A stretch of 64,000 nucleotides of DNA, taken from Tepidimonas thermarum. GTDB taxonomy: Bacteria > Pseudomonadota > Gammaproteobacteria > Burkholderiales > Burkholderiaceae_C. The notes beneath the pieces were generated by a model. That model was given only the letters and a program-made list of their open reading frames with translations, made no database searches and was not told the DNA's origin. The DNA lies in NCBI RefSeq assembly GCF_007556705.1, contig NZ_VJOL01000006.1, forward strand, positions 1 through 64,000, in the 5' to 3' direction. This document shows, in pieces, positions 1-64,000 of this stretch. Position 1 is the first letter of the stretch. Every line of letters starts with the position of its first letter. The translations under genes were made by a program, and so were the position numbers.

Positions 1-127
1 TTATTTCGACCAACTTGGCCTACCCCGACTCTCATGACCTCAACTTCTCGAACCGCCCGGTGCGGACCCGCATGCCGGGTGGTGTGGGAGGGGCTCGGTC
101 AGGCATACTGACCGCCCCTATCCCTAT
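1..127 (+). mobile_element. 3' end of a group II intron (domains V and VI), truncated by the window edge
   Basis: The RNA folds as the catalytic 3' end of a group II intron. Domain V is 52-83: a 9-bp lower stem (52-60 with 75-83), a two-base bulge at 73-74, a 4-bp upper stem (61-64 with 69-72) and a tetraloop at 65-68. The triad position reads CGC (54-56), as known for bacterial class C introns; most other classes have AGC. Domain VI is 86-124, with an unpaired A at 120 that fits the branch point eight bases from a 3' end in AT at 127. The exon would resume at 128. A short reading frame ending at 37 fits the tail of the intron protein. The 5' part lies outside the window, so activity cannot be judged. 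Fold and class are inferred by eye. Confidence 0.7.
2..37 (+). CDS. ltrA: C-terminal tail of the presumed intron reverse transcriptase/maturase (partial)
   Basis: Frame 2 reads YFDQLGLPRLS followed by TGA at 35-37, ending 14 bases before domain V. Intron-encoded reverse transcriptases usually stop a short way upstream of domain V, so position and orientation fit. Only eleven residues are visible, and no reverse transcriptase or maturase motif lies inside the window. The identity therefore rests on the intron RNA next to it. It could be noise. Confidence 0.4.
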   Translation, partial: YFDQLGLPRLS

Positions 128-213
128 TTGGTTGTCACGTCCCCCATGGCCCGCGCACGGGATGGATGTGGCTCGGAGGGCGTGCGCGCGGACTCGACGG
201 CCGCGCGGGGCCG

Positions 214-1845
214 TCAACGGGTGGACGCTGCAGCGGGTTTGGCCTGGGCCGTGCGCACCGGGGGCTGTTTGCGGGTGGCCACCGGGCGCGCTGCCGCGTT
301 GCGCGCCGCTGTGGTGGTCCGGGCCGCCTTGGCCTGGGGCGCCGCCGCGCGGGATGCCGTGGCCCGGGGGGCAGCCGCCTTGTCGCGCGGCACTTCGATG
401 TGCAGTGTCTGACCGGCTTTGAGCCGCGCGTTGGCGCTGAGCTGGTTCCAGGCCGCCACGTCGGCCACGCGCACGCGATACCGCCGGGCGACGGTGGCCA
501 GGGTGTCGCCGGCGCGGGCCTGGACGCGCACCCGCCGGGTGGGCGGGCGATCAGGTGCCAGCAGCAGCTGCGCGTTGTCGGCCAGGTGCTCCGGCACGTC
601 GCGGTCGAGCTTGCCTTCCCGCGGCACCAGGATCGTCGAGCCGGCCCGCAGCCGCATGCGCGCCGGGATGCGGTTGATCTCCCGCAGCGCGCGCTCGTCC
701 CAGCCCAGTTGGCGCGCCGCTTGCGCAGCCGTCATGTCCTGCGGGACGCGCCACGCGGTCCAACTGGCGGCAGGGCCGTCGTAGTGGCGCAGCCGCTGTG
801 CGAACAGCAAGGCGTTGTCCCATGGCAGCAAGATTTCCGGCGTGCCGGCGGCCATGATCACGGGTTGGTGGTGCGACGGGTTCAAGGTGCGAAAGTCGGC
901 TTCGCTGATCCCGGCCAGACGCGCCACCACCGCCACGTCGATGTCGCGGTCGATGCGCACGGTGTCGAAAAAGGGGTGGTTGCCGATCACGGGCAGCGCC
1001 ACGCCGGGCTGCTGGCGCATTTGCACCAGGCGCTTGACCGCCAACAGTTTGGGCACGTAGTGGCGCGTTTCGTCGGGCATGCGCAAATCGGCGTAGCCCG
1101 TGCCCAGCCCGGCGGCCTCGTTGCGGCGTATGGCCCGCTGGACGTTGCCCTCGCCCCAGTTGTAGGCGGCCAGCGCCAGGTGCCAGTCGCCAAACATGCG
1201 GTGCAGGCGCTCCAGGTAATCGAGCGCCGCGCGTGTGGAGGCCAGCACATCGCGTCGGTCGTCGCGGAAGGCGTTTTGCTTGAGGTCGAAGTGCTTGCCC
1301 GTGGCCGGCATGAACTGCCACATCCCCGCCGCCTTGGCGTGCGAGACGGCTTGCGGGTTGAAGGCGCTCTCGATGAAGGGCAGCAGCGCCAGCTCCAGCG
1401 GCAGGTCACGGCGCTCCAGTTCCTCGACGATGTGGAACAGGTACTTGCTGGCACGGTCGGCCATGCGCTGCAGGTAGTCGGGCCGGCTGGCGTACCACTG
1501 CTCCCACTGCTGCACCCGCGGGTCGTCGAGGTCGGGCATGGCAAAGCCGCGTTCGATGCGTTCCCACAGGTCGTTGGGGGCGACGACGGTGGCCACGGGA
1601 CGCAGGCTGGGCAGGGATGCCGGCTCGATCGCGGGCGGCGTGGCAGCGGCTGACGTGGACGGTGGCTCAGGCGTGCGCGCAAGCGCAGCCGCTGCCGGGT
1701 CATCGCCGGTCGGTGGGGCCGAGGAGGCCGGGGCGTTGGGGGCGCCGGCCGCGGCATCGTCACGGCCACCGGGCGTGGGCAGTGCGGCGCAGCCTGCCAG
1801 CACCGCAGCGCCCAGCAGCAGGGTCAGGTGTCGCCAAGCGGTCAT
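214..1845 (-). CDS. mltD: Membrane-bound lytic murein transglycosylase D
   Basis: This 543-residue lipoprotein cleaves peptidoglycan glycan strands to 1,6-anhydro products, acting in the periplasm at the envelope. The N-terminus is a signal peptide with lipobox LAGC and lipidated Cys19. An alanine/proline-rich linker follows. The SLT lysozyme-like domain carries the catalytic glutamate in FIESAFNP (Glu159) and the family motif GMWQFMPATG. Two LysM-type segments follow, around residues 365-410 and 420-470, the second (AGDTLATVARRYRV) more typical. The tail is basic and Ala/Pro/Thr-rich, probably a cell-wall-associated linker. The start was chosen because it gives a clean lipoprotein signal and because its ATG overlaps the gloB stop (ATGA, 4 bp), so the two are translationally coupled. 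The upstream in-frame extension is only the shadow of gloB. Confidence 0.93.
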   Translation of the reverse strand: MTAWRHLTLLLGAAVLAGCAALPTPGGRDDAAAGAPNAPASSAPPTGDDPAAAALARTPEPPSTSAAATPPAIEPASLPSLRPVATVVAPNDLWERIERGFAMPDLDDPRVQQWEQWYASRPDYLQRMADRASKYLFHIVEELERRDLPLELALLPFIESAFNPQAVSHAKAAGMWQFMPATGKHFDLKQNAFRDDRRDVLASTRAALDYLERLHRMFGDWHLALAAYNWGEGNVQRAIRRNEAAGLGTGYADLRMPDETRHYVPKLLAVKRLVQMRQQPGVALPVIGNHPFFDTVRIDRDIDVAVVARLAGISEADFRTLNPSHHQPVIMAAGTPEILLPWDNALLFAQRLRHYDGPAASWTAWRVPQDMTAAQAARQLGWDERALREINRIPARMRLRAGSTILVPREGKLDRDVPEHLADNAQLLLAPDRPPTRRVRVQARAGDTLATVARRYRVRVADVAAWNQLSANARLKAGQTLHIEVPRDKAAAPRATASRAAAPQAKAARTTTAARNAAARPVATRKQPPVRTAQAKPAAASTR

Positions 1846-2648
1846 CGAAAATCGTCCTTCCAGCGGCGCAGCGTGGCAAAGATCTCGACGTCGCTGTTGG
1901 CCGCGGGGTTGCGATGCCTGATCGCTTGGCGCACCGCAGGTTCCCGGCAGCGCAAAAACGGGTTGATGCGGCGTTCGGTGCCGATCGTGCTGGGCAGCGT
2001 GGGCGCGCCGCGTGCGCGGCGCGCCTCGCACGCTTGGGTGTAGGCGGCCAGATCGGGGTTGCCCGGCTCCACCACGTGCGCAAAGCGCAGGTTGGACAGG
2101 GTGTACTCGTGGGCGCAGCAGACCCGGGTGTCGTCGGGCAGGGCCGCCAAGCGGTCCAGCGAGGCCAGCATCTGCGCAGGCGTGCCTTCGAACAGGCGGC
2201 CACATCCGCCGGAAAACAGCGTATCCCCGCAAAACAGCCAGCGCGGGCCCGCGGGCGCTTCGTTGACATAGGCCACGTGGCCAGCGGTGTGCCCCGGCAC
2301 CGCCAGCACGCGCCAGGTGTGGCCCAGTGCCTGCACCGCATCGCCATCGCCAACCGGCTCCACCGGCTCGGGCAGGGCTTCGCCCGCGGGGCCCACCACG
2401 CGACAGCCGGTGGCGGCGCGCAAAGCCGCCACGCCGCCGACGTGGTCGGCATGGTGGTGGGTGATCCAGATGCCTTGCAGGGTCAGCCCCCGTTGCTGCA
2501 AGGCGCGGCGCACCGGAGCGTCGTCACCAGGGTCCACCACCCAGGCGCAGCGGCCATCGTGCACCAGCCAGATGTAGTTGTCGCTCAAGGCGCCCAACGG
2601 CTCCACGGTCAGCGGGCCGGCTGCCGTCGCGGACGATACCATTGTCAT
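1842..2648 (-). CDS. gloB: Hydroxyacylglutathione hydrolase (glyoxalase II)
   Basis: Glyoxalase II hydrolyses S-D-lactoylglutathione to D-lactate and glutathione, the second step of methylglyoxal detoxification, in the cytosol. The 268-residue protein has the metallo-beta-lactamase binuclear metal site: THHHADH (His64, His66, Asp68, His69), a further His in PGHTAGH, the bridging Asp in FCGDTLFSGGCGR and a His in CAHEYT. The C-terminal glyoxalase II domain follows (RINPFLR and RHRNPAANSD). The start at 2648 directly abuts the xerD ATG on the other strand; an alternative ATG lies at 2642. No Shine-Dalgarno sequence precedes either. It leads a two-gene unit with mltD. Confidence 0.93.
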   Translation of the reverse strand: MTMVSSATAAGPLTVEPLGALSDNYIWLVHDGRCAWVVDPGDDAPVRRALQQRGLTLQGIWITHHHADHVGGVAALRAATGCRVVGPAGEALPEPVEPVGDGDAVQALGHTWRVLAVPGHTAGHVAYVNEAPAGPRWLFCGDTLFSGGCGRLFEGTPAQMLASLDRLAALPDDTRVCCAHEYTLSNLRFAHVVEPGNPDLAAYTQACEARRARGAPTLPSTIGTERRINPFLRCREPAVRQAIRHRNPAANSDVEIFATLRRWKDDFR

Positions 2649-3563
2649 ATGGCGATGATAGCCGGCGATGACGCCGTGGTCGACCGCTTTCTTGACGCGC
2701 TCTGGCTCGAAGATGGGCTGGCGCCGCGCACGCTGGCGGCTTACCGCAGCGACGTGCAGGCGTTCCGGGCCTGGCTGGGGCGCACCGGCGTGGGGCTGCT
2801 CGGGGTGGGCGCGGCCGAGGTGCAGGCATACCTGGCGCACCGCTTGCCGGGCAGCCGGGCCAGCTCCAGCAACCGGCGCCTGACGGTGCTGCGACGGTTT
2901 TACCGCTGGGCGCTGCGCGAGGGGCTGGTGCGGGCCGACCCGACGCTGACGCTGCTGTCCGCCAAGCGCCTGCTGCGCGTGCCCAAGACGCTGACCGAAG
3001 CGCAGGTCGAGGCCTTGCTGGTCGCCCCCGACGTGTCGCTGCCGTTGGGGCTGCGCGACCGCGCCATGCTGGAGCTGATGTACGCCAGCGGCCTGCGCGT
3101 GAGCGAGCTGGTGGCGCTGCGGCTGTTCGAGGTGAGCCTGCCCGACCAGGTGCTGCGCGTCACCGGCAAAGGCGACAAAGAGCGGCTGGTGCCGTTTGGC
3201 GATGTGGCGGCCGAGTGGTTGCGGCGCTACCTGGCCGAGGCGCGCCCGGTGCTGATGGCGGGCCGCTCCGGGGATGACCTGTTTGTGACCGAGCGCCACG
3301 GCAGCGCCATGACCCGGGTGATGTTTTGGATGCTGGTCAAGCGCTATGCGCGCGCCGCGGGCATCACGGCGCCTCTGTCGCCGCACACGCTGCGCCACGC
3401 CTTTGCCACCCATTTGCTCAACCACGGTGCCGATTTGCGCGCGGTGCAGCTGCTGCTGGGCCACGCCGACATCTCCACCACCACCATCTACACCCACGTG
3501 GCGCGCGAGCGCCTCAAAGCGTTGCACGCGCGGCACCACCCGCGCGGCGGGGCAGCGGCGTAA
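2649..3563 (+). CDS. xerD: Tyrosine recombinase XerD
   Basis: XerD acts with XerC at dif to resolve chromosome dimers at division, under FtsK control. The 304-residue protein has the SAM-like core-binding domain (about 1-95) and the C-terminal catalytic domain. All catalytic residues are visible: Arg150 (ASGLRVSEL), Lys in [11 protein letters not shown], His246-x-x-Arg249 (PHTLRHAF), His272 (LLGHADIS) and the nucleophile Tyr281 (TIYTHV). Length is normal. XerD rather than XerC is preferred from the N-terminus ([14 protein letters not shown]), which resembles betaproteobacterial XerD as I recall it. ATG 2649 abuts the divergent gloB ATG; ATG 2655 is an alternative. A weak -10-like TACCAT at 2637-2642 would give a leaderless mRNA. 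Confidence 0.93.
2655..2683 (-). promoter_or_regulatory. Candidate leaderless promoter of gloB, inside the start of xerD
   Basis: On the minus strand the -35-like TCGACC lies at 2683-2678 (4 of 6 consensus bases). A 17-bp spacer follows, then the -10-like TATCAT at 2660-2655 (5 of 6). Six bases further on is position 2648, the A of the gloB ATG. If used, the transcript would begin at the start codon. The element lies wholly inside the xerD coding sequence. Inferred from spacing and matches only. Confidence 0.5.
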
Positions 3564-3632
3564 GCGCCGGGTCACCCCTTCGGGTAAATCCTGAGGCGCA
3601 GCGCCGGGGCAGCCCCGTTACACTTCCATATT

Positions 3633-3655
3633 AGAACGAACGGTCGTTCTTTTTT
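3633..3655 (+). terminator. Hairpin with T-tract after xerD, alternatively a TetR-type operator
   Basis: A perfect 7-bp stem (3633-3639 with 3644-3650) encloses the loop ACGG, and six T residues run from 3650 to 3655. This is a textbook intrinsic terminator for xerD. The same palindrome, with halves GAACGA and TCGTTC, also resembles sites bound by TetR-family regulators and lies 15 bp before the chemoreceptor start. Both readings are possible. Confidence 0.6.
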
Positions 3656-3664
3656 GGGACGGGT

Positions 3665-5048
3665 ATGCGCAGAATCCACGATTGGCCCCTGGCCACCAAG
3701 CTCTGGGTCGGGGTGGCGGTGCTGCTGCTGACGCTGGCCACGGTGGTGGCTGCGGTGATCGTGCGCTCGGTGCGCTCGACGCACGCGGCCCAGGCGCAGG
3801 TGGCGCAGCAGACCGACCGGGTGTTTGCCGCTGCTCAGTGGGCCGCCTTGAGCGAGGCGCGGCTGCTGGCCGAGGTCGGGGCCGCCACCGCGCGTGATCC
3901 GGTGGCCCTGGAACTGCAGCGCGCCACGGCGCGGCAGGCACATGCGCAGGCCGCGCAGTGGCAGCAGCGCGTCCAGGCACTGGCCGAAGGGACGCCGCAC
4001 CGCCCCGCGGTCGAGCAGATCCTGGCGTTGCAGCAGCAGGCCGATAGCGCGTTGGCGGCGGTGTTGCGGGTGTACCGGGAGGGGCAGGCAGCCGTTGCAG
4101 CGTTCGGTGCAGTGCGCGCACGAAATCGCCCGTGGCGATCTGTCCCATGCCCTGGTGGCCGATCGGCAGGACGAGTTTGGCGCGTTGCTGCGTGCACTGG
4201 AGACGATGCGCGCGCGGCTGGCGCGTGTCGTCAGCGGCGTGCGCGATGGGGCCCAGCGGGGGCACGGCGCCGCGGCCGAGATCGCGGCGGGCAACCAGGA
4301 TTTGTCAGCCCGCACCGAACGCACCGCCACCAGCCTGCAACAGACCGCGGCGCGCATGCAGCAGGCCACCCAGGAGTGGCAGGCGTTGGCTGAAGCCGCG
4401 CAGCAGGCGTTGATGGCAGCCGACCGCGCGGCCGCCTCGGCCGAGCAGGGCGGCCAGCAAGCGCAGCAGGCGGTGCAATCGATTCAGGCGGCGGCGCGCG
4501 CCAGCGAACGCATTGCCGACATCACGGGCATGATCGACAGCCTGGCGTTTCAGACCAACATCCTGGCGCTCAATGCCGCGGTGGAGGCGGCGCGCGCGGG
4601 CGAAGCCGGACGGGGCTTTTCCGTGGTGGCGGGGGAGGTGCGGCAGCTCGCCCAGCGCAGCGCCCAGGCGGCCAGCGAAATCAAGCGCCTCATCGAGGCC
4701 AGCGTGCAGGCGGTCAACCAGGGCACGTCGCAGGTGGGGCTGGCCGGCGAGGTGATCGAGCGTCTGCGCCAGGAGGTGCTGGGCCTGCACGAGGCCATGG
4801 ACCACATGCACGGGGCCAGCCAACGGCAGGCGGCCACGGTGGCGGACATCAACCACACCTTGGCGGCGCTCGACCAGGACACGCAGCACAACGCGGCCCT
4901 GGTGGAGCAGACGGCGGCTGCCGCGGCGGCGCTGTCGCAGGAGGCGGCGCGCCTGGGCGAGGCGGTGCAGGGCTTTGCGCTGTCGGCCGCGGTTGCGCCC
5001 AACGCCTTGGCGCTGGACGGTGCTCAGGCCACCGTTTGGGTCAGGTAA
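3665..5048 (+). pseudogene. Broken methyl-accepting chemotaxis protein gene (frame change plus internal deletion)
   Basis: Frame A, from ATG 3665, encodes a membrane-anchor N-terminus (KLWVGVAVLLLTLATVVAAV) and about 125 residues of a helical periplasmic sensor. Near 4080-4095 the homology moves to another frame. There it resumes directly with a HAMP-like segment ([18 protein letters not shown]), then a full chemoreceptor signalling domain ending at 5048. That domain has its conserved hairpin tip ([19 protein letters not shown]) and flanking heptad repeats. Not only is the frame lost: the last sensor helix and the second membrane segment are absent, so an out-of-frame deletion is the simplest cause. 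The intact family would have sensor, TM2, HAMP and signalling domain in one frame. Its 3' end overlaps the convergent DUF455 gene by 25 bp. Confidence 0.8.
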
Positions 5049-5917
5049 TCGAGCTCGGCAGCGCTAAAACCCGCGCGCAGCCGGGCCTCGGTGTTGAGCG
5101 GGGGCTTGGGGCGGGGCGCACGGTGCAGGCGCACCAATTGGCGAAAGTGCGCCAGGGGCTCCAGCCCCCTTTGGTCGCACAGCCAGTGGTACCAGCGGTT
5201 GCCGATGGCCACGTGGCCCACCTCGTCGCGCAAGATGAGGTCGAGGATCGCGCAGGTCCGCTGGGCCGCGGGCGTGCCGGCGCGGCGCAGCTTGGCCTGA
5301 ATCAGCGGGGTGGCGTCCAGCCCGCGCGCCTCCAGCGTGCGCGGCACGAGCGCCATGCGCGCCACGATGTCGTGGGCCGTGCGGTCGCACATGGTCCACA
5401 GGCCATCGTGCGCCTCGAAGTCGCCATAGTCCCAGCGCTGTCCGTCGGGGCCGTGCAGCGTGCGCAGGTGCTCGCGCAGCAGCGAGAAGTGCAGCGCTTC
5501 CTCCGCCGCCACGCGCAGCCAATCGCGGTAGAAGGCATCGGGCATGCCCGCAAAGCGCCACACGGCATCCAGCGCCAGGTTGATCGCGTTGAACTCGATG
5601 TGGCACAGGGCGTGGACGAGGGCCGCGTGCCCCTCCGGCGTGAAGGGGGAGCGCGCCGGGACCGCGCCGGGTTCGATCAAGACGGGGCGCAATGGCCGCC
5701 CGGGCAGCGGCCGTTGCGGCGGCGGGGTCAAGGCCGCCACCGGATCGACCCAGGGGCGGCCGGCGGCGGCATCCGCCTGCACGCGCTGCCACAGGGCCTG
5801 CACACCGCTGACTTTGGCCTGCGGGTCGGCTTGCGTGAGCCAGTGCAGCGCCTGCGCGCGCGCCTCGGCTGCCCCGGGCAGACCCGCGGGGGGCGGGGTG
5901 GACGTGGTGGGATGCAT
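5024..5917 (-). CDS. DUF455 ferritin-like protein
   Basis: This 297-residue cytosolic protein belongs to the DUF455 group of ferritin-like, four-helix-bundle proteins with a presumed di-metal site. Candidate ligands are the Glu in HIEFNAIN, the Glu and His in [11 protein letters not shown], and the Glu and His in [13 protein letters not shown]. The conserved block ARGLDATP lies between them. The family's reaction is not established to my knowledge; relatives sit near stress and tRNA-modification genes. ATG 5917 was chosen over 5941 because the longer start would run into the neighbouring gene and the family begins close to this position. It is divergent from the gene at 5934 and convergent with the broken chemoreceptor. 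Confidence 0.85.
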
Positions 5918-5930
5918 CCGTACAATTCTA
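5899..5930. promoter_or_regulatory. Overlapping divergent -10 elements between the DUF455 gene and yrdA
   Basis: Plus strand, toward yrdA: TGGACG (5899-5904), 16 bp, TACAAT (5921-5926), then seven bases to the ATG at 5934. Minus strand, toward DUF455: TAGAAT (5930-5925), then seven bases to the ATG at 5917, with a weak TCGAGT near -35. The two -10 hexamers share bases 5925-5926. Polymerase could not occupy both at once, and both mRNAs would be leaderless or nearly so. Inferred. Confidence 0.5.
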
Positions 5931-5933
5931 CGA

Positions 5934-6458
5934 ATGAGCATCTACCAACTCGATGACATCGCCCCCGACGTGCACCCGTCGGTGTTCGTGGCCGACACCG
6001 CCCGGGTGATCGGGCGCGTCGCCCTGGCCGAAGACGCCAGCGTTTGGTTTGGGGCGGTGCTGCGCGGGGACACCGACCCGATCACGGTCGGGCGTGGCAG
6101 CAACATCCAAGACGGCAGCGTGCTGCACGCCGACATTGGCTACCCCTTGACCATTGGCGCGCACGTCACCGTGGGGCACCAGGTGATGCTGCACGGCTGC
6201 ACCATCGGGGATGAGTCGCTGATCGGCATCGGGGCGGTGGTGCTCAACGGCGCGCGCATCGGGCGGCATTGTCTGGTCGGCGCCGGCGCCCTGGTCACCG
6301 AGGGCAAGGCATTTCCGGACGGCTCCATGATCCTGGGCAGCCCGGCCAAGGTGGTGCGCCAGCTCACGCCCGAGCAAATCGAGGGCCTGCGCTGGAGCGC
6401 GCGCCACTACATCGAAAACGCGCGCCGCTTCAAGGCCGGCCTCAAGCGCATCGGCTGA
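5934..6458 (+). CDS. yrdA: Gamma-carbonic anhydrase family hexapeptide-repeat protein (YrdA-like)
   Basis: This 174-residue protein folds as a left-handed beta helix of hexapeptide repeats (for example [14 protein letters not shown]) with a short C-terminal helix, as in gamma-class carbonic anhydrases. The three metal-binding histidines are present, in VLHADIG and in [11 protein letters not shown]. Length is typical of the small cytosolic YrdA group. Members bind zinc, but carbonic anhydrase activity has been weak or absent in several, so the true substrate is open. No Shine-Dalgarno sequence precedes the ATG. hslO follows 10 bp downstream on the same strand and is probably co-transcribed. 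Confidence 0.88.
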
Positions 6459-6468
6459 AGGGGCGGGC

Positions 6469-7452
6469 GTGTCCGAATTGCACAAATTTTTGTTTGACGG
6501 CGTGCCCGTGCGCGGCGCGCTGGTGCGCTTGACCGACGGCTGGCAGGAGCTGCTGCGCCGGCGCGAAAGCGCCGGTGGCTACCCGTCGGCGGTGGTCGAG
6601 CTGCTGGGCGAGATGACGGCGGCTGCGGTGCTGCTGCACAGCAACATCAAGTTTGCCGGGGCGCTGGTGTTGCAGATTTTTGGTGATGGGCCCGTCAAGG
6701 TGGCCGTGGCCGAGGTGCAGCCCGACATGGCGTTTCGTGCCACGGCCAGCGTGCGCGGGGAGGTGGCCACGGGCGTTGCGCTGTCGCATCTGGTCAATGT
6801 GCTGGGACAGGGGCGCTGCGCGATCACCTTGGACCCGCGCGAACGCCAGCCGGGGCAAAAGGCCTACCAGGGCGTGGTGCCGCTGGTGGATGCCCGTGGG
6901 CGGCCGCTGGAAGCGCTCAGCGACGTCATTGGCCACTACATGCGGCAAAGCGAGCAGCTCGACACGCGCTTGGTGCTGGCGGCCAATGCGTCGGTGGCGG
7001 CGGGGCTGTTGATTCAGCGCATGCCCGCGACGGGCGAGGGCAACCTGTCCGGCACGGCGGCAGTCGCCGACGACGCCGATGCGCTGGGTGCCAACGAGGA
7101 CTTTCACCGCATCGCCACGCTGGCGTCCAGCCTGACGCGGCAGGAGCTGCTGACGCTGGACGCCGACACCATCTTGCACCGCCTGTTTTGGCAGGAAGGG
7201 CTGCTGCGGCTGCCGCCGTCCAGCCCGCAGCAGGCGCACCCGCACTTTGCCTGCACCTGCTCGCGCGAGCGCGTGGGCGGCATGCTGCGCGCACTGGGCG
7301 TGGACGAGGTCGAGGCGATCCTGGCCGAACAAGGCGATATCGACGTGGCATGCGATTTCTGCGGCCAGCACTACCGCTTCGATGCGGTGGACGCGGCCCA
7401 GCTGTTCTTGGCACAAGACCAGCAGCCGCCCACGTCGCCGCGCATGCAGTAA
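6469..7452 (+). CDS. hslO: Redox-regulated chaperone Hsp33
   Basis: Hsp33 is a cytosolic holdase that becomes active when oxidants, often with heat, expel zinc from its C-terminal switch. The 327-residue protein has the usual Hsp33 N-terminal domain and the redox centre with Cys262-x-Cys264 and Cys295-x-x-Cys298 intact. The start is GTG at 6469, ten bases after the yrdA stop, with GGGGCGGG as a weak ribosome-binding site. The C-terminal tail (QDQQPPTSPRMQ) is short and unstructured. It ends facing the ftsB-eno operon, with a 70-bp GC-rich gap that shows no T-tract terminator. Confidence 0.94.
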   Translation: MSELHKFLFDGVPVRGALVRLTDGWQELLRRRESAGGYPSAVVELLGEMTAAAVLLHSNIKFAGALVLQIFGDGPVKVAVAEVQPDMAFRATASVRGEVATGVALSHLVNVLGQGRCAITLDPRERQPGQKAYQGVVPLVDARGRPLEALSDVIGHYMRQSEQLDTRLVLAANASVAAGLLIQRMPATGEGNLSGTAAVADDADALGANEDFHRIATLASSLTRQELLTLDADTILHRLFWQEGLLRLPPSSPQQAHPHFACTCSRERVGGMLRALGVDEVEAILAEQGDIDVACDFCGQHYRFDAVDAAQLFLAQDQQPPTSPRMQ

Positions 7453-7522
7453 GGCCGCGCGGCGCGCGGTGCACGGCGGCGTGTTCGGCCACAACGTGCG
7501 GCCGCCGGCTGGTGCCCCGCCG

Positions 7523-7852
7523 TCACCGGGACGGCTGCTCGCCGGCGCTGCGGACCGCGGGCGACGCAGCGGTGGCCGGCGACTGGATTTGCACGAAGAT
7601 TTCGTTGGGCTTGACCATGCCCAATTCCTGGCGGGCGATTTCTTCGACGGTTTCGACCCCTTCGCGCAGGTCCCGCACCTCGGCGGCCAAGCGCTCGTTG
7701 CGCAGCCGCGCGGCCTCGTTGGCCTGTTCCTGGGCGGCGAGTTCGCGCCGCAGGGCCTCGACCTGCGACACGTTGCCCCAGCCCCACCAGAGTTGCGCGT
7801 GGACCACGGCCAGCAGCACCAGCAGCACGGCCGTGACCCAGCGCCCGCCCAT
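7523..7852 (-). CDS. ftsB: Cell division protein FtsB
   Basis: FtsB is a bitopic inner-membrane protein that forms a trimer with FtsL and FtsQ in the divisome and helps activate septal peptidoglycan synthesis. The 109-residue product has one N-terminal membrane segment (VTAVLLVLLAVVHAQLWWG), a periplasmic leucine-zipper-like coiled coil of about 50 residues, and the conserved block ARQELGMVKPNEIF. The tail is variable and Ala/Ser/Pro-rich. It lies 9 bp after eno in the same operon, a pairing common in beta- and gammaproteobacteria. Confidence 0.93.
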   Translation of the reverse strand: MGGRWVTAVLLVLLAVVHAQLWWGWGNVSQVEALRRELAAQEQANEAARLRNERLAAEVRDLREGVETVEEIARQELGMVKPNEIFVQIQSPATAASPAVRSAGEQPSR

Positions 7853-7861
7853 GGTGGGTCC

Positions 7862-9202
<1,341 letters not shown>

Positions 9203-9499
9203 TCAGTCCCCGACGCCTTCGACCGCGACCATGCGCATGATGGCCGCGCCCTCGCGCGCAGCGCGGGCACGGCGGTATTCGGGCGAATCGTGAAAGGCGC
9301 GCGCGGCCTCGAGCGAGGGAAACTTCAGCACCACGGTGCGACCCGGGTTCCAGTCGCCTTCGAGCACCTCGACGCGGCCGCCGCGCACCAACACCTCGGC
9401 GCCGTGGGCCTGGATGGCCGCAGTGGACCAACGCTTGTATTCCTCGTACTGCTGCGGGTTGGTCACGGTGACCGAGGCGATGATGTAGGCGCAGGGCAT
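9203..9499 (-). CDS. DUF1330 protein (dimeric alpha-beta barrel)
   Basis: This 98-residue protein matches the DUF1330 family, small cytosolic ferredoxin-like-fold proteins. Visible family features are YIIASVTVTNPQQYEEY at the N-terminus, the central GGRVEVLEGDWNPGR with FPSLEAARAFHDSPEY, and the C-terminal repeats of basic residues. The biochemical role of the family is not known. It lies between kdsA (36-bp gap) and eno (57-bp gap), inside an otherwise conserved operon, and is probably co-transcribed with them. Confidence 0.85.
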   Translation of the reverse strand: MPCAYIIASVTVTNPQQYEEYKRWSTAAIQAHGAEVLVRGGRVEVLEGDWNPGRTVVLKFPSLEAARAFHDSPEYRRARAAREGAAIMRMVAVEGVGD

Positions 9500-9535
9500 G
9501 GTGGTTGGGGGGCGTTGGGGCGCTTGGGGTGGCGA

Positions 9536-13361
<3,826 letters not shown>

Positions 13362-13367
13362 AGGCGC

Positions 13368-13389
13368 GCCCCCGACCCAGGTCGGGGGC
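13368..13389. other. Strong hairpin between convergent coaBC and the RND transporter gene
   Basis: A perfect 9-bp GC stem (13368-13376 with 13381-13389) closes a CCAG loop in the 57-bp gap between two converging genes. Neither side carries a T-tract, so it is not a classic intrinsic terminator. It may still slow polymerase or protect 3' ends. Confidence 0.5.
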
Positions 13390-13418
13390 CGCCGCCGCGG
13401 GGGCCGGTTGTCGCGGCG

Positions 13419-16400
13419 TCAACCCGCCGCCGGTCGGATGCGGAACCACAGCGCATAGAGCGCCGGCACGAACAGCAGCGTGATCAGCGTGCCCACCGCC
13501 ACCCCGCCAATCAGCACGTAGGCCAGCGGACCCCAGAAGCTGTCCTGCGTCAGCGGCACGAAGGCCAGCACCGCCGCCAGCGCCGTCAGCACCACCGGGC
13601 GCGCGCGTTGCACCGCGGCTTCGACCACGCCCTCAAACGCGGGCATGCCCGCTTCGAAGTTGTCGCTCACCTGCTGGGTCAGGATCAGCGTGTTGCGCAT
13701 CAGGATGCCCGCCAGCCCGGTCAGCCCCAGCAGCGCGACGAAGCCAAACGGCTGCCGGAACACCAGCAGCGCGATCACCGCGCCGATGAGGCCCAGCGGC
13801 GCCGTGGCCACCACCATGAAGGTGCCGGCGAACGAGCGCATTTGCAGCATGATGAAGATGAGCATTGCCGCCACCATCACCGGCTGCAGCTTCTGGATCG
13901 AGGCGTCGGCCTTGCCCGATTGCTCCACCGAGCCGCCGATGGCCACGCGGTAGCCCGGAGGCAAGTCGGCGCGCACGGCCTCGAGCGCCTTCCACACCGC
14001 GTTGGTCACATCGTTGGGTTGGGCGCCGCGCACCTCGGACTGCACGGCAACGAACGGCTCGCGGTTGTAGCGCTTGATCACCGGCTCCTCATAGCGCACC
14101 TCGAGTGTGCCCAGTTGCGACACCGGCAGCTTGCGGCCATCGCGGTTGAGCAGCTCCAGCCCCGCCAGCGACTGCACGTCCAGCCGCTGCCCGCCCACCG
14201 CCCCGCGCGCGATCAGCTCGACGCTGCGGGTGTCGCGCCGCAGTTGGGTGACGGGCACGCCGTCGAGCAGGAATTGCAGCTGCTGCGCCACATCCTGCGG
14301 CGTCAGCCCCATGAGGCGCAGCCGCTCGGCGTCGGCGCGCAGGTGCAGCACGGGCGCGCGCTCGTCCCATTCCAGGTGCGGATCGACCACATGCGGGTTG
14401 GCGGCCATCACCTCGCGCACCCGGTGGGCAATCGCGCGCACCTGAACGGGGTCAGGGCCAAAGACGCGGAATTGCACCGGCCACGCCACAGGCGGGCCGT
14501 AGAGCAACCGTGCCACCCGGATGCGCGCCTGCGGGAATTCGCCCTTGCGGATGTGTTCCTCCAACGTGGCGATGACGCGGTCGCGCGCCGCTTCGTCATG
14601 CGCCAGCGCGATGATCTTGCCAAAGGCGGTGTTGGGTGGCTCGGGGTTGGCGGAAATGAAAAACCGCGGCGCACCGGCTCCGACGTAGGACGACAGGGTT
14701 TTGACCTCGGGCATGGGGGCGAGGATCGCCTCCAGCTGGCGCACCGTCTGGTCGGTCACGCCAATGGCCGTGCCCTGCGGCAGGTAGACGCTTACCAGCA
14801 CCTCGGTACGGTCCGAGCTGGGAAAAAACTGCTTTTGCACCACCGTGGCCATGCCCACGGCCGACAACACCAGCAGGCCCACCGTGCCCGCGACCACGCT
14901 TTTGCGGTGGATCACGCACCAGGCGATCACGGCGCGCAGGCGGCGGTACAGCGGGGTTTGGTAGAGCACATCGTGGCCGTGGTGCGTCCCCCTGGGGGCG
15001 TCGCGCAGCATCTTGACGCCCAGATAGGGCGCAAACACCACCGCCACCAGCCACGACACCAGCAGCGCAATGCCCAGCACCCAGAAGATGTTGCCAGCGT
15101 ACTCGCCCACGCCGGAGCGGGCAAAGCCAATCGGCAAAAAGCCCGCGACGGTGACCAGCGTGCCAAACAGCATCGGCGCGGCGGTCACGTTCCAGGCGTG
15201 CGCCGCGGCGCGCACCCGGTCCCAGCCTTCTGCGATTTTGACCAGCATCATCTCCACCGAGATGATGGCGTCGTCCACCAGCAGGCCCAGCGAGATGATG
15301 AGCGCCCCGAGCGTGATGCGGTCGAGGTTGATGCCCATGAGCTTCATGACGAGAAAGCTGATGCCCAGGGTGACCGGCACCGCGATGCCGACGATGAGCC
15401 CGGCGCGCACCCCGATGGCGACCATGCTCACGCCCATGACCACCAGCACGGCGACCAGGAACTTGAGCTGAAACAGATCGACCGCTTTGCGGATCGCATC
15501 GGCCTGGTTGGTCAGTTGGGTGAGCGTCATGCCCAGGGGGAGTTCGGCCTTTTCGGCCTGCAGGTAGGCTTCCAGCCGTTGGCCCAGCGCCAGGCCATTC
15601 TCACCGGCGTTCATCACCACGCCAATGAGCACCGCGTCCTGCCCGCGCGCGCGCACCAGGTACGAGGGCGGATCCTCGTAGCCGCGGCGGATGGTGGCGA
15701 TGTCGCCCAGGCGCACGACCTTGTTGCCAGCGCGGATGGGCACGCCGGCGAGCGCCTGCGGGTCGCTCAGGTCGGCGTCGAGCCGAATGTACAGGCGCGG
15801 GCCGTCGGTTTCCAGCCGGCCGGTGGGCACCAGCCGGTTGCTGGCGTCGATGGCCTCGAAGATGGCCTGCGGCGACACCCCCACGTTGACCAGCCGCGCG
15901 CTGTCGAACTCCACGTACATGCGCTCGGTGCGCTCGCCAATGATGACGGCCTTGTGCACACCCTCGATGCGCTGCAGTTGGTCGCGCAGGCGGTCGGCCT
16001 CGCGCGCCAGATCCGCCATGGGCAGGCCAGGGGCGGTCAGCGCCAAGAGGCTGAAATACACGTCGGCAAAATCGTCGTTGGCGATGGGGCCGATGACGCC
16101 CGGCGGCATCTCGCGCTGCGCGTCCCACATGCGCTTGCGCACCTGGTAGAACAGCTCGCGCACCTTGGCCTGTGGGGTGTAGTCGTGAAACTCCACCTGC
16201 AGCGTGGCCTGGCCGGGGCGCACCGTGGTTTCGATGCGGTAGAGGTATTCGACCTCCTGGATGCGCTTTTCCAGCCGGTCCACCACCTGTTGCTGCAACT
16301 GCTCGGGCGAGGCACCCGGCCAGGCGACGTTGACCTGCATGACGCGCACGGTAAAGGCCGGGTCTTCGGCGCGCCCCAGCGACGCAAACGCGTACAGCCC

Positions 16401-16481
16401 CGCCAAAATGGACAGGATCAACAAAAACAGGGTGACGGCACGCTCGCGCACCGCCAGCGCGGACAGGTTGGGCAGACTCAT
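13419..16481 (-). CDS. RND-family efflux permease (inner-membrane pump)
   Basis: This 1020-residue proton-driven pump has the two-fold RND layout: a first membrane helix (LFLLILSILAGLYAFASL), a large periplasmic loop, five or six helices, then a second such half. The paired acidic residues of the proton relay are present (GLLVDDAIISVEMM, Asp403-Asp404). The sequence is nearer the TriC/OqxB-like group of hydrophobe exporters than the metal pumps, since the metal-binding and charged signature of the latter is absent; that is a judgement by eye. Substrate unknown. It overlaps the upstream adaptor gene by 4 bp. No outer-membrane channel gene is nearby, so it probably borrows a TolC-like channel. 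Confidence 0.92.
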   Translation of the reverse strand: MSLPNLSALAVRERAVTLFLLILSILAGLYAFASLGRAEDPAFTVRVMQVNVAWPGASPEQLQQQVVDRLEKRIQEVEYLYRIETTVRPGQATLQVEFHDYTPQAKVRELFYQVRKRMWDAQREMPPGVIGPIANDDFADVYFSLLALTAPGLPMADLAREADRLRDQLQRIEGVHKAVIIGERTERMYVEFDSARLVNVGVSPQAIFEAIDASNRLVPTGRLETDGPRLYIRLDADLSDPQALAGVPIRAGNKVVRLGDIATIRRGYEDPPSYLVRARGQDAVLIGVVMNAGENGLALGQRLEAYLQAEKAELPLGMTLTQLTNQADAIRKAVDLFQLKFLVAVLVVMGVSMVAIGVRAGLIVGIAVPVTLGISFLVMKLMGINLDRITLGALIISLGLLVDDAIISVEMMLVKIAEGWDRVRAAAHAWNVTAAPMLFGTLVTVAGFLPIGFARSGVGEYAGNIFWVLGIALLVSWLVAVVFAPYLGVKMLRDAPRGTHHGHDVLYQTPLYRRLRAVIAWCVIHRKSVVAGTVGLLVLSAVGMATVVQKQFFPSSDRTEVLVSVYLPQGTAIGVTDQTVRQLEAILAPMPEVKTLSSYVGAGAPRFFISANPEPPNTAFGKIIALAHDEAARDRVIATLEEHIRKGEFPQARIRVARLLYGPPVAWPVQFRVFGPDPVQVRAIAHRVREVMAANPHVVDPHLEWDERAPVLHLRADAERLRLMGLTPQDVAQQLQFLLDGVPVTQLRRDTRSVELIARGAVGGQRLDVQSLAGLELLNRDGRKLPVSQLGTLEVRYEEPVIKRYNREPFVAVQSEVRGAQPNDVTNAVWKALEAVRADLPPGYRVAIGGSVEQSGKADASIQKLQPVMVAAMLIFIMLQMRSFAGTFMVVATAPLGLIGAVIALLVFRQPFGFVALLGLTGLAGILMRNTLILTQQVSDNFEAGMPAFEGVVEAAVQRARPVVLTALAAVLAFVPLTQDSFWGPLAYVLIGGVAVGTLITLLFVPALYALWFRIRPAAG

Positions 16482-17563
16482 CGGGCCAGCTCCCGCACCG
16501 TCATCCCATCGTGCAGCAGGTGGGTGCCCAGGGCGACCACGCGCTCACCGGCCTGCAGCGGCCCAGCCACCGTGGCCTGTCGGTCGTCCACGGCGCGGAC
16601 CTGCACCGCCACCGGGTCCAGCCGGCCATCGCGCAAGCGCCACACGCGCGGGCCTTGGCCGCGTTCGTCCAGCGCCCCCACGGGCACACGCCACAGCGCT
16701 TCGCCCGCGGCTGCGCCCGGCAGGGCAAAACGGGTGGCGACCACGCTGCCCAGCGCCACCGTGGGCGGCAGCTCCGCGACCGTGTAGCGGGCGCGCCGCG
16801 TGCGGCCCAGGGGATCGACGGCGGGCGCAGCCTCGCGCAGGCGCAGCGCGCGGCGCTGGCCGTCGGGCAGCAGGGCTTCGCCCTCGGCGGGTGGGGTCAC
16901 GCCATCGGGAAAATGCACCTCCACCTCGCGCGCGCCCTGCTGGGCCAGCACCGCCACGGCCTGCCCGGCGGCCACCACCTGGCCGGGCTGGCCGGTGACG
17001 TCGATCAGCACCCCGGCCGCGGGGCTGCGCAGCACCGCATAGCCGCGCGCGTTGCGGGCCTGGGTCAGGCGCGCGCTGGCGGCGTCGCGCCGGCTTTGCG
17101 CTTCGCGCAGCGCAAGTTCTGCGCGCTCCAGCGCCTGCGCACTGACGAAGGCGCGCGCCTGCAGTTCGCGCACGCGCGCCAGCTCGCTTTGCGCCGTGCG
17201 CAGCGCCGTCTCGGCCGCCTCGGCGTCGGCTTGCGCCGCGCGCACCGCCTGCTCCAGATCGGCCGGGTCCAGCTCGAACAGCACCTGCCCGGCGCTGACC
17301 GTTTGCCCCGCGTCCACCCGCCGCGCGATGATGCGCCCGCCCACCTGAAACGCCAGCGGCGCCTCCACGTGTGCCCGCACCGTGCCAGACAAGCCCTGTG
17401 CCGCGCCACCGGCGGGCTCCACCGCCGCGGTGCGCACCAACGGCGGTGCGTCCGCTGCGGCAGGCGGGGCACCGCGCTGGCAGCCGGCAAGCGCGGCGCA
17501 CAGCGCCAGCGTGGCCCACAGCGGGGCGTGGGCAGCGATGGTTCGGCTCGGCGTTTCAGGCAT
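16478..17563 (-). CDS. RND efflux periplasmic adaptor (membrane fusion) lipoprotein
   Basis: This 361-residue adaptor should bridge the inner-membrane pump and an outer-membrane channel. The N-terminus is a lipoprotein signal with lipobox LAGC (Cys28). The body has the barrel-sandwich (lipoyl-like) half motifs around VQVGGRIIARRVDAGQTVSAGQVL and VLRSPAAGVLIDV, separated by an alpha-helical hairpin of about 70 Ala/Arg/Glu-rich residues, then beta-barrel and membrane-proximal domains. Start 17563 is supported by GGGAG 11 bases upstream; an in-frame ATG at 17590 lacks one. It is divergent from a TetR gene across 71 bp, so that regulator probably controls it. Confidence 0.9.
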   Translation of the reverse strand: MPETPSRTIAAHAPLWATLALCAALAGCQRGAPPAAADAPPLVRTAAVEPAGGAAQGLSGTVRAHVEAPLAFQVGGRIIARRVDAGQTVSAGQVLFELDPADLEQAVRAAQADAEAAETALRTAQSELARVRELQARAFVSAQALERAELALREAQSRRDAASARLTQARNARGYAVLRSPAAGVLIDVTGQPGQVVAAGQAVAVLAQQGAREVEVHFPDGVTPPAEGEALLPDGQRRALRLREAAPAVDPLGRTRRARYTVAELPPTVALGSVVATRFALPGAAAGEALWRVPVGALDERGQGPRVWRLRDGRLDPVAVQVRAVDDRQATVAGPLQAGERVVALGTHLLHDGMTVRELAR

Positions 17564-17600
17564 GGTGCGCAATCTCCCGAATATGGTCATAATTGAACGC

Positions 17601-17614
17601 GATCGTACAGTATC
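17601..17614. promoter_or_regulatory. Weak dyad in the RND/TetR intergenic region, possible operator
   Basis: GATCGTACAGTATC has GAT...ATC outer arms and a GTAC core in a 71-bp divergent control region where a TetR operator is expected. The symmetry is poor inside the arms, so this is a location hint only. Confidence 0.2.
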
Positions 17615-17634
17615 GTCGGCAACCCTGCAGCGCC

Positions 17635-18312
17635 ATGACCGCATCCACCCACCGGGGGCGCCCCATCGACCGCGGCAAAGACCAGGCCATCCTGCGCGCG
17701 GCGCGCCGCCTGCTCAAGCACGAGGGGCCGCAGGCGCTCACCATGGAGCGTGTCGCCCAGGCGGCCGGCGTGTCCAAGGTGACGCTCTACCGCCGCTACC
17801 CCAACCGGCAGGCGCTGCTGGAAGCGGTGGTGGCGCTGGATGCGTCGCGGGTGTTCCGGGCGCTGCTGCGGCCGGCGGCAACGTCGGCCGATGTGCGCGC
17901 GCAGCTGGAGGCGTTCGTCGTCGATCTGGCGGGACTGCTGTGCGGGCCCGACCACCGGCGCTACATCCAGGCGCTGGGGGAGCTGCCGCGCGCCGGCTTG
18001 GACGTTGCCCGCATCTGGCGCCAGGGACCGGCGCGGGCGCATTCGATGCTGGTGCAGTTTTTACAGGGTGCCCAGGTGGCAGGCCATCTGCGTTGCGAGG
18101 ACGTGGAGCAGGCTGCCGAGCTGCTGCTGGGCATGGCGGTGGGGCTGGACCTGGTGCGCTCGCTCTACCGCGTGCCGCTGGCGCGACAGCGCCTGGCGGT
18201 GCGCCGCGCGCACGCCACGCGCGTGGTGGAAGTGTTCTGGCACCGCTATGCGCTGGGGTCCGAAGCTTCGGGGGCAGCCGGGGCCCCCAGCAACGCGGCG
18301 CGCGCCGTCTGA
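17635..18312 (+). CDS. TetR/AcrR-family transcriptional regulator
   Basis: This 225-residue regulator has the TetR N-terminal helix-turn-helix (TMERVAQAAGVSKVTLYRRYPNR, about residues 35-58) followed by a mostly helical ligand-binding domain. The C-terminal domain (GPDHRRYIQALGELPRAG) resembles the AefR/TetR C-terminal type. By position it most likely represses the divergent efflux pair and perhaps itself. ATG 17635 was chosen; an upstream TTG at 17593 is also in frame but would overlap the control region. Its last 67 bp overlap the 3' end of the convergent DUF167 gene. Confidence 0.9.
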   Translation: MTASTHRGRPIDRGKDQAILRAARRLLKHEGPQALTMERVAQAAGVSKVTLYRRYPNRQALLEAVVALDASRVFRALLRPAATSADVRAQLEAFVVDLAGLLCGPDHRRYIQALGELPRAGLDVARIWRQGPARAHSMLVQFLQGAQVAGHLRCEDVEQAAELLLGMAVGLDLVRSLYRVPLARQRLAVRRAHATRVVEVFWHRYALGSEASGAAGAPSNAARAV

Positions 18313-18542
18313 TCGTCCACACCGTCGACTTCGAGCCGCTTGAGGCGACTGGTGTGCCCTTGCACGATGCGCACGCGCGAACGCGCCACCCCGCAGCGCT
18401 GCGCGACGAAGGCGATCAACGCCTCGTTGGCGGCGCCATCGACGGGTGGGGCTTGCAATTGCACCTTGGGCTTGCCATCGTGCAAGCCCGCCACCCGCGT
18501 GTGGCGGGCACCCGGTTGGCAGTACAGGACGAGCGTGGCCAT
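18246..18542 (-). CDS. DUF167 (YggU-like) protein
   Basis: The 98-residue protein carries the DUF167 fold motifs: PGARHTRVAG, the core KVQLQAPPVDGAANEALIAFVA and the C-terminal VRIVQGHTSRLKRLEVDG. The family is small, soluble and widespread, and its role is unknown. Start 18542 fits the family. A second in-frame ATG at 18599 would add 19 residues, and its CAT overlaps the ATG of the divergent cyclase gene. The 3' end overlaps the TetR gene by 67 bp, with both frames apparently real. Confidence 0.85.
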   Translation of the reverse strand: MATLVLYCQPGARHTRVAGLHDGKPKVQLQAPPVDGAANEALIAFVAQRCGVARSRVRIVQGHTSRLKRLEVDGVDDQTARAALLGAPAAPEASDPSA

Positions 18543-18585
18543 GGTGACGGGATCGGTGCGTGCGGCCGCATCATATCCTTTGACA

Positions 18586-18591
18586 TACGAT
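18586..18591 (+). promoter_or_regulatory. Candidate leaderless -10 of the diguanylate cyclase gene
   Basis: TACGAT (4 of 6 bases) ends six bases before the A of ATG 18598, so transcription would begin at the start codon. No clear -35 is seen at 16-18 bp, and no Shine-Dalgarno sequence precedes the ATG. Confidence 0.35.
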
Positions 18592-18597
18592 AGCGGC

Positions 18598-19791
18598 ATG
18601 ACGATAAAGGCACGCTGGCGTCGCTGGGCACGCGAGGACGCGCAGGTAAGCGAGGCCGCGCTGCGTCGCAACCTGCACGCGCTGGCGGTGGCGGCGTGGG
18701 TCGTCGTGGCTCTGAATGCGCTGCATGTCGTCGTGTTTGGCACGCTGCACTTTGACGATGCCGTGCGCAGCACGTGGGCGCAGCGCGTTGCGGGGGCGCA
18801 CGCCGCCATGGCCGTGGTCATGCTGGTGACCGGTTGGCTGGCGCGACGGCTGCAGGCGCGCGGTGCGCTGCCCGCTGCGGCGGCTTGGTTGCCGCTAGGG
18901 GTCAGCGCGCTGGTGCTGGGGTGGGCGATTGCGCTGACGGCATTCGACCAGGCGATAGGCGGCAGCCTCAGCGCCTATGTCAACGCCGCCATCGCGGTGC
19001 CGGTGGTGTTGTTGTTGCGGCCCCGGGTGATGGTCACACTCATGGCGCTGGCCTGGGGGGCGCTGGCCGTCGTGCTGCGTTGGGTGATCGAGGACGCGGC
19101 GTTGTTGACTACGCACCGCATGAACGCTGCCTCCACGAGCGTGCTCGCCGCCCTGGTGGGGGTGCTGTTCTGGCGGCACTTCGTGCGCACCGAGCGGCTG
19201 CAGCGGGCGCTGGCCGACAGCAACCAACAGCTCCAGGCGCAGCACCATGAGCTGCAGGCGTTGGCCACGCGCGATCCGCTGACCGGGCTGCTGAATCGCC
19301 GCGCGTTCGAGCACGAGGCGCAGCAGGTCCTGGCCCGCGCGCGCCGGCAGCGCCACCCGCTGGCGCTGCTCATGCTCGACGTCGATCATTTCAAGGCCAT
19401 CAACGACCGCCACGGCCACCCCGCGGGCGACGCGGCGCTGCGGCAGGTCGCGGCGTGCATGGCTGAGGCGATTCGCCAGACCGACCCGCTGGCGCGCTTG
19501 GGTGGCGAGGAATTCGTGCTGTTGCTGCCGGATACAGGGGCTGACCAGGCGTGGCACCTGGCCGAAAAACTGCGGCACACGCTGGAGCAGACGCCGTTGC
19601 CCGCCATTGGGGCGCCGCTGACGGTCAGCATCGGGTTGGTCACGGTGGCCGCCGATGCCACGCCCACATTGGAGGGGTTGCTGCAGCAGGCCGACCAAGC
19701 GCTGTATGCGGCCAAGCGCCAGGGACGCAACCGCACCGTGACCTGGGACGCGGAACAGGCCGCGAGGGGCGCATCGACCGCCAGTGGCTGA
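18598..19791 (+). CDS. Membrane-bound diguanylate cyclase (GGDEF domain)
   Basis: This 397-residue protein should make cyclic di-GMP from two GTP. The N-terminal half holds about five or six membrane helices (for example LHALAVAAWVVVALNALHVV) forming an unassigned membrane sensor. A short coiled coil (LADSNQQLQAQHHELQALA) joins it to the GGDEF domain, which starts at TRDPLTGLLNRRAF. The active-site signature is GGEEF (302-306). The inhibitory I-site RxxD (RQTD) is intact five residues before it, so product feedback inhibition is likely. No phosphodiesterase domain is attached. The start has no ribosome-binding site. Confidence 0.92.
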   Translation: MTIKARWRRWAREDAQVSEAALRRNLHALAVAAWVVVALNALHVVVFGTLHFDDAVRSTWAQRVAGAHAAMAVVMLVTGWLARRLQARGALPAAAAWLPLGVSALVLGWAIALTAFDQAIGGSLSAYVNAAIAVPVVLLLRPRVMVTLMALAWGALAVVLRWVIEDAALLTTHRMNAASTSVLAALVGVLFWRHFVRTERLQRALADSNQQLQAQHHELQALATRDPLTGLLNRRAFEHEAQQVLARARRQRHPLALLMLDVDHFKAINDRHGHPAGDAALRQVAACMAEAIRQTDPLARLGGEEFVLLLPDTGADQAWHLAEKLRHTLEQTPLPAIGAPLTVSIGLVTVAADATPTLEGLLQQADQALYAAKRQGRNRTVTWDAEQAARGASTASG

Positions 19792-19825
19792 TACGACGTT
19801 CAAACTCTACACGAAATCCGCGGGA

Positions 19826-19855
19826 TAAAAAAACAAAGCCCGCGCGAGGCGGGCT
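19826..19855 (-). terminator. Intrinsic terminator of tRNA-Thr
   Basis: On the minus strand a perfect 7-bp stem (19855-19849 with 19843-19837) and 5-base loop is followed by a T-rich tract at 19836-19826, 17 bases after the tRNA 3' end. On the plus strand there is no T-tract, so it serves the tRNA rather than the cyclase gene. Confidence 0.85.
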
Positions 19856-19871
19856 AAGTCGTTGATTCGGT

Positions 19872-19947
<76 letters not shown>

Positions 19948-19994
19948 TTGGCGGCTTCCCCGCCGTTGGCGGCGACGCCGCAGAACAAGCCACG

Positions 19995-20000
19995 ATTATA
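19995..20000 (-). promoter_or_regulatory. -10 element for tRNA-Thr
   Basis: The minus strand reads TATAAT at 20000-19995, preceded by TG (TGTATAAT). The tRNA 5' end lies 48 bases downstream at 19947, leaving a leader to be processed by RNase P. No good -35 is seen. Confidence 0.6.
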
Positions 20001-20024
20001 CAGCTTCGGGCAGCGGTCGCTGGC

Positions 20025-21065
20025 TCAAGCGGCGCCCGCCGCGTCGGCTTCCAGGTGGTAGCGGGTGATGCGTTCGACCTCGTTCTTGGAGCCGAGCACC
20101 ACCGCCACGCGGTCGTGCAGCCCGCGCGGTTCGATGTCGAGGATGCGGCGGCGACCGTCGGTGGCGGCGCCCCCGGCTTGTTCGACGATCCAGCCCATCG
20201 GGTTGGCCTCGTACATCAGGCGCAGCTTGCCGGGTTTGTTGGGCTCGCGCTTGTCCCACGGGTAGAGGAAGACCCCGCCGCGCGTGAGGATGCGGTGCAC
20301 ATCGGCCACCATGGAGGCGATCCAGCGCATGTTGAAGTCTTTGCCGCGCGGGCCTTCGACGCCGGCCAGGCACTCCTCGATGTAGCGGCGCACGGGCGGG
20401 GCCCAGTGCCGCCAGTTGCTCATGTTGATGGCGAATTCTTTGGTGTCTTCGGGGATGCGCACCTGGTCCTGCGTCAGCACCCAGGCGCCTTGTTCGCGGT
20501 CGAGCGTGAACATGGCCACGCCGTTGCCCACCGTGAGCACCAGCGTCGTCTGCGGCCCGTAGATGCAGTAGCCCGCAGCGACTTGCTGACGCCCCGGCTG
20601 CAAAAAGTCCGCCGCCGACACGGGTTCGACCACGGTCGGGTCGTCGTTGAGGCGTCGCAACACCGAGAAGATGGTGCCGATGCTGACGTTGCAATCGATG
20701 TTGCTGGAGCCGTCGAGCGGGTCGAACAGCAGCAGGTATTCGCCGCGCGGATAGCGGTTGGGGATGGGGTGGATGCCGTCGAGCTCCTCGGAGGCCATGG
20801 CCGCCAGATGGCCGCCCCACTCGTTGGCCTCGATCAACACCTCGTTGGCGATGACATCGAGCTTTTTTTGCACCTCGCCCTGGACGTTTTCGGTGCCGGC
20901 CGAGCCGAGCACGCCGCCCAGCGCGCCTTTGCCGACGGCGATGGCGATGCGCTTGCAGGCGCGTGCGACGACTTCCAGCAGCAGCCGCAGCTCGGGCGTG
21001 AGCGCGCCGTGCACGCGCTGCTGCTCGATCAGGTAGCGGGTCAGCGAGATGCGGGACTCGGACAT
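20025..21065 (-). CDS. fbp: Fructose-1,6-bisphosphatase class I
   Basis: Fbp removes the 1-phosphate of fructose 1,6-bisphosphate in gluconeogenesis. The 346-residue protein has the class I signature [16 protein letters not shown] with the metal-binding acidic residues, the upstream Glu pair in [11 protein letters not shown], and substrate-binding blocks [15 protein letters not shown] and [14 protein letters not shown]. Cytosolic, normal length. It follows pepN by 29 bp on the same strand and ends 77 bp before the tRNA-Thr gene, whose promoter lies in that gap. Confidence 0.96.
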
Positions 21066-21094
21066 GGTGGCGACTCCGGGCGGAAAAAGGGGGG

Positions 21095-23758
21095 TCAGTC
21101 GGCCAGCGCGCGCGTGACGACCTCGCGCACGTCGGTGCTCAGCGTGTCGTGGGCGGCAACGGCTTGCAGCGCGGCCTGCGCGGCGCTGCGGTAAGGCTCG
21201 GCGAGCTTCTTCCAGCGGTCCAGCGCCCGCGCCAGGCGCGCGGCCACCTGCGGGTTGAAGGCGTCGATTTCGAGCACGCGCTCGCGCCAAAAGGCGTAGC
21301 CAGCGCCATCGGCACGGTGAAAGCCTGCCGGGTTGGCGTGGCAGTACGTGCTGATGAGGCTGCGCGCGCGGTTGGGGTTGCGCAGGTGGAAGTCTGGGTG
21401 CTGCAGCAGCGCCTGCACGCGCGGCAGCGCGTCGCCGCCGCGGTCGGGGGCACCGGCTTGCAGCGCAAACCACTTGTCCAGCACCAGGTCTTCGTCGCGG
21501 AAGCGTTCGTGGAACTGCGCCAGCGCGCGCGCCGCCAGTTCGTGGCCGCTGTTGACCAGGGCGCTGAGGGCCTGGTAGCGGTCGGTCATGTTGGTGGCAT
21601 CCTTGAAGCGCTGGTAGCTCTTGCCCGGCCAGACCGGGTTGCCGTTGTCGCGCGCGGCCAGGCACAGCATGTGCAGCGCCAGTCCGGCCAACGCGCGGCG
21701 GCCGGCGCTCACCGGGTCGGGCCGGTAGGCGCCGTTGTCCTTGTGCTGCTCGTAGGCCCAGACCCAGTCGTCGTGCAGCGCGTGTGCGAGCTGGCGGCGC
21801 ATCGCCTCGCGCACCGCGTGGATGCGCTGCGGATCGACGGTGTCGAGCTGTTCGGCGATGTAGGTCTCGGCCGGCAGCGTCAGCACCAGCTCCTTGAACG
21901 CCGCATCCAGCGTCGGGTGGCGCAGCACCGCGCGCATCGCCTCCAGGAACGCCGCATCCAGCGGATCGTGCACGGGGCCTTCGGCGCGCACCGCCGCCAG
22001 CGCCCGCCGCAGCGCCAGCTGCTGGCCGGCCTCCCAGCGGTTGAAGGGGTCGGTGTCGTGCGCCAGCAGCGTGCGCAGTTCGTCGTCGGTCAGGTCGTGT
22101 TCCAGGATCACTGGGGCGCTGAAGCCGCGCAGCAGCGACGGCACCGGCGCCGCGTCCATCCCCTCGAAGACGACGGTGGTCTCGGGCTCGTGCAGCACCA
22201 CCAGCCGCTCGGTGTGCGGCAGCGCGTGGCCCTGGGCATCCAGCAGGCCCACGGCCACCGGGATGACGAACGGCTCCTTGACCGGCTGGCCCGGCGTGGG
22301 CGGGCAGCTCTGGCGCAGCGTCAGGGTGTAGGTGTGCGCCTGGGCATCGTAGTGGCCGCTGGCGTGCACGCGTGGTGTGCCCGCCTGCGAATACCAGCGC
22401 TTGAATTGCGGCAGCCGGCGCGCCAGCTCGCTGTCCGGGTTGGCGTCGGCGATCGCTTGGGCAAAGTCGTCGCAGGTCACGGCCTGGCCGTCGTGGCGCT
22501 CGAAGTAGAGCTTGAGCCCGCGCCCAAACCCCTCGCGGCCCACCAGGGTCTGCATCATGCGCACGACCTCGGCGCCTTTTTCGTACACCGTGACGGTGTA
22601 GAAGTTGTTGATTTCGGCGTACTGGTCCGGGCGCACGGGGTGCGCCATAGGGCCAGCGTCTTCGGGGAACTGCGCGGTGCGCAGCACGCGCACGTCCTCG
22701 ATGCGTTTGACCGCGCGCGCCGAGGGGCTGCCCGCCATGTCCTGGCTGAATTCCTGGTCACGAAAGACGGTCAGGCCTTCCTTGAGGCTGAGTTGGAACC
22801 AGTCGCGGCAGGTGACGCGGTTGCCGGTCCAGTTGTGGAAGTATTCGTGCGCCACCACCGATTCGACGTTGGCAAAGTCGGCATCGGTCGCGGTGGCGGG
22901 GTTGGCCAACACGTACTTGGTGTTGAAGATGTTGAGGCCCTTGTTTTCCATCGCGCCCATGTTGAAGTCGCCGGTGGCGACGATCATGAAGCGCTCCAGG
23001 TCCAGCGGCAGGCCAAAGCGGGTCTCGTCCCAGGCGATGGCCGCCATCAGCGACTGCATCGCGTGCTCGGTCTTGTCCAGGTCGGCCTGGCGCACGTAGA
23101 TTTGCAGCAGGTGCGGCGTGCCGTGGCGGCTGATGATGGGTTGGCTGCGGCACACCAACGGGCCGGCCACCAGCGCGAACAGGTAGCACGGCTTGCGGTG
23201 CGGATCGACCCACTTGGCGTAGTGGCGCCCGTCGTCGAGTGGGCCGCTGTCCACCAGGTTGCCGTTGGACAGCAGCACGGGGTAGCGCGCCTTGTCGGCG
23301 CGCAGCGTCACGGTGTAGGTGGCCATGACGTCGGGCCGGTCCAGGAAGTAGGTGATGCGGCGAAACCCCTCGGCCTCGCACTGCGTGAAGAAGGTGCCCT
23401 GGCTGACGTAGAGCCCCATGAGCTGGGTGTTCTTCTCGGGCGCGCAGGTGGTGAAGATCTCCAGCTCGAAGGGCTCGTGGCCTTCGGGCAGCTTCTCCAG
23501 CACGAGCTGGCCGTCGTCGAGCCGGAAGCTCGTGCCCGCCCCGTTGACCAGCACCCGCGCCAGGTTGAGGTCCTCGCCGTCTAGGCGCAGCGGCTGGGGC
23601 GGCACGTCCGGGTTGCGGCGCACGCGCATGCGGTTGAGCACGCGCGTCTTGGCCGGGTCGAGGTCGAAGGTCAGATCGACGGTGTCGATCCAGTAGGCAG
23701 GTGGGGCATAGTCTTCGCGGCGGACGATGCGGGGGCTGCCTTCACGCATGGCGGTCAT
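21095..23758 (-). CDS. pepN: Aminopeptidase N (M1 metallopeptidase)
   Basis: PepN removes N-terminal residues from peptides in the cytosol. The 887-residue protein shows the exopeptidase motif GAMENKG and the zinc site HEYFHNW (His304, Glu305, His308) with the third ligand Glu327 in [17 protein letters not shown]. Domain order matches E. coli PepN: N-terminal beta domain, thermolysin-like catalytic domain, small beta domain, large helical C-terminal domain. The ATG at 23758 (MTAMREGS) was taken; an ATG three codons later is equally possible. It lies 27 bp after prfB. Confidence 0.95.
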
Positions 23759-23785
23759 GGGTGCGGTCCTGGTGGGGAGAGGGGG

Positions 23786-24890
23786 TCAGACGCCCTGCTT
23801 GAGCGAGGCTTCGATGAAAACGTCGAGGTCGCCATCCAGCACTTTCTGGGTGTTGGAGACTTCGACGTTGGTGCGCAGGTCTTTGATGCGGCTTTGGTCC
23901 AGCACGTAGCTGCGGATCTGGTGGCCCCAGCCGACGTCGGTCTTGCTGGCCTCCAGCTGCTGTTGCGTCTCCATGCGCTTGCGCATCTCCAGCTCGTACA
24001 GCTTGGAGCGCAGGCGCTGCCAGGCCAGGTCGCGGTTGGAGTGCTGGCTGCGGCTGTCCTGGGCGGTGACGACGATGCCGGTCGGGATGTGGGTCAGGCG
24101 CACCGCCGAGTCGGTCTTGTTGATGTGCTGGCCGCCGGCGCCGCTGGCGCGGTAGGTGTCCACGCGCACATCGGCGGGATTGATCTCGACCTCGATGGAG
24201 TCGTCGATCTCCGGGTACACGAATACCGAGGCAAACGAGGTGTGGCGCCCGCCGGAGGAGTCGAAAGGCGATTTGCGCACCAGGCGGTGCACGCCGGTTT
24301 CGGTGCGCAGCAGGCCAAACGCGTAGTCGCCCTCGACCTTGATGGTGGCGCTTTTGATGCCTGCGGTGTCACCCGGCTGTTCGTCTTCCACCGTGGCCTT
24401 GAAGCCCTTGCGCTCGGCGTAGCGCAGGTACTGGCGCAGCAGCATCTGCGCCCAGTCGCAGGCCTCGGTGCCACCCGCGCCAGCCTGGATGTCGATGAAG
24501 CAGTTGTTGGGATCGGCCGGGTTGTTGAACATCCGGCGAAATTCGAGCTGCTCGACCGTGGGCGCCAGGCGCTCGACGTCCGCCTCGATGGTCTCGAGGC
24601 CCCCGTCATCGCCCTCGTCGCGCGACATCTCAAAGAGCTCGGTGTTGTCGGCCAGCTCCTGCGCCAGCCGGTCGAGCACCAGGACCACGTCCTCCAGCTG
24701 CTTTTTTTCCTTGGCCAGCTCCTGCGCGCGCTTGGGGTCGTTCCAAACGTTGGGGTCTTCCAGCGCGGCGTTGACTTCCGACAGTTTCAGGGCCTTGGCA
24801 TCGTAGTCAAAGAAACCTCCGCAAGTCGGCGACGCGTTGCGTCAAATCCTGCAGGCGGTTGGCAAGGGCGTTGAGGCGTTCGGCTTCCAT
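23786..24890 (-). CDS. prfB: Peptide chain release factor 2, with programmed +1 frameshift
   Basis: RF2 terminates translation at UGA and UAA. Translation starts at ATG 24890 and reads 27 codons to CTT, then meets an in-frame TGA (24809-24807). A +1 shift at CTT-TGA-C brings the ribosome into the long frame that runs to 23786. The total is 367 residues, the usual RF2 length. The product has the stop-recognition motif SPF ([15 protein letters not shown]) and the peptidyl-tRNA hydrolysis motif GGQ ([14 protein letters not shown]). Autoregulation is expected: when RF2 is scarce the ribosome pauses at TGA and shifts. Any annotation starting inside the second frame misses the N-terminus. Confidence 0.96.
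24806..24820 (-). promoter_or_regulatory. prfB recoding site
   Basis: The minus strand holds an internal Shine-Dalgarno GGAGG (24820-24816), three bases of spacing (TTT), then the slippery CTT-TGA-C (24812-24806). Order and spacing match the well-studied E. coli prfB site. Confidence 0.93.
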
Positions 24891-24998
24891 GGTGATGCGT
24901 TGCGGTGATCGTTCGTTTTGAAAATACGCGATTTTCTCACGGGGCGCTTGACGGTGCAGGCACAGCGCCCCGCGTCGCCGTCAGCGCCGGGGGGCGCG

Positions 24999-25877
24999 CT
25001 AACCCCGGCGGCCAAGCTGTGCCAGCAACATGCCGGCCAGAATCAGCGCCGCGCCACCCCAGCCCCTCCAGCCGATCGACTCGCCCAGCACCCACCAGCC
25101 GCCGATGGCGGCAAACACCCCTTCGCTGCTGTAGATGATGGCCGCGTGCGACGCCTTGGCCGTGCGTTGCGCCACCACCTGCAGCGTGTAGGCGATGCCG
25201 ATCGACAGCAGTCCGCCCCAGGCGATGGCGCCGGCCGCGCCCGCCAGCGCGTCGGGGCTGATGGCTTCGCCCCGCGCCACGGCGGCCGCCCATGACAGCA
25301 GCCCCGCCACCGCGTACTGCATGATGGACAGGCGGATGGCGTCGTGTCGCCGCGCCCAGTGGCCCACCAGCAGCACGTGCACCGCCCACAGCGCCGCGCC
25401 GCCCAGTTGCAGCCAGTCGCCCGGGGCGATGGTGGCGTCGGGCTTGACACTGAGGAAGTACAGGCCGGCCGTGGCCAACGCCACCGCTGCCCACACCGAC
25501 AGCCCCACGGGTTGGCCGAGCAGACGCATCAGGATGGGCACCAGCACCACGTACAGCCCCGTGATGAAGCCGGCGTTGGACACGCTGGTGCCCAGCAGCC
25601 CCACCTGCTGCAGGTTGATAGCGGCAAACAGCACCAGCCCCAGCAGCACGCCGTCGCGCCACAGGCCGGTGCTCGCCAGCACGGGCACGCTGGCAAACGG
25701 CCCGCCGCGCCACCACCACAGGGGTGCGATCAGCGCCACGCCCAACGCCATGCGCGCCGCCGTGTAGGTAAACGGCCCCACGCTGTCCATGCCCAGCTGT
25801 TGGGCCACGAAGGTCGAGCCCCAGATGGCCGCGACCCCGACCATCAGCAGGTCGGTCTTCCAGGTTGCGCCCGCCAT
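24999..25877 (-). CDS. EamA-family (drug/metabolite superfamily) inner-membrane permease
   Basis: This 292-residue protein has about ten hydrophobic helices in two EamA repeats, typical of the drug/metabolite transporter superfamily. The first repeat opens with LLMVGVAAIWGSTFVAQQLG and the second follows GDWLQLGGAALWAVHVLLVG. The C-terminal block ALILAGMLLAQ ends the last helix. Substrate cannot be read from sequence; relatives export amino acids, nucleosides or other small metabolites. Its ATG lies one base after the hydrolase stop upstream (TGA-C-ATG when read on its strand), so the two are probably coupled. Confidence 0.88.
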   Translation of the reverse strand: MAGATWKTDLLMVGVAAIWGSTFVAQQLGMDSVGPFTYTAARMALGVALIAPLWWWRGGPFASVPVLASTGLWRDGVLLGLVLFAAINLQQVGLLGTSVSNAGFITGLYVVLVPILMRLLGQPVGLSVWAAVALATAGLYFLSVKPDATIAPGDWLQLGGAALWAVHVLLVGHWARRHDAIRLSIMQYAVAGLLSWAAAVARGEAISPDALAGAAGAIAWGGLLSIGIAYTLQVVAQRTAKASHAAIIYSSEGVFAAIGGWWVLGESIGWRGWGGAALILAGMLLAQLGRRG

Positions 25878-25878
25878 G

Positions 25879-26904
25879 TCAGGCCCCCCGTCCGCCGAGG
25901 GGGGCGTCGCCGCCGTCGGGCGCGTCCAGGTGTGCCTCGATCAGGGCGGCCACCCGTTGCGGCTGGTCGTGGTGCAGCATGTGGCCGGCGTCCTCGACGC
26001 GGGCGATGCGGCAGCGCGGCACCGCTTGCAGGCGGCGGTGGTACTCGGCCAGCGAGTGCTCACCCCGTGGAAACCACTGGGCCAGGCTGTCGTCGCTGGC
26101 CTCCACGGCCAGCACCGGTGCGGCGATGTTGCCATAGACCGCCAGCACCTCGTCCACGCGGTAGAGCTGGCTGCTGCGCACTTTGTGCGCAGGATCGCCC
26201 AGGATCACCCACTCGCCCTCGGGCGCTTGCGGGTCGAGCGGGCGCGCCCAGTGCTGGGCCAGCCAACGGGCGCGGTCATCGGGAAGGCGGCGGTTGGTCT
26301 TCATCAGCCTCTGGGCCACACCGTCGAGCCCGCGGTAGGTCTTGAGCGTGAGTTCCCCGTTGGCGAGCTGGTGCAGCTCATCCAGCCAGGCGGCGTAGCG
26401 GCGCGGCGCCTGCTCGGGCCGCGTGGCGGGCAGGCCGAAGCCTTCCAGGTTGACCAGCCGACGCACGCGCGCCGGGCGCACGCCGGCGTAGAGCATGGCG
26501 ACGTTGCCGCCCATGCTGTGCCCCACCAGGTCGATGGGCGCATCAGGGGCGCGGCCCAGGCGCTGGTTGACACGCCCGATCAGAAAGTCCACATCCGCCA
26601 GGTAGTCGGCAAACAGGTAGTGGTCTGTCAGGCCATAGGGGGGTGGGGCAGGGGATGCATCGGCCAGGTGGGCGGCGCGCGTCAGCCCAAAACCACGCCA
26701 GTCGGGCGCGATGCAGTACCGCTCGTGGGCCAGGGCATCGACGACGAATTGCCACGAGGCAGACACGTCCATCCAGCCGTGCAGGAGCCACAGGGGCGCA
26801 CGGTCGGGCTGAGGCGTGCCCCATTCCCGCAGGTGGTAGCGCAGACCGCGCACCGTCTCGAAGGTGCTGCGCGAGGAACGAAGGACTTGATACATTTGCG
26901 TCAT
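25879..26904 (-). CDS. Alpha/beta-fold hydrolase
   Basis: The 341-residue protein has the alpha/beta hydrolase core: oxyanion region LLHGWMDVSASW, nucleophile elbow GHSMGG, a catalytic acid probably in VEASDD, and the catalytic His in VEDAGHMLHHDQP. No signal peptide is seen, so it is cytosolic. Substrate unknown; the sequence resembles general esterase or epoxide-hydrolase-like relatives. It is the first gene of a pair with the EamA permease and is divergent from the acyl-CoA synthetase across only 20 bp, so the two directions may share control. Confidence 0.85.
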   Translation of the reverse strand: MTQMYQVLRSSRSTFETVRGLRYHLREWGTPQPDRAPLWLLHGWMDVSASWQFVVDALAHERYCIAPDWRGFGLTRAAHLADASPAPPPYGLTDHYLFADYLADVDFLIGRVNQRLGRAPDAPIDLVGHSMGGNVAMLYAGVRPARVRRLVNLEGFGLPATRPEQAPRRYAAWLDELHQLANGELTLKTYRGLDGVAQRLMKTNRRLPDDRARWLAQHWARPLDPQAPEGEWVILGDPAHKVRSSQLYRVDEVLAVYGNIAAPVLAVEASDDSLAQWFPRGEHSLAEYHRRLQAVPRCRIARVEDAGHMLHHDQPQRVAALIEAHLDAPDGGDAPLGGRGA

Positions 26905-26924
26905 TATTGAGGAGACAAAGGGGG

Positions 26925-28712
26925 ATGCCTTCCATGCCCAGTCATGCGCACGACACCCGCAGCGCAGCGCCCGACTTCTACGCTGCGCTGCATGGCAGCT
27001 TCCGCTGGCATGTACCGGCGCGCTTCAACATCGCCCAGGTCTGCCTGCAGCGGTGGGCGGCCGACCCGCGGCACGCCGCGCAGACGGCCATCATCGAGGA
27101 TGGGCCAGGCCAGCGGCGCCCGGTGCACCACCGCTATGCCGATCTGGCGGTGCAGGCCAACCGGCTCTCGCATGCGTTGCGGTTGCTCGGCGTGCGGCCC
27201 GGCGAGCGGGTGGCCATCGTGCTGCCGCAGCGCTTCGAGACCGCGGTGGCCTACATGGCCGTGCTGCAGCTGGGCGCCGTGGCGGTGCCGCTGTCGCAGC
27301 TCTTTGGGCCCGAGGCGCTGGAATACCGGTTGCAGGACAGTGCCGCCGTCGTGGCACTGGTGGACGAGGCCACCGGCCCCGGCGTGCAGGCCGTGCGGGC
27401 GCGCTGTCCGGCGCTGCGCCATGTGGTGGGGCTGACCGGGGCGTTCGACGCCGAGGTGATCGACTGGCCACACGCGCGCGACGGCCTGCGCAAGCGCTTT
27501 GAGCCGGTGGACACCGCTGCCGACGACCCGGCGGTGCTGATCTACACCAGCGGCACCACGGGCAACCCCAAAGGCGCGCTGATTCCACACCGGGCGCTCA
27601 TCGGCAACCTGAGTGGCTTCGTGTGCAGCCAAAACTGGTTTGGCTTCGACCCGTGGGACGCGCGCGTGCGCAGCGAAGCGGTGTTCTGGAGCCCGGCCGA
27701 TTGGGCCTGGACTGGCGGGCTGATGGACGCGCTGCTGCCAACGCTGTACTTTGGGCGTCCGATCGTGGCCTGGCGCGGGCGGTTCGATCCGCTGCAAGCG
27801 TTTGCCCTGCTGCAGCGGCACCGCGTGACGCACACCTTTTTGTTCCCGACGGCGCTCAAGGCCATGATGAAAGCCGTGCCCGAGCCGCGCCGGCGCTACC
27901 GCCTGCGGCTGCAGGCCATCATGAGTGCGGGCGAGGCGGTGGGTGACGCCGTCTTTGCCTGGTGTCAGGAGCAACTGGGTGTGACGGTCAACGAAATGTT
28001 TGGCCAGACCGAGATCAACTACGTGGTGGGCAACTGTGCTCGGTTGTGGCCGGCGCGCCCCGGCAGCATGGGCCGTGCCTACCCGGGGCACCGGGTGGCG
28101 CTGCTGGACGAGGCGGGGCAGCCGGTGCCGCCGGGCACCGTCGGCGAGGTGGCGGTGCACCGGCGCGATGTCCACGGCGATCCGGACCCCGTGTTCTTCC
28201 TGGGGTATTGGGGCAACGAGGCCGCCACGCGCGCCAAATTCACCGGCGATCCGGCCGACAGCTGGTGCCGCACGGGCGATCTGGCGCTGCAGGATGCCGA
28301 CGGCTACCTGTGGTACCAGGGGCGTGCCGACGACGTGTTCAAGTCGGCGGGCTACCGCATCGGCCCCAGCGAAATCGAAAACTGCCTGGTCAAACACCCG
28401 GCGGTGGCCAACGCCGCCGTCGTGCCCAAGCCCGACCCCGAGCGCGGCGCCGTGGTCAAGGCCTACGTGGTGCTGGCGCCCGAGTGGGCGGCACGCCGCG
28501 AGCGCAGCGCCGATCCGGCGCGCGACTTCGACCCGCCGCTCATCGAGGCCCTGCAGCAGCACGTGCGCGGCCGCCTGGCGCCTTACGAATACCCCAAGGA
28601 AATCGAATTCATCGACGCGCTGCCGATGACCACCACCGGCAAGGTGCAGCGGCGCGTGCTGCGCCTGCAGGAAGAGGCGCGGGCCGCGGCCGCCGCTTCG
28701 GGCGGCGGCTGA
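26925..28712 (+). CDS. AMP-forming acyl-CoA synthetase
   Basis: This 595-residue enzyme should activate a carboxylic acid to its acyl-CoA through an acyl-AMP intermediate. It shows the P-loop-like YTSGTTGNPKG (Lys216 at the end), the adenylate motif MFGQTEINYV, the hinge region YQGRADDVFKSAGYRIGP and the C-terminal catalytic Lys in TTTGKVQRR. The insertion FWSPADWAWTGGLMDALLPT places it near medium-chain or acetyl-CoA-synthetase-like groups, so short or medium chains are more likely than long. Two ATGs fit (26925 and 26934) with AAAGGGGG between them and the upstream GGAG; the first was taken. Confidence 0.9.
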   Translation: MPSMPSHAHDTRSAAPDFYAALHGSFRWHVPARFNIAQVCLQRWAADPRHAAQTAIIEDGPGQRRPVHHRYADLAVQANRLSHALRLLGVRPGERVAIVLPQRFETAVAYMAVLQLGAVAVPLSQLFGPEALEYRLQDSAAVVALVDEATGPGVQAVRARCPALRHVVGLTGAFDAEVIDWPHARDGLRKRFEPVDTAADDPAVLIYTSGTTGNPKGALIPHRALIGNLSGFVCSQNWFGFDPWDARVRSEAVFWSPADWAWTGGLMDALLPTLYFGRPIVAWRGRFDPLQAFALLQRHRVTHTFLFPTALKAMMKAVPEPRRRYRLRLQAIMSAGEAVGDAVFAWCQEQLGVTVNEMFGQTEINYVVGNCARLWPARPGSMGRAYPGHRVALLDEAGQPVPPGTVGEVAVHRRDVHGDPDPVFFLGYWGNEAATRAKFTGDPADSWCRTGDLALQDADGYLWYQGRADDVFKSAGYRIGPSEIENCLVKHPAVANAAVVPKPDPERGAVVKAYVVLAPEWAARRERSADPARDFDPPLIEALQQHVRGRLAPYEYPKEIEFIDALPMTTTGKVQRRVLRLQEEARAAAAASGGG

Positions 28713-28809
28713 TCGGCGCGCGCCGCCCTGGCCGCTGCGTGCCACGCCCAGTGGCCGGCTGCGGCCGGTTTGTACACCCCGTTGCATGACCCCCCACGAG
28801 CCGTTGACC

Positions 28810-29874
28810 ATGACCTTCAACCCCGTCACCCTGGCCCCTGGCCTGTCCGTTTCGCCCATTTGCCTGGGCACCATGACCTTCGGCGAGCAAGTCGGCGAGG
28901 CCGATGCGCACGCCATGCTTGACCGGGCGCTCGAGCGCGGCGTGAACTTCATCGACACCGCCGAGATGTATGCCGTGCCGGCACGCGCCGAAACCTGCGG
29001 CGCGACCGAGACCATCATTGGCCACTGGCTGGCGCAGCGGCCGGGCGTGCGCCAGCGCGTGGTGCTGGCCACCAAGGTCGCGGGGCCGTCGCGCGGCATG
29101 CCCTGGATCCGCGGGGAGCATGCCGGGCTGACCAAGGCCGAGATCGTCGCCGCCTGCGAGGGCAGCCTGCGGCGCTTGCGCACCGACGTGATCGACCTCT
29201 ACCAGATCCACTGGCCGGCGCGCAACGTGCCGATGTTTGGGGCGTTGACCTTCGACCCCGGCAAAGACAAGCCCTGCGCCAGCATCCTCGAGCAGCTCGA
29301 GGCCATGGACACGCTGGTGCGCGCCGGCAAGGTGCGCGCCATTGGCCTGTCCAACGAGACGCCGTATGGCGTGCACGAGTTCGTGCGCCTGGCCGAGCAG
29401 CACGGCCTGCCGCGGGTGGTGTCGGTGCAAAACCCCTACTGCCTGATCAACCGCAGCTACGAGAACGCGCTCGATGAGACCTGCCACCGCCTGGGCGTGG
29501 CGCTGCTGGCCTACTCGCCGCTGGGTTTTGGGTTGCTCACCGGCAAGTACGACGAGACCGGCATCGAGCACGCCGGCCCGCCGCAAGGGCGCATGGCCCT
29601 GTTCGAGAGCATGCGCAAGCAGCGCTGGGGGCGCCCGGAAGCGCTGGCCGCCGCCCGCCGCTACAACGCGCTGGCGCGCGAGCATGGCCTGACGCCGGTG
29701 CAGCTGGCGCTGGCGTTTTGCTACCGCAACTGGCGCGTGGCCAGCACCATCATCGGCGTGACCTCGCTGGCGCAGCTGGACGCCTGCCTGGACGCCTGGG
29801 ACGTGACGCTGGCGCCGGAGGTGCTCGAGGCGGTGGACCGCATCCGCTGGGACATCCGCGATCCGGCGCAGTGA
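28810..29874 (+). CDS. NADPH-dependent aldo/keto reductase (Tas-like)
   Basis: This 354-residue cytosolic oxidoreductase has an aldo/keto reductase barrel: cofactor- and substrate-side motifs NFIDTAEMYAVP (catalytic Asp and Tyr), VLATKVAGPSRG (Lys) and LYQIHWPARNVP (His). The pyridine-nucleotide-binding C-terminus includes GLSNETPYGV, YSPLGFGLLTGKY and the final ASTIIGVTS. It resembles E. coli Tas. Start 28810 was chosen because the fold begins there (TLAPGLSVSPICLGTM); ATG 28786 is in frame and possible. Neither has an obvious ribosome-binding site. Physiological substrate unknown. Confidence 0.9.
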   Translation: MTFNPVTLAPGLSVSPICLGTMTFGEQVGEADAHAMLDRALERGVNFIDTAEMYAVPARAETCGATETIIGHWLAQRPGVRQRVVLATKVAGPSRGMPWIRGEHAGLTKAEIVAACEGSLRRLRTDVIDLYQIHWPARNVPMFGALTFDPGKDKPCASILEQLEAMDTLVRAGKVRAIGLSNETPYGVHEFVRLAEQHGLPRVVSVQNPYCLINRSYENALDETCHRLGVALLAYSPLGFGLLTGKYDETGIEHAGPPQGRMALFESMRKQRWGRPEALAAARRYNALAREHGLTPVQLALAFCYRNWRVASTIIGVTSLAQLDACLDAWDVTLAPEVLEAVDRIRWDIRDPAQ

Positions 29875-29922
29875 GGCGCTGCTACCATCGCGCCGTCGTG
29901 ATCGAACTTGGAGGTCCAAACC

Positions 29923-30576
29923 GTGCCCGATAGCCTGAGTGGGGCCGCGCCTTGGGTGGCGCTGTTGTTGGCGTATGCCGTGGGGTCGCTGTCGTTTGCC
30001 GTCGTGGTCAGCCGCCTGATGGGCCTGGCCGACCCGCGCACCTACGGCAGCAAAAACCCGGGCGCCACCAATGTGCTGCGCAGCGGCAACAAGGCGGCGG
30101 CCGCGCTGACGCTGCTGCTCGATGCCGTCAAGGGCTGGTTGCCGGTTTGGGCGGTGGCGCGCTGGGGCGGAGCGTGGGGCTTGGGGGACGGCACGCTGGC
30201 GTTGGTCGGGCTGGCGGCCTTTCTAGGGCACCTGTTTCCGGTGTTCTTCCGCTTTCAGGGCGGCAAGGGCGTGGCGACGGCCGCCGGCGTGCTGCTGGCG
30301 TTTGAGCCCTGGCTGGGCGTGGCCGTGATCGCATCGTGGGTGCTGATCGCGGGGTTTTTTCGCTACTCGTCGCTGGCGGCCATCGTGGCGGCGGTCTTTG
30401 CGCCCCTGTATTACTGGTTTGGCGATGGGGCGGCGTGGGACGTGCGCGCGCCCGTCGGGTTGGCGGTGGCCGCGATGAGCGTGCTGCTGCTGTGGCGGCA
30501 CGCGGGCAACATCCAGCGCCTGCTGGCTGGGCAGGAGAGCAAAATCGGCGCCAAAAAGGGCAGCCCCAGCCGCTGA
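29923..30576 (+). CDS. plsY: Glycerol-3-phosphate acyltransferase PlsY
   Basis: PlsY transfers an acyl group from acyl-phosphate to glycerol 3-phosphate, the first step of phospholipid synthesis, in the inner membrane. The 217-residue protein has five or more membrane helices and the conserved motifs: [45 protein letters not shown] and the C-terminal [18 protein letters not shown]. The start is GTG 29923 with GGAGG eight bases upstream; an upstream TTG would precede that site. It converges on the HD-like gene with an 17-bp gap. Confidence 0.95.
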
Positions 30577-30593
30577 GCAGCGGCAGGCGCGGC

Positions 30594-31550
30594 TCAGCGG
30601 GCGCGCACGGGCACCTGCCGTGACAGTTGCAGCAGCCGCGCGTGGTCCAGCCGCACGCGCACCGTGGCGGTTTGCAGCGCGGCTTCGATCGCGGTGTCGT
30701 CGTCGCCGGTATCCACCAGGATGGGCTCGAGCACCGGGTGGCCCTCCGCATCCAACACCGGGCTCACCCAGGGCTCGCCCGGTCGGCCCGAGCGGCGCAG
30801 CACCACCGCGATGCGCCCGTCGGCCAGGCGCACGAAGGTGCCGGGGGGACAGATGCCCAGCGTGTGCAGCAGCGCGCGCCCAATGTCATCCAGTTGTCCG
30901 CCCGGCCGCACGAGCAGCGTGCGCGCCGAGTCGGTCACGTTGCGCCCGGGCCGCGTCTCGCGCGGGCTGATGAGGGCGGTGTAGCGGTCCATGCGCTGCA
31001 GCAGCCGCACCGCCACATCATGGCTGTCGGACTCGTGGTGCTGCTCGACGATTTCCAGCCAACGCGCATCGCGCACCCCGCACTCGCGCAACCACTGCGC
31101 ACCGCGCGCCGCGTGGGTGTCGATCAGGGCGCGCTGCTCCTGCGTCGGGGGCTCGCGTTGGGCCGCCAGCGTGTCCTGCAGCCGCGTCATGCCGATGTTC
31201 ATGGTCAACGCGGCGCGCTCCAGCGCGGCCGCCTCCTCACCGGCCAGGCCCACCGCGGGGGCCAGCAAGCGGCACATGGCCCAACACGCCAGCGCGTGCG
31301 AGGTGCTGTAGCCCACCGGCGTGGAAGCTGCCAGCTGAAACAGCCAGTACAGCGAGGCGTCCTCATCCTGCTCCAGCAACGCCTGGGCGTCGGCCAGCAG
31401 CCGTTGCAGGCGCGGCAGGCAGTCGGGGTGGCGCAGGGGTGCCGCCAGCAGCGCCGCCAGTTGTGTCTCCAGCGTCGTCCAGCGCAGCATCCAGTCGTGT
31501 GTCGGCCCATCGGCTGGCGCGGGGGGTGGGGGCGTGACCATGGGGATCAT
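30594..31550 (-). CDS. Degenerate HD-GYP-type protein, probably catalytically inactive
   Basis: The 318-residue protein follows the length and helix order of an HD-GYP domain: a His in STSHALACWA, a helix where HD should stand (ALTMNIGMTRLQ), a His in IDTHAARG and the HHE element. The HD dyad reads MN and the GYP loop reads SDSHDV, so metal and substrate motifs are lost while the flanking DRYTALISPRETRPGRN region survives. The C-terminal domain (YPPGTFV-like ICPPGTFVRLADGRIAVVLRR) is well kept. It may bind rather than cleave cyclic di-GMP, or signal by protein contact. It follows yajQ by 25 bp. ATG 31550 was taken; ATG 31541 is an alternative. Confidence 0.8.
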   Translation of the reverse strand: MIPMVTPPPPAPADGPTHDWMLRWTTLETQLAALLAAPLRHPDCLPRLQRLLADAQALLEQDEDASLYWLFQLAASTPVGYSTSHALACWAMCRLLAPAVGLAGEEAAALERAALTMNIGMTRLQDTLAAQREPPTQEQRALIDTHAARGAQWLRECGVRDARWLEIVEQHHESDSHDVAVRLLQRMDRYTALISPRETRPGRNVTDSARTLLVRPGGQLDDIGRALLHTLGICPPGTFVRLADGRIAVVLRRSGRPGEPWVSPVLDAEGHPVLEPILVDTGDDDTAIEAALQTATVRVRLDHARLLQLSRQVPVRAR

Positions 31551-31575
31551 CCGGCCGCGGGCGGCGGCGCACCGT

Positions 31576-32061
31576 TCAATCGCGGAAATTGTTGAAGCTC
31601 AGCGGCAGTTGCGCCATCTGCTGGCGGATGAGGGCGATGGCCGCCTGCAGGTCATCGCGCTTGGCACCACTGACGCGCACCGCATCGCCCTGGATCGCGG
31701 CTTGCAGCTTGAGCTTGCTGCCCTTGATGAGTTGCTGGATCTTTTTGGCGTCTTCGCCGGCGATGCCGCTGCGCACCCGCAACACGCGCTTGACCTTGTC
31801 GCCGCTGATTTTTTCCACCTTGCCCGGGTCGAGAAAACGCACGTCCACGTTGCGTTTGGTGAGCTTGTTGCGCAGGATGTCTTCCACCTGCTGGAGCTGA
31901 AAGTCGCTGTCCGCGTAGGCGGTGATGTCGTGATCGGCGAACGCCACCGCGGCGGACGAGCCCTTGAAGTCGAAGCGGGTGCCGATTTCGCGCTGCGTCT
32001 GCTCCACAGCGTTTTTCACTTCGACCCAGTTGGGTTCGAGCACGGTATCGAACGAAGGCAT
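31576..32061 (-). CDS. yajQ: YajQ-family nucleotide-binding protein
   Basis: YajQ proteins are small cytosolic proteins with two ferredoxin-like domains; in Xanthomonas a member binds cyclic di-GMP and acts in virulence regulation. The 161-residue product shows the family start [20 protein letters not shown], the RFDFKGSSA segment, [18 protein letters not shown], and the end [24 protein letters not shown]. The start has AAGGAA seven bases upstream. It is probably co-transcribed with the degenerate HD-GYP-like gene downstream and is divergent from murB across 43 bp. Confidence 0.93.
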
Positions 32062-32092
32062 GCGGTATTCCTTGGGTCCATCTATGGTTTGC

Positions 32093-32098
32093 GACAAT
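32093..32098 (+). promoter_or_regulatory. Candidate leaderless -10 of murB
   Basis: GACAAT (4 of 6 bases) ends six bases before the A of the murB ATG at 32105. There is no Shine-Dalgarno sequence. The -35 is unclear; TTGGGT at 32072-32077 gives a short 15-bp spacer. Confidence 0.35.
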
Positions 32099-32104
32099 CC
32101 GTGC

Positions 32105-33157
32105 ATGGTAGTCGAGAACCACGTGCCATTGCAGCGCCTCAACACCTTCGGCATCGCGGCGCGCGCGCACCGGCTGGCGCGCATCCGCAGCGAGGACGAC
32201 GTGCTCGCCCTGGTGCGCCATCCCGACTGGCGGCCACAGGAGACGTTCATCCTCGGCGGCGGCAGCAACATCGTGCTCACGGGCGACCTGCGCCAACTCG
32301 TGCTCAAGGTGGAGATCCCGGGGCGGCGCCTGCTGCGCGAGGACGCGCGCGGCTGGCTGGTGGAGGCCGGGGCGGGCGAGAACTGGCACGCCTTCGTCGA
32401 TTGGACGCTGGCGCAGGGCTGGCCGGGGCTGGAAAACCTCGCGCTCATCCCCGGCACGGTTGGGGCGGCGCCGGTGCAAAACATCGGTGCTTACGGCGTG
32501 GAGCTGCAGGACCGCTTCCATTCGCTGGACGCCATCGATTTGGAGACGGGCGAGCGGCTGACCCTGCAACACGCGCACTGCGCCTTTGGCTACCGCGACT
32601 CGGTGTTCAAACACGCGCGCGCCGGCGCGCGCGGCATGGGTCTCAAGGGCCGGGCGTTGATCACCCGGGTGCGCTTTTGGTTGCCGCGCCACTGGCGGGC
32701 GGAACTGGGCTACCAGGATTTGGCGCGCAAGGTGGCGGAAACCGGGATCACGCAACCCACGCCGCGCCAGGTGTTCGACTGGGTGTGCGCCATCCGGCGC
32801 GCCAAGCTCCCCGATCCGGCCGTCATCGGCAATGCGGGGAGCTTTTTCAAAAACCCCACGGTCACACCGGAGCAGTGCGCCGACATCATCGGCCGCGACC
32901 CCAAGGTGGTGCACTACCCCATGCCCGACGGCAGCGTCAAGCTGGCGGCGGGCTGGCTCATCGAGGCGTGTGGCTGGAAAGGCAAGACCGTGGGCCACGC
33001 CGGCGTGTACGACAAGCAGGCCCTGGTGCTGGTCAACCGGGGTGATGCCGAACACCCCTGCACCGGCGGCGAGGTCATGACGCTGGCGCGCCTGATCCAA
33101 ACCAGCGTCTACGAGCGCTTCGGCATCCGGCTGGAGCCGGAGCCGGTGGTGGTCTGA
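32105..33157 (+). CDS. murB: UDP-N-acetylenolpyruvoylglucosamine reductase
   Basis: MurB reduces enolpyruvyl-UDP-GlcNAc to UDP-MurNAc with NADPH and FAD in peptidoglycan synthesis. The 350-residue protein is the type I form, like E. coli. It shows the FAD-binding [10 protein letters not shown] and [20 protein letters not shown], the type I insert with [10 protein letters not shown], and the catalytic Ser246 in NAGSFFKNP. The C-terminal [21 protein letters not shown] is present. ATG 32105 ([16 protein letters not shown]) fits the family; translation without a ribosome-binding site would be leaderless. Confidence 0.95.
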
Positions 33158-33214
33158 ACGCGCCCGCCGCGGGATGGCGGGCGGGCGCAGGGCAGCGCAG
33201 CAGCGCCGGGCGGC

Positions 33215-33673
33215 TCAGGCCGCCAGCGGCTCGGGCAGGACGGCGGCGTTGGCCGGGGTCTGCTCGGCACTGAGCGTGGCGCGTGCGCCGCGCCCATCGG
33301 GCGTTGCCTGCAGCGCATCGACCATGGCCTGGGCACGGGTATGGCCTGCGCGCACCAGGCGGGCAAAGTCGTCAAGCGCGCGCTGGCGGGCTTTTTCCAT
33401 GCGCTGTGAGGGCTGGCCCATGGACGGGGCGCCGTCGCGCTGCGCGCTGGCCAGGGCCGTGCGCGCCAGCCAGCCCTGGGTGTGGCCACACGTGGGGCAG
33501 ACCAGGCCCTCGCGCTGCGCCACCAACACACCCAGGTAACCGCCGGCAAAGCTGTGCCGACCATCCTTGGCGTTGGGGCAGGTCAGCGGGTGCACGGGCG
33601 ATGGAACCACCCCCGCCTGCATACGGTTGATTTGGTCGATGACGGCGGGGTCAAAAGGGGCTTGTAGCCACAC
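33215..33673 (-). CDS. Uncharacterised small protein with a putative zinc-binding motif
   Basis: I do not recognise a named family with certainty. The 152-residue product starts at GTG 33673, chosen because AGGAG lies seven bases upstream. Candidate zinc ligands are Cys32 (LTCPNAKDG), His40 and Cys59-x-x-Cys62 (VCPTCGH), which would make a short treble-clef or ribbon. The region after 68 is helical and basic/Ala-rich (RALDDFARLVRAGHTRAQAMVDAL) and shows no motif. A promoter-like TTGGCA-17-AACAAT precedes it. A role in nucleic-acid or protein binding is only a guess. It stands alone between murB and a hydrolase. Confidence 0.6.
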   Translation of the reverse strand: MWLQAPFDPAVIDQINRMQAGVVPSPVHPLTCPNAKDGRHSFAGGYLGVLVAQREGLVCPTCGHTQGWLARTALASAQRDGAPSMGQPSQRMEKARQRALDDFARLVRAGHTRAQAMVDALQATPDGRGARATLSAEQTPANAAVLPEPLAA

Positions 33674-33721
33674 GGTGGTACTCCTGGTGAACGGCCAACC
33701 GGCGTTGCTGCGGTTGCCCGC

Positions 33722-33750
33722 ATTGTTGGAGCCCGCCCCGTCGATGCCAA
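33722..33750 (-). promoter_or_regulatory. Candidate promoter of the small zinc-motif gene
   Basis: On the minus strand TTGGCA (33750-33745, 5 of 6 bases) and AACAAT (33727-33722, 4 of 6) are separated by exactly 17 bp. The predicted start near 33715 leaves a leader of about 42 bases, which contains the AGGAG site. This is the best -35/-10 pair I saw for a protein gene in the window. Confidence 0.5.
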
Positions 33751-33826
33751 GCGGTTCTTGCAATGAGAGAGGCTTGTTACGGCCGGTTACAGTCGCGGGG
33801 GAGAAAACGCGGTGTTGCAAGGCGCC

Positions 33827-33832
33827 TATCAT
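33827..33832 (+). promoter_or_regulatory. Candidate -10 of the membrane-anchored hydrolase gene
   Basis: TATCAT (5 of 6 bases) would set a start near 33839, 19 bases before ATG 33858, with GGAG in between. No convincing -35 is visible. Confidence 0.3.
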
Positions 33833-33857
33833 GAGTGGGTCGTCACCGGAGTTTTCG

Positions 33858-34898
33858 ATGTCCTTCGTATCCTCATCGTTGGTCGGCGCAGCCGGGTGCG
33901 CGCGCCAGCGGGGGCGCGTGCGGCGCGCGCTGGCAGGTCTGTTGGTCGTGCTTGCCGCGCTGGCGGCGCTGTGGCTGGCCGGCCCCCGCTATGCCTACGG
34001 CCCGGACGCACCCGCTGCGCGCGCGCAGCCGCCAGCCGCGTTGACAGCGCTGGACGGTTGGCTGGCGGCGCAGGAGGCCGCGCACCCCGATCTGCGGCCA
34101 GGGGCGGCCAAGGGCATCGTCTGGCACGGGGCGGCGGGCACGCGCACCCCTTGGGCGGTGGTGTACCTGCACGGCTTTACCGCCACCCGGGCCGAGACCT
34201 ATCCCCTGGCCGAGCGGGTCGCACAGGCCCTTGGGGCCAACCTGTTTCACACCCGGTTGACGGGCCATGGGCTGCCCGCGCAGGCGCTGGCGTCCGTCAC
34301 CCCGCAGGACTGGTTGGCCGATGCCGTCGAGGCGGTGCGCATCGGCCACGCGATCGGCGAGCGCGTGCTCGTCATCGGCACCTCCACCGGTGGCACACTG
34401 GGGGCGTGGCTGGCGTTGCGGCCGGACGCGGCCGGTGTGCCGGTGGCGCGGCAGGTGTGGATCTCCCCCAACTTTGGGCCGGCGGACAAGCGCACCGAGC
34501 TGCTCCATGGCCCCTGGGGCGCGCAGCTGGCGCAGGCCATCACGGGCGGGACCGTGGGGGCGCCCAGCGAAGATCCGCGCATCAACGCCGCCTGGACGCG
34601 CGTGTACCCGGTGCAGGCCCTGTTGCCGATGATGGCGTTGGTGCAGCGCGTGCGCACGGGCGATTGGGCGGCGGTGCGCACGCCCGTGCTGGTGCTCTAC
34701 AGCCCGCGCGACCGCACCGTCGATCCGGCCCAGACCGAGGCCGTGTTCGCGCGGCTGGGCAGCCCGCTCAAGCGGCTGGAGCGGGTCGAGGACAGCGCCG
34801 ACCCCGAGCAGCACGTGCTCGCTGGCGATGTGCGCTCGCCCGGCACGACCGAGCGCCTGGCGGCGCGCATCGTGCGCTGGGCGCGCGAAGGGGCGTAA
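33858..34898 (+). CDS. Membrane-anchored alpha/beta-fold hydrolase
   Basis: This 346-residue protein has a basic N-terminus, then one hydrophobic segment (ALAGLLVVLAALAALWLAG) that acts as a signal anchor or uncleaved signal, so the catalytic domain is probably periplasmic. The core shows YLHGFTATRAETYPLAE (oxyanion region), nucleophile GTSTGG, an acid in LYSPRDRTVDP and the catalytic His in PEQHVLAGD. It resembles monoacylglycerol-lipase or carboxylesterase-like proteins with a lid. Substrate unknown. ATG 33858 has GGAG six bases upstream; ATG 33831 is in frame but lacks one. Confidence 0.82.
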   Translation: MSFVSSSLVGAAGCARQRGRVRRALAGLLVVLAALAALWLAGPRYAYGPDAPAARAQPPAALTALDGWLAAQEAAHPDLRPGAAKGIVWHGAAGTRTPWAVVYLHGFTATRAETYPLAERVAQALGANLFHTRLTGHGLPAQALASVTPQDWLADAVEAVRIGHAIGERVLVIGTSTGGTLGAWLALRPDAAGVPVARQVWISPNFGPADKRTELLHGPWGAQLAQAITGGTVGAPSEDPRINAAWTRVYPVQALLPMMALVQRVRTGDWAAVRTPVLVLYSPRDRTVDPAQTEAVFARLGSPLKRLERVEDSADPEQHVLAGDVRSPGTTERLAARIVRWAREGA

Positions 34899-34941
34899 GC
34901 GGTGGGTGCCCGCGGGCGCCGCAGGCCCGGCGGGCGGCGCG

Positions 34942-36625
<1,684 letters not shown>

Positions 36626-36712
36626 GGTGCGCCGATTGTAGGCGCTGCGTTTCCGACGCCGGCCGCGACCGGCATCGGGTGGGCGTGGGGCGGTGGCGCG
36701 CGCGCCGGTGCG

Positions 36713-37057
36713 TCACAGGCGGCGCTGCCAGTCCTCGGGGTCGAAGCCCACGGTCACCGCGTCGCCCCATTCCACCACCGGCCGCCGGATGACGCTGGGC
36801 TTGGCCAGCATCAGCGCCCGCGCGCTGGCCGCATCGGTCACGCCGGCGCGGGTGGCGTCGTCGAGCTGGCGCCATGTGGTGCCGCGCCGGTTGAGCAGCG
36901 CCTCCCAGCCCAGCGCGGCCAGCCACGCGTCCAGCCGATCGGTGGGCAGGCCCTGTTTTTTGAAGTCGTGAAAGGTGTGCGGCACATCCTGCGCCTGCAG
37001 CCAGGCGCGGGCTTTCTTGACGGTTTCGCAGTTGGGGATGCCATAGACGCGGATCAT
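36713..37057 (-). CDS. ArsC/Spx-family reductase (YffB-like)
   Basis: This 114-residue thioredoxin-fold protein shows YGIPNCETVKKARAWL, where the lone N-terminal Cys replaces a CxxC pair, then VPHTFHDFKKQGLP and the C-terminal SVIRRPVVEW. It is of the YffB type rather than true arsenate reductase, and glutathione-dependent thiol chemistry is likely; no ars genes are near. ATG 37057 (MIRVYGIP) was preferred over 37066. A -10-like TACGAT at 37070-37065 lies seven bases upstream of it, with no Shine-Dalgarno sequence. Confidence 0.88.
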   Translation of the reverse strand: MIRVYGIPNCETVKKARAWLQAQDVPHTFHDFKKQGLPTDRLDAWLAALGWEALLNRRGTTWRQLDDATRAGVTDAASARALMLAKPSVIRRPVVEWGDAVTVGFDPEDWQRRL

Positions 37058-37064
37058 GATCGCC

Positions 37065-37070
37065 ATCGTA
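37065..37070 (-). promoter_or_regulatory. Candidate leaderless -10 of the ArsC-like gene
   Basis: On the minus strand TACGAT (4 of 6 bases) ends seven bases before the preferred ATG at 37057. It overlaps the alternative ATG at 37066, which argues for the downstream start if this element is real. No -35 is evident. Confidence 0.3.
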
Positions 37071-37132
37071 GCGCAACGGGGCGGCGGCGGGCCGTGCGCG
37101 GCGCGCGCGTGCAATGGGCGTGGTCGGCGCGG

Positions 37133-37162
37133 TTGGCCGGCCCCGGGTGGCCTTGGCACAAT
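37133..37162 (+). promoter_or_regulatory. Candidate promoter of folC and its operon
   Basis: TTGGCC (37133-37138, 4 of 6 bases), an 18-bp spacer and CACAAT (37157-37162, 4 of 6) predict a start near 37169, about ten bases before ATG 37179. It would drive folC, the SPOR gene, cvpA, purF and metZ. Confidence 0.4.
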
Positions 37163-37178
37163 GCGGGCTTTCCCCGAC

Positions 37179-38537
37179 ATGGCTGACCCGATGACCGCTG
37201 CCACCCTGGATCCCGCGCTGCCCCCCGATGCGACCGCGCCGCTGGCGCACTGGCTGGCCCATCTGGAGCGCCTGCACGGGCAGCGCATCACCCTGGGGCT
37301 GGAGCGGGTGCGCGCCGTCGCCGAGCGGCTGGGCGAGGCGCTGCGGCCCGCCTGTCCCGTCATCACCGTGGCCGGCACCAACGGCAAGGGCTCCACCTGC
37401 GCGATGCTGGAGGCCATCTACCGCGCCGCGGGCTACCGCACCGCGCTCTACACCTCGCCGCATTTGGTGCATTTCGAAGAACGAGCGCGGCGCGATGGGG
37501 TGCCGTTGGCGGCGGCCGATCTGGTGCCGGCGTTTGCGGCGGTGGAGGCGGCGCGCACCGCGGGGGAGGCGGTGGCGCTGAGCTACTTCGAGTTCACCAC
37601 ACTGGCGTGCGTGCATGCGTTGCTGGCGCAGCGGCCCGATGTGCTGATCCTGGAAGTGGGCATGGGCGGGCGCCTGGATGCGGTCAACCTGTGGGATGCG
37701 GACTGCGCCGTCATCACCAGCATCGACCTGGATCACATGGAGTACCTGGGCCCGGACCGCGAGGCGATTGGCTACGAAAAGGCCGGCGTGGCCCGCACCG
37801 GGCGACCGCTGATCGTCAGCGACCCGCTGCCGCCGCGCAGCGTGCTCGAGCGCGCGCGCGAGATCGACGCGGACCTGTGGCTGGCCGGGCGCGATTTTCG
37901 GCACAGCGGCGACCGGCAGCAGTGGGCCTGGCAGGGCCGCGCGCGCCGCTACGGCGGGTTGGCGTACCCGGCGCTGCGGGGCGTCAACCAGCTGGTCAAC
38001 GCGTCGGGCGTGCTGGCGGTGCTGGAGGCGCTGCACGCGCGCTTGCCGGTCGCGGCGCAGGCGGTGCGCCAGGGGCTGGCCCTGGTGGAGTGGCCGGGGC
38101 GCTTTCAGATCGTCCCGGGCGAGCCGGTGCTGGTGCTGGACGTGGCGCACAACCCCCATGCCGTGGCGGCGCTGGCCGAAAACCTCGACGCCATGGGGTT
38201 TTACCCGCAGACCCAGGCGGTCTTTGGCGCCATGGCCGACAAGGACGTGCGGCCCATGCTCGAGCGACTGGATCCCCTGATCGACGCTTGGCACTTTTGC
38301 GACCTGCCCACCGCGCGCGCCGCGCGCGCCACCGATTTGCAGGCGCTGTGGCAGGGCGGCACGCGGCGTGCCGACGTGGCCGCGCGGACGTACCCCGACC
38401 CGGTTGCGGCGTTGCAGGCGGCCCTGGGGGCGGCGGACCCCGCTGGTAGAATCGTGGTTTTCGGATCCTTCTACACGGTGGGCGGCGTGCTGCAACACGG
38501 GTTGCCGCGCCGGGGCGCCAAGCACCTGCAGGCCTGA
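37179..38537 (+). CDS. folC: Bifunctional dihydrofolate synthase / folylpolyglutamate synthase
   Basis: FolC adds glutamate to dihydropteroate and to folates, using ATP, in the cytosol. The 452-residue protein is a Mur-ligase relative: P-loop TVAGTNGKGSTCAML (Lys70), TSPHLVHFEERAR, EVGMGGRLDAVN and the C-terminal DVAHNPHAVAALAENL. The end GRIVVFGSFYTVGGVL is intact. ATG 37179 (MADPMTAATL) was taken; an ATG at 37161 overlaps the -10 hexamer and is unlikely. It starts a tight run of genes with gaps of 3-28 bp. Confidence 0.95.
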   Translation: MADPMTAATLDPALPPDATAPLAHWLAHLERLHGQRITLGLERVRAVAERLGEALRPACPVITVAGTNGKGSTCAMLEAIYRAAGYRTALYTSPHLVHFEERARRDGVPLAAADLVPAFAAVEAARTAGEAVALSYFEFTTLACVHALLAQRPDVLILEVGMGGRLDAVNLWDADCAVITSIDLDHMEYLGPDREAIGYEKAGVARTGRPLIVSDPLPPRSVLERAREIDADLWLAGRDFRHSGDRQQWAWQGRARRYGGLAYPALRGVNQLVNASGVLAVLEALHARLPVAAQAVRQGLALVEWPGRFQIVPGEPVLVLDVAHNPHAVAALAENLDAMGFYPQTQAVFGAMADKDVRPMLERLDPLIDAWHFCDLPTARAARATDLQALWQGGTRRADVAARTYPDPVAALQAALGAADPAGRIVVFGSFYTVGGVLQHGLPRRGAKHLQA

Positions 38538-38540
38538 CGC

Positions 38541-39305
38541 ATGTTCCAACTCCGCTCCGGTTCCGGCGCAACGCCCGCTTCGACCCCAGGGGGGCGGCAG
38601 CAGCCCCCGTCGATCGAGATGCTGCGCCGCCGTGCCCGCCAGCGGCTCATCGGCGCGGCGGTGCTCGTGGGCATCGCCATCATCGCGCTGCCGATGCTGT
38701 TCGAGTCGCAGCCGCGCCCGATACCCGTCGATATCGTCATCGAGATCCCGGCGCGCCACGCCGTCGAGCCGTTGAGCGTGCCCGGCCGCGCGGCAGGTGA
38801 GGGCCGCACGGGCGAGCGCCAGGGGGGCGCGCCGGCGCCAGCCCAGAGCGCCCAGGCGGCGCCGCCAGAGCCGGGCCATGATCGCAAGGCGCCGGACGCC
38901 ACCACGCCTGCTACCCCGGCACCCGTGGCGCCCCCAGCACCCCCATCCGCGCCACCCCAGGCGCCGGCGGCGCCTGCCCCCGCCAGCCCAACACCGGCCG
39001 CCCCGCCGTCGGCCGCCGCCAGCACGCCCGCGCCGGCCGCAGCGCGGGCGGATGCCGACACCGCCGCCGCGGCCAAGACACGCGTGGTCGTGCAGGTGGG
39101 GGCGTTTGCCGATGCGGCGCGCGCGCAGGAGGTGCGGCGCCGCCTCGAGCGCGCGGGCCTCAAGACCTACACCCATGTGGCCGAAACGCCCGAAGGCAAG
39201 CGCATCCGGGTGCGGGTCGGTCCGTTCGACACCCGTGCCGAAGCCGAGAAGGTGGCGGAAAAGGTCAAGGCGTTGGGTTTGCCCGCGGCGGTGCTGACGC
39301 TGTGA
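38541..39305 (+). CDS. SPOR-domain membrane protein (DedD-like)
   Basis: This 254-residue protein is bitopic: a short cytoplasmic N-terminus, one membrane helix (LIGAAVLVGIAIIALPMLF, about residues 36-54), a long Pro/Ala-rich periplasmic linker and a C-terminal SPOR domain (RVVVQVGAFADAARAQEVRR to the end). SPOR domains bind denuded septal glycans, so the protein probably localises to the division site as DedD does. It lies 3 bp after folC and 3 bp before cvpA, as in E. coli, where dedD sits between folC and cvpA. Confidence 0.9.
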   Translation: MFQLRSGSGATPASTPGGRQQPPSIEMLRRRARQRLIGAAVLVGIAIIALPMLFESQPRPIPVDIVIEIPARHAVEPLSVPGRAAGEGRTGERQGGAPAPAQSAQAAPPEPGHDRKAPDATTPATPAPVAPPAPPSAPPQAPAAPAPASPTPAAPPSAAASTPAPAAARADADTAAAAKTRVVVQVGAFADAARAQEVRRRLERAGLKTYTHVAETPEGKRIRVRVGPFDTRAEAEKVAEKVKALGLPAAVLTL

Positions 39306-39308
39306 GCC

Positions 39309-39794
39309 ATGGCCACCGTCGACATCGTCTTGCTCGTGGTGCTGGGCGCATCGGTCGTCATCGGTTTGTGGCGCGGCCTGCTGTACGAGGTGTTGTCCGT
39401 GCTGGGCTGGATCGTGGCGTTTGTGGTGGCGCAGCGCTGGGCGCTGCAGGCGGCCGACAGTTTGCCGCTGGCGCACGCGGCGGCGCCGCTGCGCTATGCC
39501 GCGGGGTTTGCCGTGCTGTTCGTGCTCACCGCCTTCGTGGCGGGCTGGGTGGCGTGGCTGGCGCAACGGGGGGCGCAGCTCGTGGGGTTGCGGCCGGTGG
39601 ATCGCGCCCTGGGCGGGTTGTTTGGTTTGGTGCGCGGCGTCGTGCTGCTGCTGGCGGCGGCGCTGCTGATACGGCTCACGCCGTGGGCGGACAGCGCGGC
39701 GTGGCGCGAGGCCGTGGGGCCGCGCTGGCTGGGCCAGGGGCTGCAGGTCGTCAAAGGCCTGGCGCCGCCCGCCGTGGCGGCCTATTTTCCGTGA
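39309..39794 (+). CDS. cvpA: CvpA-family inner-membrane protein
   Basis: The 161-residue product has four hydrophobic helices: [56 protein letters not shown] and [19 protein letters not shown]. This is the CvpA fold, known from colicin V production and purF operons. Its molecular function is not settled; envelope homeostasis is suspected. It lies 16 bp before purF. Confidence 0.92.
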
Positions 39795-39810
39795 TTCGAG
39801 GGGCAAGGCT

Positions 39811-41322
39811 ATGTGTGGCATCGTCGGCGTGGTCAGCGCCCAGCCGGTCAATCAGCTGATTTATGACGCGCTGCTGCTGTTGCAGCACCGCGGGCAGGAT
39901 GCGGCTGGCATCCTGACCCAGCTGGGGCACAAATTTTTCATGCACAAGGCCAAGGGCATGGTGCGCGACGTCTTTCGCACGCGCAACATGCGTGCCCTGC
40001 CGGGCACGAGCGGCCTGGGGCAGGTGCGCTATCCCACGGCGGGCAACGCGGCCAGCGAGGAGGAGGCGCAGCCGTTTTACGTCAACGCGCCGTTTGGCGT
40101 GGTGATGGCGCACAACGGCAACCTCACCAACGCGCAGGCGCTGCGGCGCGAGCTGGTGCAGACCGACCACCGCCACATCAACACCGAGAGCGACTCCGAG
40201 GTGCTGCTCAACGTCCTGGCGCACGAGCTCGGACGCGCCTCGCAGGGTGGCGCGCTGCAGCTCGAGGGCATTTTTGGCGCTGTGGCCGCGGTGCACCGGC
40301 GCGTGCGTGGCAGCTACGCGGTGGTGGCGCTGATTGCCGGCCACGGCATGTTGGTGTTTCGCGATCCGTTTGGCATCCGGCCGCTGTGCATCGGCCGCGG
40401 CGCCGATGGCACCGTGATGGCGGCCAGCGAGTCGGTGGCCCTCGAAGGCACGGGCCACCGCTTCGAGCGCGACGTGGCGCCGGGTGAGGCGATTTTCGTC
40501 ACGCTCGATGGGCACATCCACGCCCGCCAGTGTGCCGAGGCGCCGCGCCACCACCCGTGCATGTTCGAATTCGTCTACCTGGCGCGGCCCGATTCGGTCA
40601 TCGACGGCATTTCGGTTTACCAGGCACGGCTCAACATGGGGCAGACGCTGGCCACGCGCGTCGTCTCCACCGTACCGCCCAACGAGATCGACGCCGTCAT
40701 CCCCATCCCCGAGTCCAGCCGTCCCGCGGCGATGGAAGTCGCGCGCCTGATCGGCCGCCCGTATCGCGAGGGGTTCGTCAAAAACCGCTATGTCGGTCGC
40801 ACGTTCATCATGCCCGGGCAGGCGGTGCGCAAGAAGTCCGTGCGCCAAAAGCTCAACGTCATCGCCAGCGAATTCGCCGGGCGCAACGTGCTGCTGGTGG
40901 ACGATTCGATCGTGCGCGGCACCACCAGCCGTGAAATCGTGCAGATGGCGCGCGAAGCGGGTGCGCGCAAGGTGTACCTGGCCAGCGCCGCGCCGCCGGT
41001 GCGCTACCCCAACGTGTACGGCATCGACATGCCGACGCAGGAGGAGCTGGTGGCGCATGGCCGCACGGTCGAGCAGGTGCGCGCGCTCATCGGCTGCGAT
41101 GCGCTCATCTACCAGGACGTGGAGGCGATGAAGCGCGCGGTGGCGGCGCTCAACCCCGGCTTGCAGGGGTTCGAGGCGTCGTGCTTCGACGGGGTGTACA
41201 TCACGGGCGATGTCACGCCCGAGTCGGTAGTGGCCATGAACGCGCCGCGCCAGGCCAGCGCCGCGGAGGATGACGACGGCGCCACCACGCGGCTGACCCT
41301 GCCCAACGCCCAGGAGAGCTGA
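39811..41322 (+). CDS. purF: Amidophosphoribosyltransferase
   Basis: PurF makes phosphoribosylamine from PRPP and glutamine, the first step of purine synthesis. The 503-residue protein begins [11 protein letters not shown], so Cys2 becomes the N-terminal nucleophile of the glutaminase domain after Met removal. Glutamine-site motifs [11 protein letters not shown] and AHNGNLTNA follow. The phosphoribosyltransferase half has the PRPP loop [25 protein letters not shown] ribosome-binding site precedes the ATG. It is co-transcribed with cvpA and metZ. Regulation by purine repression is plausible, but no operator was identified. Confidence 0.96.
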
Positions 41323-41324
41323 GG

Positions 41325-42539
41325 ATGAGCGACCCGCGGGGCGCGGCGCCCTGGCATCCCGAAACGGCCGCGGTGCGCGTGGCCACGCCGCGCACACCCT
41401 ACGGCGAGAACGCCGAGGCGCTGTTTTTGACCAGCGGCTTCGTGCAGCCCAGTGCACAGGCCGCGGCGGCGCGTTTTGCCGGCGACGAGGATGGCTACAC
41501 CTACGCGCGCTACGGCAACCCCACCACGGCGAGTTTCGAGCAGCGGCTGGCGGCGCTCGAAGGCACCGAGGCGGCGATCGCCACCGCCTCGGGCATGTCC
41601 GCGATCCTGATGCTGTGCCTGGGGCTGCTGCAGGCGGGTGACCACGTGGTGTGCTCGCAGTCGATGTTTGGCGCCACCATCAAGCTCATCGGCAGCGATT
41701 TGGCCAAGTTTGGCGTGGCGTCCACGTTCGTGCCACAGGCCGATGTCGATGCTTGGCGCGCGGCGGTGCGGCCGCAGACGCGGCTGCTGCTGGCCGAAAC
41801 CCCCACCAACCCGCTGACCGAGGTGTGCGACATCGCCGCCCTGGCCGACATTGCCCATGCCGCTGGTGCCCTGCTGGCGGTGGACAACTGCTTTGCCACG
41901 CCGGCGCTGCAGCGGCCGGTCGAATGGGGCGCCGATATCGTCGTCCATTCGGGGACCAAATTTTTGGACGGGCAGGGGCGCGTGATGGCGGGGGCGTTGT
42001 GCGCCCGCCGCGCGCTGGTGGAGGAGAAGTTTTTGCCGGTGCTGCGCAGCGCCGGCATGACGCTGGCGCCCTTCAACGCCTGGGTGGTGCTCAAGGGGCT
42101 GGAGACGCTGCATCTGCGCCTGCAGGCCCAAAGCGCCACGGCGCTGCGGCTGGCGCACTGGCTGCTGGCGCACCCGGCGGTGGCGCGCGTGCATTACCCC
42201 GGTTTGCCTCACCATCCGCAGCACGCCCTGGCCATGCGCCAGCAACGCGGCTGCGGTGGTGCCATCGTCGCCTTCGAGGTGCGCGCCGACGACGTCCAGA
42301 CCGGGCGCGAACGCGCCTTCGCGGTGCTGGACGCGCTGCGCGTGCTGTCGCTGTCCACCAACCTGGGCGACACCAAAACCCTGTGCTCGCACCCCGCGAG
42401 CACCTCGCACGGCCGCCTGACCGAGGCGCAGCGGCAAGCCGCCGGCATCACGCAGGGGCTGATCCGCATCTCCGTTGGCCTGGAGCATTTCGACGACATC
42501 ACCGCCGACCTGGCGCGCGGCCTGGACGCCATCCGCTGA
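41325..42539 (+). CDS. metZ: O-succinylhomoserine sulfhydrylase
   Basis: MetZ uses PLP to join sulfide and O-succinylhomoserine into homocysteine in direct methionine synthesis. The 404-residue protein is a Cys/Met-metabolism PLP enzyme with TYARYGNPT, the PLP Lys212 in VHSGTKFLDGQGR, the substrate loop SLSTNLGDTKTL and ISVGLEHFDDI at the end. O-succinyl rather than O-acetyl substrate is inferred from the purF-metZ pairing and the family as I know it. Its ATG follows the purF stop by two bases, so they are coupled. Confidence 0.92.
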   Translation: MSDPRGAAPWHPETAAVRVATPRTPYGENAEALFLTSGFVQPSAQAAAARFAGDEDGYTYARYGNPTTASFEQRLAALEGTEAAIATASGMSAILMLCLGLLQAGDHVVCSQSMFGATIKLIGSDLAKFGVASTFVPQADVDAWRAAVRPQTRLLLAETPTNPLTEVCDIAALADIAHAAGALLAVDNCFATPALQRPVEWGADIVVHSGTKFLDGQGRVMAGALCARRALVEEKFLPVLRSAGMTLAPFNAWVVLKGLETLHLRLQAQSATALRLAHWLLAHPAVARVHYPGLPHHPQHALAMRQQRGCGGAIVAFEVRADDVQTGRERAFAVLDALRVLSLSTNLGDTKTLCSHPASTSHGRLTEAQRQAAGITQGLIRISVGLEHFDDITADLARGLDAIR

Positions 42540-42566
42540 CGCCCGCGCCGTTTTTCCCCTATCGCC

Positions 42567-43970
42567 ATGACCGCACGCGTTCGCACCCGCTTTGCCCCGT
42601 CGCCGACGGGCTTCATCCACCTGGGCAATATCCGCTCGGCGCTGTACCCATGGGCGTTTGCGCGCGCCCACGGTGGCGATTTCATCCTGCGCATCGAAGA
42701 CACCGACCAGGAGCGCTCCACCGAGGAGGCGGTGCGCGTGATCCTGGAGGCGATGGACTGGCTCGGCCTGACCCCCGATGAAGGCCCGTACTACCAAATG
42801 CAGCGCATGGACCGCTACCGCGAGGTGATCGCGCAGATGCTGCAGGCGGGGCTGGCCTATCACTGCTACATGACGCCGGAAGAGCTCGACGCCCTGCGCG
42901 AGCGGCAAATGGCCGCCAAGCTCAAGCCGCGCTACGACGGCACCTGGCGCCCCGAGCCGGGCAAGGTGCTGCCAACGCCGCCCAGCGGCGTGCTGCCGGT
43001 GATCCGCTTCAAAAACCCGCTGTCAGGCAGCGTCGTCTGGGATGACAAGGTCAAGGGCCGCATCGAGATCCGCAACGACGAGTTGGACGACCTCGTCATC
43101 GCGCGCCAGGCGCCGGTCGGCGAGATCGGCGTGCCGACCTACAACTTCTGCGTCGTGGTCGACGACATCGACATGCGCATCACGCACGTCATCCGCGGCG
43201 ACGACCATGTCAACAACACGCCGCGGCAGATCAACATCATCCGTGCCCTCGGGTACGAGCCGCCGGTCTACGCCCACCTGCCCACCGTGCTCAACGAGCA
43301 GGGCGAAAAGATGAGCAAGCGCCACGGTGCCAAGCCTGTGACCTGGTACCGTGACGCTGGCTTTTTGCCCGAGGCGATGATCAACTACCTGGCGCGGCTG
43401 GGCTGGAGCCACGGCGACGACGAAATCTTCACGCGCGCGCAGTTCCTGCAGTGGTTCGACCTCGAGCACCTGGGGCGCAGCGCCGCGCAGTTCGACGAGG
43501 CCAAGCTGCGCTGGGTCAACGCCCAGCACCTCAAGATGACGCCGGACGAGCGGCTGGCGCCACTGGTGGCCGAACAACTGGCGCGGCGCGGCCTGCACGC
43601 CGACGAGCGGCTGCCCGCGATCTGCGGCCTGTTCAAAGACCGCTGCGACACCACGGTGGCGCTCGCCGACTGGGCGCAGCCCTACTACCAGGCACCCACG
43701 CCGCGCGACGAGGACCTGGCGCAACACGTCACCGACGCGGTACGCCCAGCGCTGGCGGAGCTGCGCCAGCGCCTGGCCGACGCGGCGTGGACACCCGCGG
43801 GGATCGCCGCGGCCATCAAGGCCACGCTGGCGGCGCATGGGCTGAAAATGCCGCAGTTGGCCATGCCGGTGCGCGTGCTGGTCATGGGCACGCCGCAGAC
43901 GCCTTCGGTGGATGCGGTGCTGGCGCTGCACCGCCGCGAGGATGTGCTGGCGCGCTTGTCGCCCGCCTGA
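42567..43970 (+). CDS. gltX: Glutamyl-tRNA synthetase
   Basis: GltX charges tRNA-Glu with glutamate. The 467-residue class I synthetase has the HIGH-type motif as HLGN in [18 protein letters not shown] and the KMSKR motif as KMSKR (248-252). The Rossmann insert and helical anticodon-binding domain follow with normal length. Two tRNA-Glu genes lie just downstream at 44197 and 44371, so the enzyme sits beside its substrate genes. The gap 43971-44113 holds the tRNA promoter. It follows metZ by 27 bp. Confidence 0.96.
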
Positions 43971-44043
43971 CGATTGACGGGGTGCCGGCGGCGGTTGGGG
44001 CGGATTTTTCCACCCCGTGACGGAAACGGCCCCGATTTGTGTC

Positions 44044-44049
44044 TATAAT
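44044..44049 (+). promoter_or_regulatory. -10 element of the tRNA Ala-Glu-Asp-Glu-Asp cluster
   Basis: An exact TATAAT lies 64 bases before the first tRNA. No strong -35 is seen at 16-18 bp. The gap to gltX also holds an 8-bp inverted repeat (43977-43984 with 44011-44018). Confidence 0.55.
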
Positions 44050-44113
44050 GCAGGTCTCGACAGCGCACAACGCGATCGGCAACGATATCCAAGCAACCGC
44101 TGTCGAGGCCCGT

Positions 44114-44189
<76 letters not shown>

Positions 44190-44196
44190 CGAATCA

Positions 44197-44272
44197 GACC
44201 CTATCGTCTAGAGGCCTAGGACATCACCCTTTCACGGTGAGTACCGGGGTTCGAATCCCCGTAGGGTCGCCA
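44197..44272 (+). tRNA. tRNA-Glu (anticodon UUC), copy 1
   Basis: This 76-base gene has a perfect acceptor stem (44197-44203 with 44262-44268), the TCACC/GGTGA anticodon stem with loop CTTTCAC (anticodon TTC) and CCA at 44270-44272. The sequence is identical to the copy at 44371. Confidence 0.97.
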
Positions 44273-44276
44273 CATT

Positions 44277-44353
44277 GGAGCGGTAGTTCAGTTGGTTAGA
44301 ATACCGGCCTGTCACGCCGGGGGTCGCGGGTTCGAGCCCCGTCCGCTCCGCCA
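44277..44353 (+). tRNA. tRNA-Asp (anticodon GUC), copy 1
   Basis: This 77-base gene has acceptor GGAGCGG/CCGCTCC, anticodon loop with GTC and CCA at 44351-44353. It follows tRNA-Glu by four bases and is identical to the copy at 44451. Confidence 0.97.
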
Positions 44354-44370
44354 ACCGATAGCTCAGCGAC

Positions 44371-44446
44371 GACCCTATCGTCTAGAGGCCTAGGACATCA
44401 CCCTTTCACGGTGAGTACCGGGGTTCGAATCCCCGTAGGGTCGCCA
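44371..44446 (+). tRNA. tRNA-Glu (anticodon UUC), copy 2
   Basis: This gene is base-for-base identical to the copy at 44197. It lies in the second unit of a tandem duplication, after a 17-base spacer that keeps a piece of tRNA-Ala. Confidence 0.97.
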
Positions 44447-44450
44447 CATT

Positions 44451-44527
44451 GGAGCGGTAGTTCAGTTGGTTAGAATACCGGCCTGTCACGCCGGGGGTCG
44501 CGGGTTCGAGCCCCGTCCGCTCCGCCA
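44451..44527 (+). tRNA. tRNA-Asp (anticodon GUC), copy 2
   Basis: This gene is identical to the copy at 44277 and is the last gene of the cluster, 11 bases before the terminator stem. Confidence 0.97.
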
Positions 44528-44538
44528 ACGCATCGCAC

Positions 44539-44570
44539 ACGCCACCCATTGCGGGTGGCGTTTGTGTTTG
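44539..44570 (+). terminator. Intrinsic terminator of the tRNA cluster
   Basis: A perfect 9-bp stem (44539-44547 with 44553-44561) and 5-base loop is followed by the T-rich 44561-44569. It lies 54 bases before the stop of the convergent signalling gene. Confidence 0.9.
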
Positions 44571-44623
44571 GGGCGCCGTGTTTGAGGTCGGTCGGCGTTC
44601 GGTCGGCGGGCTATCGGTCGCGT

Positions 44624-47600
44624 TTAGGGTGCGGCCAACACCCCCTGAGCATCCACCCAGGCGGCAAAAGCGTCCCACGGCAGTGGCCGGCTGTAGCGAA
44701 AACCCTGCACGTCCAGCGGCGCATGGGGCGTGAGGAACGCCAGCTGCCCGTCCGTCTCCACCCCTTCGACCACCACGCGCGCGTGCAGCGCGGCGGCCAG
44801 CTCCAGCACCGCGGTCACGACGCGCTCGCTCGGCCCGCCGGTGCCCACGTGGTCGGTAAAGCGCTTGTCCACCTTGAGCTCATCCACGGGCGTGCGCAGC
44901 AGATAAGCCAGGCTCGAGTAGCCGGTGCCAAAGTCATCCAGCGCCACGTGGCCGCCACCCTCGCGCACGCGCTGCAGCCACGCCAGCGTCGAGGGGCTGT
45001 CGGCCATCCAGACCGATTCGGTCACTTCGATGATCAAGTGCGGCAGGGCGGCGCGGTGTTCCTCGAGCCAGTCGCGCAGGCTGGCGTCGCCAAACTGCGC
45101 GGCCGAGACGTTGATCGCCAGCCGAAACGCCGGTCCCCAGCGCCGCGCGGCTTCCATGGCCAGCCGCGCGCCTTCGCGCAACACCCAGCCGCCGATGCGC
45201 CGGATCTGGCCGCTGGCCTCGGCGACGTCGATGAACTCCACCGGCGAGACCAGCCCGCGCGTGGGATGGCGCCAGCGCAGCAGCACCTCGGCACCGCGCA
45301 CGCGCTGCTGCGGCAGCGCCACGATGGGCTGGAAGTGCAGCTCGAACGCGCCCTGCGCCAGCGCCTGCTCGAGGCCGGCCTTGACTTCGGCGAGGTGGCG
45401 CGCGCGGCTTTCCATCTGCGGCGAATAAAACCGCAGGCGATCGCGGCCGCTGTTTTTGGCGGCGTACATCGCGGTGTCGGCCATGCGCAGCAGCTCTTCG
45501 GTCGTTTCGCCGTCGTTGGGAAAACTGGCCACGCCGATGCTGGCGCTCAGGCGCAACACGTTGCCGTGCAGGTTGATGGGCTGCCGGATGGCCTGCAGGA
45601 CGCTGTCGGCGATGCGCTCGACCACCAGCGGGGAGTCGACGCCGTCGAGCAGCAGCACGAACTCGTCGCCGCCAAAGCGCGCCACCGTGTCGTTGGGGCG
45701 CAGGGCGCGGCGGATGCGTCCGGCGATCTCGACCAGCACCTCGTCGCCGACCTCGTGCCCGTGGACGTCGTTGACATCCTTGAAGCCGTCCAGGTCGCAA
45801 AACATCACGTAGAGGGGGCGCAGCTGGCGCTGGCCGCGCAACAGCGCCTGTTCCAGCCGGTCGCGGTAGAGCGCGCGGTTGGGCAGACCGGTGAGGGCAT
45901 CGAAGTTGGCCTGCCGGAAGATGGTCTGCTCGCGCGCCTTGGCCTCGTCGATGTTTTCCAGCAACAGCACCACCATGTCGCCCAGCGGCTCGGGGTGGCT
46001 GGCCAGCGAGGCATGCTGGCGCGCCCAACGTACCGAACCGTCGCGCGCCAGCAGCCGGTGTTCCAGCGGCGCGTTGGGCCGCGCCAGGGTCAGCGCGCGC
46101 AGCTGCTGCTGCACGCTGCCGCGGTCGTCGGGGTGGATCCAGTCGGCCCAATGGCTGCCGCGCAGGTCCTCGGCGGCGACGGCCAGGCGCGCGGCCAGCG
46201 CCGCGTTGCACTCCTGCACCGTGCCATCGGGCAGGCAGATCGCAATACCAATGCTGGGGTTGTCCCAAACCGCTTGCAGGCGGCTGTGGGCGATGCGCTC
46301 GCGCTGCTCGAGCTGCACGCGGTCGGTGACGTCCAGCAGCGACGCCGCAACGAGGCGCCGGCCATCGTGCGCGGTGGCCACGCGTGCGCCGCGCTCTTGC
46401 ACGTCGCGCCATTGGCCATCGGGCCCGCGCAGGCGGTAGCGCTGGGTCCACTGGGGGTTGCGCTCATCGTGCCAGGTGGCTTGGACGCGGCCCTGGTCCT
46501 GCGGGGCGATCGCCGCCAACAGCCATGCCAGGTCGTCCCGGCCCGTCTCGGTGGCGGGCGCTGGCAGCCACTCATCGAGCCGCGGCGAGGCGTAGTCGAT
46601 GCGTCCCCGCACCACGTCCAGCAGCACCACGCCCTCGTGCAGCGCATCGGTGAGCAGGCTCAGGCGCTCCTGCAACGCCAGCCGCGCCTGCTCGGCTTGG
46701 CGCAACGCGGTCAGATCGGTCAGCGCCACCACGTAGCCGGTGCGCTGGTCGTGGGTCTGCCAGGGCACCAACTGCACCCACAGCCGGGCATTGGCCCGTT
46801 CGACGCCGCCCTGCCACGCACCGCTGTGGCCGCCCACCACGTGCGCGATCAGCCCCGGTGGCCAGGCAAAGTGCCGCGTATCGAAGCTCCACGGCATGCC
46901 CAGCTGGGTTTCGCGCAGGCCGATCAAGTCCGCCGCCAGCTGGTTGAAGCGCAGCAGCCGCCGCTCCTGGTCCAGCACCAGCAACGCCGTGCCGGCGCTT
47001 TCCTGCACCGCATGCAGGAGCTCGTTGAGCTGTTGCTGCTCGCGCAGCGAGCGGTCGAGTTCCTCGTTGAGGGTGCGCAGTTCCTCGTTGGACGCTTCGA
47101 GTTCTTCGTTGGAGGCTTCCAGCTCCTCGTTGGCGGCTTCGAGTTCTTCGCTGGTGACGCTCAATTGCTCGTTGAGCTGCTGCAACTGTTGCTGGCTGTG
47201 TTCCAACGCATCGACCAGGCTTTCCAGCCGCTCCTGCGCCAGCGCCGATGCCTCGGTCGTGCAGGCCACGCTCGACGTCGCCTCCGGCGCTGCGGGCGCC
47301 GCACGCGCAAAGCTGACGATCGCGTACGGCTCGCCGCCATGCTCGAAACGCGCCGCCTGCAGCACATACGCCGGCAAGCCGCGTACCTGCGGCAGCGGCA
47401 GTCGCAGCGCGCTTTCCTCGCCTTGCAGCAAGCGGTGCAACACCAGTTGCACATCGCGCCGCCAGGCCGGCTCGACCAAATTGGGCAAGGTCAGCGCCAC
47501 GGTGGAGCCGGCGGGCCAGCGCATCAGCCCCTCCATCGACCCGACCACGTGCAGCGGGTGGCCGTCACGGTCCAGCAACACGGTGGGCGGCGCATGGCGC

Positions 47601-49174
47601 TCGATCAGGTGCTGCAGCAACCGCTCGCGCAAGTCGCCCTCGAGCCGGTCCACGCTGCGCAGCTGCACCGTTGGAACGGTGTCGCCCACATGGGCCCCCG
47701 CGCGCGGTACGAAGCGGCGTTTGAGGTTGAGCGTGGGCTCGCCCACGTCGGCGCGCTTGCGCCACAGGTGCTCGTGGGTCGCCAGGGACGCGAACAGACT
47801 GCGCGTGCGCGGCGTGAGCGACTCCGAGCGCCCGAGCATGAGCAGGCCGTCGGGCAGCAGGGCGCGGTGCAGACGGCGCAGCACCTCGTCCTTGGCGCTG
47901 GCCTTGAGGTAGATCAGCACATTGCGGCAGGCCACCAGGTCCATGCGCAGGAAGGGCAGGTCCTGCACGACGTCGTGTCGGGCGAACACCACATGGCGCC
48001 GCAGCTCCTGCTGGATGCGCAGCGTGTGCCCGATACGGGTGAAATGCCGCTGCCGCCACGGCGCCGGCAGCGCGCGGGCGCTGTCCTCGTCGAAGATGCC
48101 GCTGCGCGCCTGGTCGAGCGCGGCGCCGTTGACGTCGGTGCCCAGCACCGTCCAGTCCCAGCTCAGGCCCAGCTCGTCGAGCAGTTCGGCGCTCAGCATG
48201 GCCAAGCCGTAGGCTTCCTCGCCCGTGGAGCAGCCCACCGACCACAGCCGCAGCGACGTGGCACCGCTGGCCGCGCGGCGCTGTATCTGCTCGCGCAGCG
48301 CCACGCGCAGGGCGCCAAAGGCGCTCGGGTCGCGCAGCCATTCGGTCACGCCAATCGTGACCGATTGCATGAGGTTGTGCAGCAGTTGCGGATCGCGCTC
48401 CGTGGCGGCCAGCAACTGCTGCAGGCCGTCCAGGTTGCGCTGGCGCATCACGCGCTCGAACTGGCGCCGCAGCGTGGTCTCCTGGTATTGGCTCAGGTCC
48501 AGCCCGGTGGCTCTGCTCAGCCGCGTCAGCAGCGCCGCCATGGCTTCGCGCTCATCCGCCATCGATGTGTGCGGGCCAGTGCGCGTCGGCGCCGGCGGCT
48601 CCTGCAACAGCATGCCGAGGCGGCGCCCCAGTCCGGCGGCGGTATCGACATGGTCGGCCAAGCCGCGTTCGACGATGGTCTGTGGCATCGAGGCGAACGG
48701 CGCCTCGGTGGGCGTTTCGGCCCACACGGCGCCGCCCGCCTCGCGCAGCACGCGCGCACCCACGGCGCCGTCCTGGCCGGTGCCGGACAGCACGATGGCC
48801 ACCGCGTGCCGTCCCAGGGTGCGCGCGGCGCTGGCAAACAGCCGGTCCAGCGACGGTGCGGGGCCTCGATGGGGCGCACTGGGGTGCAGGCGCAGCCGAT
48901 GGCCCTCGAGCTCGACGTGGTGGCCGGGCGGCGTCACGTACACGATGCCGCCGCGCAGCCGAACGCCGTCCTGCGCCTCCTGCACCGGCACGTTCGTGAC
49001 GTGCTGCAGCAGCCGCGCCAGCGTGGACGCTTCCGCGCTGGCCAGGTGTTGCGCGACGACGCAGGCCAGGCGCTCGTCACGGGGCATGGCAGCCACGAAC
49101 TCGCGCAGCGGGTCCAAACCGCCGGCGGAGGCGCCGAGGAGGGCAACCCAGGCGGGAGGGGGACTGGCGTGCAC
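44624..49174 (-). CDS. CheB-CheR-PAS-GGDEF-EAL fusion signalling protein
   Basis: This 1516-residue cytosolic protein joins chemotaxis-type methylation chemistry to cyclic-di-GMP turnover. Domains in order: CheB methylesterase (about 5-185; nucleophile Ser16 in LLGASAGGLD, LSGTGQDGAVG), CheR methyltransferase (about 205-460; GVTEWLRDP, CSTGEEAYG, CRN at 416-418), a PAS-like segment (about 515-600), a heptad coiled coil (about 645-720), three PAS domains (about 725-1075), GGDEF (GGDEF at 1168-1172, I-site RPND intact) and EAL (EVLLRW at 1296, DDFGTGYSSL, EGVET). The EAL triplet reads EVL, a mild change; other catalytic residues stay. Start is GTG 49174 with GGAAG seven bases upstream. No CheA, CheY or receptor gene adjoins it. 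Confidence 0.9.
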   Translation of the reverse strand: MHASPPPAWVALLGASAGGLDPLREFVAAMPRDERLACVVAQHLASAEASTLARLLQHVTNVPVQEAQDGVRLRGGIVYVTPPGHHVELEGHRLRLHPSAPHRGPAPSLDRLFASAARTLGRHAVAIVLSGTGQDGAVGARVLREAGGAVWAETPTEAPFASMPQTIVERGLADHVDTAAGLGRRLGMLLQEPPAPTRTGPHTSMADEREAMAALLTRLSRATGLDLSQYQETTLRRQFERVMRQRNLDGLQQLLAATERDPQLLHNLMQSVTIGVTEWLRDPSAFGALRVALREQIQRRAASGATSLRLWSVGCSTGEEAYGLAMLSAELLDELGLSWDWTVLGTDVNGAALDQARSGIFDEDSARALPAPWRQRHFTRIGHTLRIQQELRRHVVFARHDVVQDLPFLRMDLVACRNVLIYLKASAKDEVLRRLHRALLPDGLLMLGRSESLTPRTRSLFASLATHEHLWRKRADVGEPTLNLKRRFVPRAGAHVGDTVPTVQLRSVDRLEGDLRERLLQHLIERHAPPTVLLDRDGHPLHVVGSMEGLMRWPAGSTVALTLPNLVEPAWRRDVQLVLHRLLQGEESALRLPLPQVRGLPAYVLQAARFEHGGEPYAIVSFARAAPAAPEATSSVACTTEASALAQERLESLVDALEHSQQQLQQLNEQLSVTSEELEAANEELEASNEELEASNEELRTLNEELDRSLREQQQLNELLHAVQESAGTALLVLDQERRLLRFNQLAADLIGLRETQLGMPWSFDTRHFAWPPGLIAHVVGGHSGAWQGGVERANARLWVQLVPWQTHDQRTGYVVALTDLTALRQAEQARLALQERLSLLTDALHEGVVLLDVVRGRIDYASPRLDEWLPAPATETGRDDLAWLLAAIAPQDQGRVQATWHDERNPQWTQRYRLRGPDGQWRDVQERGARVATAHDGRRLVAASLLDVTDRVQLEQRERIAHSRLQAVWDNPSIGIAICLPDGTVQECNAALAARLAVAAEDLRGSHWADWIHPDDRGSVQQQLRALTLARPNAPLEHRLLARDGSVRWARQHASLASHPEPLGDMVVLLLENIDEAKAREQTIFRQANFDALTGLPNRALYRDRLEQALLRGQRQLRPLYVMFCDLDGFKDVNDVHGHEVGDEVLVEIAGRIRRALRPNDTVARFGGDEFVLLLDGVDSPLVVERIADSVLQAIRQPINLHGNVLRLSASIGVASFPNDGETTEELLRMADTAMYAAKNSGRDRLRFYSPQMESRARHLAEVKAGLEQALAQGAFELHFQPIVALPQQRVRGAEVLLRWRHPTRGLVSPVEFIDVAEASGQIRRIGGWVLREGARLAMEAARRWGPAFRLAINVSAAQFGDASLRDWLEEHRAALPHLIIEVTESVWMADSPSTLAWLQRVREGGGHVALDDFGTGYSSLAYLLRTPVDELKVDKRFTDHVGTGGPSERVVTAVLELAAALHARVVVEGVETDGQLAFLTPHAPLDVQGFRYSRPLPWDAFAAWVDAQGVLAAP

Positions 49175-49294
49175 GATGAGGCTTCCAACGGTTCGATCCC
49201 ATTGTAGGCGTTTGGGGTCGTGATTCCCACAGCGCGGGTCGGTCGGTACAGGATGGCCACGGCCCCGTGGTACCGAGGGGTGGCCGTGCGCCCG

Positions 49295-49300
49295 TACACT
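49295..49300 (+). promoter_or_regulatory. Candidate leaderless -10 of tsaD
   Basis: TACACT (4 of 6 bases) ends six bases before the A of ATG 49307, so transcription would begin at the start codon. No matching -35 is seen, and no Shine-Dalgarno sequence is placed correctly (only GGG touches the ATG). Confidence 0.35.
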
Positions 49301-49306
49301 TGCGGG

Positions 49307-50362
49307 ATGCGCGTACTGGGCATCGAATCCTCGTGTGACGAAACCGGCGTCGCCGTCGTGGAGGCGGCGCCGCACGGTGTGCCGCGCCTGCTGGGCGCTG
49401 CGTTGCACAGCCAGGTGGCCATGCACCAGGACTATGGCGGGGTGGTGCCCGAGTTGGCCAGCCGCGACCACATTCGGCGCGTGCTGCCGCTGACCGAGGC
49501 GGCGCTGGCGCAGGCCGGCCTGACGTTGTCGGACATCGATGGCATCGCCTACACCCGCGGGCCGGGGCTGGCGGGGGCGTTGCTCGTCGGCGCCGGCGTG
49601 GCGTGTGCGATGTCGGCGGCGCTGGGCGTGCCGACGCTGGGTGTGCACCACCTGGAGGGGCATGTGCTGTCGCCCTTCCTGAGCGCGGACCCGCCCGCAT
49701 TTCCGTTCGTCGCGTTGCTGGTCTCCGGCGGGCACACGCAGCTCATGCGTGTCGAGGGCGTGGGGCGCTACACGCTGCTGGGCGAGACGATCGACGACGC
49801 CGCGGGCGAGGCGTTTGACAAATCGGCCAAGGTGTTGGGGCTGGGCTACCCGGGCGGGCCGGCGCTGGCGCGCCTGGCGGAGCAGGGCGATGCGACCGCC
49901 TTTGCCCTGCCGCGGCCCCTGTTGCACAGCGGGGACTTGGATTTTTCGTTTGCGGGCCTGAAGACGGCGGTGTTGACGCAGGCGCGCAAGCTGGGGGCAG
50001 GGCTGGCGGCGCGCCAGGCCGATTTGGCGGCCTCGACGCAGGCTGCCATCGTCGACGTGTTGGTGCACAAAGCGGTGGCGGCGCTGCGGGCCACGGGCCT
50101 GCGGCGGTTGGTGGTGGCCGGTGGCGTGGGGGCCAACCGGGCCCTGCGCCAGCGGCTCGACCAGGCCTGCGTGCGCCACGGCTGGCGGGTGCATTACCCG
50201 GAGCCGGCGCTGTGCACCGACAACGGCGCCATGATCGCCCTGGCGGCGGCCATGCGCTGGCAGGTGGGGGCGTGGCCGCCCGGCGGCGACGGCTTGGCCT
50301 TCGATGTGCTGCCGCGCTGGCCGCTGGAGGCGGTGGCGCTCGACGCGACGGGAACGGGGTGA
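49307..50362 (+). CDS. tsaD: tRNA N6-adenosine threonylcarbamoyltransferase
   Basis: TsaD transfers threonylcarbamoyl from threonylcarbamoyl-AMP to A37 of tRNAs that read ANN codons, with TsaB and TsaE. The 351-residue protein has the family start [16 protein letters not shown], the metal-binding HHLEGH (His115, His119), [10 protein letters not shown], the ATP-binding SFAGLKTAV and the C-terminal CTDNGAMIA. No other t6A gene is in the window. It is divergent from the fusion gene across 132 bp. Confidence 0.96.
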
Positions 50363-50508
50363 TGCGGCGCCGGTGCGGTTGCCGCGGGCCGACTCAATAA
50401 TTATGAATTATCAGATCGGTTTTCCAGCTAGAATGCGCGCTTCGTCCGGCCGCGGCGTTGTCTGTGCCGTCTGGCCGGGACGTCCCCCGTCATCGAGGAA
50501 ACCGAACC

Positions 50509-51837
50509 ATGACACCATCACCATCGAACACTGGGCGGCGGCGCTGGCTGCTGGGCAGCGCAGCCCTGCTGCTGTCGGCATGGGGCCGCGGCGTGGCGGC
50601 GCAGGGCGCCGCGGGCCGTTCCGCACCCATCCGTGTGGCATTGATCGAGACCCTCTCCGGCCCCATGGGCAACGCGGGCGAGGCGGTCTTTCGCAACCTG
50701 GTGTGGGCATCCGAGCGTGTCAACGCCCGCGGCGGCATCGAGGTCGCGCCGGGCGTGCGCCGGCCGCTGCAGATCGTGCGCTACGACAGCAAAGGCCAAC
50801 CCCAGGAGGCCTTGTCCGCCCTGCAGTCGGCGCTCGACGATGGCATCACGCTCGTCGCCCAGGGCAATTCGTCGGCGGTGGCCGCCGCGCTGATCGAGGC
50901 CATCAACCGCCACAACGAACGCGAGCCGCAGCGCCAGGTGCTGTTTCTCAACTACTCGGCCGTCGATCCCATTTTGACCAACGAGCGCTGCAGCTTTTGG
51001 CACTTTCGCTTCGACGCGCACGCCGACATGCGCATGGCGGCGCTGATGAGCGTGCTCAAGGCCGACACCGACGTGCGCAGCGTCTACCTGATCGGGCAGG
51101 ACTACAGCTTCGGCCAGGCCGTGCTGCGCGAGGCGCGGCGTCAACTCGCGCAGCAGCGCCCGGACATCCGCATCGTGGGCGACGAGCTGCACCCGATGGC
51201 GCGCATCAAAGATTTTTTGCCGTACGCGACCAAGATCAAGGCCAGCGGCGCCCAGGCCGTGATCACCGGCAACTGGGGCAACGACCTGACGCTGCTGGTG
51301 CGTGCCGCCCGCGACGTGGGGTTTGAGGGCAAGTTCTACACCTTCTACGGCAACGCGCTGGGGGCGCCGGCCGCGATCGGCGACGCGGGCATCGGCAAGG
51401 TGGTTGCGGTGGCGGATTGGTTCCCGAATGCGCCGGGCGCCGAGTCGCGGCGCTTTTACGAGGCGTTTCGCCAGCGCTTCCCGAATCCGGCGGACGACTA
51501 CGTGCACCTGCGCATGCAGCTGATGGTGGAGGCGCTGGCGCAGGCGGTGGAGGCCGCGGGACGCAGCGCACCCGCGGGCGCGACGGCGCTGCCGGCGGCG
51601 CAGCGCATCGCGCTGGCGCTGGAACATGCCGATGTCACGCTGGCAGGACAGCGTCTGCGCATGCGCGCCGACGACCACCAGGCCCAGCAGCCGTTGATGG
51701 TGGCGGTCATGGACCGCCAGGGGGCGCCCGGGGTGCCGTTCGATGTCGAAGGCTCGGGGTATGGTTTTCGGGTGCTGCAACGGCTAGAGGCTGCGGCGGC
51801 CGAGCAGCCGCACACCTGTCGCATGGTGCGGCCTTGA
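50509..51837 (+). CDS. ABC-type branched-chain amino acid-like periplasmic binding protein
   Basis: This 442-residue protein has a Tat-like or Sec signal (GRRRWLLGSAALLLSAWG) with a probable cleavage after VAA, then a type I periplasmic-binding fold: IRVALIETLSGPMGNAGEAV, the conserved GNSSAVAAALIEAINRH, VYLIGQDYSFGQAV and a C-terminal lobe. The ligand may be an amino acid or another small carboxylate; the family is used by branched-chain and aromatic-acid transporters. No permease or ATPase gene is adjacent, so it is an orphan. GAGGAA gives a clear ribosome-binding site at ATG 50509. A TAGAAT hexamer at 50433 and an AT-rich tract (50395-50420) lie upstream. Confidence 0.85.
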   Translation: MTPSPSNTGRRRWLLGSAALLLSAWGRGVAAQGAAGRSAPIRVALIETLSGPMGNAGEAVFRNLVWASERVNARGGIEVAPGVRRPLQIVRYDSKGQPQEALSALQSALDDGITLVAQGNSSAVAAALIEAINRHNEREPQRQVLFLNYSAVDPILTNERCSFWHFRFDAHADMRMAALMSVLKADTDVRSVYLIGQDYSFGQAVLREARRQLAQQRPDIRIVGDELHPMARIKDFLPYATKIKASGAQAVITGNWGNDLTLLVRAARDVGFEGKFYTFYGNALGAPAAIGDAGIGKVVAVADWFPNAPGAESRRFYEAFRQRFPNPADDYVHLRMQLMVEALAQAVEAAGRSAPAGATALPAAQRIALALEHADVTLAGQRLRMRADDHQAQQPLMVAVMDRQGAPGVPFDVEGSGYGFRVLQRLEAAAAEQPHTCRMVRP

Positions 51838-51845
51838 GCCGTTGG

Positions 51846-51868
51846 GCTGGCGCCCGTGCGGCGCCAGC
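51846..51868 (+). other. Hairpin after the binding-protein gene
   Basis: A perfect 9-bp stem (51846-51854 with 51860-51868) with a 5-base loop stands between the binding-protein stop and the rpsO promoter. There is no T-tract, so intrinsic termination is doubtful. Confidence 0.5.
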
Positions 51869-51879
51869 GCGGCCCCTGC

Positions 51880-51885
51880 TACAAT
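51880..51885 (+). promoter_or_regulatory. -10 element of rpsO-pnp
   Basis: TACAAT with TG two positions upstream (TGCTACAAT) makes an extended -10. The predicted start near 51892 gives rpsO a leader of about 105 bases, room for the S15-binding structure known from other bacteria. That structure was not resolved here. Confidence 0.6.
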
Positions 51886-51996
51886 GGCGCGTTGGCCGTC
51901 ATCGGTCAATGTCACGTCTGCTGCGGCAACGCGCATGGGGCTTCGAGCCATCCGGCGCGCACCTGCGGCAGGTCGCATGTCCCATCGAGGTAACCC

Positions 51997-52263
51997 ATGA
52001 TTTCGTCTGACGTCAAAGCCAAAGTCATCGCCGACAACGCCCGGGGTCCCAACGACACCGGTAGCCCCGAGGTGCAGGTGGCGCTGCTGACCGCCCGCAT
52101 CAACGAGCTGACCCCGCACTTCAAGACGCACGCCAAGGACCACCACGGTCGCCGTGGCCTGCTCAAGCTGGTCAGCCGCCGTCGCAAGCTGCTCGACTAC
52201 CTGAAGGCCAAGGACGCCGACCGCTACGTCGCGCTGATTCAAAAGCTCGGCCTGCGCAAGTAA
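51997..52263 (+). CDS. rpsO: 30S ribosomal protein S15
   Basis: S15 binds 16S rRNA in the central domain of the small subunit. The 88-residue protein shows [37 protein letters not shown] and [14 protein letters not shown], the core RNA-binding helices. Length is normal. The pair with pnp is conserved, and an autogenous control site in the leader is expected. A terminator follows the gene. Confidence 0.97.
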
Positions 52264-52315
52264 ACGCCGGCCGCCATACGCATCGGGTGGATGCCCGTCA
52301 TCCCTCCCTCCCCAG

Positions 52316-52350
52316 CGCCCCGGGTCGGCTGCCGGCCCCGGGCGTTTTTT
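52316..52350 (+). terminator. Terminator between rpsO and pnp
   Basis: A GC-rich hairpin (52316-52324 with 52336-52344, one C-C mismatch, extended by an inner CGG/CCG pair) is followed by six T residues at 52345-52350. In E. coli the rpsO terminator is leaky and lets pnp be read; the same is likely here. Confidence 0.85.
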
Positions 52351-52431
52351 GTTGCATCATCGCATTTTCGACCCGCGGCTGCGGCGCGGCCGCGGATCTT
52401 TCGGCCCCACCGGCCCAGAGCGAAGCTGTGT

Positions 52432-52475
52432 CATTCCAACGCCGTGGCGTGCCTCGGCGGCGCGGCGCTGGAATG
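52432..52475 (+). promoter_or_regulatory. Long hairpin in the pnp leader, candidate RNase III/PNPase autoregulation site
   Basis: Arms 52432-52444 and 52463-52475 pair at 12 of 13 positions, with an 18-base top that can pair further. It lies 44 bases before the pnp ATG. E. coli pnp mRNA has a leader duplex cut by RNase III and then cleared by PNPase, which represses translation. The analogy is by position and form; sequence is not conserved. Confidence 0.55.
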
Positions 52476-52519
52476 GCATCGTGTTCTGCGCTGGCGGCCT
52501 TTTCTTTGAGGAGCTGCAC

Positions 52520-54643
52520 ATGAGCCTGTTTCAGAAACACACCAAGACGTTCCAGTGGGGCCGCCACACGGTCACGATGGAAACCGGCGAAATCGCCCGC
52601 CAGGCCACGGGGGCCGTTCTGCTCGACATGGACGGTACCGTCGTGTTGGCCACCGTCGTCGCCCGCCCCGAGGCCAAGCCGGGCCAGGACTTCTTCCCGC
52701 TGACCGTGGACTACGTCGAGAAGGCTTACGCGGCCGGCAAGATCCCGGGCAGCTTCTTCAAGCGTGAAGGGCGCCCGAGCGAGTACGAGACGCTCACCAG
52801 CCGCCTGATCGACCGCCCGATTCGCCCGCTGTTTCCGGACGGCTTTTTCAACGAGGTGCAGGTCGTCATCCACACGCTGTCGCTCAACCCGGACGTCGAT
52901 GCGGACATCCCGGCGATGATCGCCTCCAGCGCCGCGCTGGCCATCAGCGGTATCCCGTTCAACGGCCCGATCGGTGCCGCCCGCGTCGGCTACGTCAATG
53001 GCGAATACGTGCTCAACCCGGGGCCGACCGAAAAGGCGAATTCGCGCCTGGACCTGGTGGTCGCGGGCACCGAAGCGGCGGTGCTGATGGTGGAGTCCGA
53101 AGCCGACCAGCTCTCTGAAGAGGTGATGCTGGGCGCGGTGGTGTTTGGCCATGAGCAGGGCAAGATCGCGATCGCGGCGATCAACGACCTGGTGCGCGTG
53201 GCCGGCAAGCCGGCGTGGGACTGGCAGCCGCCGCCGCGCGACGAGGCGCTGATTGCCAAGGTCACCGAGCTGGGCGAAGCGCCCCTGCGCGCTGCCTACC
53301 AAATCCGCAACAAGCAGGCGCGCACCCAGGCCTGCCGTGCCGCCTACGCCGCCGTCAAAGCCGGCTTGACCGAGCAGGGCATAGCGTTCGACGAGGTCAA
53401 GGTCGATGGCCTGCTGTTCGACATCGAGGCGCGCATCGTGCGCCAGCAGATCCTGGCGGGCGAGCCGCGCATCGACGGCCGCGACACCCGCACCGTGCGC
53501 CCGATCGAAATCCGCACCGGGGTGCTGCCGCGCACCCACGGCTCGGCCCTGTTCACGCGTGGTGAGACGCAGGCGCTGGTCATCGCCACCCTGGGCACGG
53601 AGCGCGACGCGCAAATCATCGATGCGCTCTCGGGCGAATACCAAGACCGCTTCATGCTCCACTACAACATGCCGCCGTTTGCCACCGGCGAGACGGGGCG
53701 TGTGGGCGCGCCCAAGCGGCGCGAAATCGGCCACGGCCGGCTCGCCAAGCGCGCGCTGGTGGCCTGCCTGCCCAGCAAGGACGAGTTCCCCTACACCATC
53801 CGCGTCGTGTCGGAGGTGACCGAGTCCAACGGGTCGTCCTCCATGGCCACCGTCTGCGGCGGCTGTCTGGCGCTGATGGACGCGGGCGTGCCGATGAAGG
53901 CGCACGTGGCCGGCATCGCCATGGGCCTGATCAAGGAGGGCAACCAGTTTGCCGTGCTGACCGACATCCTCGGGGATGAGGACCACCTGGGCGACATGGA
54001 CTTCAAGGTCGCCGGCACCACGCAGGGCGTGACCGCGCTGCAGATGGACATCAAGATCCAGGGCATCACCAAGGAGATCATGCAGGTGGCGCTGGCGCAG
54101 GCCAAGGAAGCGCGGCTGCACATCCTGGACAAAATGCAGGCGGCCATCGCCGGGGCGCGCGAAGACATTTCCGCCTACGCGCCGCGCCTGTACACCATGA
54201 AGATCAACCCGGAGAAGATCCGCGACGTGATCGGCAAGGGCGGCGCCACCATTCGCGCCCTGACCGAAGAGACCGGCACCACCATCGACATCGCGGAAGA
54301 CGGCACGATCACCATCGCCTCCACCGACGCCGACCGCGCCGCCGAGGCGCGCCGCCGCATCGAGGAAATCACCGCCGAGGTCGAAGTGGGCCAGGTCTAC
54401 GAAGGCCCGGTGACCAAGATCCTGGACTTTGGCGCCTTGGTCAACATCCTGCCCGGCAAGGACGGTCTGCTGCACATCAGCCAGATCGCGCACCAGCGCA
54501 TCGAGAAGGTGTCGGACGTGCTGCAAGAGGGGCAAATCGTCAAGGTCAAGGTGCTCGAAACCGACGACAAGGGGCGCATCAAGCTGTCGATGAAGGCGCT
54601 GCTCGATCGCAACGACGCGACCGCGCAGCCGCAGCAGCCGTGA
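52520..54643 (+). CDS. pnp: Polyribonucleotide nucleotidyltransferase
   Basis: PNPase degrades RNA 3' to 5' by phosphorolysis and adds tails; it is part of the degradosome. The 707-residue protein has two RNase PH domains (first with [15 protein letters not shown], second with [14 protein letters not shown] and [18 protein letters not shown]), a KH domain ([18 protein letters not shown]) and an S1 domain ([20 protein letters not shown]). Its start has GAGGAG eight bases upstream. The leader holds a long hairpin. It follows rpsO by 256 bp. Confidence 0.97.
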
Positions 54644-54677
54644 GGCGTTGCCAGGCCGTCCGCTCCGGAGGGGTGTC

Positions 54678-55691
54678 ATGACCGCGTTCATGCAGGCCAT
54701 CGAAATTTCGGCGTACGGCGCGCCGGAGGTGCTGCGCCTGGTGCAGCGCCCGCTTCCCGATGCGGGCGAGGGCGAAGTGCGCATCCGCGTCAGCGCCTCG
54801 GGGGTCAACCGCCCCGACGTGCTGCAGCGCCGCGGCCTATACGCCCCGCCACCGGGGGTGTCGGACCTGCCTGGGCTGGAGGTGGCTGGCGTCATCGACA
54901 GCGGTGACGTCGAGGCCATGGAAGAGGCTGGCCTGCGCATTGGTGACCGCGTGTGCGCGCTGGTGGCCGGCGGCGGCTACGCCGAATACTGCGTCGCCCC
55001 GGTGGGCCAGTGCCTGCCGGTGCCGCGCGGGTGGAGCGATGTCGAGGCCGCGGGCATTCCGGAAACCTTCTTTACGGTTTGGAGCAACGTCTTCGACCGT
55101 GGCCGCTTGCAGGCCGGCGAGACCCTGCTCGTGCAGGGGGGCGCCAGCGGCATTGGTGTGACGGCGATCCAGATGGCGCGTGCCATGGGCGCGCGTGTGC
55201 TCGTGACCGTCGGCTCAGCGGAAAAGGCCGCCGCCTGTGTGCGGCTGGGCGCGGACCACGCGATCGAGTACCGCCATCAGGATTTCGTGGCCGAGGTGGC
55301 GCGCCTGACCGGCGGCCGCGGCGTGGACGTGATCCTGGACATGGTGGCTGGCCCCTATGTCGAGCGCGAAATCGACTGCCTGGCCGAAGACGGCCGGTTG
55401 GTGATCATCGCGGTGCAGGGCGGTACCCAGGCGTCGTTCGACGCGGGCAAGGTGTTGCGGCGGCGCCTGACGCTGACGGGCTCGACGCTGCGGCCGCGCT
55501 CGGTGGCCTTCAAGGCGGCGATTGCGCGCGAGCTGCGCCAGCACATCTGGCCGCTGATCGAGCGTGGCGCCATACGCCCGGTGGTTTACCGGGTGTTCCC
55601 GGCGGCGCAGGCGGCGCAGGCGCATGCGCTGATGGAGAGCAACCAGCACATTGGCAAGATCGTGCTCGACTGGACACGGTCGGCCCCATGA
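54678..55691 (+). CDS. NAD(P)H-quinone oxidoreductase (zinc-independent MDR family)
   Basis: This 337-residue protein is a medium-chain dehydrogenase/reductase of the quinone oxidoreductase type (like E. coli QorA). It shows [25 protein letters not shown], the nucleotide-binding [17 protein letters not shown] and the final [25 protein letters not shown]. The catalytic-zinc ligands of alcohol dehydrogenases are absent, so electron transfer from NADPH to quinones or enones is expected. ATG 54678 has GGAGG seven bases upstream. It lies 34 bp after pnp and 13 bp before tpiA. Confidence 0.9.
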
Positions 55692-55704
55692 CGGGAAGGA
55701 TGCG

Positions 55705-56448
55705 ATGCGCAAACTGATTGCAGGCAACTGGAAAATGCACGGCAGCCTGGCCGACAACGAGGCGCTGCTGAGCGCCATCACGGCCGGCTTGCCGCCCGCG
55801 CCGGGCGCGGACGTGGCGGTATGCGTGCCCGCGCCGTACCTGGCGCAGGTGCAGGCGCTGCTGCACGCCACCCCGGTGGCGTGGGGTGCACAGGACGTGT
55901 CCGCGCACGAGCGCGGCGCCTACACCGGCGAGGTCAGCGCTGCCATGCTGCGCGACTTTGGCTGTCGCTACGTGATCGTGGGTCATTCCGAGCGTCGCCA
56001 ATACCACGGCGAGACCGACGAGATCGTGGCGCGCAAGGCGCAGCGCGCGCTGGCCGCGGGCATCACGCCCATCGTCTGTGTGGGCGAGACCGAGGCGCAG
56101 CGCGAGCACGGCGACACCGAGCTGGTCGTCAAGCGCCAACTGGCCGCGGTCATCCACGCCGTCGGGCATTGCGTCACCGAGATCGTGGTCGCCTACGAGC
56201 CGGTCTGGGCCATTGGCACCGGCCGCACCGCCACGCCCGAGCAGGCGCAGGCGGTGCACGCGGTGCTGCGTGCGCAACTGCGCGCGGCCGCACCGGGTGA
56301 GCGCCGTGTGCGCATCCTCTACGGTGGCAGCATGAACGCGGCCAACGCGGCGGCGCTGCTGGCCCAGCCGGACATCGATGGCGGGCTGATCGGCAGTGCC
56401 TCGCTCAAGGCGGGCGATTTTCTTTCCATCATCGCGGCGGCGGCCTGA
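55705..56448 (+). CDS. tpiA: Triosephosphate isomerase
   Basis: TpiA interconverts dihydroxyacetone phosphate and glyceraldehyde 3-phosphate. The 247-residue barrel has Asn8 and Lys10 in GNWKMHG, catalytic His94 in VIVGHSERR and catalytic Glu165 in [11 protein letters not shown]; the phosphate loop is [12 protein letters not shown] 55705 was chosen over 55700, which is in another frame. GGAAGGA gives a ribosome-binding site. It is co-transcribed with secG. Confidence 0.97.
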
Positions 56449-56493
56449 CGGGCGCGCGGCGGTGCGAAACGTATCGAAACTGAGGTTCCCATC

Positions 56494-56865
56494 ATGAATG
56501 TTGTGTTCACATTGTTGACCGTGGTGCAGGTGCTGTCGGCGCTGGCCATGATCGGGTTGGTGCTCATGCAGCACGGCAAAGGCGCCGACGCCGGTGCCGC
56601 CTTTGGTGGGGGCGCATCGGCCAGCCTGTTTGGCGCGTCGGGCGGGGCCAACTTCCTGTCGCGCAGCACCGCGGTGCTGGCCACCGTGTTCTTGGCCACG
56701 ACGCTGGCGCTGGCGTTTTTGGGCTACCAGCGCCCGCAGGCCAGTGGATCGGGCAGCGTGCTCGAGAGCGTCCCGGTGGTGCCCGTCACGCCCGATGCAG
56801 CAGCGCCGGCCGTGCCGGCGGCGCCGGCCCCCGCGGGCGGCGCCGCCCAGATTCCGGGGCAATGA
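56494..56865 (+). CDS. secG: Protein translocase subunit SecG
   Basis: SecG is a small non-essential SecYEG partner that helps SecA-driven export. The 123-residue protein has two membrane helices (VVFTLLTVVQVLSALAMIGLVL and a second from about 55) around the conserved QHGKGADAGAAFGGGASASLFGASG loop. The C-terminal 40 residues are a Pro/Ala/Val-rich tail that is longer than in E. coli. The tpiA-secG-tRNA-Leu-nuo order is common in proteobacteria. Confidence 0.94.
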   Translation: MNVVFTLLTVVQVLSALAMIGLVLMQHGKGADAGAAFGGGASASLFGASGGANFLSRSTAVLATVFLATTLALAFLGYQRPQASGSGSVLESVPVVPVTPDAAAPAVPAAPAPAGGAAQIPGQ

Positions 56866-56916
56866 GCCCGGGGCCGCGACTGCGGCCCGGCGAACCCGGA
56901 AAAGGGGGTTTTCGGG

Positions 56917-56922
56917 TACAAT
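56917..56922 (+). promoter_or_regulatory. -10 element of tRNA-Leu (and possibly nuo)
   Basis: TACAAT (5 of 6 bases) would start transcription near 56929, exactly at a 9-bp inverted repeat (56929-56937 with 56981-56989) that lies in the tRNA leader. No good -35 is seen. Confidence 0.5.
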
Positions 56923-56996
56923 GCCGGACATCGTCGGACGTGACCGATTGACGCTGGTGAGGTACAGCCAGATCCAGCACCCGACGATGCCCCCAT

Positions 56997-57081
56997 GCCG
57001 ACGTGGTGGAATTGGTAGACACGCTATCTTGAGGGGGTAGTGGCGAAAGCTGTGCGAGTTCGAGTCTCGCCGTCGGCACCA
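56997..57081 (+). tRNA. tRNA-Leu (anticodon GAG)
   Basis: This 85-base class II tRNA has acceptor GCCGACG/CGTCGGC, anticodon loop TTGAGGG (GAG, for CUC/CUU codons), a long variable arm and encoded CCA at 57079-57081. It lies between secG and nuoA. Confidence 0.97.
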
Positions 57082-57097
57082 AACCAGACACTGACAA

Positions 57098-57119
57098 AGC
57101 GCCTTCAGGGCGCTTTTTT
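57098..57119 (+). terminator. Intrinsic terminator directly before nuoA
   Basis: A 6-bp stem (57098-57103 with 57109-57114) with loop TTCAG is followed by six T residues to 57119. Only 12 bases separate it from the nuoA ATG, so nuo transcription must pass through it or begin within it. Confidence 0.85.
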
Positions 57120-57131
57120 CCGGAGAAGCCC

Positions 57132-57491
57132 ATGAGCCTGGAGCAGTATCTGCCCGTCTTCCTGTTCATTCTCGTGGGTTTGGCTGTTGGGGTACTCCCA
57201 CAGGTATTTGGCTATCTTCTCGGGCCCAATCGCCCCGATCCGGAAAAAAATTCCCCCTACGAATGCGGCTTCGAGGCCTTCGAGGACGCGCGCATGAAAT
57301 TCGATGTGCGCTACTACCTCGTGGCCATCCTCTTCATTCTGTTCGACCTGGAAATCGCGTTTCTGATCCCCTGGGCGGTGGCCTTTGCGGACATTGGCGC
57401 GACCGGCTTCTGGGCGGGCGTGATGTTCCTGGCCATTCTGGTCGTGGGCTTCGTGTACGAGTGGAAAAAGGGTGCACTCGACTGGGAGTGA
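57132..57491 (+). CDS. nuoA: NADH-quinone oxidoreductase subunit A
   Basis: NuoA is a membrane subunit of respiratory complex I at the junction of the membrane and hydrophilic arms. The 119-residue protein has three hydrophobic helices and the conserved loop [24 protein letters not shown] between the first two. GGAGAAG is the ribosome-binding site. It begins the nuo operon; no promoter fits between the terminator and the ATG. Confidence 0.96.
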
Positions 57492-57536
57492 CCCGGCGTT
57501 GCGCGCGGCACGGCAAGCAGTACCTGGGAGCGGCAG

Positions 57537-58016
57537 ATGATCGAGGGTGTGTTCAAAGAAGGGTTTTTCACCACCAGCTACGACGCGGTGGTGAACTGGG
57601 CCAAAACCGGCTCGCTGTGGCCCATGACCTTTGGTCTGGCGTGCTGCGCGGTCGAGATGATGCACGCCGCCACGGCGCGCTACGACATTGCCCGCTTTGG
57701 GGCCGAGGTGTTTCGCGCCAGCCCTCGCCAGTCCGACCTGATGATCGTGGCGGGCACGCTGTGCAACAAGATGGCCCCGGCGCTGCGCAAGGTCTACGAC
57801 CAGATGGCCGAGCCGCGCTGGGTGCTGAGCATGGGCTCGTGCGCCAACGGCGGTGGCTACTACCACTACAGCTACTCGGTGGTGCGGGGCTGTGACCGCA
57901 TCGTTCCCGTTGACGTGTACGTGCCGGGCTGTCCGCCGACGGCCGAGGCGCTGCTGTACGGGATCATCCAGCTGCAGCACAAGATTCGTCGCACCCAAAC
58001 CATCGCCCGGGTCTGA
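57537..58016 (+). CDS. nuoB: NADH-quinone oxidoreductase subunit B
   Basis: NuoB holds the last iron-sulfur cluster (N2) and passes electrons to quinone. The 159-residue protein shows the paired cysteines Cys36-Cys37 in [10 protein letters not shown], a further Cys in [11 protein letters not shown] and the last in [12 protein letters not shown], all four ligands of N2. Spacing to nuoA is 45 bp. Normal length. Confidence 0.97.
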
Positions 58017-58053
58017 CGGGCGCAACCGCTTGGGTGTCTGAGGAGGAGCATCG

Positions 58054-58704
58054 ATGACCGCGACGACGCAAGCCGCTGATTGGGCGGCGCTGGCCACGAC
58101 GGCGGTTCGACCCATGGCCGAGGCGGTGCGAGACGCCGTGGCGGCCGCGTTGGGCGAGCGCGCCCGGCGCATCACCGTGGCGCGCGACGAAGTGACCGTG
58201 GAGGTGGCCGCCGCGCAGTACCGCGAGGCGATGCAGACCCTGCGCGACGCACCGGGGTGCCGCTTCGAGCAGCTCATCGACCTGTGCGGGGTGGATTATT
58301 CGACCTACCGCGACGGGGGGTGGGAAGGGCCGCGCTTTGCCGTCGTGTCGCACCTGCTGTCGGTCAGCCTCAACCAGCGCGTGCGGGTGCGCACGTTTTG
58401 CCCGGATGACGATTTCCCGGTCATCGATTCGGTGACCGGTGTGTGGCCCTCGGCCAACTGGTACGAGCGCGAGGCGTTCGACCTGTTTGGCATCGTCTTC
58501 GAGGGGCATGCGGACTTGCGCCGCATCCTCACCGACTACGGCTTCATCGGCCACCCGTTCCGCAAGGATTTTCCGCTGTCCGGGCATGTCGAGATGCGCT
58601 ATGACCCCGAGCGCCGGCGTGTCATCTACGAGCCGGTCACGATCGAGCCGCGTGAGATCACACCTCGCATCATCCGCGAGGACGCGTACGGGGGGCTGCA
58701 CTGA
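58054..58704 (+). CDS. nuoC: NADH-quinone oxidoreductase subunit C
   Basis: NuoC is a peripheral-arm scaffold subunit that contacts NuoD. The 216-residue protein shows [33 protein letters not shown] and [32 protein letters not shown]. The C-terminal region ends in [13 protein letters not shown]. It is separate from NuoD, unlike the NuoCD fusion of E. coli. ATG 58054 has GAGGAG upstream. Confidence 0.96.
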
Positions 58705-58735
58705 GGGGCCCGCCCGCCCCGAGGGTTGATCCGTC

Positions 58736-59989
58736 ATGGCTGACATCAAGAACTACACCCTGAACTTCGGTCCGCAGCACCCGGCCGCGCACGGCGTGCT
58801 GCGGCTGGTGCTCGAGCTCGACGGCGAGGTCGTGCAGCGTGCCGACCCGCACATCGGCCTGCTGCACCGTGCCACCGAAAAGCTCGCCGAGCACAAGACC
58901 TACATCCAGTCGCTGCCCTACATGGACCGGCTGGACTACGTCTCGATGATGTGCAACGAGCACGCGTACTGCCTCGCGATCGAAAAGCTGCTGGGCATCG
59001 AGGTGCCGATCCGCGCACAGTACATCCGCGTCATGTTCGCCGAGATCACGCGGCTGCTCAACCACCTGATGTGGCTGGGCTCGCACGGCAACGACTGCGG
59101 CAGCTCCACCATCCTGCTGTACTGCTTTCGCGAGCGGGAGGACCTGTTCGACATGTACGAGGCGGTGTCGGGCGCGCGCATGCACGCGGCCTATTTCCGC
59201 CCCGGCGGCGTGTACCGCGACCTGCCGGACACCATGCCGCAATACAAGGTCAGCAAGATCCGCAACGCGCGCGCGCTCGAGGAGCTCAACCGCAACCGGC
59301 AGGGGTCGCTGCTCGATTTCATCGACGATTTCACGCAGCGCTTCCCCAAATACCTGGACGAGTACCACACGCTGCTGACCGACAACCGCATCTGGAAGCA
59401 GCGCACCGTCGGCATCGGCGTGGTGCCGCCGGAGAAAGCCCTGGCCATGGGCATGACCGGCCCCATGCTGCGCGGCTCCGGTGTGCCGTGGGATTTGCGC
59501 AAGAAGCAGCCCTACGAGGTCTACGACCGGCTCGACTTCGACATCCCGGTGGGCAAGACCGGCGACACCTACGACCGCTACCTGGTGCGCATGGAAGAGA
59601 TGCGCCAATCCAACCGCATCATCAAGCAGTGCGTGGACTGGCTGCGCGCCAACCCGGGGCCGGTGATCACCGACAACACCAAGGTCGCGCCGCCCAAGCG
59701 CGAGGCCATGAAGGCCAACATGGAAGAGCTGATCCACCACTTCAAGCTCTTCACCGAGGGTTTCCACGTGCCCGAGGGCGAGGTCTATGCCGCCGTCGAG
59801 CATCCCAAGGGCGAGTTTGGCATCTACATCGTCAGTGACGGCGCCAACAAGCCCTACCGGCTCAAGATCCGGGCGCCGGGCTTCGCCCATCTGTCCTGTC
59901 TCGACGAAATGGCGCGCGGCCACATGCTGGCCGACGCCGTGGCCATCATCGGCACCATGGACATCGTGTTTGGAGAAATCGACCGATGA
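58736..59989 (+). CDS. nuoD: NADH-quinone oxidoreductase subunit D
   Basis: NuoD is the 49-kDa subunit that forms the quinone pocket with NuoB. The 417-residue protein shows [20 protein letters not shown] at the start, [16 protein letters not shown], the ALNHLMWL-type segment ([12 protein letters not shown]), and the C-terminal [36 protein letters not shown]. Its last four bases overlap the nuoE start (ATGA). Confidence 0.97.
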
Positions 59990-60516
59990 GCACCGAAACC
60001 CGCACCGTCGAGCCGATGGTGTTGTCCGAGGCGACCCGGGCCCGGTTCGCGCGCGAGGTGGCCAAGTACCCGGCGGATCAGCGGCAGTCGGCCGTCATGG
60101 CCTGCCTGGCCATCATCCAGCAGGAGCAGGGCTGGGTCAGCCCGGCGGCCGAGCTGGCCGTGGCGGACTACCTGGGCATGGCGCCGATCGCCGTGCACGA
60201 GGTCACGACCTTCTACAACATGTACAACCAGCAGCCGGTGGGGCGCTTCAAGCTCAACGTCTGCACCAATTTGCCGTGCCAGCTGCGCGATGGGGCCAAG
60301 GCGCTGCAATACCTGGCCGAGAAGCTCGGCGTTCAACCCGGCGAGACCAGCGCGGACGGGCTGTTCACGCTGCAGCCGTGCGAGTGCCTGGGCGCTTGCG
60401 CCGACGCGCCGGTGATGCTCGTCAACGACCGCCACATGTGCAGCTTCATGACGACCGAGCGGCTCGACCAGCTCATCGATGGCTTGCGCGCCACCGCCGC
60501 GGAGGGGCAGGCATGA
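59986..60516 (+). CDS. nuoE: NADH-quinone oxidoreductase subunit E
   Basis: NuoE carries the [2Fe-2S] cluster N1a of the NADH-oxidising module. The 176-residue thioredoxin-fold protein has all four cysteines: Cys93 and Cys98 ([11 protein letters not shown]), Cys134 and Cys138 ([11 protein letters not shown]), plus the extra Cys132. It overlaps nuoD and nuoF by 4 bp on each side, so translation of the trio is coupled. Confidence 0.96.
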
Positions 60517-61865
60517 ACCTCAACCAGCTCCTGCAACCGTTTCAGGCCACGGGGGTGCAAACCTGCTTCCACGGCCGCCACATCGGACCGCAAATCTACG
60601 CCGGCCTGGATGGCACCAACTGGCGCCTGAAGGACTACGAGGCGCGGGGCGGCTACCAGGCGTTGCGCCGCGTCCTGGGCAAGGACGGCGGCCCGGGCAT
60701 GACGCCCGAAGAGGTGATCGCCGAGGTCAAGACCAGCGCGTTGCGCGGGCGCGGCGGTGCGGGCTTTCCGACCGGGCTCAAGTGGAGCTTCATGCCGCGG
60801 CAGTTCCCGGGCCAGAAGTACCTGGTCTGCAACTCGGACGAAGGCGAGCCGGGCACCTGCAAGGACCGCGACATCCTCATGTACAACCCGCACATCGTCA
60901 TCGAAGGCATGGCGATTGCGGCTTACGCCATGGGGATTTCGGTGGGCTACAACTACATCCACGGCGAGATCTTCCAGGTCTACGAGCGCTTCGAGGCGGC
61001 GCTGGAAGAGGCCCGTGCCGCCGGCTACCTGGGCGACGACATCCTGGGCAGCGGCTTTGGCTTCCAGTTGCATGCCCACCATGGCTTTGGCGCCTATATC
61101 TGTGGCGAGGAGACCGCGCTGCTGGAGTCGCTCGAAGGCAAAAAAGGCCAGCCGCGCTTCAAGCCGCCGTTCCCGGCCAGCTTTGGCCTCTACGGCAAGC
61201 CCACCACCATCAACAACACCGAGACCTTTGCCGCCGTGCCCTGGATCATCCGCCACGGCGGCCAGGCTTACCTGGAGGTTGGCAAGCCCAACAACGGTGG
61301 CACCAAGATTTTTTCCGTCAGCGGCGACGTCGAGCGCCCGGGCAACTACGAAATCCCCCTGGGCACCCCGTTTGCCAAGCTGTTGGAGCTTGCCGGTGGC
61401 GTGCGCGGCGGGCGGCGGCTCAAGGCGGTCATTCCGGGCGGCTCCTCGGCGCCGGTGCTGCCGGCCGAGATCATGATGGACCTGACCATGGACTACGACA
61501 GCATCGCCAAGGCGGGTTCGATGCTGGGCTCGGGCGCGGTGATCGTCATGGACGAGACGCGCTGCATGGTCAAGTCGCTGCAGCGGCTGAGCTACTTTTA
61601 CATGCACGAATCGTGTGGCCAGTGCACGCCGTGCCGTGAGGGCACGGGCTGGTTGTGGCGCGTGGTGGACCGCATCGAAAATGGCCAGGGCCGCCCCAGC
61701 GACCTGGATCTGCTGGACAACGTCGCCGAAAACATCATGGGTCGCACCATCTGCGCGCTGGGCGACGCGGCCGCGATGCCGGTGCGCGGGATGATCAAGC
61801 ATTTCCGGCACGAGTTCGCCTACCACATCGAACACAAGACCTGCATGGTCCCCGCCTACGTCTGA
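60513..61865 (+). CDS. nuoF: NADH-quinone oxidoreductase subunit F
   Basis: NuoF oxidises NADH through FMN and cluster N3. The 450-residue protein shows the FMN and NADH loops ([31 protein letters not shown]), the FMN-binding [14 protein letters not shown], and the N3 ligands Cys368, Cys371 and Cys374 ([13 protein letters not shown]) with Cys414 ([12 protein letters not shown]). ATG 60513 overlaps the nuoE stop. Confidence 0.97.
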
Positions 61866-61878
61866 AGTGAGCGCCTCC

Positions 61879-64000
61879 ATGGTTGAAATCGAACTCGACG
61901 GCAAGAAGGTGGAGGTTCCGCCCGGCAGCATGGTCATGCATGCGGCCGAAAAGGCGGGGGTCTACATTCCGCACTTCTGCTACCACAAGAAGCTGTCCAT
62001 CGCGGCCAACTGCCGCATGTGCCTGGTCGACGTCGAAAAGGCGCCCAAGCCGATGCCGGCCTGCGCCACGCCCGTGACCATGGGCATGGTGGTGCGCACC
62101 AAGAGCGAAAAAGCCATCAAGGCGCAAAAGGCGGTGATGGAGTTTTTGCTCATCAACCACCCGCTGGACTGCCCCATTTGCGACCAGGGCGGCGAATGCC
62201 AGCTGCAGGATCTGGCGGTGGGCTATGGCGGCACGCGCTCGCGCTACGAGGAAGAAAAGCGCGTCGTCTTCCACAAGAACGTCGGGCCGCTCATTTCGAT
62301 GGAGGAAATGAGCCGCTGCATCCACTGCACGCGCTGTGTGCGCTTTGGGCAGGAGATCGCCGGCGTCATGGAACTCGGTATGAGCCACCGCGGTGAGCAC
62401 TCGGAGATCGAAACCTTCGTCGGCCGCACGGTGGACTCGGAGCTCTCGGGCAACATGATCGATCTGTGCCCGGTGGGCGCGCTGACCAGCAAGCCGTTCC
62501 GCTACGCCGCGCGCACCTGGGAGTTGTCCCGGCGCAAGAGCATCAGCCCGCACGACTCGACGGGCGCCAACCTGGTGGTGCAGGTCAAGGGCGACCGCGT
62601 GCTGCGCGTGGTGCCGCTCGAAAACGAGGCCGTCAACGAGTGCTGGATTGCCGACCGCGACCGCTTCAGCTACGAAGCGCTCAACGGCCCTGACCGCCTG
62701 ACGCAGCCCATGATCAAGCAGGGCGGGCAATGGCGTGCGGTGGACTGGAAGACCGCGCTCGAGTACGTGGCCCATGGCTTGCAGGATGTGCAGCAGCAGC
62801 ACGGCGCGGGCGCGATCGGCCTGCTGGCCAGCCCGCACGCGACGGTCGAGGAGCTGGCCCTGGCGCGCGCGCTCATGGACGGTTTGGGCAGCCCCAACCG
62901 CGACCACCGCCTGCGTGCGGCGGCGTTCGACCACGCGGCACCCGCCGGTCGTGCGCGCTGGCTGGGGATGCCGATTGCCGAGCTCTCGACCCTGGACCGG
63001 GTGCTGGTCGTGGGGTCCAACCTGCGCAAGGACCACCCGCTGTTTGCGCAGCGCATCCGGCAGGCCGCCCGCAAGGGGGCGCAGGTGTCGGCGCTGGTGG
63101 CGCGCACGCCCGACTGGGCGCTGCCGCTGCACCGCGTGCTCACGGCGCCGGCGTCCGATTGGGCGGCGGCGCTGGCCGCCGTTGCGGCGGCCGTGGCCGA
63201 GGCGCGCGGCGTGGCCTTGCCCGACGGCGTCCAAGGCGTGGTGGTCGACGAGGCGGCGCGCGCCATGGCCGCATCGCTGCTCGGCGGCGAGCGCAAGGCG
63301 GTGTTGCTGGGCAATGGCGCGGCGCACCACGCGCGCGCGGCGTCGTTGTTGGCCCTGGCGCAGTGGATCGCCGAGCAAACCGGCGCCCGCTGGGGCTACC
63401 TGACCGAAGCGGCCAACACCGTAGGCGCGCAGCTCGTGGGCCTGGTGCCGGGCGAGGGCGGCCAAAGCGCGGCCGCGATGCTGGCCGGTGGCCTCAAAGC
63501 GGCCATCCTGCTGGGGGTCGAGCCCGGTGCCGACACCGCGGCCAGCGGTGCGGCGCTCGCGCAGGCCGATATGGTCGTGACGCTGAGCTCGTTCCAGACC
63601 AACCTGGAGCTCAGCGACGTGCTGCTGCCCATCGCGCCGTTTACCGAAACCTCTGGTTCGTTCGTCAACGCCGAGGGGCGGTTGCAGAGCTTCCAGGCGG
63701 TGGTCAAGCCGCTGGGCGAAACCCGCCCCGGCTGGAAGGTGCTGCGCGTGCTGGGCAATCTGTTGGGTCTGCCGGGTTTTGAGCAGACCTCGTCGCAGGA
63801 GGTGCTGGCGCAGGCGCTGCCGGGGGTGGCATCCGGGGCCTTCGTGCCGGCCGATCGCCTCGACAACCGCGTTGCGCTGCCGCGCATCGACCTCACGCCG
63901 GCCGCCGGCGAACCGTGCGTGGCCGCGATTTACCAGCTCGACGCGCTGGTGCGGCGTGCGCCCGCGTTGCAAGCGACCGCGGACGGCCGCGCCGGGCGCG
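61879..64000 (+). CDS. nuoG: NADH-quinone oxidoreductase subunit G (3' end beyond the window)
   Basis: NuoG carries several iron-sulfur clusters that lead electrons from NuoF to NuoI. At least 707 residues are visible with no stop before 64000. Ligands present: [2Fe-2S] N1b in FCYHKKLSIAANCRMCLVD and PACATP, [4Fe-4S] N5 with His and cysteines in HPLDCPICDQGGECQLQD, and N4 in CIHCTRCVRF and DLCPVGALTSKPF. The molybdopterin-like domain follows (TGANLVVQVKGDRVLRVVP) without its cofactor role. ATG 61879 lies 13 bp after nuoF. The frame stays open throughout, so the truncation is only the window edge. Confidence 0.95.
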   Translation, partial: MVEIELDGKKVEVPPGSMVMHAAEKAGVYIPHFCYHKKLSIAANCRMCLVDVEKAPKPMPACATPVTMGMVVRTKSEKAIKAQKAVMEFLLINHPLDCPICDQGGECQLQDLAVGYGGTRSRYEEEKRVVFHKNVGPLISMEEMSRCIHCTRCVRFGQEIAGVMELGMSHRGEHSEIETFVGRTVDSELSGNMIDLCPVGALTSKPFRYAARTWELSRRKSISPHDSTGANLVVQVKGDRVLRVVPLENEAVNECWIADRDRFSYEALNGPDRLTQPMIKQGGQWRAVDWKTALEYVAHGLQDVQQQHGAGAIGLLASPHATVEELALARALMDGLGSPNRDHRLRAAAFDHAAPAGRARWLGMPIAELSTLDRVLVVGSNLRKDHPLFAQRIRQAARKGAQVSALVARTPDWALPLHRVLTAPASDWAAALAAVAAAVAEARGVALPDGVQGVVVDEAARAMAASLLGGERKAVLLGNGAAHHARAASLLALAQWIAEQTGARWGYLTEAANTVGAQLVGLVPGEGGQSAAAMLAGGLKAAILLGVEPGADTAASGAALAQADMVVTLSSFQTNLELSDVLLPIAPFTETSGSFVNAEGRLQSFQAVVKPLGETRPGWKVLRVLGNLLGLPGFEQTSSQEVLAQALPGVASGAFVPADRLDNRVALPRIDLTPAAGEPCVAAIYQLDALVRRAPALQATADGRAGR

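Follow-up and report, generated by a model that had tools for sequence, protein, structure and literature searches.

The genes for a DUF455 protein and a gamma-carbonic-anhydrase-like protein diverge from a 16-bp gap (5918-5933) in Tepidimonas thermarum, within the 64,000-nucleotide stretch of DNA that we analyzed and refer to as the window. How can so short a gap hold the promoters and translation starts of both genes? Bacterial bidirectional promoters have been recognized only recently, and the locus touches the question of how many of them are selected and how many are accidental. An earlier note on this DNA had pointed to a plus-strand TACAAT and a minus-strand TAGAAT that overlap by two bases within the gap, each lying seven bases from the ATG of its gene. 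Direct reading of the sequence agrees on both points (Table 1): the two opposed hexamers share bases 5925-5926, the hexamer-to-ATG distance is 7 nt on both sides, and the segment CAT-CCG-TACAATTCTA-CGA-ATG matches its own reverse complement at 18 of 22 bases.

Table 1. Features of the DUF455/yrdA locus, in window coordinates
Feature	Position	Strand	Basis
-10 hexamer TACAAT, yrdA	5921-5926	+	Direct sequence reading
-10 hexamer TAGAAT, DUF455 gene	5930-5925	-	Direct sequence reading
Near-palindromic dyad TACAATTCTA, proposed bidirectional promoter core	5921-5930	both	Conservation and register counts
Weak -35-like TGGACG, within DUF455 coding sequence	5899-5904	+	Promoter scan
yrdA-type gamma-carbonic-anhydrase-like gene	5934-6458	+	ATG 5934-5936, 7 nt past -10
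DUF455 gene	5024-5917	-	ATG 5917-5915, 7 nt past -10
Hsp33-family (hslO) gene, downstream of yrdA	6469-7452	+	Pfam match above, NCBIfam match below its cut-off

Profile searches identified the left gene product as DUF455 (PF04305, 296 bits) and the right gene product as a hexapeptide protein (PF00132). The top NCBIfam match of the right gene is to gamma carbonic anhydrase (NF050158), with a score of 183 bits that falls short of the curated threshold of 250; we presumptively call this gene yrdA, a name that comes from the earlier note and that the family searches do not supply. A promoter scan of positions 4000-8000 listed a single sigma-70-type consensus site, TGGACG-16-TACAAT at 5899-5926 (one found versus 0.1 expected). 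For the minus hexamer TAGAAT, the same scan returned no -35 good enough for listing, and no conserved -35 was apparent in column counts of the aligned dyad loci described below. The predicted -35 elements at this gap are weak.

We collected yrdA relatives by protein search, and the best 80 of 579, largely from Comamonadaceae, gave 81 loci together with the window. The yrdA protein matches begin at residue 1 in all of these 80 relatives, and DUF455 lies upstream on the opposite strand in 76 of them, at a distance of 1265 bp in L052. Of the 80 relatives, 67 have the dyad, TANAATTNTA, no more than 250 bp before yrdA, which makes 68 of 81 loci with the window included; these 68, drawn from the best 80 of 579 relatives plus the window, are referred to as the dyad loci throughout. 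Eight dyad positions are fixed by the search pattern, so that their agreement in 68/68 loci holds by construction and was not used; the free third bases, the flanks and the distances are what count. At its free third base the plus hexamer has C in 67 of the 68 dyad loci, and the minus hexamer reads TAGAAT in 48 and TACAAT in 20. Perfect symmetry is broken in 47 dyad loci, always at the pattern-free third hexamer base, and in most dyad loci CATCC lies near the left end of the dyad and GG to its right. Conservation is not universal. The Polaromonas pair appears to use separate promoters, and the shared dyad would thus be dispensable. Among the 17 best-matching yrdA loci from other families of the order, taken as outgroups and searched for DUF455 by tblastn, three (L247, L248 and L254) have a divergent DUF455 and none (0/17) has the dyad within about 250 bp before yrdA, which suggests that the gene order may predate the dyad.

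The arrangement was also examined in loci picked by gene order rather than by motif. Our family sample comprised 150 genomes, the window's own included, mostly from different genera, and counts over it ignore shared descent. DUF455 is present in 134 of these genomes, and in 95 gaps DUF455 and yrdA are divergent, adjacent and less than 350 bp apart (50, including the window, have the strict dyad and 45 lack it). Left out of the register test were the remaining 39 DUF455 loci: in 35 the stretch retrieved holds no yrdA, and in 4 the genes diverge but stand apart. We counted every register of two opposed hexamers in the 200 bp preceding yrdA. The register in which the hexamers share AT was found in 66 of the 95 gaps in relaxed form and 47 in strict form (kinship ignored), compared to 3.65 and 0, respectively, in mononucleotide shuffles; dinucleotide shuffles gave 3.45 and 0.05. 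The runner-up register reached 5 relaxed and 1 strict. The proposal in the earlier note that overlapping divergent -10 hexamers are the promoters of both genes is supported by the register in these 66 gaps. No relaxed pair was present in the 200 bp scanned in 29 gaps; three of these carry a strict dyad 215-359 bp before yrdA, and 26 have neither a relaxed pair in the 200 bp nor a strict dyad farther out. In its strict form the register occurs in 50 of the 95 gaps, under 46 genus labels. On these counts the dyad at the DUF455/yrdA gap is not a product of chance, and its symmetry together with its conservation are, as judged from the sequence comparisons, the strongest points of the case. A strict register in 50/95 gaps between two coding genes suggests that bidirectional promoters can be maintained by selection.

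We consider it likely that the dyad is a conserved bidirectional sigma-70-type promoter, with opposed -10 hexamers that share their last two bases and with leaderless starts in both directions. From the sequence, position and conservation of the dyad we infer that a sigma-70-type RNA polymerase would engage this one symmetric element in either orientation. Facing right, the polymerase would open TACAAT and produce the yrdA mRNA; facing left, it would open TAGAAT and produce the DUF455 mRNA. Both RNAs would begin at or within one base of their ATG, placing the predicted starts 15-17 bp apart, and would be translated as leaderless messages. The geometry of the hexamers implies that binding is mutually exclusive, as two complexes could not coexist on them.

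A near-perfect palindrome, extended in most dyad loci by CC..GG flanks, might instead be the operator of a dimeric regulator of both genes, its likeness to -10 hexamers being secondary. Consistent with an operator, the dyad is retained in two lineages in which DUF455 was not found: the comparison sets two loci that have lost the minus half (L016 and L026) against three loci of two lineages that have kept it (the sisters L032 and L051, and L094), with L151, probably the same contig as L051, uncounted. A regulator with a regulon, however, should have further sites. In the 2.7-Mb genome, TASAATTSTA is present at a single position, in the DUF455/yrdA gap. Starting from the pattern, we found 74 TASAATTSTA sites in 66 of the 150 family genomes, 52 of them upstream of yrdA, 50 with a divergent DUF455 and 2 where DUF455 was not found. 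The 50 consist of 46 identified by script, L090, L093 and L110, in which the protein match overran the site, and the window. The remaining 22 sites lie elsewhere and are at chance level, since the reversed pattern gave 28 sites in the same 150 genomes; this argues against an operator with a regulon and would leave a regulator with a single target. Moreover, the third hexamer base breaks the symmetry in the 47 dyad loci noted above, and in 56 of the 68 the DUF455 ATG is locked at 7 nt (52 loci) or 6 nt (4 loci) from its hexamer, as would suit a -10 element but not an operator. With sites elsewhere at chance level, we rejected the operator as the main reading, and we regard it as unlikely.

The locked spacing makes DUF455 look leaderless in 56 of the 68 dyad loci. 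The DUF455 frame is also open from an ATG farther upstream, at 5941 in the window, and 45 of the 56 loci have such a further in-frame start before a stop. AGGG stands immediately before the ATG in many DUF455 loci, too close for the usual Shine-Dalgarno role. The other 12 dyad loci comprise seven of Limnohabitans type, three that lack a suitable start 5-9 nt from the hexamer (L073, L084 and L088) and two (L032 and L051) in which DUF455 was not found. In the Limnohabitans type an ATG is kept at 7 nt but is out of frame, and DUF455 starts at 45 nt. All seven (L059, L060, L063, L071, L075, L077 and L087) keep GGGATG or GAGATG at that distance from the hexamer; the out-of-frame ATG may open a very short upstream frame or belong to a discriminator signal.

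On the yrdA side, the ATG is exactly 7 nt from the hexamer in 12 of the 68 dyad loci and 26-129 nt away in 56, with none between, and 52 of the 56 long-leader loci have a Shine-Dalgarno-like motif. Across the 95 gaps the strict hexamer nearest to the yrdA ATG is 5-7 nt away in 11, 8-21 nt in none and at least 22 nt in 74, and it is absent in 10. A fixed spacing for DUF455 beside a variable distance for yrdA could mean that the dyad serves DUF455 only and that yrdA is transcribed from elsewhere, for example from inside DUF455. Such an arrangement sits poorly with the two discrete classes of yrdA distance, the longer of them mostly furnished with a Shine-Dalgarno-like motif, and with the retention of TACAAT before yrdA in loci that have lost the minus half (L016, L024, L026, L033 and L045); in addition, no other consensus site was listed in the scan of 4000-8000. 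We consider it very unlikely. That the overlap is a functionless by-product of a short gap is scarcely credible: short gaps do push promoters together and a 10-mer is short, but one register dominates the 95 gaps and the overlap persists in the 56 dyad loci that have 26-129 nt between dyad and yrdA. The dyad stays where yrdA has a leader with a Shine-Dalgarno-like motif, which suggests that the register of the proposed bidirectional promoter is kept for transcription and not by the shortness of the gap.

The earlier note had further held that both transcripts are leaderless or nearly so. For the window this stands, with 7 nt on both sides, the dyad at the position of the ribosome site and no Shine-Dalgarno-like motif. 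It does not extend to most relatives: yrdA looks leaderless in only 12/68 dyad loci (best 80 of 579 relatives plus the window) and, given its distance of 26-129 nt in the other 56, the double-leaderless state is a minority form. A scan from -18 to -5 detected a Shine-Dalgarno-like motif at 0/12 close yrdA starts and 0/56 close DUF455 starts, zero counts that are largely built in because the dyad (-13 to -4) fills most of the stretch scanned. In a tree of the 81 yrdA genes, leaderless yrdA falls in four groups within a weakly supported part, a pattern compatible with a single origin or with several. The yrdA of L015, labelled as a Chitinophaga pinensis metagenome-assembled genome, clusters in this tree with Malikia granosa (100/99 support), and the bin is probably mislabelled. 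If both sides are leaderless, as predicted in the window, 16 bp would serve as two promoters and take the place of two ribosome sites, and the gap would be a very compact natural system in which to study how polymerase chooses its orientation and how leaderless messages are translated.

Bidirectional promoters with symmetric -10 elements have been described in bacteria by Warman, Grainger and colleagues (Warman et al. 2021, as presented in PMC10268837, PMC12825309 and PMC11661796), with divergent starts 7-25 bp apart and overlapping key -10 and start positions (PMC10268837). As in those promoters, the opposed -10 elements at the DUF455/yrdA gap reciprocally overlap in one short pseudo-symmetric sequence, polymerase would bind one way at a time, here as judged from geometry, and the start spacing predicted from the hexamer positions lies inside the 7-25 bp definition. 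The commonest start spacing is 18 bp, with 10 and 23 bp also common (PMC12825309), and at 18 bp positions -7 and -11 coincide (PMC10268837). In contrast to this typical but not required register, -7 coincides at our locus with -8, through the shared AT. The locus also differs from those promoters in that both flanking genes are predicted to be leaderless and the element recurs across a family. Taken on its sequence, the DUF455/yrdA element is real and conserved; its probable kind, the bidirectional promoter, is known, with the difference that the hexamers here share their last two bases. The earlier note had expected the two genes to compete for polymerase. Competition at the dyad is possible but would not be expected by default, because five E. 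coli bidirectional promoters showed none at basal activity and competed only once one side was substantially activated (PMC12825309). Our expectation is that the two genes are expressed together from a compact element, at low basal rates, and do not compete in a regulatory way.

Leaderless genes have been detected, by prediction, in 9 of 71 beta-proteobacterial genomes (Zheng et al. 2011, PMC3160421). Leaderless mRNAs have been measured in Burkholderia cenocepacia (PMC4603805) and, in Cupriavidus metallidurans, at 4.67% of primary starts (PMC7563307). The DUF455/yrdA locus resembles the leaderless genes of Zheng et al. in that a -10-like hexamer, rather than a Shine-Dalgarno sequence, lies a short way upstream of the start codon, and at 7 nt on both sides the position of each -10 would put the start at the ATG. 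It differs from them in that two genes predicted to be leaderless diverge from a single dyad, an arrangement for which narrow literature searches returned no description. Leaderless starts look common in the T. thermarum genome as a whole. TACAATN{5,12}ATG has 32 matches, versus 0 for the reversed pattern; TACAATN{0,28}ATG has 67 versus 5 reversed, with 28 of the 67 at 6-9 nt; and TAGAATN{0,28}ATG has 23 versus 4. In the window, the minus strand of 36619-36640 has TACAAT with one ATG 9 nt and another 13 nt after it, a further candidate leaderless start.

The same genome contains, outside the window, a comparable gap in which the palindrome ATTCTAGAAT lies between divergent ispD and mfd (G000:C53:78480-78513, L264; names from family searches, mfd from a partial protein) and the ATGs are 8 and 10 nt from overlapping hexamers. 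These hexamers share their first two bases (TA), whereas those of DUF455/yrdA share their last two. Within the family sample, ATTSTASAATN{5,10}ATG occurs in 50/150 genomes and the reversed pattern gives 4 matches. When one locus was taken from each of 30 of the 50 genomes, 14/30 were at ispD/mfd, and 11/30 had a possible start with a frame of more than 60 amino acids within 18 bp on both sides. Shared-dyad divergent promoters thus seem, from these pattern counts, to recur in this beta-proteobacterial group. A bolder reading, possible but offered tentatively, is that the single 10-bp dyad is both promoters and the substitute for both ribosome sites, and that selection has preserved it as one unit. 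On this reading, DUF455 and the gamma-carbonic-anhydrase-like protein would be made in a stable ratio set by the direction in which polymerase binds, and ispD/mfd would follow the same logic with the hexamers overlapping the other way round.

Two other sites in this genome, both outside the window, have hexamers facing one another. At G000:C47:23230-23264 (L266), two inward-facing TAGAAT hexamers between an ORF that we presume from its first residues, by eye, to be ftsY-like and a divergent ORF form a third compact opposed-hexamer arrangement. At G000:C1:2934-2972 (L265), TACAAT occurs on each strand within an inverted repeat, the two copies facing each other over about 16 bp, and the arrangement could be either opposed hexamers or a stem-loop.
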